From NCBI GenBank assembly GCA_029204225.1, contig CM055095.1, positions 40,664,141-40,728,140 of the forward strand: a stretch of 64,000 nucleotides of DNA, read 5' to 3'. The notes under the pieces are model-generated. The model was not told where the DNA came from. It did no database searches and saw only the letters and a list, made by a program, of their open reading frames with translations. A program made the translations under genes and the position numbers. The stretch comes from Diphasiastrum complanatum (taxonomy: Eukaryota > Streptophyta > Lycopodiopsida > Lycopodiales > Lycopodiaceae). Positions 1 to 64,000 of this stretch are shown here, piece after piece (within the stretch, counting starts at the first letter, position 1; the number at the start of each line of letters is the position of its first letter).

Positions 1-465
1 CAGATCCAACAATTAGCAAAACACAATAAAAGCATGAGAGATGGAGGAAAAGTGATAGAGAGCAAGGACATTCATAAATCCATTTCACAAGAGATCCAAT
101 CTACTTTATTGAAATGAAGATATGAACATGTGTAGCAAACTCGAGTTGGTCCCTTTTCATATTAGAGAGGAGGACCCTGGCCTCTGAATCTTATTGGTCC
201 ATTTTTGCCTCCCTAACTATTCATTTTTAAAAAAGAGCGGGAACCCATTCAAATTGGAGGGAAACCCAACTTTATTCACTAACTTGACATTTAGGCCCTG
301 CGACATTAAAAGTCCTGCAAAAAGGCCTAAATTTCTTTTATTAACTTTCTAATTATTCAAATCTCTATGTGATCATCGGGTTGGACTTACACACACAGGG
401 TGCCAAATCCCTCTCACTTATTAACTAGGGTTAGGTTTGCCTTGGGATCTGCAAACCCTCCAACA
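1..465 (-). repeat. Repeat B, copy 1 (LTR-like end, cut by window edge)
   Basis: This segment is nearly identical to 37890-38355. Both copies end on the plus strand in CCTCCAACA, so on the minus strand they begin TGTTGGAGGG, as a plant copia LTR would. The sequences outside the shared end differ (ATGCG here, ATATC at the other copy), which fits two independent insertions sharing one terminus. Here the boundary falls within the gag of a family A copia on the minus strand. The other end lies outside the window, so full length and target duplication cannot be read. I infer an LTR; a non-LTR repeat is possible. Confidence 0.6.
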
Positions 466-1343
466 ATGCGCTTTGATCTTGGACCATGAATGAGTCTTCG
501 TTCACTTTGTCCTGGGAAGATGATGAGACTGTGTTTGCTTGTTGATCAGGTTGCTTGGCTGCGTTCTTCGCTTGGAGAATTTGGCAATCCTTGATCTCAT
601 GGTTATTGCGCTTGCAATACCTGCAAAATATCTTCTTCTTCGACTGTGGATCTGATGATTGTGCTTGACTTTGAGTTGGCTTTTAATTCGTTGCAGCCTT
701 CTTGGAGCTTTTCTGCTTCTGTTGCTTAGAGCCTTTGTTGACATATAGAGCCTGAGAGGAGGAAGTAGACGAAGTGTCTTGACTTGAGTCTATTGTCTTC
801 TTGCAGCAACATAGTGATAACTCTAGTAAGAGTTAAATCTGAGTGTGTCGATATGATCATCACCCAGTTCTCATATGTAGAGGGCAAGCTTGAAAGCAAT
901 GTCATAATTGCGTCTTGATCGTCTATGACTGATCCGACGACGACCATCTATTGCAAGAGATTCTTAAACTGGTTAATGTGACTCTGAAGAGAATCACCAA
1001 TAGACATCTTGAAGGGGAAGAATTTCCTTTGTAGATGTAGCTTAGTAGTTACGTCCCTCACGTCATATAGTGAGTTCAGGATGTCCCAAACGTCTCTTGA
1101 CGTTTTAGCTTCAGCTATGTGTCCAATATGTGTATATGATATATTGAGGATAATAAGCGCAAAAGCTTCACCATCCTTCGATTTCCACTTTGAGTTGTCG
1201 TCTTCAGGTTTTATTTTTGTACCTGTAACAACATCCCATAACTCGTTGGCGATTAGCAAGGTCTTCATCTTAAATTTTCACAAATGATAATTGGATCCAT
1301 TCAGCTTGTCTGCAATGAGACCAACTTTACTTTGAGAATCCAT
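466..1343 (-). pseudogene. Copia family A gag, broken
   Basis: The gag polyprotein of a Ty1/copia element, read on the minus strand. The likely start is the ATG at 1343-1341 (MDSQSKVGLIAD). It lies downstream of the primer-binding site at 1580-1591. The usual Trp in the NYHLW motif is TGA, a stop. The longest clean stretch is 1268-948 and contains the conserved RDVWDILNSLYDVRD block. Further downstream the frame shifts several times. A CCHC zinc knuckle (CRYCKRNNHEIKDC) is visible at about 640-560. The frame is cut at 465 by repeat B. The same zinc knuckle recurs at 59418-59480. Non-functional. Confidence 0.85.
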
Positions 1344-1579
1344 CTGGAACTTAGTCTGTCGATTGTATCGATGATGCTAAGATGTAGTAATGCCAACAAC
1401 TAGAAATCAATTTTCTGATACTGAAAAGATAAAAGAAACTGAAGAATATGATATCAATTTGATATCACAAAAGATATCAAGTATTAGAGCTTTCACTATG
1501 ATATCGAAATAGTATTCGGTCGTGAAGAAGATTCAACACTTTGATATCATGTAGGTATACTATGATACCATGATATAAT

Positions 1580-1591
1580 GCTCTGATACCA
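1580..1591 (-). other. Primer-binding site, copia family A
   Basis: Minus strand reads TGGTATCAGAGC, the standard plant copia site complementary to initiator Met tRNA. It directly abuts the LTR end at 1592, which ends in TGACA on the minus strand. This fixes element orientation as minus. Confidence 0.9.
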
Positions 1592-2789
1592 TGTCAGGAA
1601 TATGATAGATAATAGTAGCGAAAACTTCCTATTTCAAGTGCATGACTACGCCTATAAAAAATTGAACAAATCAGTAGTGATGGAATTACGTTCAATCTTT
1701 AGCAAGTGACTTTGAAATTGCTAGATACTAAGTGATTATGTAGCCAAACTTGAAGTATTGAATTCTCAAACAATTTCTATCAGTTACAAAAAGCAATACA
1801 GAGATGCATGCATTCTGCATATACTTAATGCAATAAGAAGATAATATTGATTCAGAAAAATAAAATCAGATGCTAATGAGTGCAAGACAATAGGATAGAA
1901 ACCGCGCACTCTAAGCTATCTCTGAGTAACTGAGAATAAGTCTGATAATAAGCAGCTATGTTGATAAGCAATAGCACAATAGCAACTCTAAAGTAGATCT
2001 CTATAGGACTGTCTAGAATGCTCAAGAGAGTTCAAGCTTGAAAGCTTGATAGAGAGCTAACTACAATACTTGCTGATTGATTAACTTCTTGACTTGAACT
2101 TGAAAACTGTATGAATATGGACAACTATTTATACTAAGCAATTAGGTCGTCAATTGTGATTGCCAGTTGGCTGGTGTCCGCTGACATTCATCGGGTTCCT
2201 TGTCATTGATTGTTGATAAGCGGTGGAAATTGGTCGTAAATAGTCTATTTGCATAAATGAACCAAACTGTCACTTCTGCAAAAATGAACCAAAACAGCCA
2301 AAGGCGAAGGTGTCACAAAAGGCGACAATATCGGCATTTTGTGAAAAAACCTGATATACCTAGCAACAACTCCTACTTTAATCTACAGGACATTGGTAAA
2401 CATCACTGTAGTGTCCTTAAAACTCATTTAGAATTGCCCCACACATTGCCAAAGTCATTTTCTTAACATTTGAGCACTTTTGAGAAAGCGAAAAATGCGA
2501 CTCTGCATATTTGCTCGCAAATCCTAACAAGCAAAAAATGCAAAAAAGGCGACATTGCATTTTTCCACGAGATTCCTGACAGGTGATGGTTTCACAAAAA
2601 ATGCGAAAAAGACGAAGTGAGAGAAAATGTGACACTATTGTCAAACTCCGTGTATTTCTGCAGACTATGTAAAAACACTTGTAAAACTGCAGACTATGTA
2701 AAGACACGGGAAAATCCGCAGAACTGGATAAACAATGGATGAAGATTAACACCGATTAGTCGATTAGTAAGAAGGAGAATAATCCAACA
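1592..2789 (-). mobile_element. 5' LTR of copia family A
   Basis: On the minus strand the LTR starts TGTTGGATTATTCTCC at 2789 and ends TGACA at 1592, next to the primer-binding site, about 1198 bp. Related LTRs occur at 7002-7137 and 58527-59303, and a 3' half at about 19100-19636. A TATA-like CTATTTATACTA (plus strand 2125-2136) is at the position of a similar TATATATAG in the 58.5-kb copy. The 5' part (about 2470-2650) carries degenerate repeats of GCGAAAAATGCGAC that are missing in the 58.5-kb copy. No 3' LTR of this element lies in the window. Confidence 0.85.
2125..2136 (-). promoter_or_regulatory. Putative TATA box in family A LTR
   Basis: Minus strand TAGTATAAATAG lies about 540 bp inside the LTR before the primer-binding site. 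A TATA-like element sits at the matching position of the LTR at 58527. Predicted only from sequence and conserved position. Confidence 0.45.
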
Positions 2790-4106
2790 ATTTAAAGGGC
2801 TTAAACTTAGCCTCAAATAATTAGATCTCATGACACTCAGCCAAATCTAATTGATGGCAGCAAACATATTTTGATGCTTTTCCTAGAACTAGCACTAAAA
2901 AACTCATCAAGATGACATAGAATGCAATTTTTTGGATCTTGTGAATAATGAAGATTAAATGCTTGTACAGAGGTGCCCACATGTGTAGGAAGTTTAGCTA
3001 CTGACCCTCACCAAGTTTGGATCCCAAATCTTCAACCTAAGACTTGATTTGAAAACAAGATCTTGATCTAGAAAAGCAACATTGGATCCCACAATCAAGA
3101 GCAATCAAAACTATTGATCAAACATGGACTTATGACCCCACACGTGCGTGGTATGGCCTCCAATACAACCTATTATTAGAGATTAAGTGTAATCAAATTT
3201 AGATACCAAAGCATTCACAAAAATTCAAGACAAATGTGTAGAAATGTCAAGATTGCCAATTTGCTCCAAAAATTCTATCTCCTCCATGATGGATTGTGTG
3301 TACAATAGGGCTCTTCTCCTCTCAAGTTAGGTGAAAATCCAGCATGCAATAAGGAAGATGATTGATGTTTAGGGGTTGAATATTAAAGGAGTTCAGATTG
3401 ATGGGGGTGCAAGAGTAAACATTATTAAGACATGTTTAATAAAAATGAGACTTGTGCAAGTCTCATTTTTATTCTAGTCCTTCGAAAAACATTAAGTATA
3501 GATAGTTTTATACTAGTTTTTAGTTTACAAATGCATGCAAAACTGGTGCATTATTGTGTGTGTGTGTGTGTGTGTCTCCAAATAAATTTTTATGAAAGAA
3601 TTGTTTTCTTGTATCGCTTATTGTGGTCTTGAGAAGTTTGTTTTTTCTTACTCCATTTATTGTTAAAAAATAAATCATAAATTTTATGACAATTTTTTAT
3701 CCATGTATAAAATGTTTGTTTTCGAGATTACTCTCGAAATATAATTCAAGTTTAATGAAAATAATAATACAAAATTCTTATCTCTAAATAGCAAATAACG
3801 TAATTGATAGAATTTTTTTTCATGGAGGATTGATTGTGTAAATCCTTGAAATAACATAGATTTGACTCATGTATTAAAAGAACATATCCACAACACTTTG
3901 CATGTAAAAATTGGAATTTTTATTTTAAAACTATAATATTGTACATTGCACAAAACACAAATCATTTGTGAAGCTCATATGAATAAGATATCAAATTTGA
4001 AATAGCTGGCAATGTTTGCGCACACACAAATTGGTGACTTCGATAGTGGAATCAAGTTCCCGTTTCTTTTTTAAAACGAGATCTTCTAAAATAGCTTTTC
4101 GAAGTC
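2790..4106. other. No clear gene; possible retropepsin scrap
   Basis: AT-rich sequence without a convincing coding region. At 3376-3434 (+) a short frame reads VQIDGGARVNIIKT, resembling the DGGAxVNI active-site region of plant Ty3/gypsy or pararetroviral aspartic proteases, but it is only about 20 codons. A (GT)10-type tract is at about 3557-3576. A different reading frame runs through 3432-3632 without recognisable motifs. Confidence 0.4.
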
Positions 4107-4545
<439 letters not shown>

Positions 4546-5374
4546 CAACTTCTAGCTCAAGATTGATGAAACTTTTTCACTTAGATGGATCAAAATGCAT
4601 GGTAACCTTAGGTAGGCTCTGATACCATGTTGAATTTCACACGTGTGGATTGTCCACTACATGTACTTGTGATCTCCCAAGGTGTGTAGATGCACCAAGA
4701 TCAAGACTAGATTGAGATTCAAGATCTATCTTTGATTCTATGGCAAAAACACACTACTACATGCATTCAATCACTTCCAACTCTCATTCACACGTGTGGG
4801 AAATATTCAAAAAATAATCTAAGTAAAAACAAGCTGCTCTCCTCGAGTAGAGAGAGAAAAAACATCATGAGCTCTTGGGTAGAGAGAGAAAGCTAGAAAT
4901 TCAATAACTCACAAAATCCATGAAATCACCAAATCAATTAGATCCAAAATGAGGAGTACAATGATACTAGTAGATCCACGAGCTACCACTATGCTTACCT
5001 ATGATTGGACCATACTTTGTCACCTCTTGATCCTATTGGACCATTGATCCATGCACCTCTTAATTCTATTGGACTATATTCAAGCACACCTCAATTTCCT
5101 ATTGGACCTCACAAGGTTCCACCTCTAAATCCTATTGGACCTCTTGGAATTCATCAAACAAAAGCTTTACACTTGTCTACACTCTAATTGGCACGTGTTT
5201 AGCCTCTTACTCTATTTTGGTTCAATAGTGGCATTACAAGTGAAAATGCATAATTTGCCATCTATGCCAAATTTATTCCTATCAACATCCTACACCTAGA
5301 TGCTTGATGTAAAAAACATAAGACCCCTATATCTAACATAGATAATCTTTTTCAATTTTTCACAGACAATGCTA
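4546..5374 (-). mobile_element. Copia family C single-LTR junction
   Basis: Contains, in minus orientation, the 3' internal end of family C (5374-5288), one complete LTR (5287-4628, 660 bp, TGTTGATAGG to TTCAACA), then a primer-binding site TGGTATCAGAGC (4627-4616) and leader sequence. The LTR matches the 662-bp 3' LTR at 34726-35387 closely, and 5288-5374 matches 34642-34725. One LTR is therefore flanked by 3' internal sequence on one side and 5' internal sequence on the other. A solitary LTR or a normal single element does not look like this. It fits a tandem element sharing an LTR or insertion of a one-LTR circle. Confidence 0.85.
4616..4627 (-). other. Primer-binding site, copia family C
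   Basis: Minus strand TGGTATCAGAGC followed by CTACCTAAG. It adjoins the LTR end at 4628. The same extended sequence occurs at 7214-7225. Confidence 0.88.
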
Positions 5375-6360
5375 TCTTCCTTTTTCGCATTTTTGCGAAA
5401 AATGAGACATTGTCCCTAAAATGGCTTGGAAAGGTCTAGACCCTTAGAAAAAGGGACACTTACCCTTAGAAAAGCGACGTTTTAGAACAAATTTTTATCT
5501 TAAAGTCGGCTTTTTTGCCCTTCAACTTTTTTGCCCTTCGAGAAAAGCGACACCTGCCCTTAGAAAAAGGGACATTGTCCTACTGTAGCATTTCTCGCCT
5601 CCTTAGAAAAAGGGGCACTGCCCTTAGAAAATATTTTTGCCATACTGTCGCATTTTTTTCCTTTCGGGAAAAAGCGATACTGTCTTTAAAATGCCTTAAA
5701 ATCATTTTCAGACCTACCTTCGCGTTTTTCTCCTCATTATCCTTTTTCGGGAAAAAGGAAAGGTGCCCTTGAAAAGCAAAGGTGTCTACAAAAACAAAAG
5801 GTGACACTCCCCTAAGAACTTAAAAGAGTCTTCAAACAAAAGCGAAGGCCTGCAGCGTGACGGCACAAGCGCAGTAGGCAGAAGATGGATGATTCACAGA
5901 GGACAACAATAGAAAACTGGAATCAGTTTCGATTAAGGCTAATGCATTTCTTTTGATTAGATCTTCTAACTTAATCAGTCCCCTGGATTGATCACATAAA
6001 GAGATCAACGAAGGATGCAGAACATGCAGAAGACACACACAATCACGGACAGAATATAGACAGACAGTCTGAGATAGCTCTGGAGTGAGTTTACAGATTA
6101 GCAGTAGCTAGTCATACTATTTGCGAGAAGAGAACATCTCTCTCGCGTCACCGCGCTGATATGAAACAATACTCAAGATTTGTATTGTAAATTCAGTTCA
6201 GATATAGAAGCCATTTTCTCAATGTTCTGTTCAATGATGTGTATGATCTGTAATACTTGAATGCATGCTATCAGTAGATAAATTTCTGTTGTTGTTTTAT
6301 TCAACATTATCTGATGCTTACAAGTTTGAATTTTACAACAGATCTACAGTAGCAAATATG
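5375..6360. repeat. Unclassified repeat-rich stretch
   Basis: Degenerate short repeats of CCCTTAGAAAAAGGGACA-like units, some self-complementary, fill about 5375-5790 and loosely resemble the GCGAAAAATGCGAC block in the family A LTR. From 5800 to 6360 the sequence has no coding signal and ends in TTTTACAACA just before retroelement coding sequence, so it may be an LTR remnant. A CGCGCTGATATGA motif at about 6152-6164 resembles the motif cluster of 22-24.6 kb. Low confidence in any name. Confidence 0.4.
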
Positions 6361-6457
6361 AGGCCTAGAAGAGAATTAGACCGCAGTGAGAAGCGGTAGC
6401 TACTCCTGCTAAGTCGGCTCTATTCAGCCTTTCATTCCGCATCAGTGATCTCTGAAC

Positions 6458-6994
6458 ATGATTGCCATCACTAGGCATTCGGGTTGGAGAACTGCGGACG
6501 GACTCAGTTTCCATCATTACACAAATGCATGTTGGGCAGGAGATGTAGACACTCGTAAATCCACTTTCGGATTTACATTCTTCCTCAACAATGGTCCAAT
6601 TTCTTGGAACAGTCACAAGCAATCTTCGATAGCTCTATCTTTCATTGAATCGGAGTATATCGCAGCCTCTCAAGCTACAAAGGAAGCAATTTGGTTGAGG
6701 AACTTACTCTCAGATATCGGTCTGAATCAATATGCTCCGACGACATTATTTTGTGGTAATCAAAGTGCCATTGCTTTATCAACCAACCTTAAATTTCATT
6801 CTAGGAGTAAGCACATTGAATTGAAGTATCATTTCGTCAGAAGCAAAGTTCTCAACGAAGAGGTCAGATTGCAGTACTATAGAACACAAGATATGACATC
6901 AAATATTTTTACCAAAGCATTAAGTTTGGATACACACAGAAGATTTTGTGTAGAACTAAGTTTAAAGGTCAAGGCATTCAAGGATTCATATTAA
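6458..6994 (+). pseudogene. Copia RNase H, 3' end of pol (family A)
   Basis: The open stretch encodes the C-terminal RNase H of a copia pol. Visible are the CWAGDVDTRKSTFGF block (usually DWAG/DxxxRKST), NGPISWNSHKQ, SFIESEYIAA and KHIELKYHFVR, all typical of this domain. The first catalytic Asp region reads TNACWAG, so the usual YSDADWAG Asp is replaced. Upstream RT is absent; sequence before about 6470 is unrelated. It is followed by a polypurine tract AAGGGGGAG (6993-7001) and an LTR beginning TGTTAATTT, so it is the 3' end of an element. Confidence 0.85.
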
Positions 6995-7001
6995 GGGGGA
7001 G

Positions 7002-7137
7002 TGTTAATTTATTCTGCTTCTTACTAATCGACTAATCGATTTTAATCTTCATCCATTGTTTATTCAGTTCTGCGGATTTTCCCATGTCTTTACACAGTCT
7101 GAAGTTTTACAAGTGTTTTTACACAGTCTGCAGAAAT
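7002..7137 (+). mobile_element. 3' LTR of family A, truncated
   Basis: Starts TGTTAATTTATTCTGC right after the polypurine tract and follows the first 135 bp of the family A LTR (CGACTAATCG, TTCTGCGGATTTTCCC). It is cut at about 7137, where family C LTR sequence begins. Confidence 0.8.
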
Positions 7138-7984
7138 AGATCAAAGTGCATTAGCTTGACTTAGGAGATCATTCACACACATTAGGGCATTTCCACATGT
7201 GTGAAATTTCACATGGTATCAGAGCCTACCTAAGTGTTTGATGCTTGTTTCATCCAAAGTTTCAAAAACTTCATGAAAATCAAAATCTAGAGAGCCATGC
7301 TATCTCAAGCAAATTTGGATCAAAAGGGTCCATCATAAGGATTGAATCATTTCTGATATTGTACGAATTTTCCTGCTCATACATGTGTGAAGGACATCCC
7401 AATTCAATTTGGTGGTTCTCTTCCATGTTTGATCCAAATCTAGAGCTTGATAGCTAGTTTCAAAGCTGTTTGAGTCTAGTTTCTGTAGCAATTGACTTCA
7501 TGGTGATTGGATCTCCCAATAAAAAGTTAGAGTCAATTGAATCAAGGTGGGTAGGGCACCCAACCTGGTTGGACACTTTTATTTTTGACTCTATCATGCT
7601 TGTTTGATAAAAATCTCAATTCTAGGCTTGCCAATCACATTTTCATGAGATCTAGTCAACATTTTGAGGCCTACGCTTGCCAATTCTAGGCTTGCCAATC
7701 ACATTTTCTTGGGATCTCGTCAACATTTTGAGGTCATAGCCACTTTCTTTCATACAATTGCCTTGTATTTGAGTGATTTGTGGATTCTTGTAGTGTTTCA
7801 CACGTGCCAAAGATAGCTTGACCCAAACTTAGCCCATACTTCATCAGTTGATGTGAGATTAATCTAGATCAAGAGAGATTGGAAAAGCTAGTGAGGTCCA
7901 TCTCACACTTTGTTGCAAGATCTTGCATAGGAGTTGGTAGTACACCATTATTGGATCTTATAGAGAGAGAGAGAGAGCACTGAG
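7138..7984 (+). mobile_element. Copia family C LTR end, PBS and leader
   Basis: 7138-7213 matches the last part of the family C LTR (TTAGGAGATCA, ACATGTGTGAAATT). It ends CA at 7213, followed by the primer-binding site TGGTATCAGAGC (7214-7225) and CTACCTAAGTG. The following 750 bp resembles the leader of the family C element at 30000-30600 (shared GTAGGGCACC and TTCTAGGCTTGCCAATC phrases). A 60-bp phrase with the latter is duplicated near 7620-7720. No gag start remains; gag-like coding sequence of another family begins at 7985. Confidence 0.75.
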
Positions 7985-9985
7985 AGATGGCAAAGCATTT
8001 GCCACGATCACCCTCAATATCAAGGATACTTAGATCAACCACATACGTGCTGCTCAGACTGCTATGGATGCATGGGACATCCTAGCAACCCTCTACAATA
8101 TCGGGGATGTAACTTCCAAGTTACACATGTGAAAAAACAGTCAGAGTTAAATTCCAAAGAGGTGAAGTCAAGTTGTTATTTAATGTTCTCCACGTTCCAA
8201 ATCTGACCAAGAATCTGCTCTCAATAAAAATCACCGATTCAGGTTGGAGGGTCGAATTCGATACAGATGGCTGCACAATTCTTGACAAATTCTGGAAGGT
8301 TCTAGTGTTCGAAAGAAAAAGTGGCTATCTCTACAAACTCAGCCACTGCTACTCTTCTAACAATCAAGCGAATCAACTGATATGTTGGTCTAGTACAAGA
8401 TCTACCTTATGTCAACAAGCCAACTTCTCCATGCAAAAGCTGTATTGTCAACAAGCATGCTAGAAGTCCTTTCAGTTCTGACTGGGTTCATACTTCCAAA
8501 GGCTTGCTTGGCCTTGTACATAGCGACATTTGTGGCCTGATGTAGACTGCTTCCACAGGGGGAGCTCTCTATTTCCTAACCTTCATCGACGACTTCTCTC
8601 AAAGGATTGCTACTCACTTTATGAAGAACAAATCCGAAGTGTTCAAGTTCTTCAAGCAGTTCAAGGCATCTGCAGAAAACCAGACCTAGAGCAAGATCAA
8701 GGTTCTATGCACAAATGGAGGGGGAGAGTACATCTCCACAGAATTCAAGGAGTTTTGCAAGGCCAACGAGATACATCAGCAATTCACAACCAGCCACTCA
8801 CCTCAGTCCAATGGTGTAGTAGAAAGGAAGAATCGGACACTCATCGAAAGTGCCAAGAGCATGATGGCTCATGCCTCTCTTCCAAAGAATTTCTGGACAG
8901 AAGCTATTACTATAGCTACCTACTTGCAGAATTGATCCATCACCAAGGCCCTGAATGGCAAGACATCTTATGAGGTGTGGACAGGATCAAAACCATCACT
9001 CAAGCATATTCAAGTGTTTAGATGCATTGCCTACACTCAGATCCTTGCTGATCTAAGAAAGAAACTGGACGACACTAGCAGGAAGTCGATTTTCATCGGC
9101 TATTCCACAGACGACAGAGCATACAAGCTCTACAATCTGGATACCCAGAAGGCATTCACCAGTAGAGATGTCATTTTTGTGGAAGACCAGTTCATTGATC
9201 ACGAGGAAAAAGTTGTGAAAAATTTTGATCCAGGGATTCAACTATAGAAAAGAGACACTGACTCCGACAATGAGTCAGAACCTCAACGAGTTAACACACA
9301 TCAGAGGACCGAAACTCAACCCAGAAGGTCAAACAAGTCCAGATAGCCTCCATCCAGATTTATGGATGATTCGGCCTGCTACTTCGTGTAGGAACCAACA
9401 ACTATTATTGAGGCAATGTCTACTCCTGATGTTGACCAGTGGAAGGCAACGATTGGCACCGAATTTGATTCGTTGATAAAGAATCAAACATGGATAGTAC
9501 CAAAGCTGACAGAGGACCTAAAACCAATTCCATGGAAAAGGACATTCAAAGTGAAGTATGATGCTGAAGGAAGGCTAAATCGCTACAAGGCCAGGCTAGT
9601 CGCCAAAGGCTACTCCCAGATTTTAGATCTGGACTATTCAAAAACCTTTAGCCCAGTTGTTAAACATGCTTCCATCCACCTACTTCTCTCCTTTGCAGTC
9701 GCAGCAGATCTTGAATTCCACCAGATGGATGTCCCGGCCGCTTTCCTCAATGGAACCATCAAAGAGAAAATCTATATGTCGCAGCCAGAGGGATACGAAC
9801 TCAAGGGCATGCAACATCACCTTGTATGCAAAATCCACAAGGCTCTCTATGGGCTAAAATAGTCACCCAGAGCCTGGTTCCAGAAAATCAACACATTTTT
9901 GATTGAGAATGGTTTTATCCCAAAATCGACAGACTCGACCTACAATCCTCCAGAATGTAGTCAGGCACTACTGATCTACGTTTAT
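7985..9985 (+). pseudogene. Copia gag-pol pseudogene (family A-like)
   Basis: A continuous but frameshifted copia coding region. In order: a gag scrap (AWDILATLYNIGDVTSKLH at 8060-8125), then a jump to the protease/pre-integrase part (LFNVLHVPNLTKNLLS at 8173), the integrase core (FIDDFSQR, SPQSNGVVERKNR at about 8590-8840), the integrase tail (FIGYSTDDRAYKLYN, 8975-9240) and RT fingers and palm (RYKARLVAKGYSQILDLDY, MDVPAAFLNGTIKEKIYM, HKALYGLK then an in-frame TAG, 9416-9945). Translation stops matching at about 9981, just before the RT catalytic YVDD, where unrelated DNA begins. The protease active site is deleted. Dead element. Confidence 0.88.
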
Positions 9986-10230
9986 AAAATTAACGCAGCA
10001 TTCTTTCAACCAGGGTGCAAAATTCAAATGAACAAGAAAAACTCAGACATACAAAATAACAGCATATGCATTTGCATTCGAGATCATATGCAACAAGAAA
10101 ATAGTCTATATTGATTTTTTTTCTCTGATTTCTTCAAGAACTGCATGCAAATCCACGCAGTGCGTTGGCGTGAGAGAAAACGCTTCTCTTACGGATGTAT
10201 GTCTCACTTACTAGCGGACTCTTGAATCTC
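9986..10230. other. Unassigned DNA interrupting copia RT
   Basis: Begins TTTATAAAATTAACG directly where the RT frame is broken. Contains a GCATGCAAATCC/ACGCAGTGCG patch and a CTCTTACGGATG phrase with no recognisable coding content. Probably the edge of another insertion. Confidence 0.3.
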
Positions 10231-10717
10231 TATGGATCCTACCAATGACATTGCTTTTACTAACCTTTGTGAAAATTCGTGATCAAGCATTGATGAGACC
10301 TTGTTGGATCTAGATCAAATGTTTGAGAGGGAGTATTTCCGGAGGTTCAGGTCTGAAGATATTCATATCTTTGATGATCAAGAGAAAGGCAAGCAAATGG
10401 AAGCGACTCACTTTGCTCTACTCACACATTTTGGAGAATCTTCTTGTGTAGATGATGCTATGCAAGTGGATAATGGTTCTCATAGTTTTCATACTAGAAA
10501 ATCAAGTAATGGATTTGGAAAACAAAGTTTGTTCAATGACTTTGATGGTCAAGAGGAAGATCAAGAGGTTGGTCTCAAAGGGCTTCAACAACACAAAAGG
10601 AAAGGTGGCAATTTGGAGCTAGTCAAGAGGTGGATGCTGATTTTTCTACATTGGCAGGATTGTTGGTTTGGTCCTTTTGTAACCAAAGATCAAGGACATG
10701 GATTGGATCTTGAATGA
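10231..10717 (+). pseudogene. Unrecognised acidic reading frame, one stop
   Basis: From ATG 10231 (MDPTNDIAFTNLCENS) the frame meets a TGA after 16 codons, then stays open to 10717 (about 145 further codons). The product is hydrophilic, rich in Asp, Glu, Gln and His, with QEEDQEVGLKG and no domain I recognise. It lies just after a truncated copia pol. It could be the N-terminal part of a retroelement gag or a host-gene scrap. I cannot assign a function. Confidence 0.3.
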
Positions 10718-13700
10718 TCTGAAATTATTCACACCTTTTTGGGATCGTTAAAAGATACAATCCTCCAAAAAAAGACCACAACCAAAATACAAAAAACTAA
10801 TCAAGAAGACTAGAGAGAATTGAGAGTTATATCTCATATAGACATTCTTATAATATCAAGCTATTTCTTTCTTTCTTCAACAGAGCTTTGAATGGTAGAA
10901 TCAATCTTATACTTTCATCCTTGCTAGTTGATCGGTTTATGCAAATCTCCACACTCTAGATCCTATGACATATTCATCATACTCTCCTTGACCTAGATGT
11001 CTAGCCACCACATCAAGGGTCCATTCACCCACTTAGAAGAGCCTATATTTGGACTACTCCTTGAATTTGTGCATGACATCCTTATACAATTTGTGTATGA
11101 CATCCTTATACAATAGCCATGCTTACCTTTTCTATATTCTTCCAATTTTATCTAATCATTGGAAATTCCATTTTAAAGTTAAAATTCTAACTCTTGAAAA
11201 TCATCATAAATCAATCAAATAGCACATCTTCCCATTCACAATAGTAGCTCAAAGACAAGCTTTGGATTTAATGGAAACCAAATAAAACATCTCATCATTT
11301 ATGACGGTATCATGAAAAATAATAAGTTTCATGATGGTGAAATTACATAGGTAGATGAAAGAATATTGAAATATCAACATATAAAAAGAAAATTTGAACA
11401 TTAAGCACATTCAAAAGAAACATTAAACATTTAGAATGTTGGAAGATATTGTTTTTTTTACATGGGTGACTAACATTGGTAGTTTATTAGGTGAATATGC
11501 TATTAAGACAATTTTTTTTTCATTTTCCAAGTCTCTTTGGTAGCACACATTACATAGTGGGATTTGTAAAATGATTTGGTCTCTGATGCAGTTATAGATA
11601 TTATCTCACACAAGGATGTTGGATACTATTAGATAAAATTCATTCATTAATTTGCACATTATTGTAAAAAAATCTATGGAAAAAGTTGACAAGAAAAATA
11701 CGAGGTCGATGACTTATAAAGGTTTCCATTCCAAACTAGATAAAAATATATCTACAACCATCCCACATATTATCTTCTTTTAGGTTATGATTGTGAACAA
11801 AAGAGATGTACCTTTTTGTTGACTTCTTCTATATTGAAACTTTTACATTAGTAACTCTCACATGAATTTCCTAATATCCAAAGCACAATGGATGAGAACC
11901 TAGCTAGGTGACTTGCCCATCTGGATTTGAGTTCTTGCATTCACGTTAGCACAAGTTGTTTTTTGAAGGTTGGAAGGTTGTTCTTCCAAGAACTACATCT
12001 GTAGAAAATACCCTTTAGGGCCTATTGTTGGAACCTCATGTGAAGATTGTTTGTCAAGTCTTGTCACTAGAACCATTTGCAAAGGCATCCCTTAGTATGA
12101 TTATTAATGTTATCATGCTTCATGAGTAGTTCTTTGTTGTATTGCCCACAGAAATTTTCAATGTATTGGGCCGTAGTGTTTGTTTAATATAGCTCCTAGA
12201 AATACCTAATATGTGTTTTGGAGATAAATTTACAAAAGCAGTGTACACTTGTAAATAGTTCTAGTCATAAGTAGTAAAGAAAAGAATGTTTTACAAGCAA
12301 GGCACTTCCCTTCATGATGATAATGCAAATATACTATGCATTTTGATGAGATTTATTTTTTTGTAATCTAGCAACGATTCCAAAGAGTAAGTCTCACCAA
12401 TAACGTTATAGTCATGAAAAATGATGAAATAGTGATAACAACATGTTAAGTTCTTTCTTCATTTGTCATAAGAGATTTGATTTCTATGTATCTTTTGTGA
12501 GGCCTTATGACATCATCACTTCAACCAACTATGCTAAAATGCGTGATCTATTTCTTATCTTGTCCATTTTCTTAGCCTTTGAGATTGATCTTCTTTTGCA
12601 TGTTGTCTTTTAGAAGCCATAAATCAACAAGCTACTATTTCAATAAACAACATTGTTAAGAATATATATATATATATATATATAATACATCAATTTTGCA
12701 TCAATCGTCATGAAAATTTACACATCAAGATTTCATTATTGTTGGAAAAAATTTCTTGAGTTTATGTTGAGATAGGTTACTTGAGAGAGCATGAATCTAT
12801 ACCTAATATCCATGTTACTCAAGAATACTAAAATGCTAAAATACATGTTAGAGTTTTTTCCCCTTTCATTCAAGGCCATGTAAACAATAAATCACTATAA
12901 TTGTGAAACCACCCCTTGTCTTCTCTGAGAATTTATATGTACATCTTACTTGTTCATCCAATACATTTAATTTTCTTGTTGGTACCAAGTGTGCAATTAG
13001 AAGGTGGCACAATAATCACAAAGATTCTTTGTATAAGCTCAAAATTATATTTTTCACAACTATGAGTACCATTATAATTTATACTTGGTAGATAGAACTA
13101 TATTTATCCTCTTGGAACTATGTTACTTTTATTGTTGGTGCATTAGCAACTACTTCTTTTTTTATGGGGAAAAGGCTAAGCAATTGACTTTCTCTTTATT
13201 AACCTTTCAAAAAGACCTACATTGCACATGTCAATATTAGATAAAAGAAAATCATGTACAATTTGGTGTCCCAACAACATGGACCCAGTCCATTATCATT
13301 CATTTCCAAATCTTCACATGGTTACTTTGCTACCATAATTATGTAGGTCCAATCATCATTCAAAAGATATGTTCATTTTTTAGTGTACCAAATCTTGTAG
13401 TATTCACTGTTCTTAATTATTTTTTAGCTTCAATGTGTTGCTCTAGTTTCAAAGTACATAGTTACCTTTTTTAGTGAGGAAAATAATCCAACTTTTTTTA
13501 ATATATCAAGCTTTCTAAACATGACATCATGATACAAACTCACAATTTCCAATATATTGACTTGGTTTCTTGTGATAGATTGCTTTGGGAGAAGAATATT
13601 GGGTCTATTTTATTTAACATGTGTGGTGCATTGAAGAAAAGGAAGAGAAATGCTATCATTACTAAGATTCGATCATAGTAATTTCTCAAAATTTTCACCA

Positions 13701-14299
13701 ACAGTTTTTTTTTTGAACTTAAAACAACTATAAAAGCTTCACAAGAAATTATATCTCATATCATGTATAAAATGTCTGAGAAAATGTAAGTGCAATGATT
13801 TCATTGACATATTTTGTTGATTAAATAGTTCATTGTTGCAATATTTTCCAAGCTCACTTTGAGCAAGAGGAACTCTAGCAATGGAAGAAAAATGTCTTGT
13901 ATTGTAGTTTGTGGATGAATTGAGAAGCTAGCACATGTTCACATCACTATCGTTACAATCCAAAGAATTTTCTTGAGATGCAATCCAACACGTGTAATAG
14001 GATTCTCTCGATAATCTTTAGAGAGGTCTCCCACCACCATAGATCATACCAAAAGCCAATAGCAATTGTAGAATCAAGACCTCTAGTGAAAATTGAAAGC
14101 ATTGATGACACCACTCTAGAATCACATATCTACTGAGAGTGAGCAATCTCAAAAGTCTACAAAGTAACCAAACAAGCCATTGGACAGTTAATGAGTTGGG
14201 ACCTTACATTTCAACCTAATGCCAATCAACTAGAAAAGCGTGGTCGAGTTCATAAATAAGACAAATAGCTAATTCATAAGATTACCATTGTAAATTTAG
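10718..14299. other. AT-rich non-coding stretch
   Basis: No convincing gene in either strand. A 24-bp direct repeat AATTTGTG(C/T)ATGACATCCTTATAC lies at 11064-11111, and an (AT)11-type tract at about 12662-12684. The remainder looks like old, unannotatable intergenic DNA. Confidence 0.6.
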
Positions 14300-14972
14300 A
14301 CACTATAGTTCGTGCATTGTACTCGAATGCCAAAAGCACAAAAATTAATTGGCAAACTAGGGCTCAATGGGCCCAAGTATTAATTGGAACTTGAACTAAT
14401 AAAACATGATTTAAATCCAAAACAATGTTTTCATGTAATTTTAGTACATCAATGTTTATCAACGCATTAGAATATCCATCGTAAGCTTTGTAGGCCCAAA
14501 AGGATCTATTAGCCTTATGAACAAGGCGGTTCCCTCTTTAGGCCCTTCAAAGTAATTAATAAGCATAATAGGTCAATAAGGGCCCAACGTAGTCTAAATA
14601 ACTCTTAACAAGGGCTAACTATCCCTCAAGATAGTTAAGTTTAGTTAAGTGAGAGCATTGTCTATAACTAGGCAAGAGACAACAACCTTGGGATCTTTTG
14701 GCTCATTTGCAAATGAGAGCTTCTTGCTTCCTCCTTGTGTATGTGAGCCATAGGGATCTCCATTGCTAGGTCTCATGTGCCCTATCCAAATGATCAATGC
14801 TCCATTTCCAATGATTGTACTCTTTATTCCATTACTAATGTGATTTCATTGTGATCTCCATGTTTCTAGCTTTCTATTGATATGCTATCTTGATTGTTTT
14901 GTTCTCTTCTTGCTATTAGCTTTACTATCATTGTAATTGCTATTAGTTTGGGATTTGGCACATGACATTTTT
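14300..14972 (+). mobile_element. Possible LTR with degenerate PBS
   Basis: The stretch ends CACATGACATTTTT followed by TGGTATTAGAGC at 14973-14984, one mismatch from the plant copia primer-binding site. Preceding sequence has LTR-like pyrimidine-rich and GGGCCC-containing composition, but I could not find a clear TG start or a second copy in the window, so the 5' boundary is a guess. Confidence 0.4.
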
Positions 14973-14986
14973 TGGTATTAGAGCAT

Positions 14987-15700
14987 AGATCCTAAATTCA
15001 TGATGATTCTATGTGAATTTCATTAGATTTGATAAGTTTATTGCCTTTGTAGCTTTTTTTTACTAATTTCTAACTTTAAAATCAGGTCTGCTCAAATCAA
15101 TTTCATTTTTCATTTCTAATTTGATTCCATAGTTTGTAGAGCTTTGTCTTAGCTTTCATTTGCACCAATTTGCAAGGCATTTGGATTTATTGCACTTTTT
15201 CCAAAAGCTATCAAAATAGGTGACTAGAATTTTCACTTCAATTGATTTTAAATTTTCAAATTTGATTTGAGTTTTAGTCTCAAGTTTCTATACATCGGAT
15301 TTTAGAGCATTGTCTTAGCTTTAATCTGGTCCGTATGGCAGGTCATTTGAATTAGTATTCAAAAAGTTATGACAAAGCTTGATTTGTAGCTCTAGTTTTG
15401 TTAGTTTTTTTTCTTCAAAATTTTTAGACCTGTTATGTTGTAGATTTGACCTATCAAATCACCTTCAATCATTGATTTGATTCTATTGGCTGATAGAGCT
15501 TGTTATTAGCTTCTCAGAGGTACTGAGTTTGTGTGATTTAGATCAATATTAAGAAAGTTATGATCAAATTAGTGGAGATGGATCAATTTTGAAAACAATT
15601 TGTTGGATTTTTCCAAGTGAGAGAGAAGCTACTTCAAATTTTTAGCTCTGAAGTTAAGTTTCCTTTGTAAATTTTTTTTGACATTCTTTAGTTTGAAGTT
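14987..15700 (+). other. Probable retroelement leader with internal repeats
   Basis: No coding region. Three degenerate copies (about 170 bp apart) of a TAGAGC(A/T)TTGTCTTAGCTTT-type phrase followed by AAAAGTTATGA(C/T)(C/A)AA can be seen between 15080 and 15560. Its position after the PBS-like site suggests an untranslated leader. Confidence 0.35.
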
Positions 15701-15880
15701 TATAAAAAAACAAAGAAAGCTAACCCTACCTTAACCATAAGGCCCTAACCCTAACCATATAAAACCCTAAACCTAAATGCGCCCACGCACTCAGCACCTC
15801 CTCGGCTCGGTCGAAATCTCTTCTGCGCCTCCTAAAGCTCGGTCCACTTTCCACTCCTCGGCTCGGTCAGTTCATTCACT

Positions 15881-16000
15881 CCCGGCTACCTTTTTTTTCT
15901 GTTGTAACAAAGGTCGTTAATTGGGAGTATAGATATTCTCTCCCGGCTACCTCGAAAGTCTGTTGTAACAATGGCCGTTAATTGGGAAAATATATCCAGG
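15881..16000. repeat. 61-bp tandem duplication
   Basis: Two copies starting CCCGGCTACC at 15881 and 15942, each containing CTGTTGTAACAA(A/T)GG(T/C)CGTTAATTGGGA. Just upstream (15785-15880) are repeats of a CGGCTCGGTC motif. Confidence 0.8.
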
Positions 16001-16060
16001 CGCAACTGATCATATTTTAGTTCCAATTCTTGAATCTGCTCACTAAAATCCATTTCAATC

Positions 16061-16450
16061 TTATTCTCTAAGATCCACCAGAGGTCTTTCGAAGGGAAGT
16101 GTGACGGGCTTTGGTTTGATGAGAATGTCTCTTCTATAACCTTTCCAAAGAACCTTTCCAACCTCCTTTGGAGATAAGACCACTGCACCATTGGGGACCC
16201 CATTCACTGCGAACTTGCTCATGAGATTAGCTCCTTGGTATTCGTGGATGTTAAGACGACGCAGCTGCTGGTGCAGTGCTGGGTGGCGCAGAGCAGAGTA
16301 AATCATGTCAGGATTGTCAGATGATAATAGAGAGGACCTAGCAGCGCGGCTGGCTACCCGGCTTGCGACTCGCTCGATTGATTCAGTTCGACCAAGACCA
16401 TAAGCACCACCATAAACTTTTGATGCACTGCCTATGAACGACGCTCCATT
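16061..16450 (-). pseudogene. Succinyl-CoA ligase beta subunit, 5' fragment
   Basis: Minus strand. The frame is open from 16450, just after a TGA. It encodes an Arg/Ser/Ala-rich stretch resembling a mitochondrial presequence (RVASRVASRAARSSLL). From the ATG at 16306 follows QQLRRLNIHEYQGANLMSKF, the hallmark N terminus of the beta subunit of the TCA-cycle enzyme succinate-CoA ligase (ATP-grasp family). Homology continues through AVNGVPNGAVVLSPKEVGKV (one extra Gly relative to the family) to about 16151, then is lost. No further exons (for example GGRGLGTF) were found nearby, and no upstream in-frame ATG exists. Probably a captured or orphan first exon; a real first exon with a distant continuation cannot be excluded. 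Confidence 0.75.
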
Positions 16451-16490
16451 TCAGACTTCCAGATCCGGATACCACTTGTGAACCTGATGG

Positions 16491-16736
16491 TTGTTAGGCA
16501 AGACAACCTCAAGAAGAATCAAGCGAAGAAATGAAAGCTCCATGTTTCGCTCACTAGCGGCATCAACAGCACTTCGGAATTCAGAAGAAACAGCAGCGGC
16601 TTCTTTGAATTATATACTTCTTCATCAACAAGGCGGTTTTCAACAAAGCAAATTCTTCAAAAGCGTCAGACAACAATCGCAGTATGCCCTCGCCAGCAGC
16701 ACTGTTTCAAAAGCTGACTATCACCTATGGCTTTGA
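16491..16736 (+). other. Unrecognised 81-codon reading frame
   Basis: Starts MLGKTTSRRIKRRNESSMF and is rich in Ser, Ala and Arg. The SSMFRSLAASTALRNS part looks like an organelle presequence, but I recognise no family. It begins next to the divergently oriented succinyl-CoA ligase fragment. May be non-coding. Confidence 0.2.
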
Positions 16737-16799
16737 TCTGAGATACGAGCAATCTCGTCTTCCTTTCCTTCCGTCCTGCAATTCCGCTGAATGTATACT

Positions 16800-17100
16800 G
16801 ACAATTCCAAATCCATCGCGACTGTCTTCTTCTTTGACTACACTCCCTACTCGGTCACCCTCCCTCTCTCACTAACACTCGGTCCAACTCCCCCTCTCTC
16901 TCCCATTCCACTTGGTCGAGATTGCATCCCTTCACCCGGTTGAGATTTTTCTCTCTCTACGACTCCCTCCTCTCACCTGGTCGAGACCTTTCTCTCTCTT
17001 GGCTATCCATGGACTTGGTCGAGACCTCTCTCTCTCTACTCGATCGAGATCTTTCTATCTCTTCCCTACGTCCCGGCTCGGTCTAGATCTAGGAAAAAAA
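16800..17100. repeat. CT-rich degenerate repeats with TGGTCGAGA
   Basis: Recurring units of (C/T)(T/G)GGTC(G)AGA(T/C)(T/C)T followed by TCTCTCTC between about 16855 and 17095. Related CTCGGTC/TCGACCGAG motifs occur at 15785-15880 and at 38990-39250, suggesting one low-complexity family. Confidence 0.6.
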
Positions 17101-17743
17101 ATTGTAAATTTTAAAAATTCTCAAAGTTCCTTGAATTCTTCCACGAGCACCCAACTGCACCATAGAAGCAGTCGCAAGAAAAAAAAAATTGCCATAAATT
17201 TTAAATTCTTTCATGGTTCTTTTACAAGCATAAAAATGTTTCATAGATTCAAAATGGTTTTTAGAATCCAATTTGTAAAAAATTTTAAATACCCCATTTT
17301 CTAAGTTGAATGCAACTCATTTATCTTCTCTGTCTTTGAACTGCTATAACTTCCTAGTGTGAGCTCGGATTTCAATGAAGTAAAAACTAAAAGTGATCAT
17401 AACGATGAGCCTGACACTGTTAAGTTATTAAAATTTTGTAACTATTGCTTTTCAATTTTTTTTTTGAAGACCCCTTTTTACCCTCAGTCAAATTTCCTTG
17501 TATTTTATTTGCTTATTTTAAAATCTTCATATCGTCTCCGTCTGAACTCAGAATTGAATACTGTAAAAAGCAAAAGTGCTAAGTTTCATACGACCTACAA
17601 GTTTTTGCCTTTCAGTTTCACTCATCATAGAACTCTGAGTTTTAAGTGTGTGGAGAAAAGAGCATTTAAGCCATTTATCGAAGTCCATTGCACATAAACT
17701 TCAGCTCAGTATACCATAACCTACAAGTCCTTCAATTGTCAAG

Positions 17744-17908
17744 ATGGATTTGTATTTTGTTTTTGAATACATAGATGATGCTGACTCTGAATACGAAGAT
17801 CAATCTGACTATGATTTTGAAGATCAGTATTATGAGCACAGCGATGATGAATCCAATCAGTGCGAACAAGTGTCATATGGAGACTATCTGGAACATGAGA
17901 GTCATTAG
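17744..17908 (+). other. Small acidic reading frame, 54 codons
   Basis: ATG at 17744 to TAG at 17906-17908. Product is about half Asp, Glu, Tyr and Ser (for example EYEDQSDYDFEDQYYEHSDD). No known domain. It lies about 165 bp upstream of a copia gag start at 18074, so it may be a leader ORF of that element or chance. No independent support for expression. Confidence 0.25.
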
Positions 17909-18073
17909 ATTGAGGGTATATCATAGGTTGATTAAGATTTCACTATTCTATGTGTCGATTTGCTTGGTATAAGTGCTAGAAGAGAATTGAGAAGTTTTAT
18001 ATCTTTGTGATTTCCTTTTGAAAATATTTGTTGTTGTTCAAAGGAGTGCTTTGTGCATCAGGTCATTGCTACA

Positions 18074-18657
18074 TGGCTACATCAAGTGGATTCATATTGG
18101 AAGCCAATCATAGGCTTACCTCAAATAACTATCGATTGTGGAAAGTGAGGATGGAATCACTTCTTGAGATGAATGATGTTTTGGATATTGTTGTAGGTTT
18201 GGAGGAGAGACCAGCAACACAACAAGATCAAATGAGGTATGACAAGAGGACCATAAGGGCTATACACATGATAAAAATGAATGTTACGAATGATCTTCTC
18301 AAGGAAGTTGGTAAGAGTACTTCATCAAAGGATGTTTGGGATTCATTAGAGAAGCTTTATGAATCCAAGTCTACTTCTAGAGTGTTGACTCTAAGAAGGA
18401 AAATCTTTTTTTTGTTTGCAAAAGAGTGAAGAAAGTCCAAATGCTTTTATTTTGAGAGTTAAAGGTTTGAATGATGAGTTAGCTTGCATTGATGAGAGCA
18501 TTATGGAAGGAGACCTTGTTCAAGTTATTCTTAATGGATTGTTGGATGCTCATGCTAACATTGTTCAAAGTCTTTCCATTTAAAATACTTTGCCAAGTTT
18601 TATTAACCTTCAAAAGATCTTGATCAATGAAAATTATAGGCTTCAAGCAAGAGGTGG
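18074..18657 (+). pseudogene. Copia gag, family C-like, frameshifted
   Basis: From ATG 18074 (MATSSGFILEANHRLTSNNY) the frame gives the copia gag (UBN2-type) with NYRLWKVRMESLL, IKMNVTNDLLKEV and SSKDVWDSLEKLYESKSTSR. A frameshift in a T-run at about 18410 ends it. The other frame continues with RVKGLNDELACIDESIMEGD and VQVILNGLLDA to a stop near 18583 and then to 18657, where Ty3/gypsy LTR-like sequence begins. Closest in the window is the gag at 30621-31757. Truncated before the zinc knuckle. Confidence 0.85.
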
Positions 18658-19066
18658 ATATCTCTTCTCCCTTTCACTAAGAAAACCATGGAGTGATCAC
18701 TAAGATCTGTAGGTAGGATTTCTTTCATTGTTCACCTCCCTTGAGAAGACCAACCTCCTGAGGAGAAGATCTAGAGCCAAGAACACCTAGATAAGCACTG
18801 ATAAATGAAACCAAGAAAAGACCAAAAAGAGAGATAGCATCCGAGATGAACGTCACACCAATCTAGGCTATTCCACGATTTGATTCGAAGCTAAGACTGA
18901 CAACCTTAGCAAGCCTAGATCCCCACTCCTATTTCATAACTTAGTCCTCTCCCTATTGGATCGAAACCCGATACTACACGACAAAACCCCTTCTTTGCCC
19001 AATAGATCTGACCGATTAGGGAGGCATGGAAAGAGTCCAACATTTTTTTGGTGCTGTTGCCGGGGA
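18658..19066 (+). mobile_element. Ty3/gypsy LTR end and tRNA-Asp-type PBS
   Basis: The sequence leads to AAGAGTCCAACA at 19042, a T-run, then TGGTGCTGTTGCCGGGGA at 19049-19066. Apart from two substitutions this is the primer-binding site used by Tat/Athila-class plant Ty3/gypsy elements. 18658-19042 is then the 3' part of an LTR. No gag follows; copia LTR sequence follows instead. The start boundary is approximate. Confidence 0.65.
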
Positions 19067-19069
19067 GAC

Positions 19070-19636
19070 GGTGCTAAGCAGTCCACGCTTTGTGAAGCAC
19101 GCGGTTTTGTCCGCTATTGTCTTGTACTCACCAGCATTATTGACCTGTATATTTTGTTATATTTAATCTGATAACAGCTCTACTTGTTCTACATTCAGAT
19201 TTGTGTCAATATTGCTATGCTTTTCTACATTTTGTCTGACTCTTTTATTGCTCAATCTAGTAGCCTGTTCTTAGAGAATTATTATTAGTCTAGCTATTCA
19301 CGACTAATATTTAGTATTGCCTTTCGCGACTGATTATCAGTCAAGCTCAGTCTAGCTCTTTGCAAATTGTTCGCGACAAATTATCTTTTTGATATTTTGT
19401 TGCTTCATGTTTGGCTACGTAATCAGCCAGAACGTAATTTCAATCACTAACATTCTGTTCGTGTCTGATAGGGATAGTCATGCTTAGGGAAAGAGTGAGA
19501 TAGCTTATTCCATTGCGCACAAACACTTTTCGTTCGAGTTTGTTTCTTTTTTTAGTTTCGAGTTCGCTTCTTTTTGTGTTCATTTCCTTTCGAGCTATTT
19601 TAGTTTCTCACACTCACACACCCTCTTTCTCCAACA
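19070..19636 (+). mobile_element. Copia LTR 3' half (family A relative)
   Basis: Shares TTTGGCTACGTAATCA and GATAGG(G/C)(A/G)TAGTCATGC with the family A LTRs at 1592-2789 and 58527-59303, and carries repeated CGCGAC(T/A)AATTAT units as in the latter. It ends CCAACA at 19636 next to the primer-binding site TGGTATCAAAGC (19637-19648). The 5' half is missing. Confidence 0.8.
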
Positions 19637-19791
19637 TGGTATCAAAGCTATTTTCTATAACCTGATAAGCTTCCACAGTAACAAGACTCTACTAGCCGAT
19701 AGAGTAATTGTCTTCTTGTTCTGTAATCCAATATTAGATTTTCATACTTAGGTCACTAATAGTTTTCCTATCACCTAGATTAATCTTTCAC

Positions 19792-20189
19792 ATGGATTCC
19801 CAAGGGAAAGCCAGTCCTATCATGAACAAGCTTGATGGAGCCAATTACCATCTGTGGAAATTTAAGATAAAAATTGTACTAATGGCTAAATAATTGTATG
19901 ACGTTGTTACAGATGCAGAAGGGGAACCTGAAGCTGACGACGCAACAATCAATGGATGGAAGCTGAAAGATGAAAAGGCTTTTGCGTTGATCATCCTCGA
20001 CATTTTGGATACCCAGATCGTCCATGTATCCGAGGCCCAAACATCGAAAGAAGTCTGGGACATCTTGAGCACACTATACGAAGTGCGAGATATAGCTTCC
20101 AAACTACATCTCAGGAAGAAATTTTACTCCCTCAAGATGGCGAATGGTGATTCCCTGCAGAATCACATCAACCAACTCAACTTTGAGGC

Positions 20190-20190
<1 letters not shown>
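19792..20190 (+). pseudogene. Copia gag N terminus, family A, one stop
   Basis: ATG 19792 begins MDSQGKASPIMNKLDGANYH, continuing LWKFKIKIVLMAK then TAA at about 19891. The frame resumes with LYDVVTDAEGEPEADD, KAFALIILDILDT and EVWDILSTLYEVRDIASKLH to HINQLNFEAY, where at about 20190 it runs into copia sequence in the opposite orientation. This gives the 5' end of an element whose LTR and primer-binding site lie just upstream. Confidence 0.88.
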
Positions 20191-21652
<1,462 letters not shown>

Positions 21653-21689
21653 CTCAGTTCCTTACAACCGACAGACTAGAAAAAGAGCT

Positions 21690-21930
21690 CAATCAAGCAG
21701 CCAAATGAAATTTTTTAATAAAAGCAGCACCCTTCCAACTTATCACCTGACAATTATATAAAATGGATGCTGACGATATTATTTGCCGATGCACTTATAA
21801 GTTTGAGATACATCTTATCTTATCTCAAGCGCATGAAGGTATTGGTGGCGGTCACTGTTAAAAAAAACATGTACGAGGGCAATTATTGCAGTCTCTCATC
21901 CTATTTAAGCACCGTAAAGATGAAGTTTTT
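21690..21930 (+). pseudogene. Ty3/gypsy integrase zinc-binding scrap
   Basis: Continues the element above in shifted frame: YKMDADDIICRCTYKF and LSQAHEGIGGGHC correspond to the H2C2 region at the integrase N terminus (AHEGxxGGH). The core DDE region is not present. Confidence 0.7.
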
Positions 21931-21989
21931 TTTTTTAAATAATTGTTCATTCAGAACATATTCATAGGGCGAAGCATTTTGAAAAAGCC

Positions 21990-24618
21990 GATATCGATTT
22001 TACACGAGAGAACAAGTGCTTTAGAGGAAAAGATCAAATAGGCACGCGTTGATTAAATACTCTAGTACGACGAATCGGATATCGGATCAGCGCGTCCATC
22101 CAAAAAAAAAAATTCAACTTGGACTATGCACGTTGATTCGCTTCAACGTTGGAATGTTGCGTTCCAATATATTTTTAGTGCGTCTCAGATATCGGATCAG
22201 CGTCTCTGGGAGAAGAAAGTGATTTTTCCCTTGGACTGCATGCGTCCAATCGTTATTGCAATTTTTTTTTTTTTGAAAATTGTCAAAATTATTTAACGAC
22301 ATTATGCATGATCAAAGCTTGATTTAGTAGAGTCTTCATACTGTCCAAAGCTAGGAAGAACATATCGAGTCAAGCTCTGATCATTCATATACCTTCCAAT
22401 ATCAGTTCAGCGTGCGAGAATAGCTCCTCTGGTTTAAACGTGCAGTATATGCGTGTCGATTCCCTATTGGATGAAATAATGGCGTTTGAAATTTTTCGAA
22501 TTATAATGATTGGATGTCAAAAAAGGTTGGACATTTATAGCATAATCTTGTCATTTTATGAAATTAATTGTAGATGTGACCATACTTTTGTAGAAATTAA
22601 GCCATATCAACTAATCATTGTCATGACTGATGTATCTTTAATTGGATTTGATTGACAAGCCTCTGAATATCTCAAAGTAATCATCAATGTAATCGAAGCC
22701 TCAGAATTTCAAAAGACCACTTATGCAATGATTTCAATGCACTATATATACAAATGGACGATGCTCAAATTTTTTGCTTGAAGTTCTTATCGTTCTCTAC
22801 TTCCATGCGATATCGATTCAACGCGCCCGAAGCAGCCTACCTACATTCCGCTTTTACTCGCGCGCACCGTATCAATTTGGTCTGAGTTTAGATATCGGTT
22901 CGACGCGCTCGACCTGACTTCTGATCTTGAGTTCTCCTTCATCGCGTTGATATGATATTGGATAATAATGACACAGACTAAGCAAACAACATGAATCCAC
23001 CTTGGTGGAATCCCAATCACAGGAGGGCGTCAGGGTAATCCACAACCACTGCCTCGTCCACCACCACCTCCTCCTAGGCCAAGGGGCAGATGAAGGACCC
23101 TCCCTAACTGAAGGATATTCGGAAGCTACAGAAGACCAATAATCTTCTGATTCCGAAAGCTCACATACAGAGATCCATCAGACAGGTTACAAGAAGTCTA
23201 TCTGCAGATGTGAGATGGACTGTAACGGCAATTGAGACGCTGCACACTGCATATGAGGATTTCCAAGTGAAATTTTTTTCAGATACTATTGTTGCAGCTG
23301 TCCATGCCAAGAGGGTGACCATCATGCCCAAGGATTTCAACATTGTGTTCAGGCTATTGGACACATATGATAAATTTGCAGAGTACTTTAGACCAGCTCT
23401 TTCGTCTCCTCCAAAACAAGATGCGGAAAAAAGAAAACGAAAGCAATCTCAACCATCCCGGCTTGTTTTTCGAGTACAGAGCGGGAGTGTTTCAAAGAAG
23501 AGGAGGTCTCGTGACCCTCTTGATAAAGCGAGGGATTTTTCAAAGCCATCTCCTCTACATGTGATTCTAACTGCTGCACAGTCTCCTTCTTCTCCTCCTA
23601 GAACTCCATCTCCGTCTTCTCCTACTAAATCTTCCTCTCCTAATAAATCTCCTCCTCCTTCAAAATCTCAGTCTCCTCCTACCCTCACAAATATTAGTTC
23701 CCCACCTCCTATTCTAGAAAATGATTTAGATGATTTTGTAAATGTAAAGGTAGAATCAATTTTAAATGACAATTCTTTTACTGGTTTATCTATATTACTT
23801 CCTCCACCCCCTACACTTGCCTTTGTAAATACTCCTCAATATGCACAATATGACCGATATCTTAAATCTTTAGGTCCTCTATACAGTTTTAACATGCCGA
23901 AAACTAATGCTGATCTTCCTCTTTCTAAATTAGATACAGGTGAATTAGAAAGTAGGATAAAATGCTAGGGAACAATGTAGGAGGGGGTCAATTCAGTACT
24001 GGATGGAGTTTTTCCAAACCCCACTGTCTATAGATGTAGCATTGTTTCTATTTCAATTCATGGCTGTATTTGATTTCCCTTATTTCAAAAGTCTGCATGA
24101 TGATATGCTCCAATACGTTAGACTGGGGACTCCAATTCTCATGCTCCCATACATAACAAAGTAAGTAAATTTCTATCAGATTTCATTAAGTTGAATTTTT
24201 TATATGAATTTTGATCACATTCATTTTCATAAATTTATTGTTTTTTGCAGTGATCATTGGAGCTTATATGTGTTGTGCTTATATGTCAATGATGAGGGAG
24301 TGTGTAATCCAGTTTGTTTAAAAATGAACTCTATTACACACACACACACACAAAATTGCAAGGAGCCATATCCAGAAAATACTGGAACTCTTTCCAGTAC
24401 CACATGCAAAAGCATATACGAAACTGAAATTTGTTGATGCAAAGGTAAAAAAATTTCAATATCAGTCCGACGTGCCCTTGTAGTTATTGCTTGGTTTTTT
24501 TATATATTGTGCACGCGCTGATCTGATATTCAAACAATATTTTTTGGATATCGGTTAAACACGCACTTGTTTCCGTTGTAGATTTTATTATAACCTCTTG
24601 CGCGTTGATCCAATATTA
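21990..24618. repeat. Cluster of GATATCGGTTCAGCGCG-like motifs, alternating orientation
   Basis: About 14 copies of a 17-20-bp motif, most in alternating orientation. Forward (GATATCGG/ATTCAGCGCG-like): 21990, 22077, 22188, 22397, 22807, 22891, 24457, 24546. Reverse (CGCGTTGATC..ATATT-like): 22042, 22127, 22858, 22943, 24511, 24598. Spacing within pairs is mostly 30-60 bp. Four copies lie in one intron (24445-24668) of the H3-Ulp1 locus and the rest upstream of it. No known element type was recognised. Between about 22420 and 22800 nothing else is seen. Confidence 0.7.
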
Positions 24619-25043
24619 CATAGTGTTAAAATTTGGTTACTAACTTTCGTTTATATTGGATACCGCAGTCCTCCCAGCAGGTTGATTCTGTCAGCTGTGG
24701 TTGGTATACGATATGCAATGCCAAACACTTTTTCAATTGGCTTGCACTACAAGATGGACTTCCCAATCTAGAAGTAGTAATCTTAGATTAATAACATTTA
24801 ATTATGTTTTTATTTTTTTTCATAATCACATTCCTATAACTAATCTTTGATTAATAACATTTAACTGTGTTTTTGTTTTTTTAGTTTAAATGCCCAAAAG
24901 TCTCCCCAATGGAGATAATGCACTTCAGGCAGGAGACCATAAGGCTTGTGATCGAAAATTCAAATCCACTTGCAATGGCAGCGTATTCTCCACCCACGCT
25001 ATTTCCAACTGGAGAAATGGATGTAGAGATCATAGAAAGTTGA
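22991..25043 (+). pseudogene. Histone-H3-fold / Ulp1 (C48) peptidase fusion locus
   Basis: From 23108 an open frame aligns without gaps to about 86 residues of histone H3: DIRKLQKTNNLLIPKA, then VRWTVTAI, and HAKRVTIMPKD in the last helix. The canonical H3 tail is absent. A Ser/Pro/Lys-rich linker (SPSSPPRTPSPSSPTK) follows to 23966. After a one-base frame slip the frame continues YWMEFFQTPLSIDVALF to a donor at 24160. Exons 24251-24444, 24669-24773 and 24885-25043 follow with GT-AG introns (90, 224, 111 bp). They encode DHWSLYVLCLY, QQVDSVSCGWYTICNAKHFF and PMEIMHFRQETIRLVIE before TGA, matching the His and Cys/Gln regions of Ulp1-type SUMO peptidases; the Asp position appears to be Asn (LKMNSI). 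Upstream, from ATG 22991, a Pro/Arg-rich frame is broken by stops, and TAA lies at 23105. Probably a decayed host gene or transposon-encoded gene. Confidence 0.75.
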
Positions 25044-25489
25044 TATTGATAAAAAGTAGGTCTCCCTTGATGTGGATGAGACACACGTACAATTTTTTTT
25101 TTTTTATATTTACATTTTTTTGTGGTTGTTCTTACGTGTTTGTTTTCCTGTTATTAATTCAGGTTATTATTCATTCATCTTCAATTTTTATGATTTTCCT
25201 ACATGCTCGTTTTTCATAGCCTTGGTCTGCCTTGTCTTTACCATGGTTTTTTTTTGATAAGTTCAGAAAAAATGATCTGATCGAGCCTTTGCCACAGCCA
25301 ATCCAAACATGTGACATAAGTTCACTTAGATTTTTTGCGACAAAGCTTTGATCAGATCATCTTCTGAACATATCCAAATATGCCAAGACAAGGACAATAC
25401 AGACCAAGGCAAACCAAAAATACAACCGATATATCTGAGACTTCAACAAGGGCAACCATCGATTCAATATATGATTGTAGTGGTCACTG

Positions 25490-25640
25490 GAGTTCAAGTG
25501 ACCGAAGATCTCCCCAATGGAAATAATGCATTTCCTGCAAGAGACAATAAATCTTGTTATCAAAAACTCGTATTATCCAGTTGCAATTACATTGTGTTCT
25601 GCACCATGGAAATGGAGATCATAGAAATGAAAGAGCCTCA
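25490..25640 (+). pseudogene. Duplicated last exon of the Ulp1-like gene
   Basis: Frame from 25505 reads KISPMEIMHFLQETINLVIK, clearly a copy of the last exon at 24885-25043 (KVSPMEIMHFRQETIRLVIE). The rest diverges and stops, while MEMEIIE reappears in another frame. Intervening DNA (25044-25490) has no other exon. A local partial duplication. Confidence 0.7.
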
Positions 25641-25869
25641 TAGAAAAAATGATTCATATATTTTCAAAAATGATGTATACAAAAAATTGTATTAGATAAT
25701 ACAAAATTCCATTATTCATAATCTATGGATCTTCAATTTTGATGGATGTTCCAATGTCTTTGCATTTTATATGCTCTTCCTGCTTTACTCTTACATGCAC
25801 AAGAGAAATTGTTTTAGTTAATATATTTTTTGAAATTGATTCACTTAGAAATAGAAAAAAAAAAAAATT

Positions 25870-26160
25870 TCATATGGCATAACGTACCTTTACACCATTC
25901 AATCGAAATTGATAGTACTGAGATACATCAAATTGCAACATGTCTAGTTTTGATTGAATGTGATTGAGACACCAATCTTTCTCAACCACAACCATGGCAA
26001 GAATGTTGTCATTTCTTTTCACTGTTATCTGAAGTTGCTCTTGAGGGTTTATACCAAAATCTTGATCAAGTGGCTTCCAAATATTTTTGCATTTAATCCA
26101 TCTTCTATAATACAGCAGCAAAGTGACCATTTGTTTTTCGATGTGATATCTAAATTTCAT
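25870..26160 (-). other. Unrecognised 96-codon frame, possibly an exon
   Basis: Minus strand frame with QLQITVKRNDNILAMVVVEK, DWCLNHIQSKLDML and FRLNGVKVRYAI, a regular strand-helix-strand-like pattern. I do not recognise the family. Upstream on the same strand (26280-26200) another frame reads CKDFSAEIIVELLDDG, which may be a preceding exon. Transposon origin or chance cannot be excluded. Confidence 0.3.
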
Positions 26161-26812
26161 TGATGAGTAACATACTCTGCGGTCAACTTGCTGATTTTGT
26201 TTTGTATCTCATCCATCATCCAGCAACTCGACAATTATTTCAGCACTGAAGTCCTTACAAATAAACATTGTTTTCGTTCTCCGAACATTGCATTTGAAAA
26301 AAAAATCAACAAAAATAGTAAAAGGTAGATACCAACTTAATCTATCATTCTTTGATCCAGTGCTACATTTTAGCTAGGATCCTACAAGAAGATTTTGTAA
26401 ATGCCTTGAGTAGGTGTTTTACTCGAAGAATAAGAGGATTTCTTATCCATGGATTCATGCATGAATGAAAGACTAATTAGATGTCCCCTTCAATTATTGA
26501 TGCACTTTTGAAATTGAGATTTTTAGTCTTTTTCTCATGCATGAATGTTGATGAAGCATATGTTCGTCAAACATATGCTTGAGTTCTAGACTATGCACCA
26601 TTCCATTGATAGTATACTTACTAAATCAAAATAGAGTTTCAATGGCTTGGCTTTCAACAAACGCGGTTCATCAAAAAGTTTGCTATACGTCACGGGATAG
26701 GAGCTATTCATACAATTGTTGTATGATTGTCTAATATTTAATAAAAAATCTCTCATGTATCTCCAAACGATTGTTTAGATTGATGCATTGAAAAGTTATT
26801 CGAAGCTTTTGA

Positions 26813-26947
<135 letters not shown>

Positions 26948-27438
26948 AATCTTTCTCTCATTTATGAATCTTGACGAACAGTGTTCGTCAAAACTGGTGA
27001 TTAATTTATTGTTCTTTTACTAAACCATTTAAAGTATATTTGGTAAATCATAAAGGAGTTTCCTTATCTTGAATTTTGACAAACATCGTTTGTCACGAAC
27101 CATGCTTGAACTAAAAATCCCTTCAAACAGCCTCGTAAACACCTACGGCAGGTGTAACTAAAAAGGGTAGGATTTGTTAAGAATAGCCTCTCATATGTAC
27201 CCAGGCCAGTTGTGTTATTCAGATTGGAGTTTCGCTTGTCTTGATTTTGAACAAACACGATTCATCAAGAACCATGCTTAAACTCAAGACCTCATGATGC
27301 AGCCTTTTAAAGTCAATACTTATATCAAGTGTACCCACAATTGTTGTCAAATATGCTAAGAAAGTCTCTCATATATCTCCAAGCCAAATGATAAACTCAA
27401 AATCATAGTAAAAACATTCTTAGATTTTGACATTGTGA

Positions 27439-27633
<195 letters not shown>

Positions 27634-28806
27634 TTTCTCTCATCCATGAATCTTGACAAACAGTGTTTGCCAAGTCCTGTGCTTAAGCTTTATACTAACC
27701 CATTGAAATAAAATTCCTAAGCCATAAAAGAGTTTTGTCGTCTTTAATTTTGACAAACGTTGTTCGTCAAGAATTATATTTTAACTCAAAAGTGTACAAT
27801 TTGCTAAGGAAAGGCTCTCATATATGTCCAAGCCAATTGTGTAGTTTTAACTTTCCGAGAAAACGTTTTTAGCTTCCGATAAACTAAGAGAAATATTTGG
27901 TCTATCTCTAATTCATAAATGTTGACAAACAATGTTCGTCAAGACCTATGCTTCAGTTGTAGATGTTCTAGTAGCCAATTAGAAGTGTATTTGCTAGATT
28001 GCAAAGCAGTTTATCATCATTACATCAAACTAAAATTTGTTGTCAAGAAAATTTGCTGAAAATGGTTTTTAGTATTTCTTTCATTTATATTTTGACGAAC
28101 AGTGTTCGTCAAGATCTGTGCGTAGGCTTCAGGAAATTTGAAAATACACCTGAAGGAGTTTTCTTGTCACAAGTTTGGCAACAATGTTCATCAATAACTA
28201 TGCCAATATACACCTACTCTACCTATGTGAAGTCTATGGAAAGAGTTTGTGAAAAAAAAAAACTTATATCTGCGCAAATCAAGTGTTTAATCCAATTGGT
28301 AAGACAAATATCTTACATTGTAAACTCTTGAAACGATGTTTTTCAAGATCTGATCGTGACATATACGAAGTTTGTGAGAGTGTATTTATTAGCATATTTA
28401 GTAGCGTGTTAAAAATGTCATGTTCATCATATCTATTAACCATAAATAGGAATACGACAAAAGTTTCTCTATTACAGCTAAATAGTTTCATTTCTATACA
28501 TAATCTATATAGCAGACTATTACATGGAATAAAAAAATTCCTATAGAACATTCTTTCTATAATTGAATTACAATGGTATTAAAAAATTTATACAAAAATA
28601 GAGCATTATTTTCTTAGAAATTTTAAATATTTGACCAGAATTTGTGTAGTAGGCCATAGATTTCAACAAGCTAATTTTGAAAAGATAAATGAATATGATC
28701 AAGACCAGTAGATGCTGAAAAATTAGTAGAGGAAAGACCAACACCACAAACTAATCTGATTTTCACCTAACAATGATTCATCGAAATGCGTTCCGAACAA
28801 AGCAAC

Positions 28807-28938
<132 letters not shown>

Positions 28939-29430
28939 TCCTGCTGGACATCAGGAAAAACTTATGCTTACGTGTCTTTAACTCCTAGCTGTCTGTTCTA
29001 GTTTCATCCGACTGTGAAGTGTCGTTAAATAGCCACAAATCCTCCCTCACTTCACAGTCCTCCATAGCTACATTCTAAAAACATCATTCAGGTTTTCTAA
29101 TCCTATCATATTCCTCAAATAAACAAAACAACTTTTAACCAGTGGTTTAGTAGGCTCATTCCGAAAAACAAAAGATCGGATAACATATATAGAAGCTCTT
29201 GGAAAGGCATGATAATGGATTTCAAAGTATCACTTGCTTGTCAATCTATCACAGAAGTTTTAGTTCAGCATGCTTATCTTCACAATGAGCTCAACATTCA
29301 TGATTTGAATCCAAATGATAGAAGAAAATGCAATTGTAAGTTTTTAAGTGCCATTGGGCTAGTTGAATGCCCAGAGCTCTAGCACATATTTTGATGAACA
29401 CTGTTCGTCAAGAGATTTGAATGACAATAA

Positions 29431-29662
<232 letters not shown>

Positions 29663-29989
29663 GTCACAATGTCAAAATCTAAGAATGTTTTTACTATGAT
29701 TTTGAATTTATCATTTGGCTTGGAGATATATGAGAGACTTTTTTAACATATTTGACAACAATTGTGGGTACACTTGATATAAGTATTGACTTTAAAAGGC
29801 TGCATCATGAAGCCTTGAGTTTAAGCATGGTTCTTGATGAACCATGTTTGTTGAAAGTCAAGACAAGAGAAACTCCAATCTGATTAACACAACTAGCTTG
29901 GGTACATATGAGAGGCTATTCTTAACAAATCCTTCCTTTTTTAGTTACATCTACTGTAGGTATTAGCTATCTTATTCAATCTTGGATTA

Positions 29990-30620
29990 ACAGATATCAA
30001 AAGGACATTGATTGGGTCTGATTTGGTACTGTACGGAAGCAGGTGCTCAGACACGTGTGAGGAACATCCAATTCAGTTTGGAAGTTCTCTCTCATGCTTG
30101 ATCCATTTATCTTGCTTGATAGCTTGTTTTGAAGCTATTTTTGTCTAGTTTTTTATGCAATTAGTTTCATTCCATTTGGTTGAGCCAACCAGAAGTTATA
30201 AGCTTTTGAAGAGGGTTAGGTAGGGCACCTGGACCTGGGTGGACACATTTGGTTTGGTCAAGAGATTGCTTGGTTGATCCAAAATTACAGTTCTATGCTT
30301 GCCAATCTCATCTATATGTGATCTAGGCATTGTTTTGAGATCTTAGCCATTTTGTTTCATGCAATATCATTGTATTTGAGTCAAATTTGGTTTCTTAGAG
30401 TACTTCACATGTGCTAAGAGTGTTTGATCCTAACTTTTCCTATACTCCATCATTTGATGTGAAATAGATCTTGTTTTAGAGAGATTTGAGTAGCTAGTGA
30501 GAATCAATTCACAAATAGTTGCAAGATCTTTCATAGGAGGAGATAATACTCTCTTATTGGATCCTATTGAGAGTGTGTAGCAACATTTATTGTTCATCAT
30601 TTGAGTTTTCTTCACTTCAA
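29990..30620 (+). mobile_element. Copia family C leader
   Basis: Resembles 7380-7800 (ACACGTGTGAGGAACATCC, GTAGGGCACC, CTATGCTTGCCAATCTC), the untranslated leader between primer-binding site and gag. The 5' LTR and primer-binding site are missing; sequence before about 29980 belongs to the repeat array. Confidence 0.7.
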
Positions 30621-31757
30621 ATGTCTTCAATGGGTTCATCCTTGTTGGAATCAAGTGAAAGATTGACCACTTCAAACTATTGAATTTGGAAAATGAGGAT
30701 GGAGTCCATCTTGATCCTTCAAGACGTAATGGACATAGTTCTTGGCCTTGAAGAAGAACCACAAGTTCTTCAAGAGGTTCAAAAATACAAAAAGAGAGTT
30801 AGGATGGCTCTCCACTACATTAAGATGAATGTCTCAAATGAGATATTGAGGGAGATAGGTACTTGTACAACAACCAAAGAAGCTTGGGATTGTCTCAAGA
30901 CTATCTATGAGGCTAAGAATACCTCTAGGCTTCTCACTCTTAGGAATCAAATCTTTCAAAGTACTCAAAAGAGTGATGAGAGTGCATCTAGTTATGTTTT
31001 GAGAGTAAAAGATATTCATAGAGAACTTGCTTGTATTGGTGATTCCATCAATCAAAATGAGCTAGTTCAAGTCATTCTCAATGGCTTGAGAAGTGAATTT
31101 GATAACCTTGTCCAATCCTATGCCATTAAGGAGGAGCTACCAAGTTTGGAGGCTCTCCAAAGTGTACTAATTTCGGAAGAATCAAGACAAGAGTACAAGC
31201 TCTTGAGGATGGACAAGCTTTCTCTCACTCATAATGATGGCAAAGCTCTCTTTGCCAAGGATAAGCACAAAGGGAGGAGCAAGAACCAACATCAACAATC
31301 CTCAAGCAAGGACAAAGTCAAATCCAAAGACAAAGATGAGGAGGAAGATGATTCCTCTAATGCTTCATCATCCAAGCACAAGAAGAAGAAGATCAAGTGC
31401 TTTTATTGTGGCAAGAAAGGCCATCATGCCACCAATTGCTTCAAGAAGAAGAATCAACTCAAGCAAGCCAACATTACCAATGAGAAGGAAGACACTATTG
31501 CTAGTGATGGAGAGGGATCTCTTATGGTCTCTAGTTTCTCATCTACTCCTTTCAACAAGGACGGTCTATGGTATATTGATAGTGGAGCCTCTTCACATAT
31601 GTGTAGCTCCAAGGACTCTTTCTCTTCTATTGCACCTTATGATGGAGTCAAGAAATCAATATACACTGCAAATGATTTTGAATGTCCTATTGAAGGCATA
31701 GGGAACATTCCCTTGAAGCTTGCATCCTCTAAAGTTCTTGAAGCTTGCATCCTCTAA
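30621..31757 (+). pseudogene. Copia family C gag and protease
   Basis: ATG at 30621 (MSSMGSSLLESSERLTTSNY), then one TGA at about 30681 where the NYxxW motif is expected; open again from 30693 to 31757. Gag shows IKMNVSNEILREI, TKEAWDCLKTIYEAKNTSR and a Lys/Ser/Asp-rich linker. The CCHC knuckle is CFYCGKKGHHATNC at about 31400-31440, and the protease active site is WYIDSGASSHMC at about 31570. A 25-bp tandem duplication at 31713-31762 shifts the frame into the following pol frame. One stop and one shift separate it from an intact polyprotein. Confidence 0.9.
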
Positions 31758-34641
31758 AGTTCTTTCTCTCTCTAAAGTTCTTTATGTACCTAAGCTTACC
31801 AAGAATCTTATTAGTGTTGGCCAATTGCTTGATAATGGCCTTGATGTAAAATTCAATGTTGATACTTGCACTATCAAGAAGAATGATGAGATACTTGCAT
31901 TAGGATCTAGATTTGGTGGCATCTATAAACTAGATCCAAATGAGTATGTGAATGCTTGTAATGTTGCTCTTGTGAACAATCTCTCTATGGAGGAATTATG
32001 GCATAGGAGGTTGGGACATCCCAACTACAAATCCATGCTCTCTATGATCAAAGAAGCCAAAGCTATTGGCTTGCCAAAGTCACTCTCCAAGAAGATCAAG
32101 CCTTGTGAGGCTTGTGCTATTGCTAAATCTCACAAAAAGCCATTTACAAGATCTTCTATCAAAAGCAAGCATCCTTTGGAGTTAATCCACTCGGATGTGC
32201 ATTTCTCATCAACTACAAGCAAGGGAGGAGCCACTTGTTTTGTTACTTTCATTGATGATTACACAAGATTCACTTGGATATATCTTCTTGCTTCTAAATC
32301 TATGGTGTTTGATCATTTCCTTATTTTCAAAGCTTATGTAGAGAAGCAATTCTCATTCAAGATTAAAGCTCTTAGAAGTGATGGAGGTGGTGAATATATC
32401 TCCAATAAATCTCAAGATTTTTGTGAGCTTGAAGGCATTAAAAGAGAGTTTTCTTGTGCCTACTCTCCATCTCAAAATGGAGTGGCCGAGAGAAAGAATA
32501 GATCTCTATGTGAATGTGCAAAATCTATGAAAATTGAGGCATCTTTGCCCAAAGATTTTTGGGGAGAAGCCATTAATTGTGCAAATTATCTTTGCAATAG
32601 GCTCCCACATATAGCTCTTGGAGGAAAGTCACCATATGAAATCTTATTTTTAAGAAAGCCTAAGGTTGATCACCTTAGAGTTTTTGGATGCTTATGCTTT
32701 GTCCATATTCCCTTGGAAACAAGGAAGAAGGAAGATCCTAGTGCATGCAAAGGGATCATGGTTGGATACTCATCCACCAAGAAGGCCTATAGAGTCTTTA
32801 TACTCTCTACTTCTCAAGTTATTGAAAGTAGAGATGTTGTCTTTCATGAAGATCAACACTCATCTTTTGAAGAGGCTGAGATCAAGAAATCTATGGATGC
32901 ATCATCAATTATATCTTGAAGACAATCATGATGTAATGGGGTCGAGATTTGAAGAAGACTCTCCTCGAATTTTCTCACCAAGAAGATCCATGAGAGATAG
33001 ATCCGAGCCTAAGAGGCTCTCATATGTTGACAAAGGCAAACAAGTGGATCTTGATTCCACTAATTATGTTTTTTATGTCTCTCATGAAGAGCCAAAGAAT
33101 GTACAAGAGGCGCTCAATACCAAGGAGTGGTATGATGCCATGAAGCAAGAGTATGATGCATTGATCACCAACAATACTTGGGAGCTTGTGGATCCTCCAT
33201 CCAACAAGCATGTGATTGGTTGCAAGTGGGTATTTCGGATCAAGTTCAATCATGATGGCACCATCAACAAGCATAAAGCAAGATTATGTGCCAAAGGATT
33301 TGCTCAAATCCATGGTCTTGATTATGAGGAGACCTTTGCACCCGTTGCAAAGATGGTGACAATAAGAATTCTTATTTCTCTTGCTTGTTTTTTCAAGTGG
33401 AAGGTGTTCCAAATAGATGTATCCAATGCTTTTCTAAATGGTTATCTTGAGGAGGAGATCTATATGGAACAACCTCAAGGATTCATCAAGGATGAGTCCA
33501 AAGTGTGCTTGCTCTTCAAAAGTCTTTATGGACTCAAGCAAGCACCAAGATCATGGTATTCAAGACTTAATTCTTTTCTTATCTCACTAGGATTTACTCT
33601 TAGTGACTATGATCCTTCCATGTATCTAAAGTTTGTTGATAGCAATATTGTCATTCTTCTAATTTATGTTGATGACATTATTCTTTGTGGAAGTTGTATC
33701 AAGCTAGTTGATGAAACCAAGCTAGCACTTGGATGTGAGTTTAAAATGCAAGATCTAGGAGAGATGCATTACATCCTAGGCCTAGAAATTGATTTTTATG
33801 AAAATCATGTCTTTATATGCCAATCTAGATATGCTCACTCTATGTTGAAAAAATTCCATATGGAAAATTCTAAGAGCATAGATACTCCAATGGAGCAAAT
33901 TGTAAAAGATCCTAATAAAGGTGATGAAAGATCCTTTGAGGACATCACACTTTTTAGGAGTCTTGTAGGCTCCTTGATTTGGCTTACCATTACTAGGCCC
34001 GATCTAAGTTTTGTGTGCACAAATTGAGTCAATTTATGCAAGATCCTAAGATCCATCATTGGAAGATGGCCAAGAGGATTCTAAGATATGTATCTTCATC
34101 TTGTGATTATGGTCTACTCTATAAAAGTGAAGATCTATCCATTATTGGCTACTCGGATTCGGACTTTGCAAGTGACAAGATGGATCGAAAGTCTATTAGT
34201 GCATACACTATCTTTCTTGGAGGCAATCTAATATCTTGGCTTTCCAAAAAGCAAGATACTATATCTCTCTCTTCATGTGAGGCCAAGTACAAAGCACTCA
34301 CTACAACTACCAAAGAAGTGCTTTGGATCAAGAGGTTATTAATGGAGCTAAAGTGCATCAAGGAGGATGATCTACCAATGATCAAGTGTGATAACATCTA
34401 GGCCCAAGCTCTTGCCAATAATCTCATATTTCATGCAAGAAGCAAGCACATAGAAGTGGCACACCATTTTGTGAGAGAAAAGCTTATTGGAGGAGAAATC
34501 TATTTGGAGCATGTCAACTTGTCCTCTTGTATTGCCGATCTACTCACCAAGCCTTTGAGCAAACGTGCTTTCATCAAGCATAGATCTGATCTTGGAGTTA
34601 TATCAAGCTCAATGCTCAAATCTTCATCGATAATTTTTTAG
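31720..34641 (+). pseudogene. Copia family C pol (integrase, RT, RNase H)
   Basis: 31763-32919: pre-integrase LWHRRLGHPNYKSM and CEACAIAKSHKKPF, integrase core with HSDVHF, TFIDDYTRF and NGVAERKNRS (D, D and E positions kept), tail GIMVGYSSTKKAYRVF. A TGA at 32917 and a shift follow. 32900-34027: RT with KHKARLCAKGFAQIHGLDYEE, QIDVSNAFLNGYLEEEIYM, SLYGLKQAPR and the catalytic YVDD at 33665-33676. After a shift near 34020, RNase H has GYSDSDFASDKMDRKS, SLSSCEAKY and CDN followed by TAG at 34399, then KHIEVAHHFVREKL and DLLTKPLS to 34641. The best-preserved element here, yet not functional as it stands. Confidence 0.92.
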
Positions 34642-34725
34642 CATTGTCTATGAAGAATTGAAAAAGATTATCTATGTTAGATATAGGGGTCTTATGTTTT
34701 TTACATCAAGCATCTAGGTGTAGGA

Positions 34726-35387
34726 TGTTGATAGGAATAAATTTGGCATAGATGGCAAATTATGCATTTCCACTTGTAATGCCACTATTGAGCCAAAATA
34801 GAGTAAGAGGCTAAACATGTGCCAATTAGAGTGTAGACAAGTGTAAAGCTTTTGTTTGATGAATTCCAAGAGGTCCAATAGGATTTAGAGGTGGAACCTT
34901 GTGAGGTCCAATAGAAAATTGAGGTGTGCTTGAATATAGTCCAATAGAATTAAGAGGTGCATGGATCAATGGTCCAATAGGATCAAGAGGTGACAAAGTA
35001 TGGTCCAATCATAGTTAAGCATAGTGGTAGCTCGTGGATCTACTAGTATCATTGTACTCCTCATTTTGGATCTAATTGATTTGGTGATTTCATGGATTTT
35101 GTGAGTTATTGAATTTCTAGCTTTCTCTCTCTACCCGAGCGCTCATGATGTTTTTTCTCTCTCTACCCGAGGAGAGCAGCTTGTTTTTACTTAGATTATT
35201 TTTTTTTAATACTTCCCACACGTGTGAGTGAGAGTTGGAAGTGATTGAATGCATGTAGTAGTGTGTTTTTGCCATAGAATCAAAGATAGATCTTGAATCT
35301 CAATCTAGTCTTGATCTTGGTGCATCTACACACCTTAGGAGATCACAAGTACATGTAGTGGACAATCCACACGTGTGAAATTCAACA
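34726..35387 (+). mobile_element. 3' LTR of copia family C, 662 bp
   Basis: Starts TGTTGATAGG and ends TTCAACA, giving a TGTTGA/TCAACA terminal inverted repeat. Its reverse-oriented twin at 4628-5287 is 660 bp and nearly identical, which confirms both ends. The preceding CATCTAGGTGTAGGA is a weak polypurine tract. It abuts minus-strand copia RT at 35392, so it was inserted into, or recombined with, that element. Confidence 0.9.
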
Positions 35388-35391
35388 TTGT

Positions 35392-37660
35392 CTTGGCCTC
35401 TTTTATCAAATCAGTACTGTTGCTGAAAAGCAATGTATCATCCACGTATAAAGTGATAATGATAAAAGACTGCTACACTACTTTGAAGTAAACATTTGAA
35501 TCTGAAGAGCTAGGTGTGTAGCCGTGATCAATAAGGAAAGTATTGATCCTTTGAAACCATGCTCGAGCAGATTGCTTCAAGCCATAAAGTGCCTTATGGA
35601 GTTTACACACATGATTATGTTTACTCTTGATATTATAACCTTCGGGTTGCACCATGTAAATATCTTCTTCGATAACTCCATCGAGATATGTTGTCTGTAC
35701 ATCCATTTGATGTATTTCCAAATCTGCTACAGCGGCAAATGATAGCAAAAGTCGAATAGAAGAATGCTTGATTACTGGACTGAAAGTTTTAGTGTAATCG
35801 ACGTTGTATACCTGAGAAAATCCTCTGGCAACAAGTCATGCTTTTCTTCTGTTGATGCTTCCATCTGCATTGTACTTGACTTTGAGAATCCATTTGCAAT
35901 CAACTGCGTTTCTGTTGGCAGGTAATTCGACAATTGTCCATGTCTGGTTCTTGATAAGAGATGAATACTCTTTATCCATAGCTTCTTTCCAGAGATCTGA
36001 ATCAGGTTGACTGAGTGCCTTTTGGACAGACGTCGGTTCCTAAACAAGGTAGGCTGCAGACTCATCGATATACCGGTTAGGTGGTTTGCTAGTTCTTGAA
36101 GATCTTCTAGGTAATAGAGGAAGTTGATCATCATACTGTAGTTGCTGACCTACAACATCATCATCATCTGATCCGCCATTGATTTGTTGTTCGTCAAAAA
36201 TAGAAGAGCTTGGACCTTCATTGAGAATAGTCAACTGAGGAACTAGGAAGTTCAATGCATCAGGCGCATCTGATAGGTCGGCTACATAGGGACTGCCCTT
36301 TTCTTTGAGGTCTTGAAACTGATCTTCAATGAAGATGACATCTCGGCTAGTGAATATCTTTGACTCGATGGGATCGAACAACTTGTAGGCTTGATCTGAA
36401 GTAGTGTAGCTGATGAAAACACATTTGATACTTTGAAAGTCGAGCTTTTTCCTGAGATCAGGAGGTATCTGTGCAAAAGCAGTACATCCAAAGACTCTTA
36501 AGTTTGATAAAGAAGGTTTGGTACATGTCCAAAGTTTGAATGGTGTTTTGTCTGAGAGACCTTTAGTAGGACATCTATTCTGAATATAGGTAGTTGAAAT
36601 AGCTTCAGCCCAGAAGGACTTCGGAAGTGTCGCATGTATAACATGCACTTTCCCGATTCAACTAAGGTTTTGTTCTTTCTCTTAGAAAGACCATTTGACT
36701 GAGGCGAATAGGAGGTGATGTATTGTTGTTCAATGTCATTGTTAAGGCAATACTCCTTAAATTTGGTGGAGATGTATTCTCCCTCATTATCTGACCTCAG
36801 TGCTTTGATTCGTTTGCCAATTTGATTCTCAGCATGCTCTTTGAATTGTCCGAATTTGATGAAAGCCTCTGAAATTTGTTTAATAAAATAAACAACTGTT
36901 CTTTTGGAGAATTCGTCAATAAAGGTAATGAAATATTTTGCATCTAGAAATGAAGGAGTTTGCATAGGTCCACATATATCTGTATGAACAACATCTAACA
37001 GACCTTTTGCTGCATGCTTATGGTTTGATCTAAAAGGAATCCTAGCCTGCTTTCCAAAGATGCAGCTATGATAGACAGGGAGATCAACCTTACCAGAAGG
37101 ATAGTCGAGATCACGAACCATGGATTGTCTGGACATGTTCAAAATAGATGCATGATTCAAGTGTCCTAAGCAATGATGCCATAGTAATGCTTTATTGAAT
37201 AGAACAGAGGTTTTCAAGGCTTGACTAGACTCAAAATAACAGTGTGCCAATCTATATAAGTAACTTTGTCTCTTGCCGAGTGCAAGGATCTTATTACTCC
37301 TATCAATAATTTTGCATTGATCAGTTTCAAATTCTACCTTATGACCTAAATCTGTAATTCTACTTATTGATAACAGATTTGTAGAGAGTTTAGGAACATA
37401 TAAGACCTTTGATAGTAATTTGAATTGATCATGCTGGAATTGCAATCTTACAGTATCTTCACCTTCAATAGTGTGAGTACTATTGTCACCAAGATGAACA
37501 AATTTTTTCATGATGTAAGGCATGTAGGAGTTGAGGATCTCACGTTGATTGGTCATGTATTGCGTTGCTCCAGAATCAAGAAACCATGAATCATCCAAAA
37601 ATGTGTGTAGTGGGTTTCTTTCCTTGCCTATCCTCAACCCAAGATCTAATCAATCTAGCA
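35392..37660 (-). pseudogene. Copia family A pol (protease to RT)
   Basis: Minus strand. Protease DDSWFLDSGATQYM (about 37600-37560); pre-integrase LWHHCLGHLNHASILNMS and CIFGKQARIPF; integrase VVHTDICGPM, ITFIDEFSKR, ALRSDNEGEYIS and SPQSNGLSKRKN, where the catalytic Glu of the usual xERKN is Lys. A frame change near 36640 gives FWAEAISTTYIQNRCPT and the integrase tail. RT: IHQMDVQTTYLDGVIEEDIYM, HKALYGLKQSARAW, then TAG at about 35471 followed by IIITLYVDDTLL to 35392. Dead. Gag is missing; upstream sequence is repeat B. Confidence 0.9.
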
Positions 37661-37716
37661 TTGAGGAGATGAAGTTAGTTGTCACGCGTGGATTCGTTCC
37701 CATGAGAGCGATATCA

Positions 37717-38355
37717 TAGTTCAGATTTCAACATGAATGGAAGATTCACATCTAACTCTACCATCCACTAACCCTAAGCATTAACACTACATCCATTAGC
37801 ACCTAGATCCACAATGAAGATAGCTTACTCTTTCTCTCTCTCCCTTTCTCTCTCATAAAAAGTATAAAAACATGCAATCTTAATAACAATCAGATCCAAC
37901 AATTAGCAAAACACAATAAAAAAATGAGAGATGGAGGAAAAGTGATAGAGAGCAAGGACATTTGTAAATCCATTTCACAAGAGATCCAATCTGCTTTATT
38001 GAAATGAAGATATGAACATGTGTAGCAAACTCGAGTTGGTCTCTTTTTATAGTAGAGAGGAGGACCCTGGCCTCTGAAGCCTATTGGTCCGTTTTTGCCT
38101 CCCTAACTGTTCAAATTTTAAAAAGAGTGGGAACTCGTTCAAATTGGAGGAAAACCCAACTTTATTCTCTAACTTGACATTTAGGCCCCATGACATTAAA
38201 AGTCCCGCAAAAAGGCCTAAAGTCCTTTTATTAACTTTCTAATTAATCAGATCTCTATGTGATCATCAGGTTGGATTTACACACGCAGGGTGCCAAATCC
38301 CTTTCACTTATTAACTAGCGTTAGGATTGCCTTGGGATCTACAAACCCTCCAACA
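37717..38355 (-). repeat. Repeat B, copy 2 (probable LTR)
   Basis: 37890-38355 matches 1-465 almost base for base and shares its TGTTGGAGGG terminus (minus strand). The other boundary is uncertain: a TGATATCGCTCTCATGG sequence at about 37716-37700 on the minus strand vaguely resembles a degenerate primer-binding site, which would put the inner LTR end near 37717. Downstream on the minus strand the family A-like pol begins directly, without gag. Confidence 0.55.
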
Positions 38356-38930
38356 ATATCCTCCACCAAAACTGGTGGCGGTCCCATGACACCTACGAAA
38401 TGAAGTTACTATGGGCTTTTATTTGCTTCACGTCAAATCTTTATTAAATGATACTGCACCTTCTCCATGAAATCGAGTCGAGTAGTGTTGAAATCTAGAT
38501 TGTGCGACAAAAAACAATGGTGGGCTCCGACGATCCACTTTTTGGCTAATGAGTGTATAGCATTTAAAATCTTTGGGCATATCATGCTGGACTACATCTG
38601 CTTGTTCTTTGTCAAAAGGACTTGTCTAGGATCTTCATATAGCCTTCTTAGTAGGAATTGATCATGGAGGTGATGACTTCTAAGAGGATAAACTCTTCTT
38701 CGAAGGTGAAGACTTCCTAGACGATGATGTCTTGGTAGAACTCTGACTTGTAGAATCATCCTTGACTTTTCCTTTGCCTTTATCTAGTAAGGGTGGCACA
38801 TTCTTTGAATCAATCTTTTGAGGAGGATTTTCCCATTTCAGGACCGTATTATAATGTTGCTTGGCTTGTTTCTTGATCTATGTGAGAACGTTGCGATTAA
38901 ACATGAGGTCCAAAACATGCTATTTACATT
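38356..38930. other. Unassigned; basic Ser/Lys-rich scrap on minus strand
   Basis: Minus strand 38900-38680 reads KENPPQK-like and KGKGKVKDDSTSQSSTKTSS with stops, perhaps a retroelement gag tail. A short palindrome CCACCAAAACTGGTGG lies at about 38362-38377. Nothing else recognisable. Confidence 0.3.
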
Positions 38931-38989
38931 AGCTCAATTGTGACTCAACTCAAAACTTTTTCCAACTTTTTTTTCTAATAGCTTCAGAA

Positions 38990-39255
38990 GTCGACCAAAC
39001 CAAGTCCTATGCTTCCAGTCTCGATCGAGCCGAGTCTCAGTCCTTGTGTTAGATCTCGACCGAGTCCTCTGCTTCCAGTCTTGACCGAGCCGAGTCTCAG
39101 TCCTTGTGTCGAACGAGTCCTCTACTCCTAGTCTCAACCGAGCCAAGCTTCAGATCCTTCAGTTTGATCTCGACCGAGAGCCTCAGTCATCTGCTTCCAG
39201 CCTCAACCGAGCCAACCCTCATACCTTTGTATCCTCTATGGATCGAGCTGAGTCT
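38990..39255. repeat. Degenerate minisatellite, unit about 60 bp
   Basis: Four to five imperfect units of the type CTGCTTCCAGTCT(C/T)GA(C/T)CGAGCC followed by GAGTCTCAGTCCTTGTGT and a TCGACCGAG phrase. The CGAGC/TCGACCGAG core recalls the repeats at 15.8-17.1 kb. Confidence 0.7.
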
Positions 39256-39282
39256 ACAACAGAACGATCAATATAACAAAAC

Positions 39283-40080
39283 ATGTCATCACATAACTCT
39301 TCCGGTTCTGATGATCCTGATTTCGAAAAAATTGTGATAAGCATGGGCACTCTCGATATCCCTGAGATGAACACTTGGTACTAGGAAGCACATCAGTTCT
39401 TGAAACAAATCGAGTTCCAGTTCCCTCCTATGACTAGATATCAGAGCCCATCCATCCTGCATATTGCTTATGTCTCTTACAACCACAATGACAGATCTTT
39501 TCGATTTATATTACCTCCTAACGTGACCATGATTTATATCATCCCTATTGTTGGAGCTGAACTCCACACTTTTGGCTTCCCTAGAGGACCAAACATGGTC
39601 AGTAGAACACTCCAAAAGATAGAATCCACAACATACTACAAGTTCATAGATCCTTCAGTGGATAAGTGGAAGAACAAAGATGGCTACCACGTTGACGCAA
39701 TCAATGATAAACCCTTAGTTGCTGCATGTGCCTATCTGAAAAAGTACACACAACATTACAGGTCCAAGATTCTGTGTATCCCGATGATGCTCTTTCACAT
39801 GATGGCAGATTCCAGGCTACATAGTCAGAACTTATGACTCGGCTCAATTTGCTTCAAACTACCTTCATGAATGTTTCAAGAACAAACAACCCTCCACTCT
39901 ACTAAGCTATCTTCTGACGGATGTTACACTGCAGCAGCTGAGCCATCGACCAAAGATCCGAGACCTGTTGATGCTAGCTGATAAAGCTTGGGAGTCTCCA
40001 GCAGCTCCAACCAAGAAGACAAAGTCTCTATCCCAACATACGGCCACAGACCCAACACAAGCAGCTTCTTAGAAGAGGAA
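39283..40080 (+). pseudogene. Unclassified decayed reading frame, about 265 codons
   Basis: ATG 39283 begins MSSHNSSGSDDPDFEKIVIS. A TAG falls after 33 codons; then open through FQFPPMTRYQSPSILHIAY and AYLKKYTQHYRSKILCI to 39835. In a shifted frame it continues YDSAQFASNYLHECFKN and LLTDVTLQQLSHRPKIRDLL to a stop at 40070. A Lys/Ser/Gln-rich tail in yet other frames reaches about 40480. The layout (globular part, then basic tail) resembles a retroelement gag, but I recognise no motif. It sits between repeat-rich DNA and a copia fragment. Confidence 0.4.
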
Positions 40081-40639
40081 GAGCTCCTCCTCTCAACAAG
40101 GGCCAACTATAAAGCATCAGAAGACTGGCCTAACAAAGCTGCCACTAATAATGACACCCACGTCCTCTGCATCATAGACGAGGGATCCTTCTGCTCACAA
40201 AGAAGACGACACCACCCTGGCCCAACAACCACATACACGCGAAGCCAGGAAAAGAATTAAAATGCAAGCGAGGCGACAAGCTGAACATCAGATGAAACAG
40301 AGTCTAACGGGACAGAGTTAGAAGGAAAACAACTTGTACGAAAATCCAGAGCCAAGAAAGCGGCCTCACAATCTCCATCTAGGTCAGATGGCTCACAAGC
40401 AACAAGCTCCTCACAACACACATGACATCCCAACAGGAGTCCTCACCAGCTCATGTCGTGGATACTACAGTCACATCCATAGCTGTTGACACATCAGTTG
40501 TGGACTCCCGAGTCATTCCACGAGATTTAGTTGCAACTCCACTGCCCACCACCTTGTTGTTCGCAAAGCTCCTTGCTAGTATTTATTGACTTTTCTTCAG
40601 TCTCATCCACCCAGGGCCAAAGTGCTTCTCCTCTTAGAT

Positions 40640-42093
40640 TAAGCAAAGTCTTCACCTTCCATGCTAGGTATTTTGAACCATCTACATGAAGTACTATGCA
40701 AATCTTTGATTAAATCCTAATAGTGCCATTGGTGGAATCACACCCTTTGAAGCTTTGTATAGCAAAAAGCCAAATCTAAAAGATTTGAAAGTTTTTGGAT
40801 GTATTTGTTATGTCCACATTCCTTTAGAAGTAAGAAAGAAAGAAGATGCTACTTCATTTAAATTCATTTTTTTGGTTATAGTGAATGTAGCAAGGGATAT
40901 AGGATTTATGATACTATCTCTAAGAAAGTTAAAGTAAGTAGAGATGTTCTCTTTGATGAATCTCACAATGATAAAGTGAATGAGAGCTCATCTAACTCTC
41001 ATGTTGTCAAAGATCTTGAAAAGATCGAGGAAGAGCTTCAAGATGATGAATACTTTGAGGATCTATCTCAATATCCGAGAAGGCCAAGTAGATATCTACA
41101 AGGCACAAGGCCAAGCCATCAAGGCTCACCTATATTGAGAAGGGCAAGCAAAGGGGTGATTATCATCTTATCACTTCCTACACTTTCTTGACTACTATGC
41201 TTGAAGAACCATCTTGTTTTGAAGATGCTATTAAGTCACAATGAAAGATGCTATGCAAGTTGAGTTTGATGCACTAATGGAAAATCAAACTTGGGACTTG
41301 TAAATCTTTCACATGGAAAGAAGCCACTTTCTTGTAAGTGGATTTATAGATTGAAGTACAATCAAGATGGATCCATTATTAAGTACAAAGCAAGGATTGT
41401 AGCAAAAGGTTTCTTGCAAAATAATGGCATAGATTATGATGAACCCTTTTCTCCTGTTGCTAAGCTTGTCACCATAAGATTGATCATTTGTCTTGCTATT
41501 TCTTTCAAATCGGAGCTTTTCCACCTTGATGTGACTAATGCTTGCCTAAATGGATTCTTGGAAGAAGAGATCTACATTTTTCAACCCGAGGGCTTCATCA
41601 AGGAAGGGGATGAAGACAAAGTTTGCTTCTTGAAGAAGTCTTTATGGACTCAAGCAAGCACCTAGAGCTCTAGGTTGCATCACTATCTCTATTCTATTGG
41701 TTTTGTGATAAGCTCTTATGAGCCTTCATTGTATGTCAAATGCAATGATGGCAAGATCATTATTTTGGTTTTGTGTGTTGATGACATTATTTTCACAGGT
41801 AATGATCTTAAGGGCATAAGAGATGTCAAGATGGCATTGTCTAGTGAATACAAGATGGTAGATCTAGGACTTCTTAAGTTCAGACTTGGTATAGAAGTCT
41901 CTAGAAGCAATGATTTTACTTTCATTTGTTAATCAAAGTATGCTACTTACATCTTAGAAAAGTTTGGAATGAAAGATTGTAAAGAAATTGAAACTCCTAT
42001 GGAGCAAGTTGTGAAAGTTTCTATTGATGGTGATGAAACATCCTTTGAGGACATCACACTCAATAGAAAACTTATTGGCTCCTTGATCTATTT
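40640..42093 (+). pseudogene. Copia family C-like pol fragment
   Basis: 40755-40930: integrase tail (LKVFGCICYVHIPLEVRKKE). 40970-41230: low-complexity linker. 41291-41665: RT fingers/palm with CKWIYRLKYNQDGSIIKYKA, HLDVTNACLNGFLEEEIY and a frameshifted LYGLKQAPRA. 41675-41932: SSYEPSLYVKC and the catalytic VDD within LCVDDIIFTGND (Tyr replaced by Cys). 41969-42093: ETPMEQVVK and DITLNRKLIGSLIYF. The frame is then interrupted by the LTR of element D at 42094. The downstream RNase H of this copy was not found beyond element D. Confidence 0.88.
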
Positions 42094-42285
42094 TGTTGGA
42101 AATGGTGAACTCATGCAACCATTCCCTGGCATTTCCCAAAGTGACCGACAAAGCAGCCATTCTCAAAAGGGCCGACATATCAGCACTCGTTGACATATCA
42201 AACCCCCTACCAAAAGTTGAAGTGCCAAAAAAGATTATCGAGCATGGCCGACATATCGACCTCCCAACGACGGGCATCCGATTCA
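42094..42285 (+). mobile_element. 5' LTR of copia D, truncated
   Basis: Begins TGTTGGAAATGGTGAAC, identical in start to the 3' LTR at 46140, and matches it for about 185 bp (CCGACATATCAGCACTCG, AAGATTATCGAGCATGG). The remainder of the LTR and the primer-binding site are deleted. The five bases before it are TATTT. Confidence 0.88.
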
Positions 42286-45200
42286 TTGGAAAGGTAAGTC
42301 AGATGATGAGGACATCTGGGAGAAAGAAGACCGGTTTTTTTTTGCCACGTGGATGTCAAATTTCGACGGCTTGGCCATGTGGACTTCGGATTTGAATCGT
42401 TTCTTACATAAATGAAGAAATCCTCATGTAGATTGAAGACTGTGAGTGTAGCCATGAAGCGTGGAGAAGGCTAAAGCATAAGTACGAAGTGAGCACTGCC
42501 GCATCAATGATGCACCTACACAATTAGCTACAAAGATTGCGATGGGATGGCAATTACTTGGATCAGCATATTGAGAAGATCAAAATGATCTTCGCTCAAC
42601 TATCAGCATCTGGACAGGAGCATCAGATCCCAATGCCACAGCAGCTAATGTACTTCATGAAATCTCTACCTTCTTCTTATCAGCCTCTGCGGATGCTTAT
42701 CCTAAGCTTACTAAAGATAAAATTCGACAGAGCAGTCAGCCTTGTTGCAGATGAAAGACTGATGAGAGATGAAGGAGAGACAAGCAACGACCAGGAGAAG
42801 GCCCTTTTTAGAAAGGGAAAGAAGAAATACAAAAACAAGCCCAGATTTGACAAGGCTCAATCAAGGCCATCGACAAGAGGCAACAACAACAACAAAGACA
42901 CTTCTTCTTGTGATCACTATAACAAACCGGGACACTCAGCCGACAGATGATAGTTCAACCTGACAATCCCTTTCATGCACTGCAAGAAGAAAGGTCATTC
43001 AGCATATGAATACCGATACAACCCAAAGCGGAAGAACAAAGGAGAAAAAGCAAATGTTGCAGAGTCATCAAAGGATGCAGATAAGGGCAACAATGCAAAG
43101 GATGCAGATAAGGGCAACAATGTATTCACAATCATTGATGAAGCATCAACAAGCTACACTGAGCATGACTATCATATAGTCATCGACTCATGATCTACGT
43201 CATACATAACCTGCAAAAAAAATGTCTTGATCAATTTCAAGACACTCCACAATGCAAGAGCAATGATACTAGGTGATGGAAGTAGACACGATGTGGAAGG
43301 CATCGGGACTCTACATCTATGTACATTGTCCGGATATACAAAACTGCAAGGAGCACTTTATGTGCCAACGCTCAGAAGAGACTTGCTCTCTGTGTCGAGG
43401 ATCGTCGATCTTGGTGCATGGGTCCTGTTTGACGGGAACGTATGCCGAATAATCGAGCAAAAATCAAGCAAGTTGCTGACTGTCGGATCAAGACAAGAAA
43501 ATCTTTACCAAACGGAGATCATTAGCAGACATGATAGCATATTAAATGCATCAAAAAATGAAGATCATCTCTGGCACAGAAGAATGTATCTTCAAAATAT
43601 GAGAAGTTTGTACGACATGAGCAGAAAAGAGATTGTCACAGGTCTGAAAATAACAAGACCTGACACCAACTTTTGTGAAGCCTGTCAGAAAGGCAAACAA
43701 CATTGAAGTCCATGTGTGCATGAAGGAAGAAGAGCCAAGGACATTCTTGAGTTCATTCACTCATATGTGTGCAGACCGATGAAAGTCAACTCACTCTCAA
43801 GATCGTGACACTTCGTCACTTTCATTGATGATTGTAGCCGGATGACAACAATATATTACATAAAAAATCAGAAGTGTTTGATGCCTTCAAGAAGTTCGTG
43901 GCATTTGCTGAAAGACACACCTCCAAGAAAGTGCAAATTATCAGGTCCGACAGTGGAGGTGAATACAAAAGCAAGGAGTTCTCAAACTTTTGCCAAGAAC
44001 AAGGAATCGAGCATCAATTCACACCTGCTTATACACCACAGTACAATGGTGTAGCAGAAAGAAAAAATAGGATGCTTGTCGAAGGAGCCAGATGCATGAT
44101 GGCACAGGCTCAGTTTCAAGCCAATTTTGGGCGGAGACAATTGCTGTAGCTGTGTACCTGTAGAACAGATCGACAACGACAACTCTAGAAGACAAAACGT
44201 CGTATGAAATGTGGACAGGTGAAAAGCCCGATCTATCGTATGTACGTGTGTTCGGATGTGCAACATATATGCACATACCAAAAGAAAAAAGGAGTAAGTT
44301 GGACGAAAAGTCTGAGCTGACAATCATGGTTGGATACTCGAACGGATCACAAATCTACCGACTCTAGAACCCAACCTGAAAGAAAGTGGTGTTGAGCAGA
44401 GATGTGAGGTTTGATGAGTCGACCTTTCTTGAAACCAAGGAAGCTAAGGGTTATGAAATCTTCACACTGCTGCCAATTCATGAGGGCGATCAAAGACAGA
44501 CATCGACACAGAATGTCGAGCCACAAACTCCAGAGCAGGAAGGTGAAGACCAACTAGATGAAGAAGACAAAAAAGACAAAACAGACCAGCAGTGACAAGT
44601 CGGACCAAGGAGGTCAACAAGAATGAGAATACAGCCTAAACGATACATCGACAACCTGTAGTGGAGTGAAGATACAAATGTCAAATATTGCAGCTTTATT
44701 GAAGAGCCAACAATATATCGAGAGGTTGTCCAGGGTCCAGAAGGAGAATCTTGGAAGCAAGCAATGTCGGAGGTGATGGAATCGATGAGGTTGAATCAAG
44801 CATGGACACTTGAGCCACTACCCGAAGGAAAGAAGACTGCCGACTGCAAATGGGTATACAAAAGAAAGATAAGGTCAGATGAAAATGTCGGACGCTACAA
44901 AGCCAGACTTGTCGCCAAGGGCGACACATAGAGGTATGGTGTTGATTATTTTGACACATATTCACCAATGGTCAAAATGGCGAGCATTCGACTATTTCTC
45001 ATCTATGCAACAAAATACGATCTGGAAGTGCATCAGATCGATATCAAACAACCTTTCTCCATGGAGAATGATTTACTCCTACAACACTCGACTGTAATGT
45101 ATACATTAAAAGTATAGAAGTAAGTTTGTGATTCTGACAATCTTTGTAGATGACTCTTTAATGATAGGAAATTGTCTGACATTAATCAACAATACAAAGA

Positions 45201-46139
45201 GTCAAATATCTGCAAGCTATGAAATCACAGATTTAGGAGAAGCGATGAAATGTCTGGGGCTGAAAATCAAAATAGATTGAACAAGAAAGCTCATGCACCT
45301 GAATCAATCAAAGTATGTAGAAAAAATATTGAAGCAGTACCAAACGTTTGACTACAAAGAAAAAGCCACACCAATGATAGCTAGAGCCAGATTGTTGAAG
45401 CAAGACTATCCAAGGACAGAAGAAGAAAGACATAAGATGGAAGGTATACAATACCAAAACCTGATTGGTAGTCGGATGTACCTTACAATATGTACCATAC
45501 CCGACTTGGCCTTCTCTGTCTATCCATTGAGTCAATTCTCTTCTAACCCTGGCATGGCACATTGGGTAATGGCAAAATGCATATTGCAATATCTAAATGG
45601 CACTCAAAATATGGGATTGACCTACAAAGTCGAAGAAGAATTCAAGCTGCAACACTATAGTGATGCAAGTTGGGTGAGCTGCAAAGATGACAACAAGTCT
45701 GTAACAAGTGGCTGTTCGATTGCATGCTGAGCAACAATAAATTGGATCTGCAAGAAGCAGACACTGGTAGCTCAATCCTCTTGCGAAGCCGAATATGTGG
45801 TAGCATCAAAGATGGCAAATGAGGTTATATGGTTGCAGATGATGCTAGAAGCAAGTGGCATATAACATAGAGAAGCATGCACCATGATGATGGATTCTCA
45901 AAGTGCCATATATCTAGCCCAAGATCCAATCTTCCATTCGAAGACCAAGCGCATACCTATGAAGTACCATCATAATCGAGACCTGATCTCAAAAGGAGAG
46001 CTCTTGTTAAATACATAAAATCAGAAGACATGATTGCAGACCTGTTGACCAAGCCGCTGGACAAACCACTATTTATAAAACACAGAAAATCAATGGAAAT
46101 TGGATAAACGAAAAGAAGGTTGCATCGTTCAAGAGGGAG
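42286..46139 (+). pseudogene. Copia D gag-pol
   Basis: Gag: AWRRLKHKYEVSTAASMMHL (about 42455), QIPMPQQLMYFMKSLPSSY, and a damaged zinc knuckle CDHYNKPGHSADR lacking the second Cys. Pre-integrase and integrase (42975-44150): FCEACQKGKQH, FVTFIDDCSRM, IRSDSGGEYKSKEF and NGVAERKNRM; the His-Leu-Gly-His motif is corrupted. RT: KTADCKWVYKRKIRSDENVG and RYKARLVAKGDT; a piece around 45055-45110 is deleted; catalytic FVDDSLMIGN near 45145. RNase H: HYSDASWVSCKDDNKS, SSCEAEYVVAS, DMIADLLTKPLDK to 46107. Many stops. The polypurine tract AAGAGGGAG is at 46131-46139. Diverged from families A and C. Confidence 0.9.
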
Positions 46140-46540
46140 TGTTGGAAATGGTGAACTCATGCAACCATTCCCTATCCCAAAGTGACCGACAAAGCAGGCA
46201 TTCTCGAAAGGGCCGACATATCAGCACTCGCCGACATATTGGACCCCCTACCAAAAGTTGAAGTGCCGAAAAAGATTATCGAGCATGGCCAACATATTGA
46301 CCTCCCAACGACGGGTGTAAAGCTATCAAGCTGCCACGCTCGTCCACCAAAAGGCAACGTTACTAGAGAGACAATTAACTAGAAATTTAGCATTAAGTTG
46401 TTTTGTAATTCTCCTAAAAGCTATCTTGTAAACTCCACATAGTGGATAACATAAAAATATAGATTAAACACACAAAAAAGCGTGAGAGTACATGTGTGCA
46501 GACAAAGAATAGAGCTGTGCATGAAAGTCTGCCAACGAAC
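46140..46540 (+). mobile_element. 3' LTR of copia D (end approximate)
   Basis: TGTTGGAAATGG follows the polypurine tract directly. About 185 bp match the truncated 5' LTR; the rest has no second copy to define its end, and the expected TATTT target repeat is not seen. The end is placed near 46540 by composition only. The host copia sequence does not resume afterwards, so the 3' flank was rearranged. Confidence 0.7.
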
Positions 46541-48889
46541 AGATTACACCAACCAAGGGGAGCATCAGTTCGCCAACGAGCGAGATACTGAATGATTCAT
46601 TCTGATGAATATAAAGTGTTTCTCAACTACTTTAAAACTCTAATGTGTAGGGAATTAAAAAGTGGGCAACATCCAATAGAGCCAAACGCCTCATTCTCCA
46701 ATATAAATTGTGGCTCAATGTACTTAATTTTCATTCTCAATCAAAGAAAGATGGAGAGTATCATTTTGGCAATTGAATGAATTTGCTTCTTATTTCACTC
46801 CATTTCTCATGTTATTGTTATTTGAAAATTGTTACAATTTGTATTTGTTGCATCATTTATGTATGAGAGAGAATTTCATTTGTGAATTGAGTAGGGTTTC
46901 ACTGAAAGCTTGCATTACATCTTGAAAACAAACATTCCTCCCTTGGAAATGAACTACCACATGATAGGATAAGAAAAGGTACCTTGTTATCCTATTTGCA
47001 TTGCTATTGTTATTGCTAGAAAATAGAATTTGAATGTAGTGTGTAAATGCATGGTAAATTTCGATTTTTGCATCTTGTCTATGAACAAGGATTTGGTAGG
47101 CCAATAACACCTAGAGTCCTCTCATTCTAGCATTTGATAGATAGAGAAATAAAAACATTAACAAACTAGTAACATAAAGCCAAAGAGAGCATCCTACTTG
47201 CTTACTTACATTTACAACATACTTATTCTCAGGACCAAATTAGCTAGTATTTTTCAAAATTAAACCATGTAATTTAGTGCTTGGACCAAAATGAACAAAA
47301 TCTTTTTTTGTTTTAATTCCCAATACCAAACATAAAATGTTAAGTTATTGAGCAATGACTTGCCAAAAAGAGACCTAATTTCCATTGCAAAATCCCTAGC
47401 ACAGCTAAACAAAATGATTTGTCCTCATTCAAGCTAGAGTTTCTGCTCATCAATCAAGATCAAGTTTAACAAGGTGTAGTCCAATACATGCAACAATGCA
47501 ACAGCCTTGGCTTATCACAAAACATCAACCACCCATGGTTGCCTAGACTATAGCTTAAATACAACTATACAATAAATTACCATTTACCTGAAGTAGTTTG
47601 TCCATGCATGCATAGCATCAAGCTCTTATAACACTTCCCATATATAACATTGAAGTAGTCTTTCCACATAGAGCTCTCAAAATTTGCTTGATAACTCTCA
47701 ATGTGTAAATTTGTTTGGGACCATTTCTTTTCTGCAAAAAACTTGGAGCACAGCAGCTTCTAATAACAAAATATTAAGCAAAGCATCACAAAACATCTGA
47801 ATCAATAAAATTTCCACTCTTGTAGATGCTCTTCTTGAAGAAAAGATGATTATTATCTTAGCAAAGTCATGTCTTGCCTGTCATTTATTTTAACCTTTTA
47901 CTTTTGCTAATGTGACGGAGTTTTTGTTATGTACAACATTTACTGAGTTGCTGTCATAGTGATGGTTTAAAACACATTTGAAGTGGCTCGTGTGAAAATT
48001 TCTCCCATATGGTTGATTGCAACCCTTGTTTCTACTCTTCTACCTGTGCTGCTGCAGAATGGTTGACTCGTCACTTCAATCATTCAATAAACGTAAAAAT
48101 GTCAAAAGAGCTGGGCACATTCACCAACCATGCTAGTGAAAACTTTTGAACACTTCCATCTCTATTCTGCAGGATATATGCCCATATTTGGCATCAACCA
48201 GGCGGATCAGCAATACACATGATTATTTTAGTGATTGTTTACAAATCTGACTGTTATAAGGAACAGATTACTTTACTTAGAAAGATGAGGCTTACTAAGG
48301 ATATGGTATGCCTGTTTGATTGTTTAGAAAAGCCGCCTGTTTAGACTTGTAACAAGCCTCCTGCGGATTCTGAATGCTGTTTTTAATTGCATTGTGCAAT
48401 CAGCAGCACAAGCCGAAATCACTGGCACATAAATCCTCCAAGATCAGAAATATGATTAAGAACGTCTGTCTACATTAGCCTTCATAAAACTAAATTCAAA
48501 TTCTATTCACTCCACTTATAAACCCATAGTTCTACATGCAGAAACAGATTCGGGACTTTCTTTTATATCAGGGAGAAGAAGTCCATATAATTAAATCCGT
48601 GTGATAGATGCTCGATCAACAGGTGTTGCTTTTGATGGTTTGGCCCCATGCTCATAAAAACAATTAGCATCAATCAAATTAGTGCATTTGCACTAAATAA
48701 AGAGTTACAGCATCATACACTTTAAAGTTTTACTTGATTCACATGGTTCCAAAGATATGAAAAGCATAACTGTATGTATATTTATAACCGTGTAAAAGCT
48801 GTCAAGATTATAGGGCCTAAACGGTCATTAGGATGGAAGCGGCATCATAACTTATAGCTCATATTTGCTAGTTGAGCTGTCTTCTCTAA
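46541..48889. other. Downstream flank of ACD11, no gene seen
   Basis: AT-rich sequence without recognisable coding motifs. The part nearest 48889 should contain the 3' UTR of the minus-strand ACD11-type gene. A minus-strand AATAAA-type signal (plus TTTATT) occurs near 47884, but the true polyadenylation site cannot be read. Confidence 0.5.
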
Positions 48890-48996
48890 CTACAGATCAA
48901 GATTAATCCTTCTTGCTATGAACATTGCATTTATGAAATCAGTGATTGGTGTTGCAGCCCGTATATATACTTGCATTTGAGCCCCTGCGGACGTTT
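48890..48996 (-). CDS. ACD11: ACD11 exon 4
   Basis: 107 nt after acceptor GTTGCAG. Encodes TSAGAQMQVYIRAATPITDF and ends FIARRINLDL, TAG at 48892-48890. Matches the C-terminal helix of ACD11, here one to two residues different in its last part. Confidence 0.85.
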
Positions 48997-51900
48997 CTGC
49001 AACTCCACAATTGTCCAATAACATTAGAAAATAAAAGAAAGCTCAAAAAGAACTACTGAATGTCCAATTTTTCTAGCAAATAGGCATGGTAGAATGTATA
49101 CATGTCATCTATAATAGTACCTATTAATAACAAAACAGATGTGCAACCCTTCACTATAGATGGCCATCCACAATGCGTTGGATAATGTGATCCAATATAG
49201 ACTTGAGGTCTAACAATCACAAACGTGCATGTGTAAGGAAACTGGAATGAGATAATATCCACTAAAAATAAGATTGCTCCCTAATTATGATTTGCAGCAG
49301 CTCAACTCTACTTCTTTACGGGAGAGAAATGAATTCTGAAAAAGTCCCACCCATAGACAGGAATTCTCACCGTCATTCTTTGGGATAAGATGGCATAGTC
49401 TGTACCTTCACTGAACTGCTATATTTGCAAGTATCATTAACTGACTCTCCATTGATTAGTATTCTTTTCAGCATACAGCAATAGACTGTTTATATTTTAG
49501 AATTTGAAGATGGGATCACAAAGAATGGAGGGCCAACATAAAGTATGTCAGGAAGGTTATGCAAAACTATCCATTTCCAAAGTAATCCTTTTCTCAGCAC
49601 TTGTAGACTTTCTTTGGCACCTCTCCAATGCAAAATGCATCTATATCAGTTTGTGTGCCAAAGTAAATTTGGCAGAACTTAATTGGAGATCTTGAAAGTG
49701 AAAGAGTAATACAATAACACCTTCAAGGCGAATGGACCCGTCATGTAGAGATTGTAGAGTTCTAGATATCTAAAAAAATACCAATTTGTGCTCATTCAAT
49801 GATCCTTTTGACGTCCAAAACTCAAAAATTTGCTACAAAATCAGTCATGCAAGGTAGTACCAACATCAAATGTTCTAAATTAAGAAGCTTAGTCTTTGGT
49901 TTCTTTCCACCGTGTTGCTTAAAGACCTGCACCAAAGGTCACGGATCAAGCCATAAGTGGCATGTGCTTTTAAAAAAATTTAGTGATCTAAAAAAAGGTT
50001 AAGAACGTTACTTGTTTGATCCATTATTATATACAACTGAAACACATCAACTCTTTCAGAAGAGCATTTTGTGTCAAATTGCCTCATCCTTGAAATTCAA
50101 AGGATTCCTGGTAATAGATACAATCTAACAAATATTGCAATCAAACTTCAAAGTGTGTCACCTAAGTCCATTTTGTTTTTAAAAATTCCAATAGATTCCA
50201 ACCACTATTTGAAGATATAGAAGATAAGAATCTCTTGATGGTGGTTTGTAAAAAAGGGCCTCCATGTACTGTGACAAAAACCTGGCAAATTCCTGTCTGA
50301 TTTTATGGCATGGTGATGTGTATGTTTAAAGTCTTGATGCTAACATGTTGCACCAAACAATACATATTCAAACTTGACTTAAGCTTACTTTCTTAAATGG
50401 AAAACTATGTCTGCTTTGTGGATATCGAGTAAAACTTACCCTCCTCATGGATCTTCCTCAGAAAATGGCCTTTTGAAGGGAGCGTATACATTCCTGCTGT
50501 CACCGCTTTCCGGATTGCCCAAGTATGATATGGTGCAAATACCTCTTCATATGCCTTGGAAGCACATTCCCTCAGAGATAAGTGCCTACAAAATTTCTCA
50601 GTAAAGATTAAGATATAAAGAAAAAAAATCCTTATTCAAGATCTTTTCCCTATCTCTTTATTATAACTGTTTACAATGTCAGCTTAATCCATTGCCAAAC
50701 AATAGTGGAAGAGCAAAGAAAAAAGCTATGAGAGAGAAGATAGTTGACAGCAGCCTTCTTCCCATGTAGAGAAAAAGACTCGAACAAAAACAGAAAGGTC
50801 TTCTAATATTTACAAAGTGCGAATATTTACATTTTCAGCCAAACAACTCGTAGAAAAATGGTTGAAATTTATGTGTTAAAGTGTGCACTATGCATTTTTG
50901 TGGACAAGGAAAGGCAAGTTCGAAAGGGAGGTACACTTTGTACTTCATTTGCTGAGTTTTGTAATGAATTCCCTTTGAATTCTAAAGTATGGAATGAAAG
51001 GTGGTTGTCATATCTACTTACTCTTGAGTGTGCTAGAAGTAAGCATGACATTATAAGTTGAAAGATTTTGACTTCATTTTCAAAGAGAAATATTGTGAAT
51101 CTTGTATGAGAGTAAGTGAATCATCCTTGAAGGACACTTATATCCGTACAAGAGTATTTGGCCTCATTAGTGTAAAGTTCAACAAGTATGTAATGCAAAT
51201 TGCTAGTGGTAAGCAATTGTGGACTAGTCAATTGTGGACTAGTAAAATTGGCATAAATAATCTTGGTGATTGCTTTGTTGACTTGAAAGATCATATTGAG
51301 AAGGAGAACATTCAGGTTTGGAGACTTGAAAACAAAGTCCTTGAGAGTCTTGAAGAAGATCATGGTTTGGATCCATGTTTTCATCATCAACACCAAGAGG
51401 GAGTGAGCATGATGAAGAAAAAAGACATCAAGGAGCCTGAGAAGGATCAATATGAAGGTTTGGGTAAAGAAAAAGGAGCAGCAAGGAAGTTTATCCACAT
51501 CTCCCTTTACTCAACTTATTTTGTGTTTGATAGAAAACTTGTCATGTATTTAACAATGTCCTTTGATGATGCTAGTATGAACATTGTTTTTCATCCTATA
51601 TCTTATAATAATGAAATAGTGATCATTACTATTTTGATTGGAGTTTCAAATATGTATTCAAAGGCCTCATCTTGTGATCCATTCACTCTTGAATTTCAAA
51701 GTAATGAAGACCTTCATTGAAAGGATGCCAAGTTGGAGTTCATTGTTTTGGTGGATAAAATCAAGATTGTGATATCTCAAGCTTTAGTTATATGTACTTC
51801 ATACAAAAGTTGGATCTTATGGAAAGCTGTTGTTTTTCATGTTTCTTTTAAAGAGGAGACTCACATTTTGCAGCCCAAGGTGATCATTCAACAACCTACC

Positions 51901-54900
51901 AAAGACAAAGCTTGGATCTTGAGACAACCTTTATGGAGCTCTCACTACATTTGACAACTTGGAGCTCAAATTATGTTCTTATTGTAATGAGTGATCATAC
52001 TCACTACATACATCAAGAACCTGTTAATTATGTTGTCTTTATGCATGTAATTATTATTGATCCAAGATAGTCTCATCTAGCTAGATTGTGAGGAGTATTG
52101 AAATTTCACAATTCTAGCTTGACCATTTTTGGTCACATGCATTGTAATTGGCAAGAAGGCCATGTAACTAGATGCCACACGTGCCAAATCACATAGGATG
52201 TTTTCCAAAGACTTCATTCCTCATATTACATTGTGATAGCATCTTTGAAATGAGGCCAAAGTGTGCTTAGATAAGCTAGAGAAATCTAGGAGCTAGAAAT
52301 AGCATGTTTTACATTGTTTTTGGATCTTGAAATCTTGACCCCATAGGGTGGATCCAATGACCTATTAGATTAGATGTTAGGGTTAGGTTATGATAAGTAC
52401 AGAGATGCCCTAAAACGTTCAGATCCAAGCTTGAAATGTATAAATGTATGATGGGATCTCCATCCAAATATGAAGAAAAATCAAGTTTTTCCACTTCTAT
52501 CAACATTGTCTTTTGGTAGCAAGTTCTAGCTATTGGATGTGAGTGATTTTATGCATAATTACTTTCTTTGGAAGGTACTGAAGTTGATTACAGGTCTGAG
52601 AAGCTTGTTGTACTTTACTTTAGTGTATTTGACCAAACCTACATTTTTATTGTGGAGTTAAATGCCAAATTAGCTAGTTTTGGTAACTAGTCTTGACTCT
52701 AGCTCATAGTTTGGATCTAGATCTTTGATTTGTGCATCCTCCATCACTTTTAGGATTGATTGGAATTGAATTTGCTGTAAAAAAATTTCATAGCAAACAT
52801 ATCACACAAACTTTGAGCCAAGCATGCATCCCAAGAATGTCATGTAATAGTAAAACAAAATGGCTTAAATGGTGCAAAATTGCAAACATACACGAGCTAT
52901 TTGTGCAGACCATGAAGTTGCAATATATGACTCGAGATATAGGTAGATCCCCATATAACCATATGACAGAAAAAATACCACATAGAACTAGCAATTAGTC
53001 AACTCAAAGTATCCCAATAGGAAAAGCCAATTGTAATTCTAGTGAGAACCAAAAGGGTTATGTAGAAGCAGCAACAATGGCCCAATATATACAACTAAAT
53101 TCAAATGCAACCATGAGACCAAGACTTCCATACAATTATGGAAGTAGAGCCCTCCATGGCAATGCAAATCCGTAGTAGCCTAGATCATGCGTAGAGAGAG
53201 AAAGCTTTAAATGGAACTGGCAGGTACAAGTTACCGTGTCACTGTTTCAATGATCATCCTAGGATCAAGTAATTATGGCACAAATCCGAAAGATGGTACA
53301 AAAGTTGGTGATAATAAAGGAACCTTAATAAGGGTAAGCATAGAAACAAAAGATATACGAAAAGAAGGTAAAGAAATTGTAATAAAAGAGAGATTGCAAT
53401 CACAAGAAAAGGCTGAAAATAGTGTGCTTAACTCTCTTCTAAATATACCTATAAATGTTTTGTCAATACATGTGACCCATCTTGATACACACATGCTTGT
53501 GCCAAAATTGACTTTCTCATCAATTGTCTAATCTAGATATATTTGAGATTTGTTTGAAAGTACCTCTGCATGTTTCAATTGTCTATACTTGTCCCTCATC
53601 CATCTATACATGTCCCTTATATGTTTTTACATGTCGCTCATCATATAGTAGCAGTGCCTTGTCATAAATATATCGATTTCTCTCATGTGTATGTGCATGC
53701 CTCTTGTGAAAATATACCTATCTATTAATTGAATATACATGCACCCATTATCTACTAGATGTATCTCCCCAAATCTATTTCATTTGAAGACACTTGTGAC
53801 TCTTTGTATAAAGCTCTACAATTGTCTCTCTATGCCTATACCACAATTGTTTGTATATTTTCATCATCTTTCAATACCTATCGCTCAAGAGAGAGATATT
53901 GTGCCCTACAGCCCATGCATGTCCACCTCTCATATATGTACATGTCTTGTCTAAAGACTTTGCGTGCTTGTCTCTTACATGAAAAAACCAAACTCCTGTC
54001 TAGAAATACATCTCTCAACAGCAAATGCACAATACCACATCAAACAACTAAATGGACGAGTAGGCACTAGAAAGTTGTGAATATAGTAGAGACATGACTT
54101 AACAACCTTTCCATGCATACTCTTATTATCAAATCCTAATCCAAGGATCCCTATTAGTCAAATGTCTCATGCTAGTCTTCTAGTTTGAGTTCATTCAATT
54201 TTTGCAATACCAAGTCTCAAAAATTCTTCGAAATTCCAAGCTCACAGCACTAGATCTTGCTAATTTACCTCAACAAGGACTGATTTGATTAAAATGATTA
54301 CTATAGAAATGGACTAAGAAACGAGTGTTCCGATTCACCCATAGGCTTCTATCAATTATAATAAAGTCACCTTGCCTCTTTCTTTCCAATTGAGGTCATC
54401 TGACATTAATAAATTTTAAGAGGTTTTATGATACTAGCAAAACTCTTATCGAAAGGATAATAGGGTTCACATCGTAGTACCATCCTTGGATTATATTGCC
54501 AGCAAATCCACCAGTGGATTGCTACCAACTGACTTTCAGTCAAAATACTGCCTAGGACATGAATTCCATGGATTCCGAGATATCATGACTCTAATCCTAG
54601 GATGCCCATTCTGCCATCCCTAAAACACAAGTACAACTATGTCGAGCCATTATTCACATGGAAGATACATGGCTCACTAGTTAAACGTGTTTCGATGAGA
54701 TATAGAGCAAACGACAAGATACCAAGCAAACTTAAATAACCATTTTTTACCCTACTTATTACATACTTGAACGCTTAAGTTCATAATGATGGATACCTTT
54801 GACGGCCATCCCTGAAACACAAGTACAACTCTGTCGAGCCATTATTCAAATGGAAGACACACTGCTCACTAGTTCAACGTGTTTCGATGAGATACAGAGC

Positions 54901-57763
54901 AAACAACAGAATACCAAGCAAACTTAAATAACCATTTTTTTACCTTGCTTACTACATACTAGAATGCTTACGTTCATAACGATAAATACCTTTGATGACT
55001 AATCAGTAGCAAAGGAACTACAATGATATAACAATTTGCTCTATTTGGTCATCTTGTAAATAGCTCAACAGGAATGTCTGTTACGGTTTATTAGACAAAT
55101 GCAAAATTTGCTAGTACAATGATTCAATAAAACCAAAAAACTATCAAATTTCGATACTATATTATGATGCATTACATGGTCTAATTGATTTCGAAATGCA
55201 AAAGTACCAAAAATACAACTACCCAAAAAGTGGAGTGGATGACTTTGTTAGCTCAATTGTCCATTATTATCAATTGGGATAGAATTCAAACCATCCTTGC
55301 AACAAGTGCCTAGTTTTAGCAAGTAAATGCATACGAAACCTCAAGACAAGACGAATAGGGCAAAGATCACCCAACCTTGCCCAAAACCCAAGAGCCGCTA
55401 TAAGTTCCCAATCCAACAAGTTACAATAAGATGACTTGCACTCAAGGACTTAAAAGTAATTACCGGAGCCCTCAGCCAATAATTAAAGTATTGGCTCACA
55501 GATCAACATAGGCCCTCATAAATGTGTTATAATTATGTCTCTAAACACACCCTAGATAAGGTCAAACCAGTATCTTTTTTTCATACTAGGACCATAAAAG
55601 TGAGACTAAAGCTAGAAAACTAAAAATCTAAATGACCACTAAAGGAGGAGTTGGCATAAGTCAAAAGTTGTGCTAAAATAGGTACAATATTGCAATTACA
55701 AAGAGTGTGTTAATGATATAAGTGACCATCAATAGGAAACAGACCCAACGAGGAATAAATGATGGACACAAAACTTTTTGATGTACTTTGAACATTTATT
55801 CTAAGCATTAAAGGAGAAGGTCAAAGTGGTCATGTGCCATAATGGAGAGTGCAAAAACAAAGGCAAGGTCAACATGAGAGAGCATTTACAAAACTTCTTT
55901 TTGGAGACAATTATTTGAAACAAAGTTATTCAAAAATAAATATAGCCTTGAACTATCTCTTCATAAATCTTCTATGTAAGCAAGTACTATCAAAACTAAT
56001 GATAAAGGTGGCCAATGATGAACACGATACTAGTGATGCCAAATCAAACACACAATCAATATAAATAGCATTTGTTTCAAAGTCAATTTTTCATCGAAGT
56101 TTAAGTGACTGAGAGCAAGACCAACAACCAAAATAGACTTGAGCTAATCGCAGGCTAACTAATATGTAGAAAAAAAATATATATGTAGAATGTTAATGTA
56201 GAAGTGTAATAAAAGGAGAGGCCATTGTGGCAATAGAGCACGAAGATGTAGCTAGACCCAATAACAAAAATTGTTACCATCAATAAGTGCATTCTTCCAA
56301 GATATGGATGGATTTGACTTTAGAGGAGTTGACTCTAAAAGCACCTACTCTAATTCAACACAAAAACCCCAAGGAACTCAAACTAAAAACTTGTCAAGAA
56401 AATTATACTCGAATCAATAGACCGGCTGATTACCTTGATTCTAGAATGTTGTTAAACAACACTTTCACCATGTCAGCTCCCCGCTTCACATAAAATACAC
56501 TTCTAATATGACGATCAATAGTAGTTGGAGAACCATAGTGCACGCCGTTATCAAATAAACTTTGCAGTGTTTCATGCTGTTTTGAAGCCTCCAAGAGATC
56601 TTCGACCTATGGAAGCATCCATTGCACATTGAATGAGCAAAAACTTGCAAGGAAGCGAAAGTAGTTTTGAGCAAACGTCAACAGAGTAGCAGGAAAAAAC
56701 TTATTTCACTGGCTAACTTATGCTTTTTATTGTCCACATGTCGAAAACATAATTACCATAAGAAACGAAAAGGAATGCCGTTGCAAACATGCAAACGTTG
56801 TTTGAACTATTTGACAAAAAATCCTCGCATATACACGAAAGAGTAGAATAGAGTAGATAATGAGAGCTGTTGAACTATTATGGTAAACTTAGTCGCACAC
56901 ATGGAAGAGTAGAATGGAATACATAATGCGGGTTGTTGAATTACTATGGCAAAAACTGGCCGCATAAACATGGAAGAGTACATTTGAGTGCATCATAATG
57001 CAAGCTGTTGCAGTGTTATGGCAAAATAGCATGGAATAGACTAACATTACTATGGCAAAAATTAGTCGCATACTCAAGGAAGAATATAATGGAATACATA
57101 ATGCGATCTATTGAGTTATTATGGCAAATAATAGTCGCGTATAAAATGCGAACTGTTGAATTATTATGGCTAAAAGTAGCTCCATGCAAATAGAAGAGTA
57201 GAATAGAGTACAAAATGCGAGTCGCTAAATCATAATGAAAAACTAGTCGCATACACATGGAAGATTAGAATAGAGTTCATGATGCTAGCTGGTGAATTAT
57301 CATGGACAAATATAGTCGCATACAATACACATGGTTGAGGATAAAGAACATAATGCGATCTGCTAAATTATTAAGGCTATAAGTAGTCGCATACAAATGG
57401 AAGAGTACTAGCATACAGTAACTAATGCGAGCCATTGAATCATTATAGCAAAAAAATGGAGGACTAGAAGAGTACGTAATGCAAGCTGTAGATATATATG
57501 GAGAAGATTAGTAGCATACTTTTGAAAGAGTATAACAGAGCAGATAATTCAAGAAATTTGCTCGCCTTGGAAACGTAGTCTTGTTCTGCGAATTTGAAGG
57601 CGATACCGAGGCGGCCGAGCAAGACCGAAATCCTGCTGCAAGCTTCTATCAGCGAGTCCAACCTCAGATCTACATTTCCTGTCTGCTCGAATTCACGCGC
57701 CAGTTTATCGAATGCTTCTGCCAAGGATCGTAAGGGACGATCTTTGCTGCTACATGGCGCCAT
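48890..57763 (-). CDS. ACD11: ACD11-type sphingolipid transfer protein (GLTP fold)
   Basis: Four exons on the minus strand join in frame: 57763-57566, 56606-56434, 50585-50440, 48996-48890, 624 nt, giving 207 residues plus stop; Arabidopsis ACD11 is about the same size. ACD11 is a cytosolic ceramide-1-phosphate/phytoceramide-1-phosphate transfer protein whose loss triggers cell death. Visible signatures: DRPLRSLAEAFDKLA, LGRLGIAFKFAEQDYVSKVE, VKRGADMVKVLF, FAPYHTWAIRKAV. Head-group residues: Asp62, Lys66, Arg101 and His144 correspond to Asp60, Lys64, Arg99 and His143 of ACD11; the Arg103 position is Tyr105. Start: ATG 57763; a GTG six bases upstream is ignored. Introns 2 and 3 are GT-AG, intron 1 appears GC-AG. 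No stop or frameshift, so probably functional. Confidence 0.92.
50440..50585 (-). CDS. ACD11: ACD11 exon 3
   Basis: 146 nt after acceptor TTTTGTAG. Encodes HLSLRECASKAYEEVFAPYH and WAIRKAVTAGMYTLPSKGHF; ends GAGG|GTAAG. The conserved His of APxHxWxIRK is His144. Confidence 0.92.
51058..51720 (+). other. Unrecognised 220-codon frame inside ACD11 intron 2
   Basis: Plus strand, antisense to ACD11. Preceded in the same frame by 67 codons from 50858 and one TGA. Product includes SGKQLWTSQLWTSKIGINNL with a short internal duplication, an acidic/basic middle (HHQHQEGVSMMKKKDIKEPE) and no known motif. Sequence after 51733 stays partly open. Likely an old retroelement or pseudogene insertion in the intron; function unknown. 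Confidence 0.35.
52000..54612. other. Intronic DNA without recognised features
   Basis: Part of ACD11 intron 2. AT-rich, no motif recognised on either strand. Repeated CATGTCCCTCAT/CATGTCTCTT-like phrases occur around 53590-53940, perhaps a decayed low-complexity repeat. Confidence 0.5.
54613..54997. repeat. 192-bp tandem duplication in ACD11 intron 2
   Basis: Two copies start GCCATCCCT(A/G)AAACACAAG at 54613 and 54805 and share TCGAGCCATTATTCA, GTGTTTCGATGAGATA and CAAACTTAAATAACCATT. They differ by scattered substitutions and a T-run length. Not coding. Confidence 0.88.
56434..56606 (-). CDS. ACD11: ACD11 exon 2
   Basis: 173 nt after acceptor CTTCCATAG. Begins VEDLLEASKQHETLQ and ends in the first two bases of an Arg codon at donor AAG|GTAATC. 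Contains the RHIRSVFYVKRG stretch that lines the lipid head-group site. Confidence 0.9.
56825..57560. repeat. Minisatellite in ACD11 intron 1, unit about 65 bp
   Basis: About ten imperfect units of the pattern AGTCGCATACA, ATGGAAGAGTAGAATAGAGT, ACATAATGCGA and GCTGTTGAATTATTATGGC, with some units shortened. The array fills most of intron 1 and reaches within a few bases of the GC donor at 57565. Strand-independent; short frames through it are meaningless. Confidence 0.85.
57566..57763 (-). CDS. ACD11: ACD11 exon 1
   Basis: 66 codons, MAPCSSKDRPLR to QDYVSK. Ends AAG followed by GCGAGC, a GC donor. Using the GT three codons earlier would also stay in frame but would delete Val-Ser-Lys, including the conserved Lys, so the GC donor is preferred. 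Confidence 0.9.
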
Positions 57764-58000
57764 CGCCACCCTACTCTCTCCTCGATTCTGTTACTTGCTC
57801 TTTCTCGCTCTCTCTCTCTCCCCCGTCTCGCATAGAGCTCGAGCAATTATAGCCCGCCACCGTTGGATGTTTCGTATTTTGCCACGTGTCCGACATCGAA
57901 TAGGGTCTTGATTCCAACACAGGTGGCGTTCAAGCGGGCGGGGTAAAGTTGAGTTGTTGCTGTAGTGGAGGGAAGAAAGAGTTCAATTTTTGACAAGACC
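57764..58000 (-). promoter_or_regulatory. ACD11 upstream region / 5' leader
   Basis: Immediately upstream of the ATG, minus strand is GA-rich (plus strand CTCTCTCTCTCCCCCG at 57805-57825), a common 5' UTR composition in plants. A GCCACGTGTCC sequence at 57882-57892 contains a G-box CACGTG. No clear TATA box could be fixed. Confidence 0.45.
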
Positions 58001-58379
58001 AAATGTACACGTGTCGCGCATTAGCCGAAAAGGCAAAGTGGCAATACCATTGTTTTTATTTTCTAATATTCAATGAAGATTTGATTCCTCAACTTATGTT
58101 GAATAATAACTCCTTTTTGGCCCTTAAAAGTTAGGAATCTTTTGGGCTTGGAGCAAGAATGGTGGACACTCGAAAGGGACCATGCATTGGTGATCGAGAG
58201 TGCCTCTAAACATTTTCACGGGCTCAATTGAGCAAGCTAGGGTTGGTAGCAAAAATGGCAAACTAAAGTTAGTCTCATGACATAGGAGCAAAATTCATTT
58301 TCTTCGTAACAGTTGAGAGGTACAAATACATGCCGCTCAACCAATGTCTTTTGGCCACATTGCCATGGCTACAATGCAT
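58001..58379. other. Short intergenic stretch
   Basis: No coding motif. Lies between the ACD11 upstream region and copia RT debris. Confidence 0.5.
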
Positions 58380-58526
58380 AGCAAATCTCGAAGTTGTTAC
58401 AAGCTACCTGCGACCTAAAATGTAAAAAGACATCTATATGCTACAACCTAAAGGATACATTCTCGAAGGTATGAAGCATCATGTTTGTAAACTCCATAAA
58501 GCACTTTATGGCTTGAAGCAATCAAC
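58380..58526 (+). pseudogene. Copia RT fragment (family A)
   Basis: Decayed RT; the clear part reads KDIYMLQPKGYILEGMKHH then KLHKALYGLKQS, matching 9770-9860 and the minus-strand RT at 35.6 kb. It jumps directly into an LTR at 58527, so everything from the YVDD box to the polypurine tract was deleted. Confidence 0.85.
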
Positions 58527-59303
58527 TGTTGAATTATTCTCCTTCTTACTAACCGACTAATTGGTTTTAATCCTCATCTGTGGCTATTTTAGTTCATTTC
58601 TACAGAACTACAGTTTTGGTTCATTTATGCAGACAAACTGTTTACGACCAATTTTCACCGCTTATCAGCAATCAATTTTTGAGAAGGAACTAACTGGATG
58701 GATGCCAGCGGACACCAACCAACTGGCGATCGCATTTGACGACCTATTGCTTGGTATATATAGTTGTTCATATTCATACAGTTTCATCAAATTATCAGAA
58801 GAAACATTTGAATAGTTAGCTCTCTCTCTCTCTCTCTCAAGCCTACGAGCTTGAACACTCTTGGCATTTAGCTCACTTCTTAGAGTTATTTTAGAGATTG
58901 CTATTGCGCTACTGCTTATCGGCATTGTGCTTAATTCAGACTTTTCATTTTAGCCGCTTAGAGATAGCATAGAGTACACGGCCTCAATTTGCAACTTATT
59001 GTACTCATTTACTTCTGTTTCATTTCCATACTGAATCAGTACTATCTTTTATTGTGTTCAGCTTTGTCTCAGAATGTATGCATTTCTGTAGTTCTTCGCG
59101 ACTAATTATTTGTCTTGTAATTCGCAACTAATTATTTGTCTAGCGTTTCACGACAAATTATTTGTCTGATAATTCAATGCGTAATTGTTTGGCTACGTAA
59201 TCACTGTAGTGATGTTGATTTCAAAGTTAGTTACTATAACATCGAACGTGATTTCTATCACTATTGTTTTGTTCGAAATTGATAGGCGTAGTCATGCATT
59301 GTG
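58527..59303 (+). mobile_element. Family A LTR, internally shortened
   Basis: Starts TGTTGAATTATTCTCCTTC and parallels the 1592-2789 LTR (ACGACCAATTTTCACCGCTT, GCGGACACCAACCAACTGGC, TATATATAG at 58752, GGCGTAGTCATGC). It lacks about 400 bp of the GCGAAAA repeat block. CGC(G/A)ACTAATTATTTGTCT repeats occur at 59097-59165. It ends near 59303 without its 3' terminus and primer-binding site, fused to gag sequence. Confidence 0.85.
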
Positions 59304-59309
59304 AAAGTC

Positions 59310-60096
59310 AACAAAGCCTCTAAGCGACAAAAGTAGAAAAGCTCCAAGAAGGCTACAACGAATCAAAAACAGACTCAAAGTCAAGAACAATCATCAGATC
59401 CACAGTCGAAGAAGAAGATGTTTTGTAGGTATTGCAAGCGCAATAACCATGAGATCAAGGATTGCCAAATTCTCCAAGCGAAGAATGCAGCCAAGCAACA
59501 TGATCAACAAGCAAACATAGTTTCATCATCTAGAGCAACTCAACAAATGACCAATCAATGTGGCATCTTCAACTCCTACACACTTTACAGCACAAAGAAA
59601 TTTGCTCATCAAGGTGACAATAGTACTCACACTATTGAAGGTGAAGGTATTGTAAGATTGCGATTCCAGCATGATCAATTCAAATTACTATCAAAGCTTT
59701 TATATGTTCCTAAACTCTCTACAAATCTGTTATCAGTAAGTAGAATTACAAATTTAGGTCATAAGGTAGAATTCGAATCTGATCAATGCAAAATTATTGA
59801 TAGGAGTAATAAGATCCTTGCACTCGGCAAGAGGCAGGGTTACTTATATAGATCGGCACATTGTTATTCTGAGTCTAGTCAAGTCTTGAAAATATTTGTT
59901 CTAGTCAATAAACCATTACTATGGCATCATCGCTTAGGACACTTGAATTATGCATATGTTTTGAACATGTCCAGACAATCCATGATTCTCGATCTCAACT
60001 ATCCTTCTGGTAAGGTCGATCTCCCTATTTGTCATAACTGCATCTTTGGAAACCAGGCTAGGATTCCTTTTAGATCAAACCATAGGCATGCAGCGC
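59310..60096 (+). pseudogene. Copia family A gag zinc knuckle to pre-integrase
   Basis: CCHC knuckle CRYCKRNNHEIKDC at 59424-59465, then a jump across the protease (DSGAT missing) to FAHQGDNSTHTIEGEGIVRL, LLYVPKLSTNLLSVSRITNL, WHHRLGHLNYAYVLNMSRQS and CIFGNQARIPFRSNHRHAA at 60096, where a tandem repeat begins. The 246-codon open frame thus joins gag and pol through a deletion. Close relative of the minus-strand copy at 35.4-37.6 kb. Confidence 0.9.
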
Positions 60097-62046
60097 GGTC
60101 CATTATGGAACTACTATTGAGACCCAATTGCACTCTACATCAGCAGGATACCCTATAACATTGCCACAACTTAACAGAGTAGAACTATTATAAACCACTG
60201 TCCATACAATGATTACAACAAGACTTATGCAAAGTATTAAACAACCATGCTCAAACCACATGTTGATATAAGAGTCCTAGCTAAAGCACAGTACACAACA
60301 CCCACATATTAGTCACTTAAGAGGTCTTAGACAAGGTAAAATCTTCTTGCTTCCTGCAACTAACATGGAAACTAAATACAAGAGACTTATAATAACTCGT
60401 CTCTCACCCTTCGTCTTCTGAACATACTACTACTTAACCAGTGTGATATCCAAAATCCTCCAATTCGGCCTCCAATGTCCTATTTATGTTCCTGTGAAGA
60501 TACCGCAATCCAGTATCACAATCCTTCGTAATGACCATAAGTGGTCATTTCGGTTTCTCATTCCAGACCGCAATCGCCAATTCTATGGCTATTTATGGTC
60601 TGTTCGACTTCCCGTCAAATGTGACCTAACCTATCTTACTTTACAGCGACATTTCCTACTTCATTCATCTAACTAACTGTGCACATGTACTTTGTAATAC
60701 CCATGACTCGAATAATTACAATTACGATTTACAACTTTCAAATACCATTACATTTCCAATTACAAAACAATGGGTACATTGGCCCTTTGTCCTAACACAC
60801 AACGGAACCAAAAAGGTGTTAGGGGTGTGTCTTTATCCCTTAACTACCTGGCCCTGCTTACGACAACGAAACCCCTAAATTAACATTAATGAACCTCTAA
60901 GATCCTCTCCTAGCGTTAGCTGCCATTTAAGCAATTGTAAACCCAATCTCACATACCAGAGCCTAACTCAATAACTTTCACGGTCCATTATGGAACTACT
61001 ATTGAGACCCGATTGCACTCTACATCAGCAGGTTACCCTACAACATTGCCACAGCTTAACAGAGTAGAACTATTATAAACCACTATCCATACAATGATTA
61101 CAACAATATTTATGCAAATTATTAAACAACCATGCTCAAACCACATGTTGATATAACGTCTCAACAATCAATTACAAGAGTCCTAGCTAAAGCATAGTAC
61201 ACATCGCCCACATATTAGTCACTTAAGAGGTCTTAGACAAGGTAAAATCTTCTTGCTGCCTACAACTAACATGGAAACTAGATACAAGAGACTTATAATA
61301 ACTCGGCTCTCGCCCTTCGTCTTCTGAACATACTACTACTTAACCAATGTGATATCCAAAAGCCCCCAATCCGGCCTCCAATGTCCTATTTATGTTCCTA
61401 TGAAGATACCACAATCTAGTATCACAATCCTTTGTAATGACCATAAGTGGGCATTTCAGTTTCTCGTTCAAAACCTCAATCGCCAATTCTACGGTTATTT
61501 ACGGTTTGTTCGATTTTCTGTTGAATGTGACCTAACCTATTATCCTACTTTACAGCAATGTTTCCTACTTCATTCATCTAACTAATTGTGCACATGTTCT
61601 TTGTAATAACCATGACTCGAATAATTACAATTACAATTTACAACTTTCAAATACAATTACATTTCCAATTACAAAGTAATGGCTACGTTGGGCAAAAAAT
61701 AATGGCTACATTGGCCCTTTGGCCTAACACACAACGGAACCAAAAAGGTGTTAGGGGTGTGTTTATATCCCTTAACTACCTGGCCCTGCTTACGACAACG
61801 GAACCCCTAAATTAACATTAATGAATCTCTAAGATCCTCTCCTAGTGTTAGCTACCATTTAAGCAATTGTAAAATCAATCCCACATACCAGAGCCTAATT
61901 GAATAACATTCACGGTCCATTATGGAACTACTATTGAGACCCGATTGCACTCTACATCAGCAGGATATCCTACAGCATTGCCACAGATTAACAGAGTAGA
62001 ACTATTATAAACCACTTTCCATACAATGATTACAACAAGTTTTATG
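60097..62046. repeat. 0.9-kb tandem repeat, 2.1 copies
   Basis: Units start GGTCCATTATGGAACTACTA at 60097, 60982 and 61914, giving lengths 885 and 932 bp and a third partial copy of about 130 bp. They share TCACTTAAGAGGTCTTAGAC, GGCCTCCAATGTCCTATTTA and AAGGTGTTAGGGGTGTG. The second copy has small insertions, including a repeated ATGGCTAC(G/A)TTGG. A 77/78-codon frame (60443-60676, 61349-61585) is open in both full copies but its differences look unconstrained. Possibly derived from tandem LTRs; class not established. Confidence 0.85.
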
Positions 62047-62260
62047 CAAGTGTAGGTCCTATAAAGTAGGGATGACCACCAAATAGACATGACCAACTCT
62101 CTTGACTTGACCTAACCTACATTAGGATGGGTTTCCCATGTGGCATCATGGCCTCACATGTGTGGGACCCACTTGTGTACACAATTTACACTATTCTACA
62201 TGGTTTTTTATCAAGCTAGATTTGCCAATTTTTGGCAATTCTTCACACTCCTCCTCAAAT
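62047..62260 (-). mobile_element. 3' LTR start and polypurine tract of right-edge copia
   Basis: Minus strand: ATTTGAGGAGGAG (62260-62248) followed by TGTGAAGAATTGCC from 62247, as expected for a polypurine tract and LTR start. About 200 bp of LTR remain before the tandem repeat at about 62046. Confidence 0.65.
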
Positions 62261-62299
62261 TTAGCTTGATCTATTTACAACTCTCTTGATAGATCAATG

Positions 62300-64000
62300 A
62301 AAGCTTTTAGACGTGTCTAAAAAATCCAGCTACAAAGAAGGAACTTTTGAGACTCCAATAGAGAATGATGTCCATGAAGGATCTTTCACCACCTCTTAGA
62401 GGATCCCTTACAAGATGTTCCATAAATGTGTCTATATACATGTAGCACACTTCAAAACTAAACATCATGCCAAGCCATAGATTCCAAGGCATTTTGTGCA
62501 CTTGAAGATACATCAATTAAAATATTAAGTGCATAAATAATGTTGCCAAAGACAACTTGTCTTGCTTGATCCATATGATTGAGCCTAGATGGCTCCATCT
62601 TGATACTCAAGGTTCTTCTTGGAGTCCTCGGGTCTTAGCTTGCTCCTCCACTTGACTTGACTCCAAAACATCAATGAATTGAATAATGTGTTGATCCAAA
62701 GGTGCTTCTTCAAGTTTACAAATCTTCCACTCTTGAAAGATCACATTTCCACCATTGACAAATTCTTTGGTTGAAAACAAGTAGATTCTACAATCTCTAC
62801 TTGAAGAGCAAAACACTACCATTATTCCTATCATTGAAATAGGATAATCTTTGGTCCTTACATTGGAATGATCATGCACAAAGCATGTGGACACAAAGAT
62901 TTCCAAAGCAAATGATGTTTCATCTTTTATGACTCTATTCAAACTATTACAAAAGTAGTTATCCAATGAAATTGCCTTATCAACAACAAATGTAGATTTC
63001 AAAGCATCCCATTTCATTGTCTTGTCATACAAAGTAATAAACACCATGGATCTTAAAGGTAAGAAACAAGTCACCTCATGTCTACTAATAATTTCCAAAA
63101 AGTATTCAAAGATAGTAGACTCTCCAATGCTCACCACCCTTGCAAGATGTACACTTGAATGGACAATTTGCATGCAATTTGATGACTCGGCCATTGTCAT
63201 TGAGGACTCCCTTGGAACTCTCATGCTTTGAGGCTGATCCTCAATATCTTCCTCCTTTTGATGCTCCTCCTCAATGCAAGCAAGATCACACTTTGCCAAG
63301 ATCTCCTTTTGAGTGATCTCCTCATTTGCCAAGCTCATTCTTTCAAAAGCAACACTAGCTTCCAACTTAAACAATCTTCCATGCTTAAATCCCTTTGCAA
63401 TGCAAACATCATTCTTCAAGATGAAACAAACATCATGCTTAAAGTGGACATCCAAACCACTTTCTAAGAGTAAACCAACACTAAGCATATTCTTGGTGAT
63501 TTATGGTACATAAAGGACATTTTCTAGATCCATGCATTTTGAGGATTCTAGACACAAAGAGATGGTGCCAACACCATCTATCCTACACTCTTCATCATTT
63601 GCAGTAAAGACAAACTTTTTAGCAGCATTGAAAGAGTGTAAGGTTGAGAAAAAGTCCTTTTCACAAGACATGTGAGAGCTAGCCCCACTGTCGATCCACC
63701 AATTGTCTCTTGAATTGCTATTGCTTGTTGGTGAGGATGTAGATGCCATCAAGAATACATCTACTTCATCCTCCTCCTCCTTTGCAAGGTTTCCTTGTTT
63801 GTCCTCCTCCACTTGTGCTCTTAGCCTCTTGTAGCATTCAGATGCATAATGCCCCTTCCTTCCACAAAAGAAGCATTTTTGCTTTGACTTGTCCTTTGAG
63901 CTTGATGCATCATCCTCTTCTTTGGCCTCCTTTGGATGCTTCTTCTTTCCATTGGTCTTCTTTTTGCCCTTGAATGAGAAATTGGCTTTCTCATCACCAT
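62300..64000 (-). pseudogene. Highly diverged copia gag-pol, runs off window
   Basis: Minus strand. 64000-63815: Lys-rich gag with a CCHC-like CFFCGRKGHYASEC at about 63880-63840. 63812-63501: protease WWIDSGASSHMSC, TANDEECRIDGVGTISL and LENVLYVP. 63488-62607: a 293-codon frame starting MLSVGLLLESGLDVHFKHD that follows the integrase region of family C position by position (VHSSVHLARVVS, GIMVVFCSSSRDCRIYLFST, GGNVIFQE) but lacks the pre-integrase HHCC part and the catalytic Asp and ERKN motifs. 62600-62520: linker-like RT approach. 62430-62330: IDTFMEHLVRDPLRGGERS, the RT-RNase H hinge; the RT core is deleted. Confidence 0.8.

Follow-up and report, generated by a model that had tools for sequence, protein, structure and literature searches.

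Does a locus in the lycopod Diphasiastrum complanatum hold the remains of one gene that joined a histone fold to a cysteine protease, and if so, what might its product have done? A first-pass annotation of the window, by which we mean the whole 64,000-nucleotide stretch of DNA analysed here, had read the locus as the relic of a gene with a histone fold and a C48-like domain. That reading has held: a single frame stays open beyond the fold, splicing rebuilds a protease motif, and what looks like the start of an H3 tail lies upstream. The start of this tail at 22968, its two TGA codons, a frame slip before 23108, a cluster of short motifs and a distinctive CpG pattern are additions to the earlier description. 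It is probable that one real gene fusing an H3-class histone with a SENP8/DEN1-like protease once stood here and is now a relic.

Organization of the Locus

The features of the locus, in the order in which they lie, are as follows.

21925–22967 (+): 5′ noncoding region; carries ten 17-bp motif copies (14 in all); CpG observed/expected 1.42
22743–22749 (+): TATA-like box TATATAT, a possible promoter (consensus match only)
22968–23105 (+): H3-tail-like N terminus, MTQTKQTT*IHLGG...RPRGR*RTLP; score 29
23108–23359 (+): H3-class histone fold, 84 codons, with CENH3-like touches and a loop 1 of H3 length
23360–23960 (+): Ser/Pro/Lys linker, continuing the open frame of the histone fold
23958–23968 (+): break where the histone/linker frame gives way to the downstream one, with a TAA in one of the two and a TAG in the other
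23961–24160 (+): exon part before the protease signature, QYWMEFF...MLPYIT; 200 nt, with no match of its own
24161–24250 (+): intron 1, GTAAGT...TTGCAG
24251–24444 (+): protease exon with the catalytic-His motif DHWSLYV and Asn at the place of the SENP8 Asp
24445–24668 (+): intron 2, GTAAAA...CCGCAG; the remaining four motif copies; CpG observed/expected 1.75
24669–24773 (+): protease exon that carries QQVDSVSCGWYTICN, including the catalytic Gln and Cys
24774–24884 (+): intron 3, GTAGTA...TTTTAG
24885–25042 (+): last exon, ending ...DVEIIES and a stop
25491–25628 (+): degenerate duplicate of the last exon; 75% identity over 115 columns

The left edge of the 5′ noncoding region, 21925, was set by eye from the place where a gypsy relic ends. 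Relics of copia and gypsy type surround the locus. Pfam gave no sign between 25.0 and 29.5 kb that the gypsy relic continues past it, and scans of the whole 64,000-nt window with Rfam and for tRNAs found nothing.

An H3-Class Histone Fold with a Possible H3-Like Tail

The frame at 23108–23965 (+) is open for 286 codons and passes from the fold into the Ser/Pro/Lys linker, as had been described. The first-pass annotation had proposed profile searches for both halves of the protein, and these gave a divided answer. Residues 1–83 of the frame match PF00125 at 67.4 bits and E 1.8e-18 (gathering cut-off 26.4; profile positions 39–121 of 122), and the score rises to 73.1 bits when the upstream tail is added; PF02902, the profile for the protease half, finds nothing in the spliced frame at E ≤ 10. 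The best solved chain for the histone frame is H3mm15 (63.1 bits), with which it aligns free of gaps.

A structure model of the histone frame, built on a three-row alignment, places four helices at the positions of αN, α1, α2, and α3 with a mean pLDDT of 65, a modest confidence; the last helix continues to residue 98. Foldseek returned 176 PDB matches to the model at E ≤ 0.001, and the best 50 of these 176 all come from complexes that contain histones (TM about 0.6, rmsd about 5.4).

The approximately 36 identities with plant H3 that had been counted by hand are matched by the alignment of the core with a plant H3, at 36/84. Arabidopsis CENH3 shares 40/86 residues with the core across a two-residue gap in loop 1, and rice CENH3 shares 33/85 with a one-residue gap. 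Alignment scores against these sequences are 178 for H3, 184 for Arabidopsis CENH3 and 132 for rice CENH3, and neither scores nor identities are decisive for one class over the other. The histone part appears to be part H3 and part CENH3 in character. With plant H3 and CENH3 it has in common the elements from αN to α3, the AxHAKRVTIMPKD sequence and, apparently, the tail start; LLIP, RWT, and KDF are likenesses to CENH3. RWT, LLIP and the H3-length loop 1 had already been noticed and are indeed present; the longer loop 1 of CENH3 is not found, the alignment with H3 being gap-free. Unlike either kind of plant histone, the locus adds a long linker and a protease, and its tail is poor in lysine and rich in proline; the likeness amounts to 33–40 identities in 84–86 columns only, and the CENH3 insertion in loop 1 is missing. 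A query of tail plus fold, meant to place the histone by its relatives, drew 6 database candidates, none at E ≤ 1e-6.

The gene probably begins earlier than 23108. An ATG at 22968, upstream of the histone frame, opens the sequence MTQTKQTT*IHLGG, which aligns with the start of H3, MARTKQTARKSTGG. Its score of 29 was matched by 2 of 2000 simulated sequences and by none of 204 other segments of the window. Between this ATG and the counterpart of H3 L48 lie 140 nt, compared with 144 nt in H3. The resemblance covers the first 14 residues; the remainder is proline-rich and presumably lacks the context of H3 K9, K14, K18, and K27. The linker on the other side of the fold carries two basic clusters, KRKRK and KKRRSR, that look by eye like nuclear localization signals.

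A Probable Protease of the SENP8 Kind

The clean GT-AG sites reported for the further exons are all in place: three introns (24161/24250, 24445/24668, and 24774/24884) interrupt the downstream frames on the same strand. Splicing rebuilds DHWSLYVL across intron 1, and QQVDSVSCG comes after intron 2. The spliced frame scores 82 against the SENP8 core; shuffled sequences reach 25.8 ± 4.1, with 0 of 2000 as high, and the best of 279 single open reading frames in the window (at least 60 residues) reaches 41. Among PDB chains, too, SENP8 ranks first as a match to this frame (E 0.0094, residues 103–149 of 216). The match begins at HW, from about 24255 onward, nearly 300 nt past the frame break.

The Ulp1/C48 domain proposed earlier survives in part. 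Its motifs, HWSLYVL and QQVDSVSCG, and the SENP8 score speak for it, whereas PF02902 is silent and the core of yeast Ulp1 scores 31, which 296 of 2000 shuffles equal and which is not significant. That Ulp1 core also draws scores of 58 and 55 from two unrelated open reading frames of the window, a sign that values in the 50s need not reflect homology here. As to its kind, SUMO-type or Ulp1 protease is not the most fitting label, since the match is to the NEDD8 protease SENP8/DEN1. We take the protease to be probably C48-like and of the SENP8/DEN1 (NEDD8-type) kind rather than Ulp1-like.

Likenesses to SENP8/DEN1/NEDP1 comprise HWSLxV, KLxFVxxK, a Gln at Cys-6 and SxxCGxYxICN. The differences are the position of the protease behind a histone, a longer hairpin, the missing PF02902 match and the catalytic set itself: His, Gln, and Cys stand at aligned places, and the expected Asp, whose place was set by hand from SENP8, is Asn in this degraded copy. 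Because of the Asn and the missing Pfam match, the protease formally falls outside C48.

Decay of the Copy

Lesions are spread over the whole length of the gene. The tail has TGA codons at 22992 and 23091 and is followed by a frame slip just before 23108. A TAA at 23958 and, in the histone frame, a TAG at 23966 coincide with a further slip, and the protease exon has slipped in an (AC)n run at 24336–24352; the TAA with its slip and the dinucleotide slip were part of the original description. The two TGA codons, the slip before 23108, the stop and slip at 23958–23968, and the (AC)n slip identify this copy as a relic.

The pattern of substitution may retain the mark of a protein. The core is unlike plant H3 at 48/84 sites and contains no stop. 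When plant H3 was decayed neutrally to the same identity (n = 3000), the BLOSUM score of the simulated sequences was 135.5 ± 13.2, against 178 for the histone core, and 3/3000 scored as high. Freedom from stops (213/3000 neutral simulations) and the number of positive-scoring sites (equally many in 319/3000) are mildly unusual. A past as a protein is supported by the BLOSUM measure, and weakly by the two others.

A Motif Array and Retained CpG

The noncoding parts of the locus carry a 17-bp motif, approximately RATATCRRWTCARCGCG, in both orientations. Searched as GATATCGGWTCARCGCG with at most 3 mismatches, it occurs 9 times in the window, where 0.10 would be expected, and every one of these sites falls within 22078–24617. 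A weight matrix adds five, for 14 copies: ten in the 5′ region (21990–22959) and four in intron 2. The weakest, at 22452, is borderline at 10.6 bits; outside the locus the matrix finds no site above 10 bits in the window. None of the 14 copies lies in an exon, which has a probability of 2.7e-5 under uniform placement; since the matrix was trained on the region itself, the figure for the strict nine, 0.0012, is the safer one. Elsewhere, 27 viral contigs contained one exact match each, which we take as chance.

The same DNA is rich in CpG. Over the window the median observed/expected ratio is 0.415; the exons lie at 0.13–0.41, the 3′ flank at 0.49 and the gypsy relic at 0.67. The ratio of 1.42 in the 5′ region is reached by 0 of 1166 windows of the same size elsewhere, and that of 1.75 in intron 2 by 1 of 2416. 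The motif itself contains CpG; with the motif masked, the 5′ region still stands at 1.0, reached by 8 of 1166 windows elsewhere, and intron 2 at about 0.92, from 3 CpG only. Introns 1 and 3 contain no CpG, but they are too GC-poor to count, with about one expected. As a sequence proxy, this retention of CpG suggests that DNA with the motif may long have been unmethylated and the gene body methylated. CpG-rich 5′ regions are ordinary in host promoters, and a host promoter could give the same pattern.

Relatives and Element Features

Several searches were directed at relatives of the fused protein. None was found among 7524 candidates, which included 2 full-length matches to histone only, or among the 1547 candidates of another search at E ≤ 1. 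The full-length matches, from Trichogramma and Hypsibius, are long proteins that have only a histone domain in common with the locus and are uninformative on fusion. With as few as 6 candidates for tail plus fold, the protein database probably contains few plant histones or filters out their words, which makes the absence of a fused relative weak evidence. Among the literature matches listed, none describes a histone–C48 fusion. In prokaryote genomes the histone frame gave 104 pattern matches, 0 of them confirmed.

The hallmarks of a mobile element were sought around the locus. Pfam detected no transposase in six frames of 18.5–23.0 and 25.0–29.5 kb and no DUF1985 in the read-through protein. 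Within 21.9–25.8 kb no convincing terminal inverted repeats were seen, and a comparison of 21841–21990 with 25043–25500 for target-site duplications yielded only poly-T matches of 9–11 bases. Beyond the repeated last exon, the window contains no second copy. At 25873–26208, on the minus strand, a supposed relative of ubiquitin that had been noticed by eye only was dropped: 528 of 2000 shuffles did equally well with ubiquitin as the reference, and 1257 of 2000 with a NEDD8-like sequence, Pfam gave no match, and the structure model was all-helical with a pLDDT of 56.

Discussion

The nearest parallel for the arrangement of this locus is found among non-TIR MULEs. VANC proteins of Arabidopsis VANDAL elements are reported to bind short motifs gathered in their own noncoding regions (PMC5735166) and to cause local loss of CG methylation at these motif regions (PMC10398659); KIU versions bear an Ulp1 domain, whose role is given as unknown (PMC13317346). 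The likeness lies in the motif array in noncoding DNA, with 14 copies at this locus, whose status as an element is putative. In contrast to VANC and KIU, the locus has an H3 fold N-terminally, a protease closer to SENP8/DEN1, and a motif of 17 bp rather than 8–9 bp. On account of its histone N-terminal part, and with no match to DUF1985 and no transposase found nearby, we do not file it as a member of that group. A VANC/KIU-like way of working is proposed because the protease-class domain and the noncoding motif array are similar in both and the retained CpG may be a sequence sign of local hypomethylation.

By this analogy we infer, provisionally, that the locus belonged to a mobile element and had an anti-silencing function. 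The product itself probably consisted of an H3-like tail and fold, a basic Ser/Pro linker with NLS-like clusters, and a SENP8/DEN1-like cysteine protease at its end. One may surmise that this histone–protease protein bound the motif, a contact that would keep it at the 17-bp copies within the noncoding parts of the element itself. There the histone half might associate with H4 and be built into nucleosomes or cap them, while the protease half might remove NEDD8, SUMO or the like, as a ubiquitin-like modifier, from silencing factors or histones. The outcome would be motif regions left unmethylated. Taken as a whole, the combination of a fusion gene, a mobile-element family and a VANC/KIU-like anti-silencing mechanism is tentative and falls somewhat short of an even chance. 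It is rather doubtful that a plant element family encodes its own H3/CENH3-like histone, welded to a NEDD8/SUMO-type protease and deposited at motif arrays, where its nucleosomes would erase host silencing marks locally.

A host origin is nearly as likely as a VANC/KIU-like element, though on its own terms still on the unlikely side. The locus would then be the dead duplicate of a chromatin gene encoding a plant H3/CENH3 variant that had acquired a DEN1-like protease domain, and the motif array would serve in promoter and intron regulation. The TATA-like box, the CpG-rich 5′ region, the introns and the H3-like tail start are all what a host gene might show, and the searches found neither transposase nor element ends. 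Fourteen motif copies in both orientations, four of them intronic, are in our judgment unusual for a promoter, however; copia and gypsy relics lie all around, and no fused homologue appeared among the candidates searched.

Mobile elements are known to take up both kinds of sequence. Elements of the hAT class in Pseudocercospora and its relatives are reported to have captured histone H3 (PMC6710886), and Ulp1 capture is documented in plant MULEs (PMC13317346). These precedents favor a pack-TE style origin, in which H3-type and protease genes were transduplicated separately into a mosaic that was never a functional protein. As an H3-like coding sequence in a possible mobile element the locus resembles the fungal case as it is described; it differs in that its H3 is divergent and accompanied by a protease, and in that no hAT domain was found. 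Ginger1 and Mutator elements are likewise reported to encode Ulp1 domains, that of Ginger1 being joined to the transposase (PMC2836005); the locus shares a domain of the Ulp1 class with them, but no transposase was found at it. A mosaic that never functioned is distinctly unlikely, given that the substitutions are milder than neutral decay would leave (BLOSUM 178, 3/3000) and that the linker frame is open.

The two halves might also have met by accident, an old H3-like pseudogene coming to abut an unrelated protease relic. Each domain occurs separately in known proteins, the break at 23958–23968 parts the two frames, and the protease signature appears only from about 24255. Against such a juxtaposition, about 200 linker codons stay open as far as the break, and the frame beyond it has the same orientation; we regard it as improbable. 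That the locus derives from a large DNA virus once integrated into the genome is very improbable: such viruses can encode both histones and Ulp1-like maturation proteases, but the locus has three GT-AG introns, a SENP8-like sequence and retroelement surroundings, and a pattern search of viral contigs, which finds close relatives only, gave 14 matches to the histone frame, 0 confirmed, and none to the protease frame.

Our preferred reading remains a single fusion gene of an H3-class histone and a SENP8/DEN1-like protease; we rate it slightly lower than we otherwise would, since one C48 control draws scores in the 50s from unrelated open reading frames. The consequences depend on whether intact copies exist. 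If they do, they would be a case of selfish DNA in which a nucleosome subunit serves as targeting domain against host silencing, and they would bear directly on the role of the Ulp1 domain in KIU elements. They would also represent a histone-based route for bringing an enzyme to chromatin. If the gene was instead one of the host, an H3 variant of a new kind would have come to light.

Surroundings of the Probable Fusion Gene

Besides the relic of a gene that probably fused a histone-H3-like fold to a SENP8/DEN1-like protease, the window holds these features of coding origin or appearance:

16064–16450 (−): candidate exon 1 of a gene for the succinyl-CoA ligase beta subunit, with LNIHEYQG
20780–21920: Gypsy-type RT/RNase H relic with matches to PF17917 and PF17919; right end set by eye
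25873–26208 (−): open frame of 112 codons, by eye resembling a ubiquitin-like fold

LNIHEYQG in the candidate exon may be succinyl-CoA ligase beta subunit sequence; the exon's Pfam match to PF08442 reaches only E = 0.027, under the cut-off. The Gypsy-type relic ends, as judged by eye, at the left edge of the fusion locus. A ubiquitin-like fold for the 112-codon frame found no support from Pfam, shuffles, or a structure model.

Simple repeats of the types (GA)n and (GT)n(GA)n, all of them very long, occupy about 20631–20750, 26813–26944, and 27443–27632. A second stretch of high CpG observed/expected (56500–58500; 1-kb windows up to 1.03) contains no weight-matrix site of the locus's 17-bp repeat motif at 8 bits or more.

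Directly 3′ of the fusion gene lies a MITE-like foldback structure of about 210 bp (25210–25419), whose outer arms (44 nt) are 70% complementary and enclose inner arms (38 nt) that are 74% complementary. The gene's last exon and part of its 3′ flank are duplicated in tandem (24883–25042 and 25491–25744). Because the copies share only 75% identity across 115 columns, the duplication is probably old.
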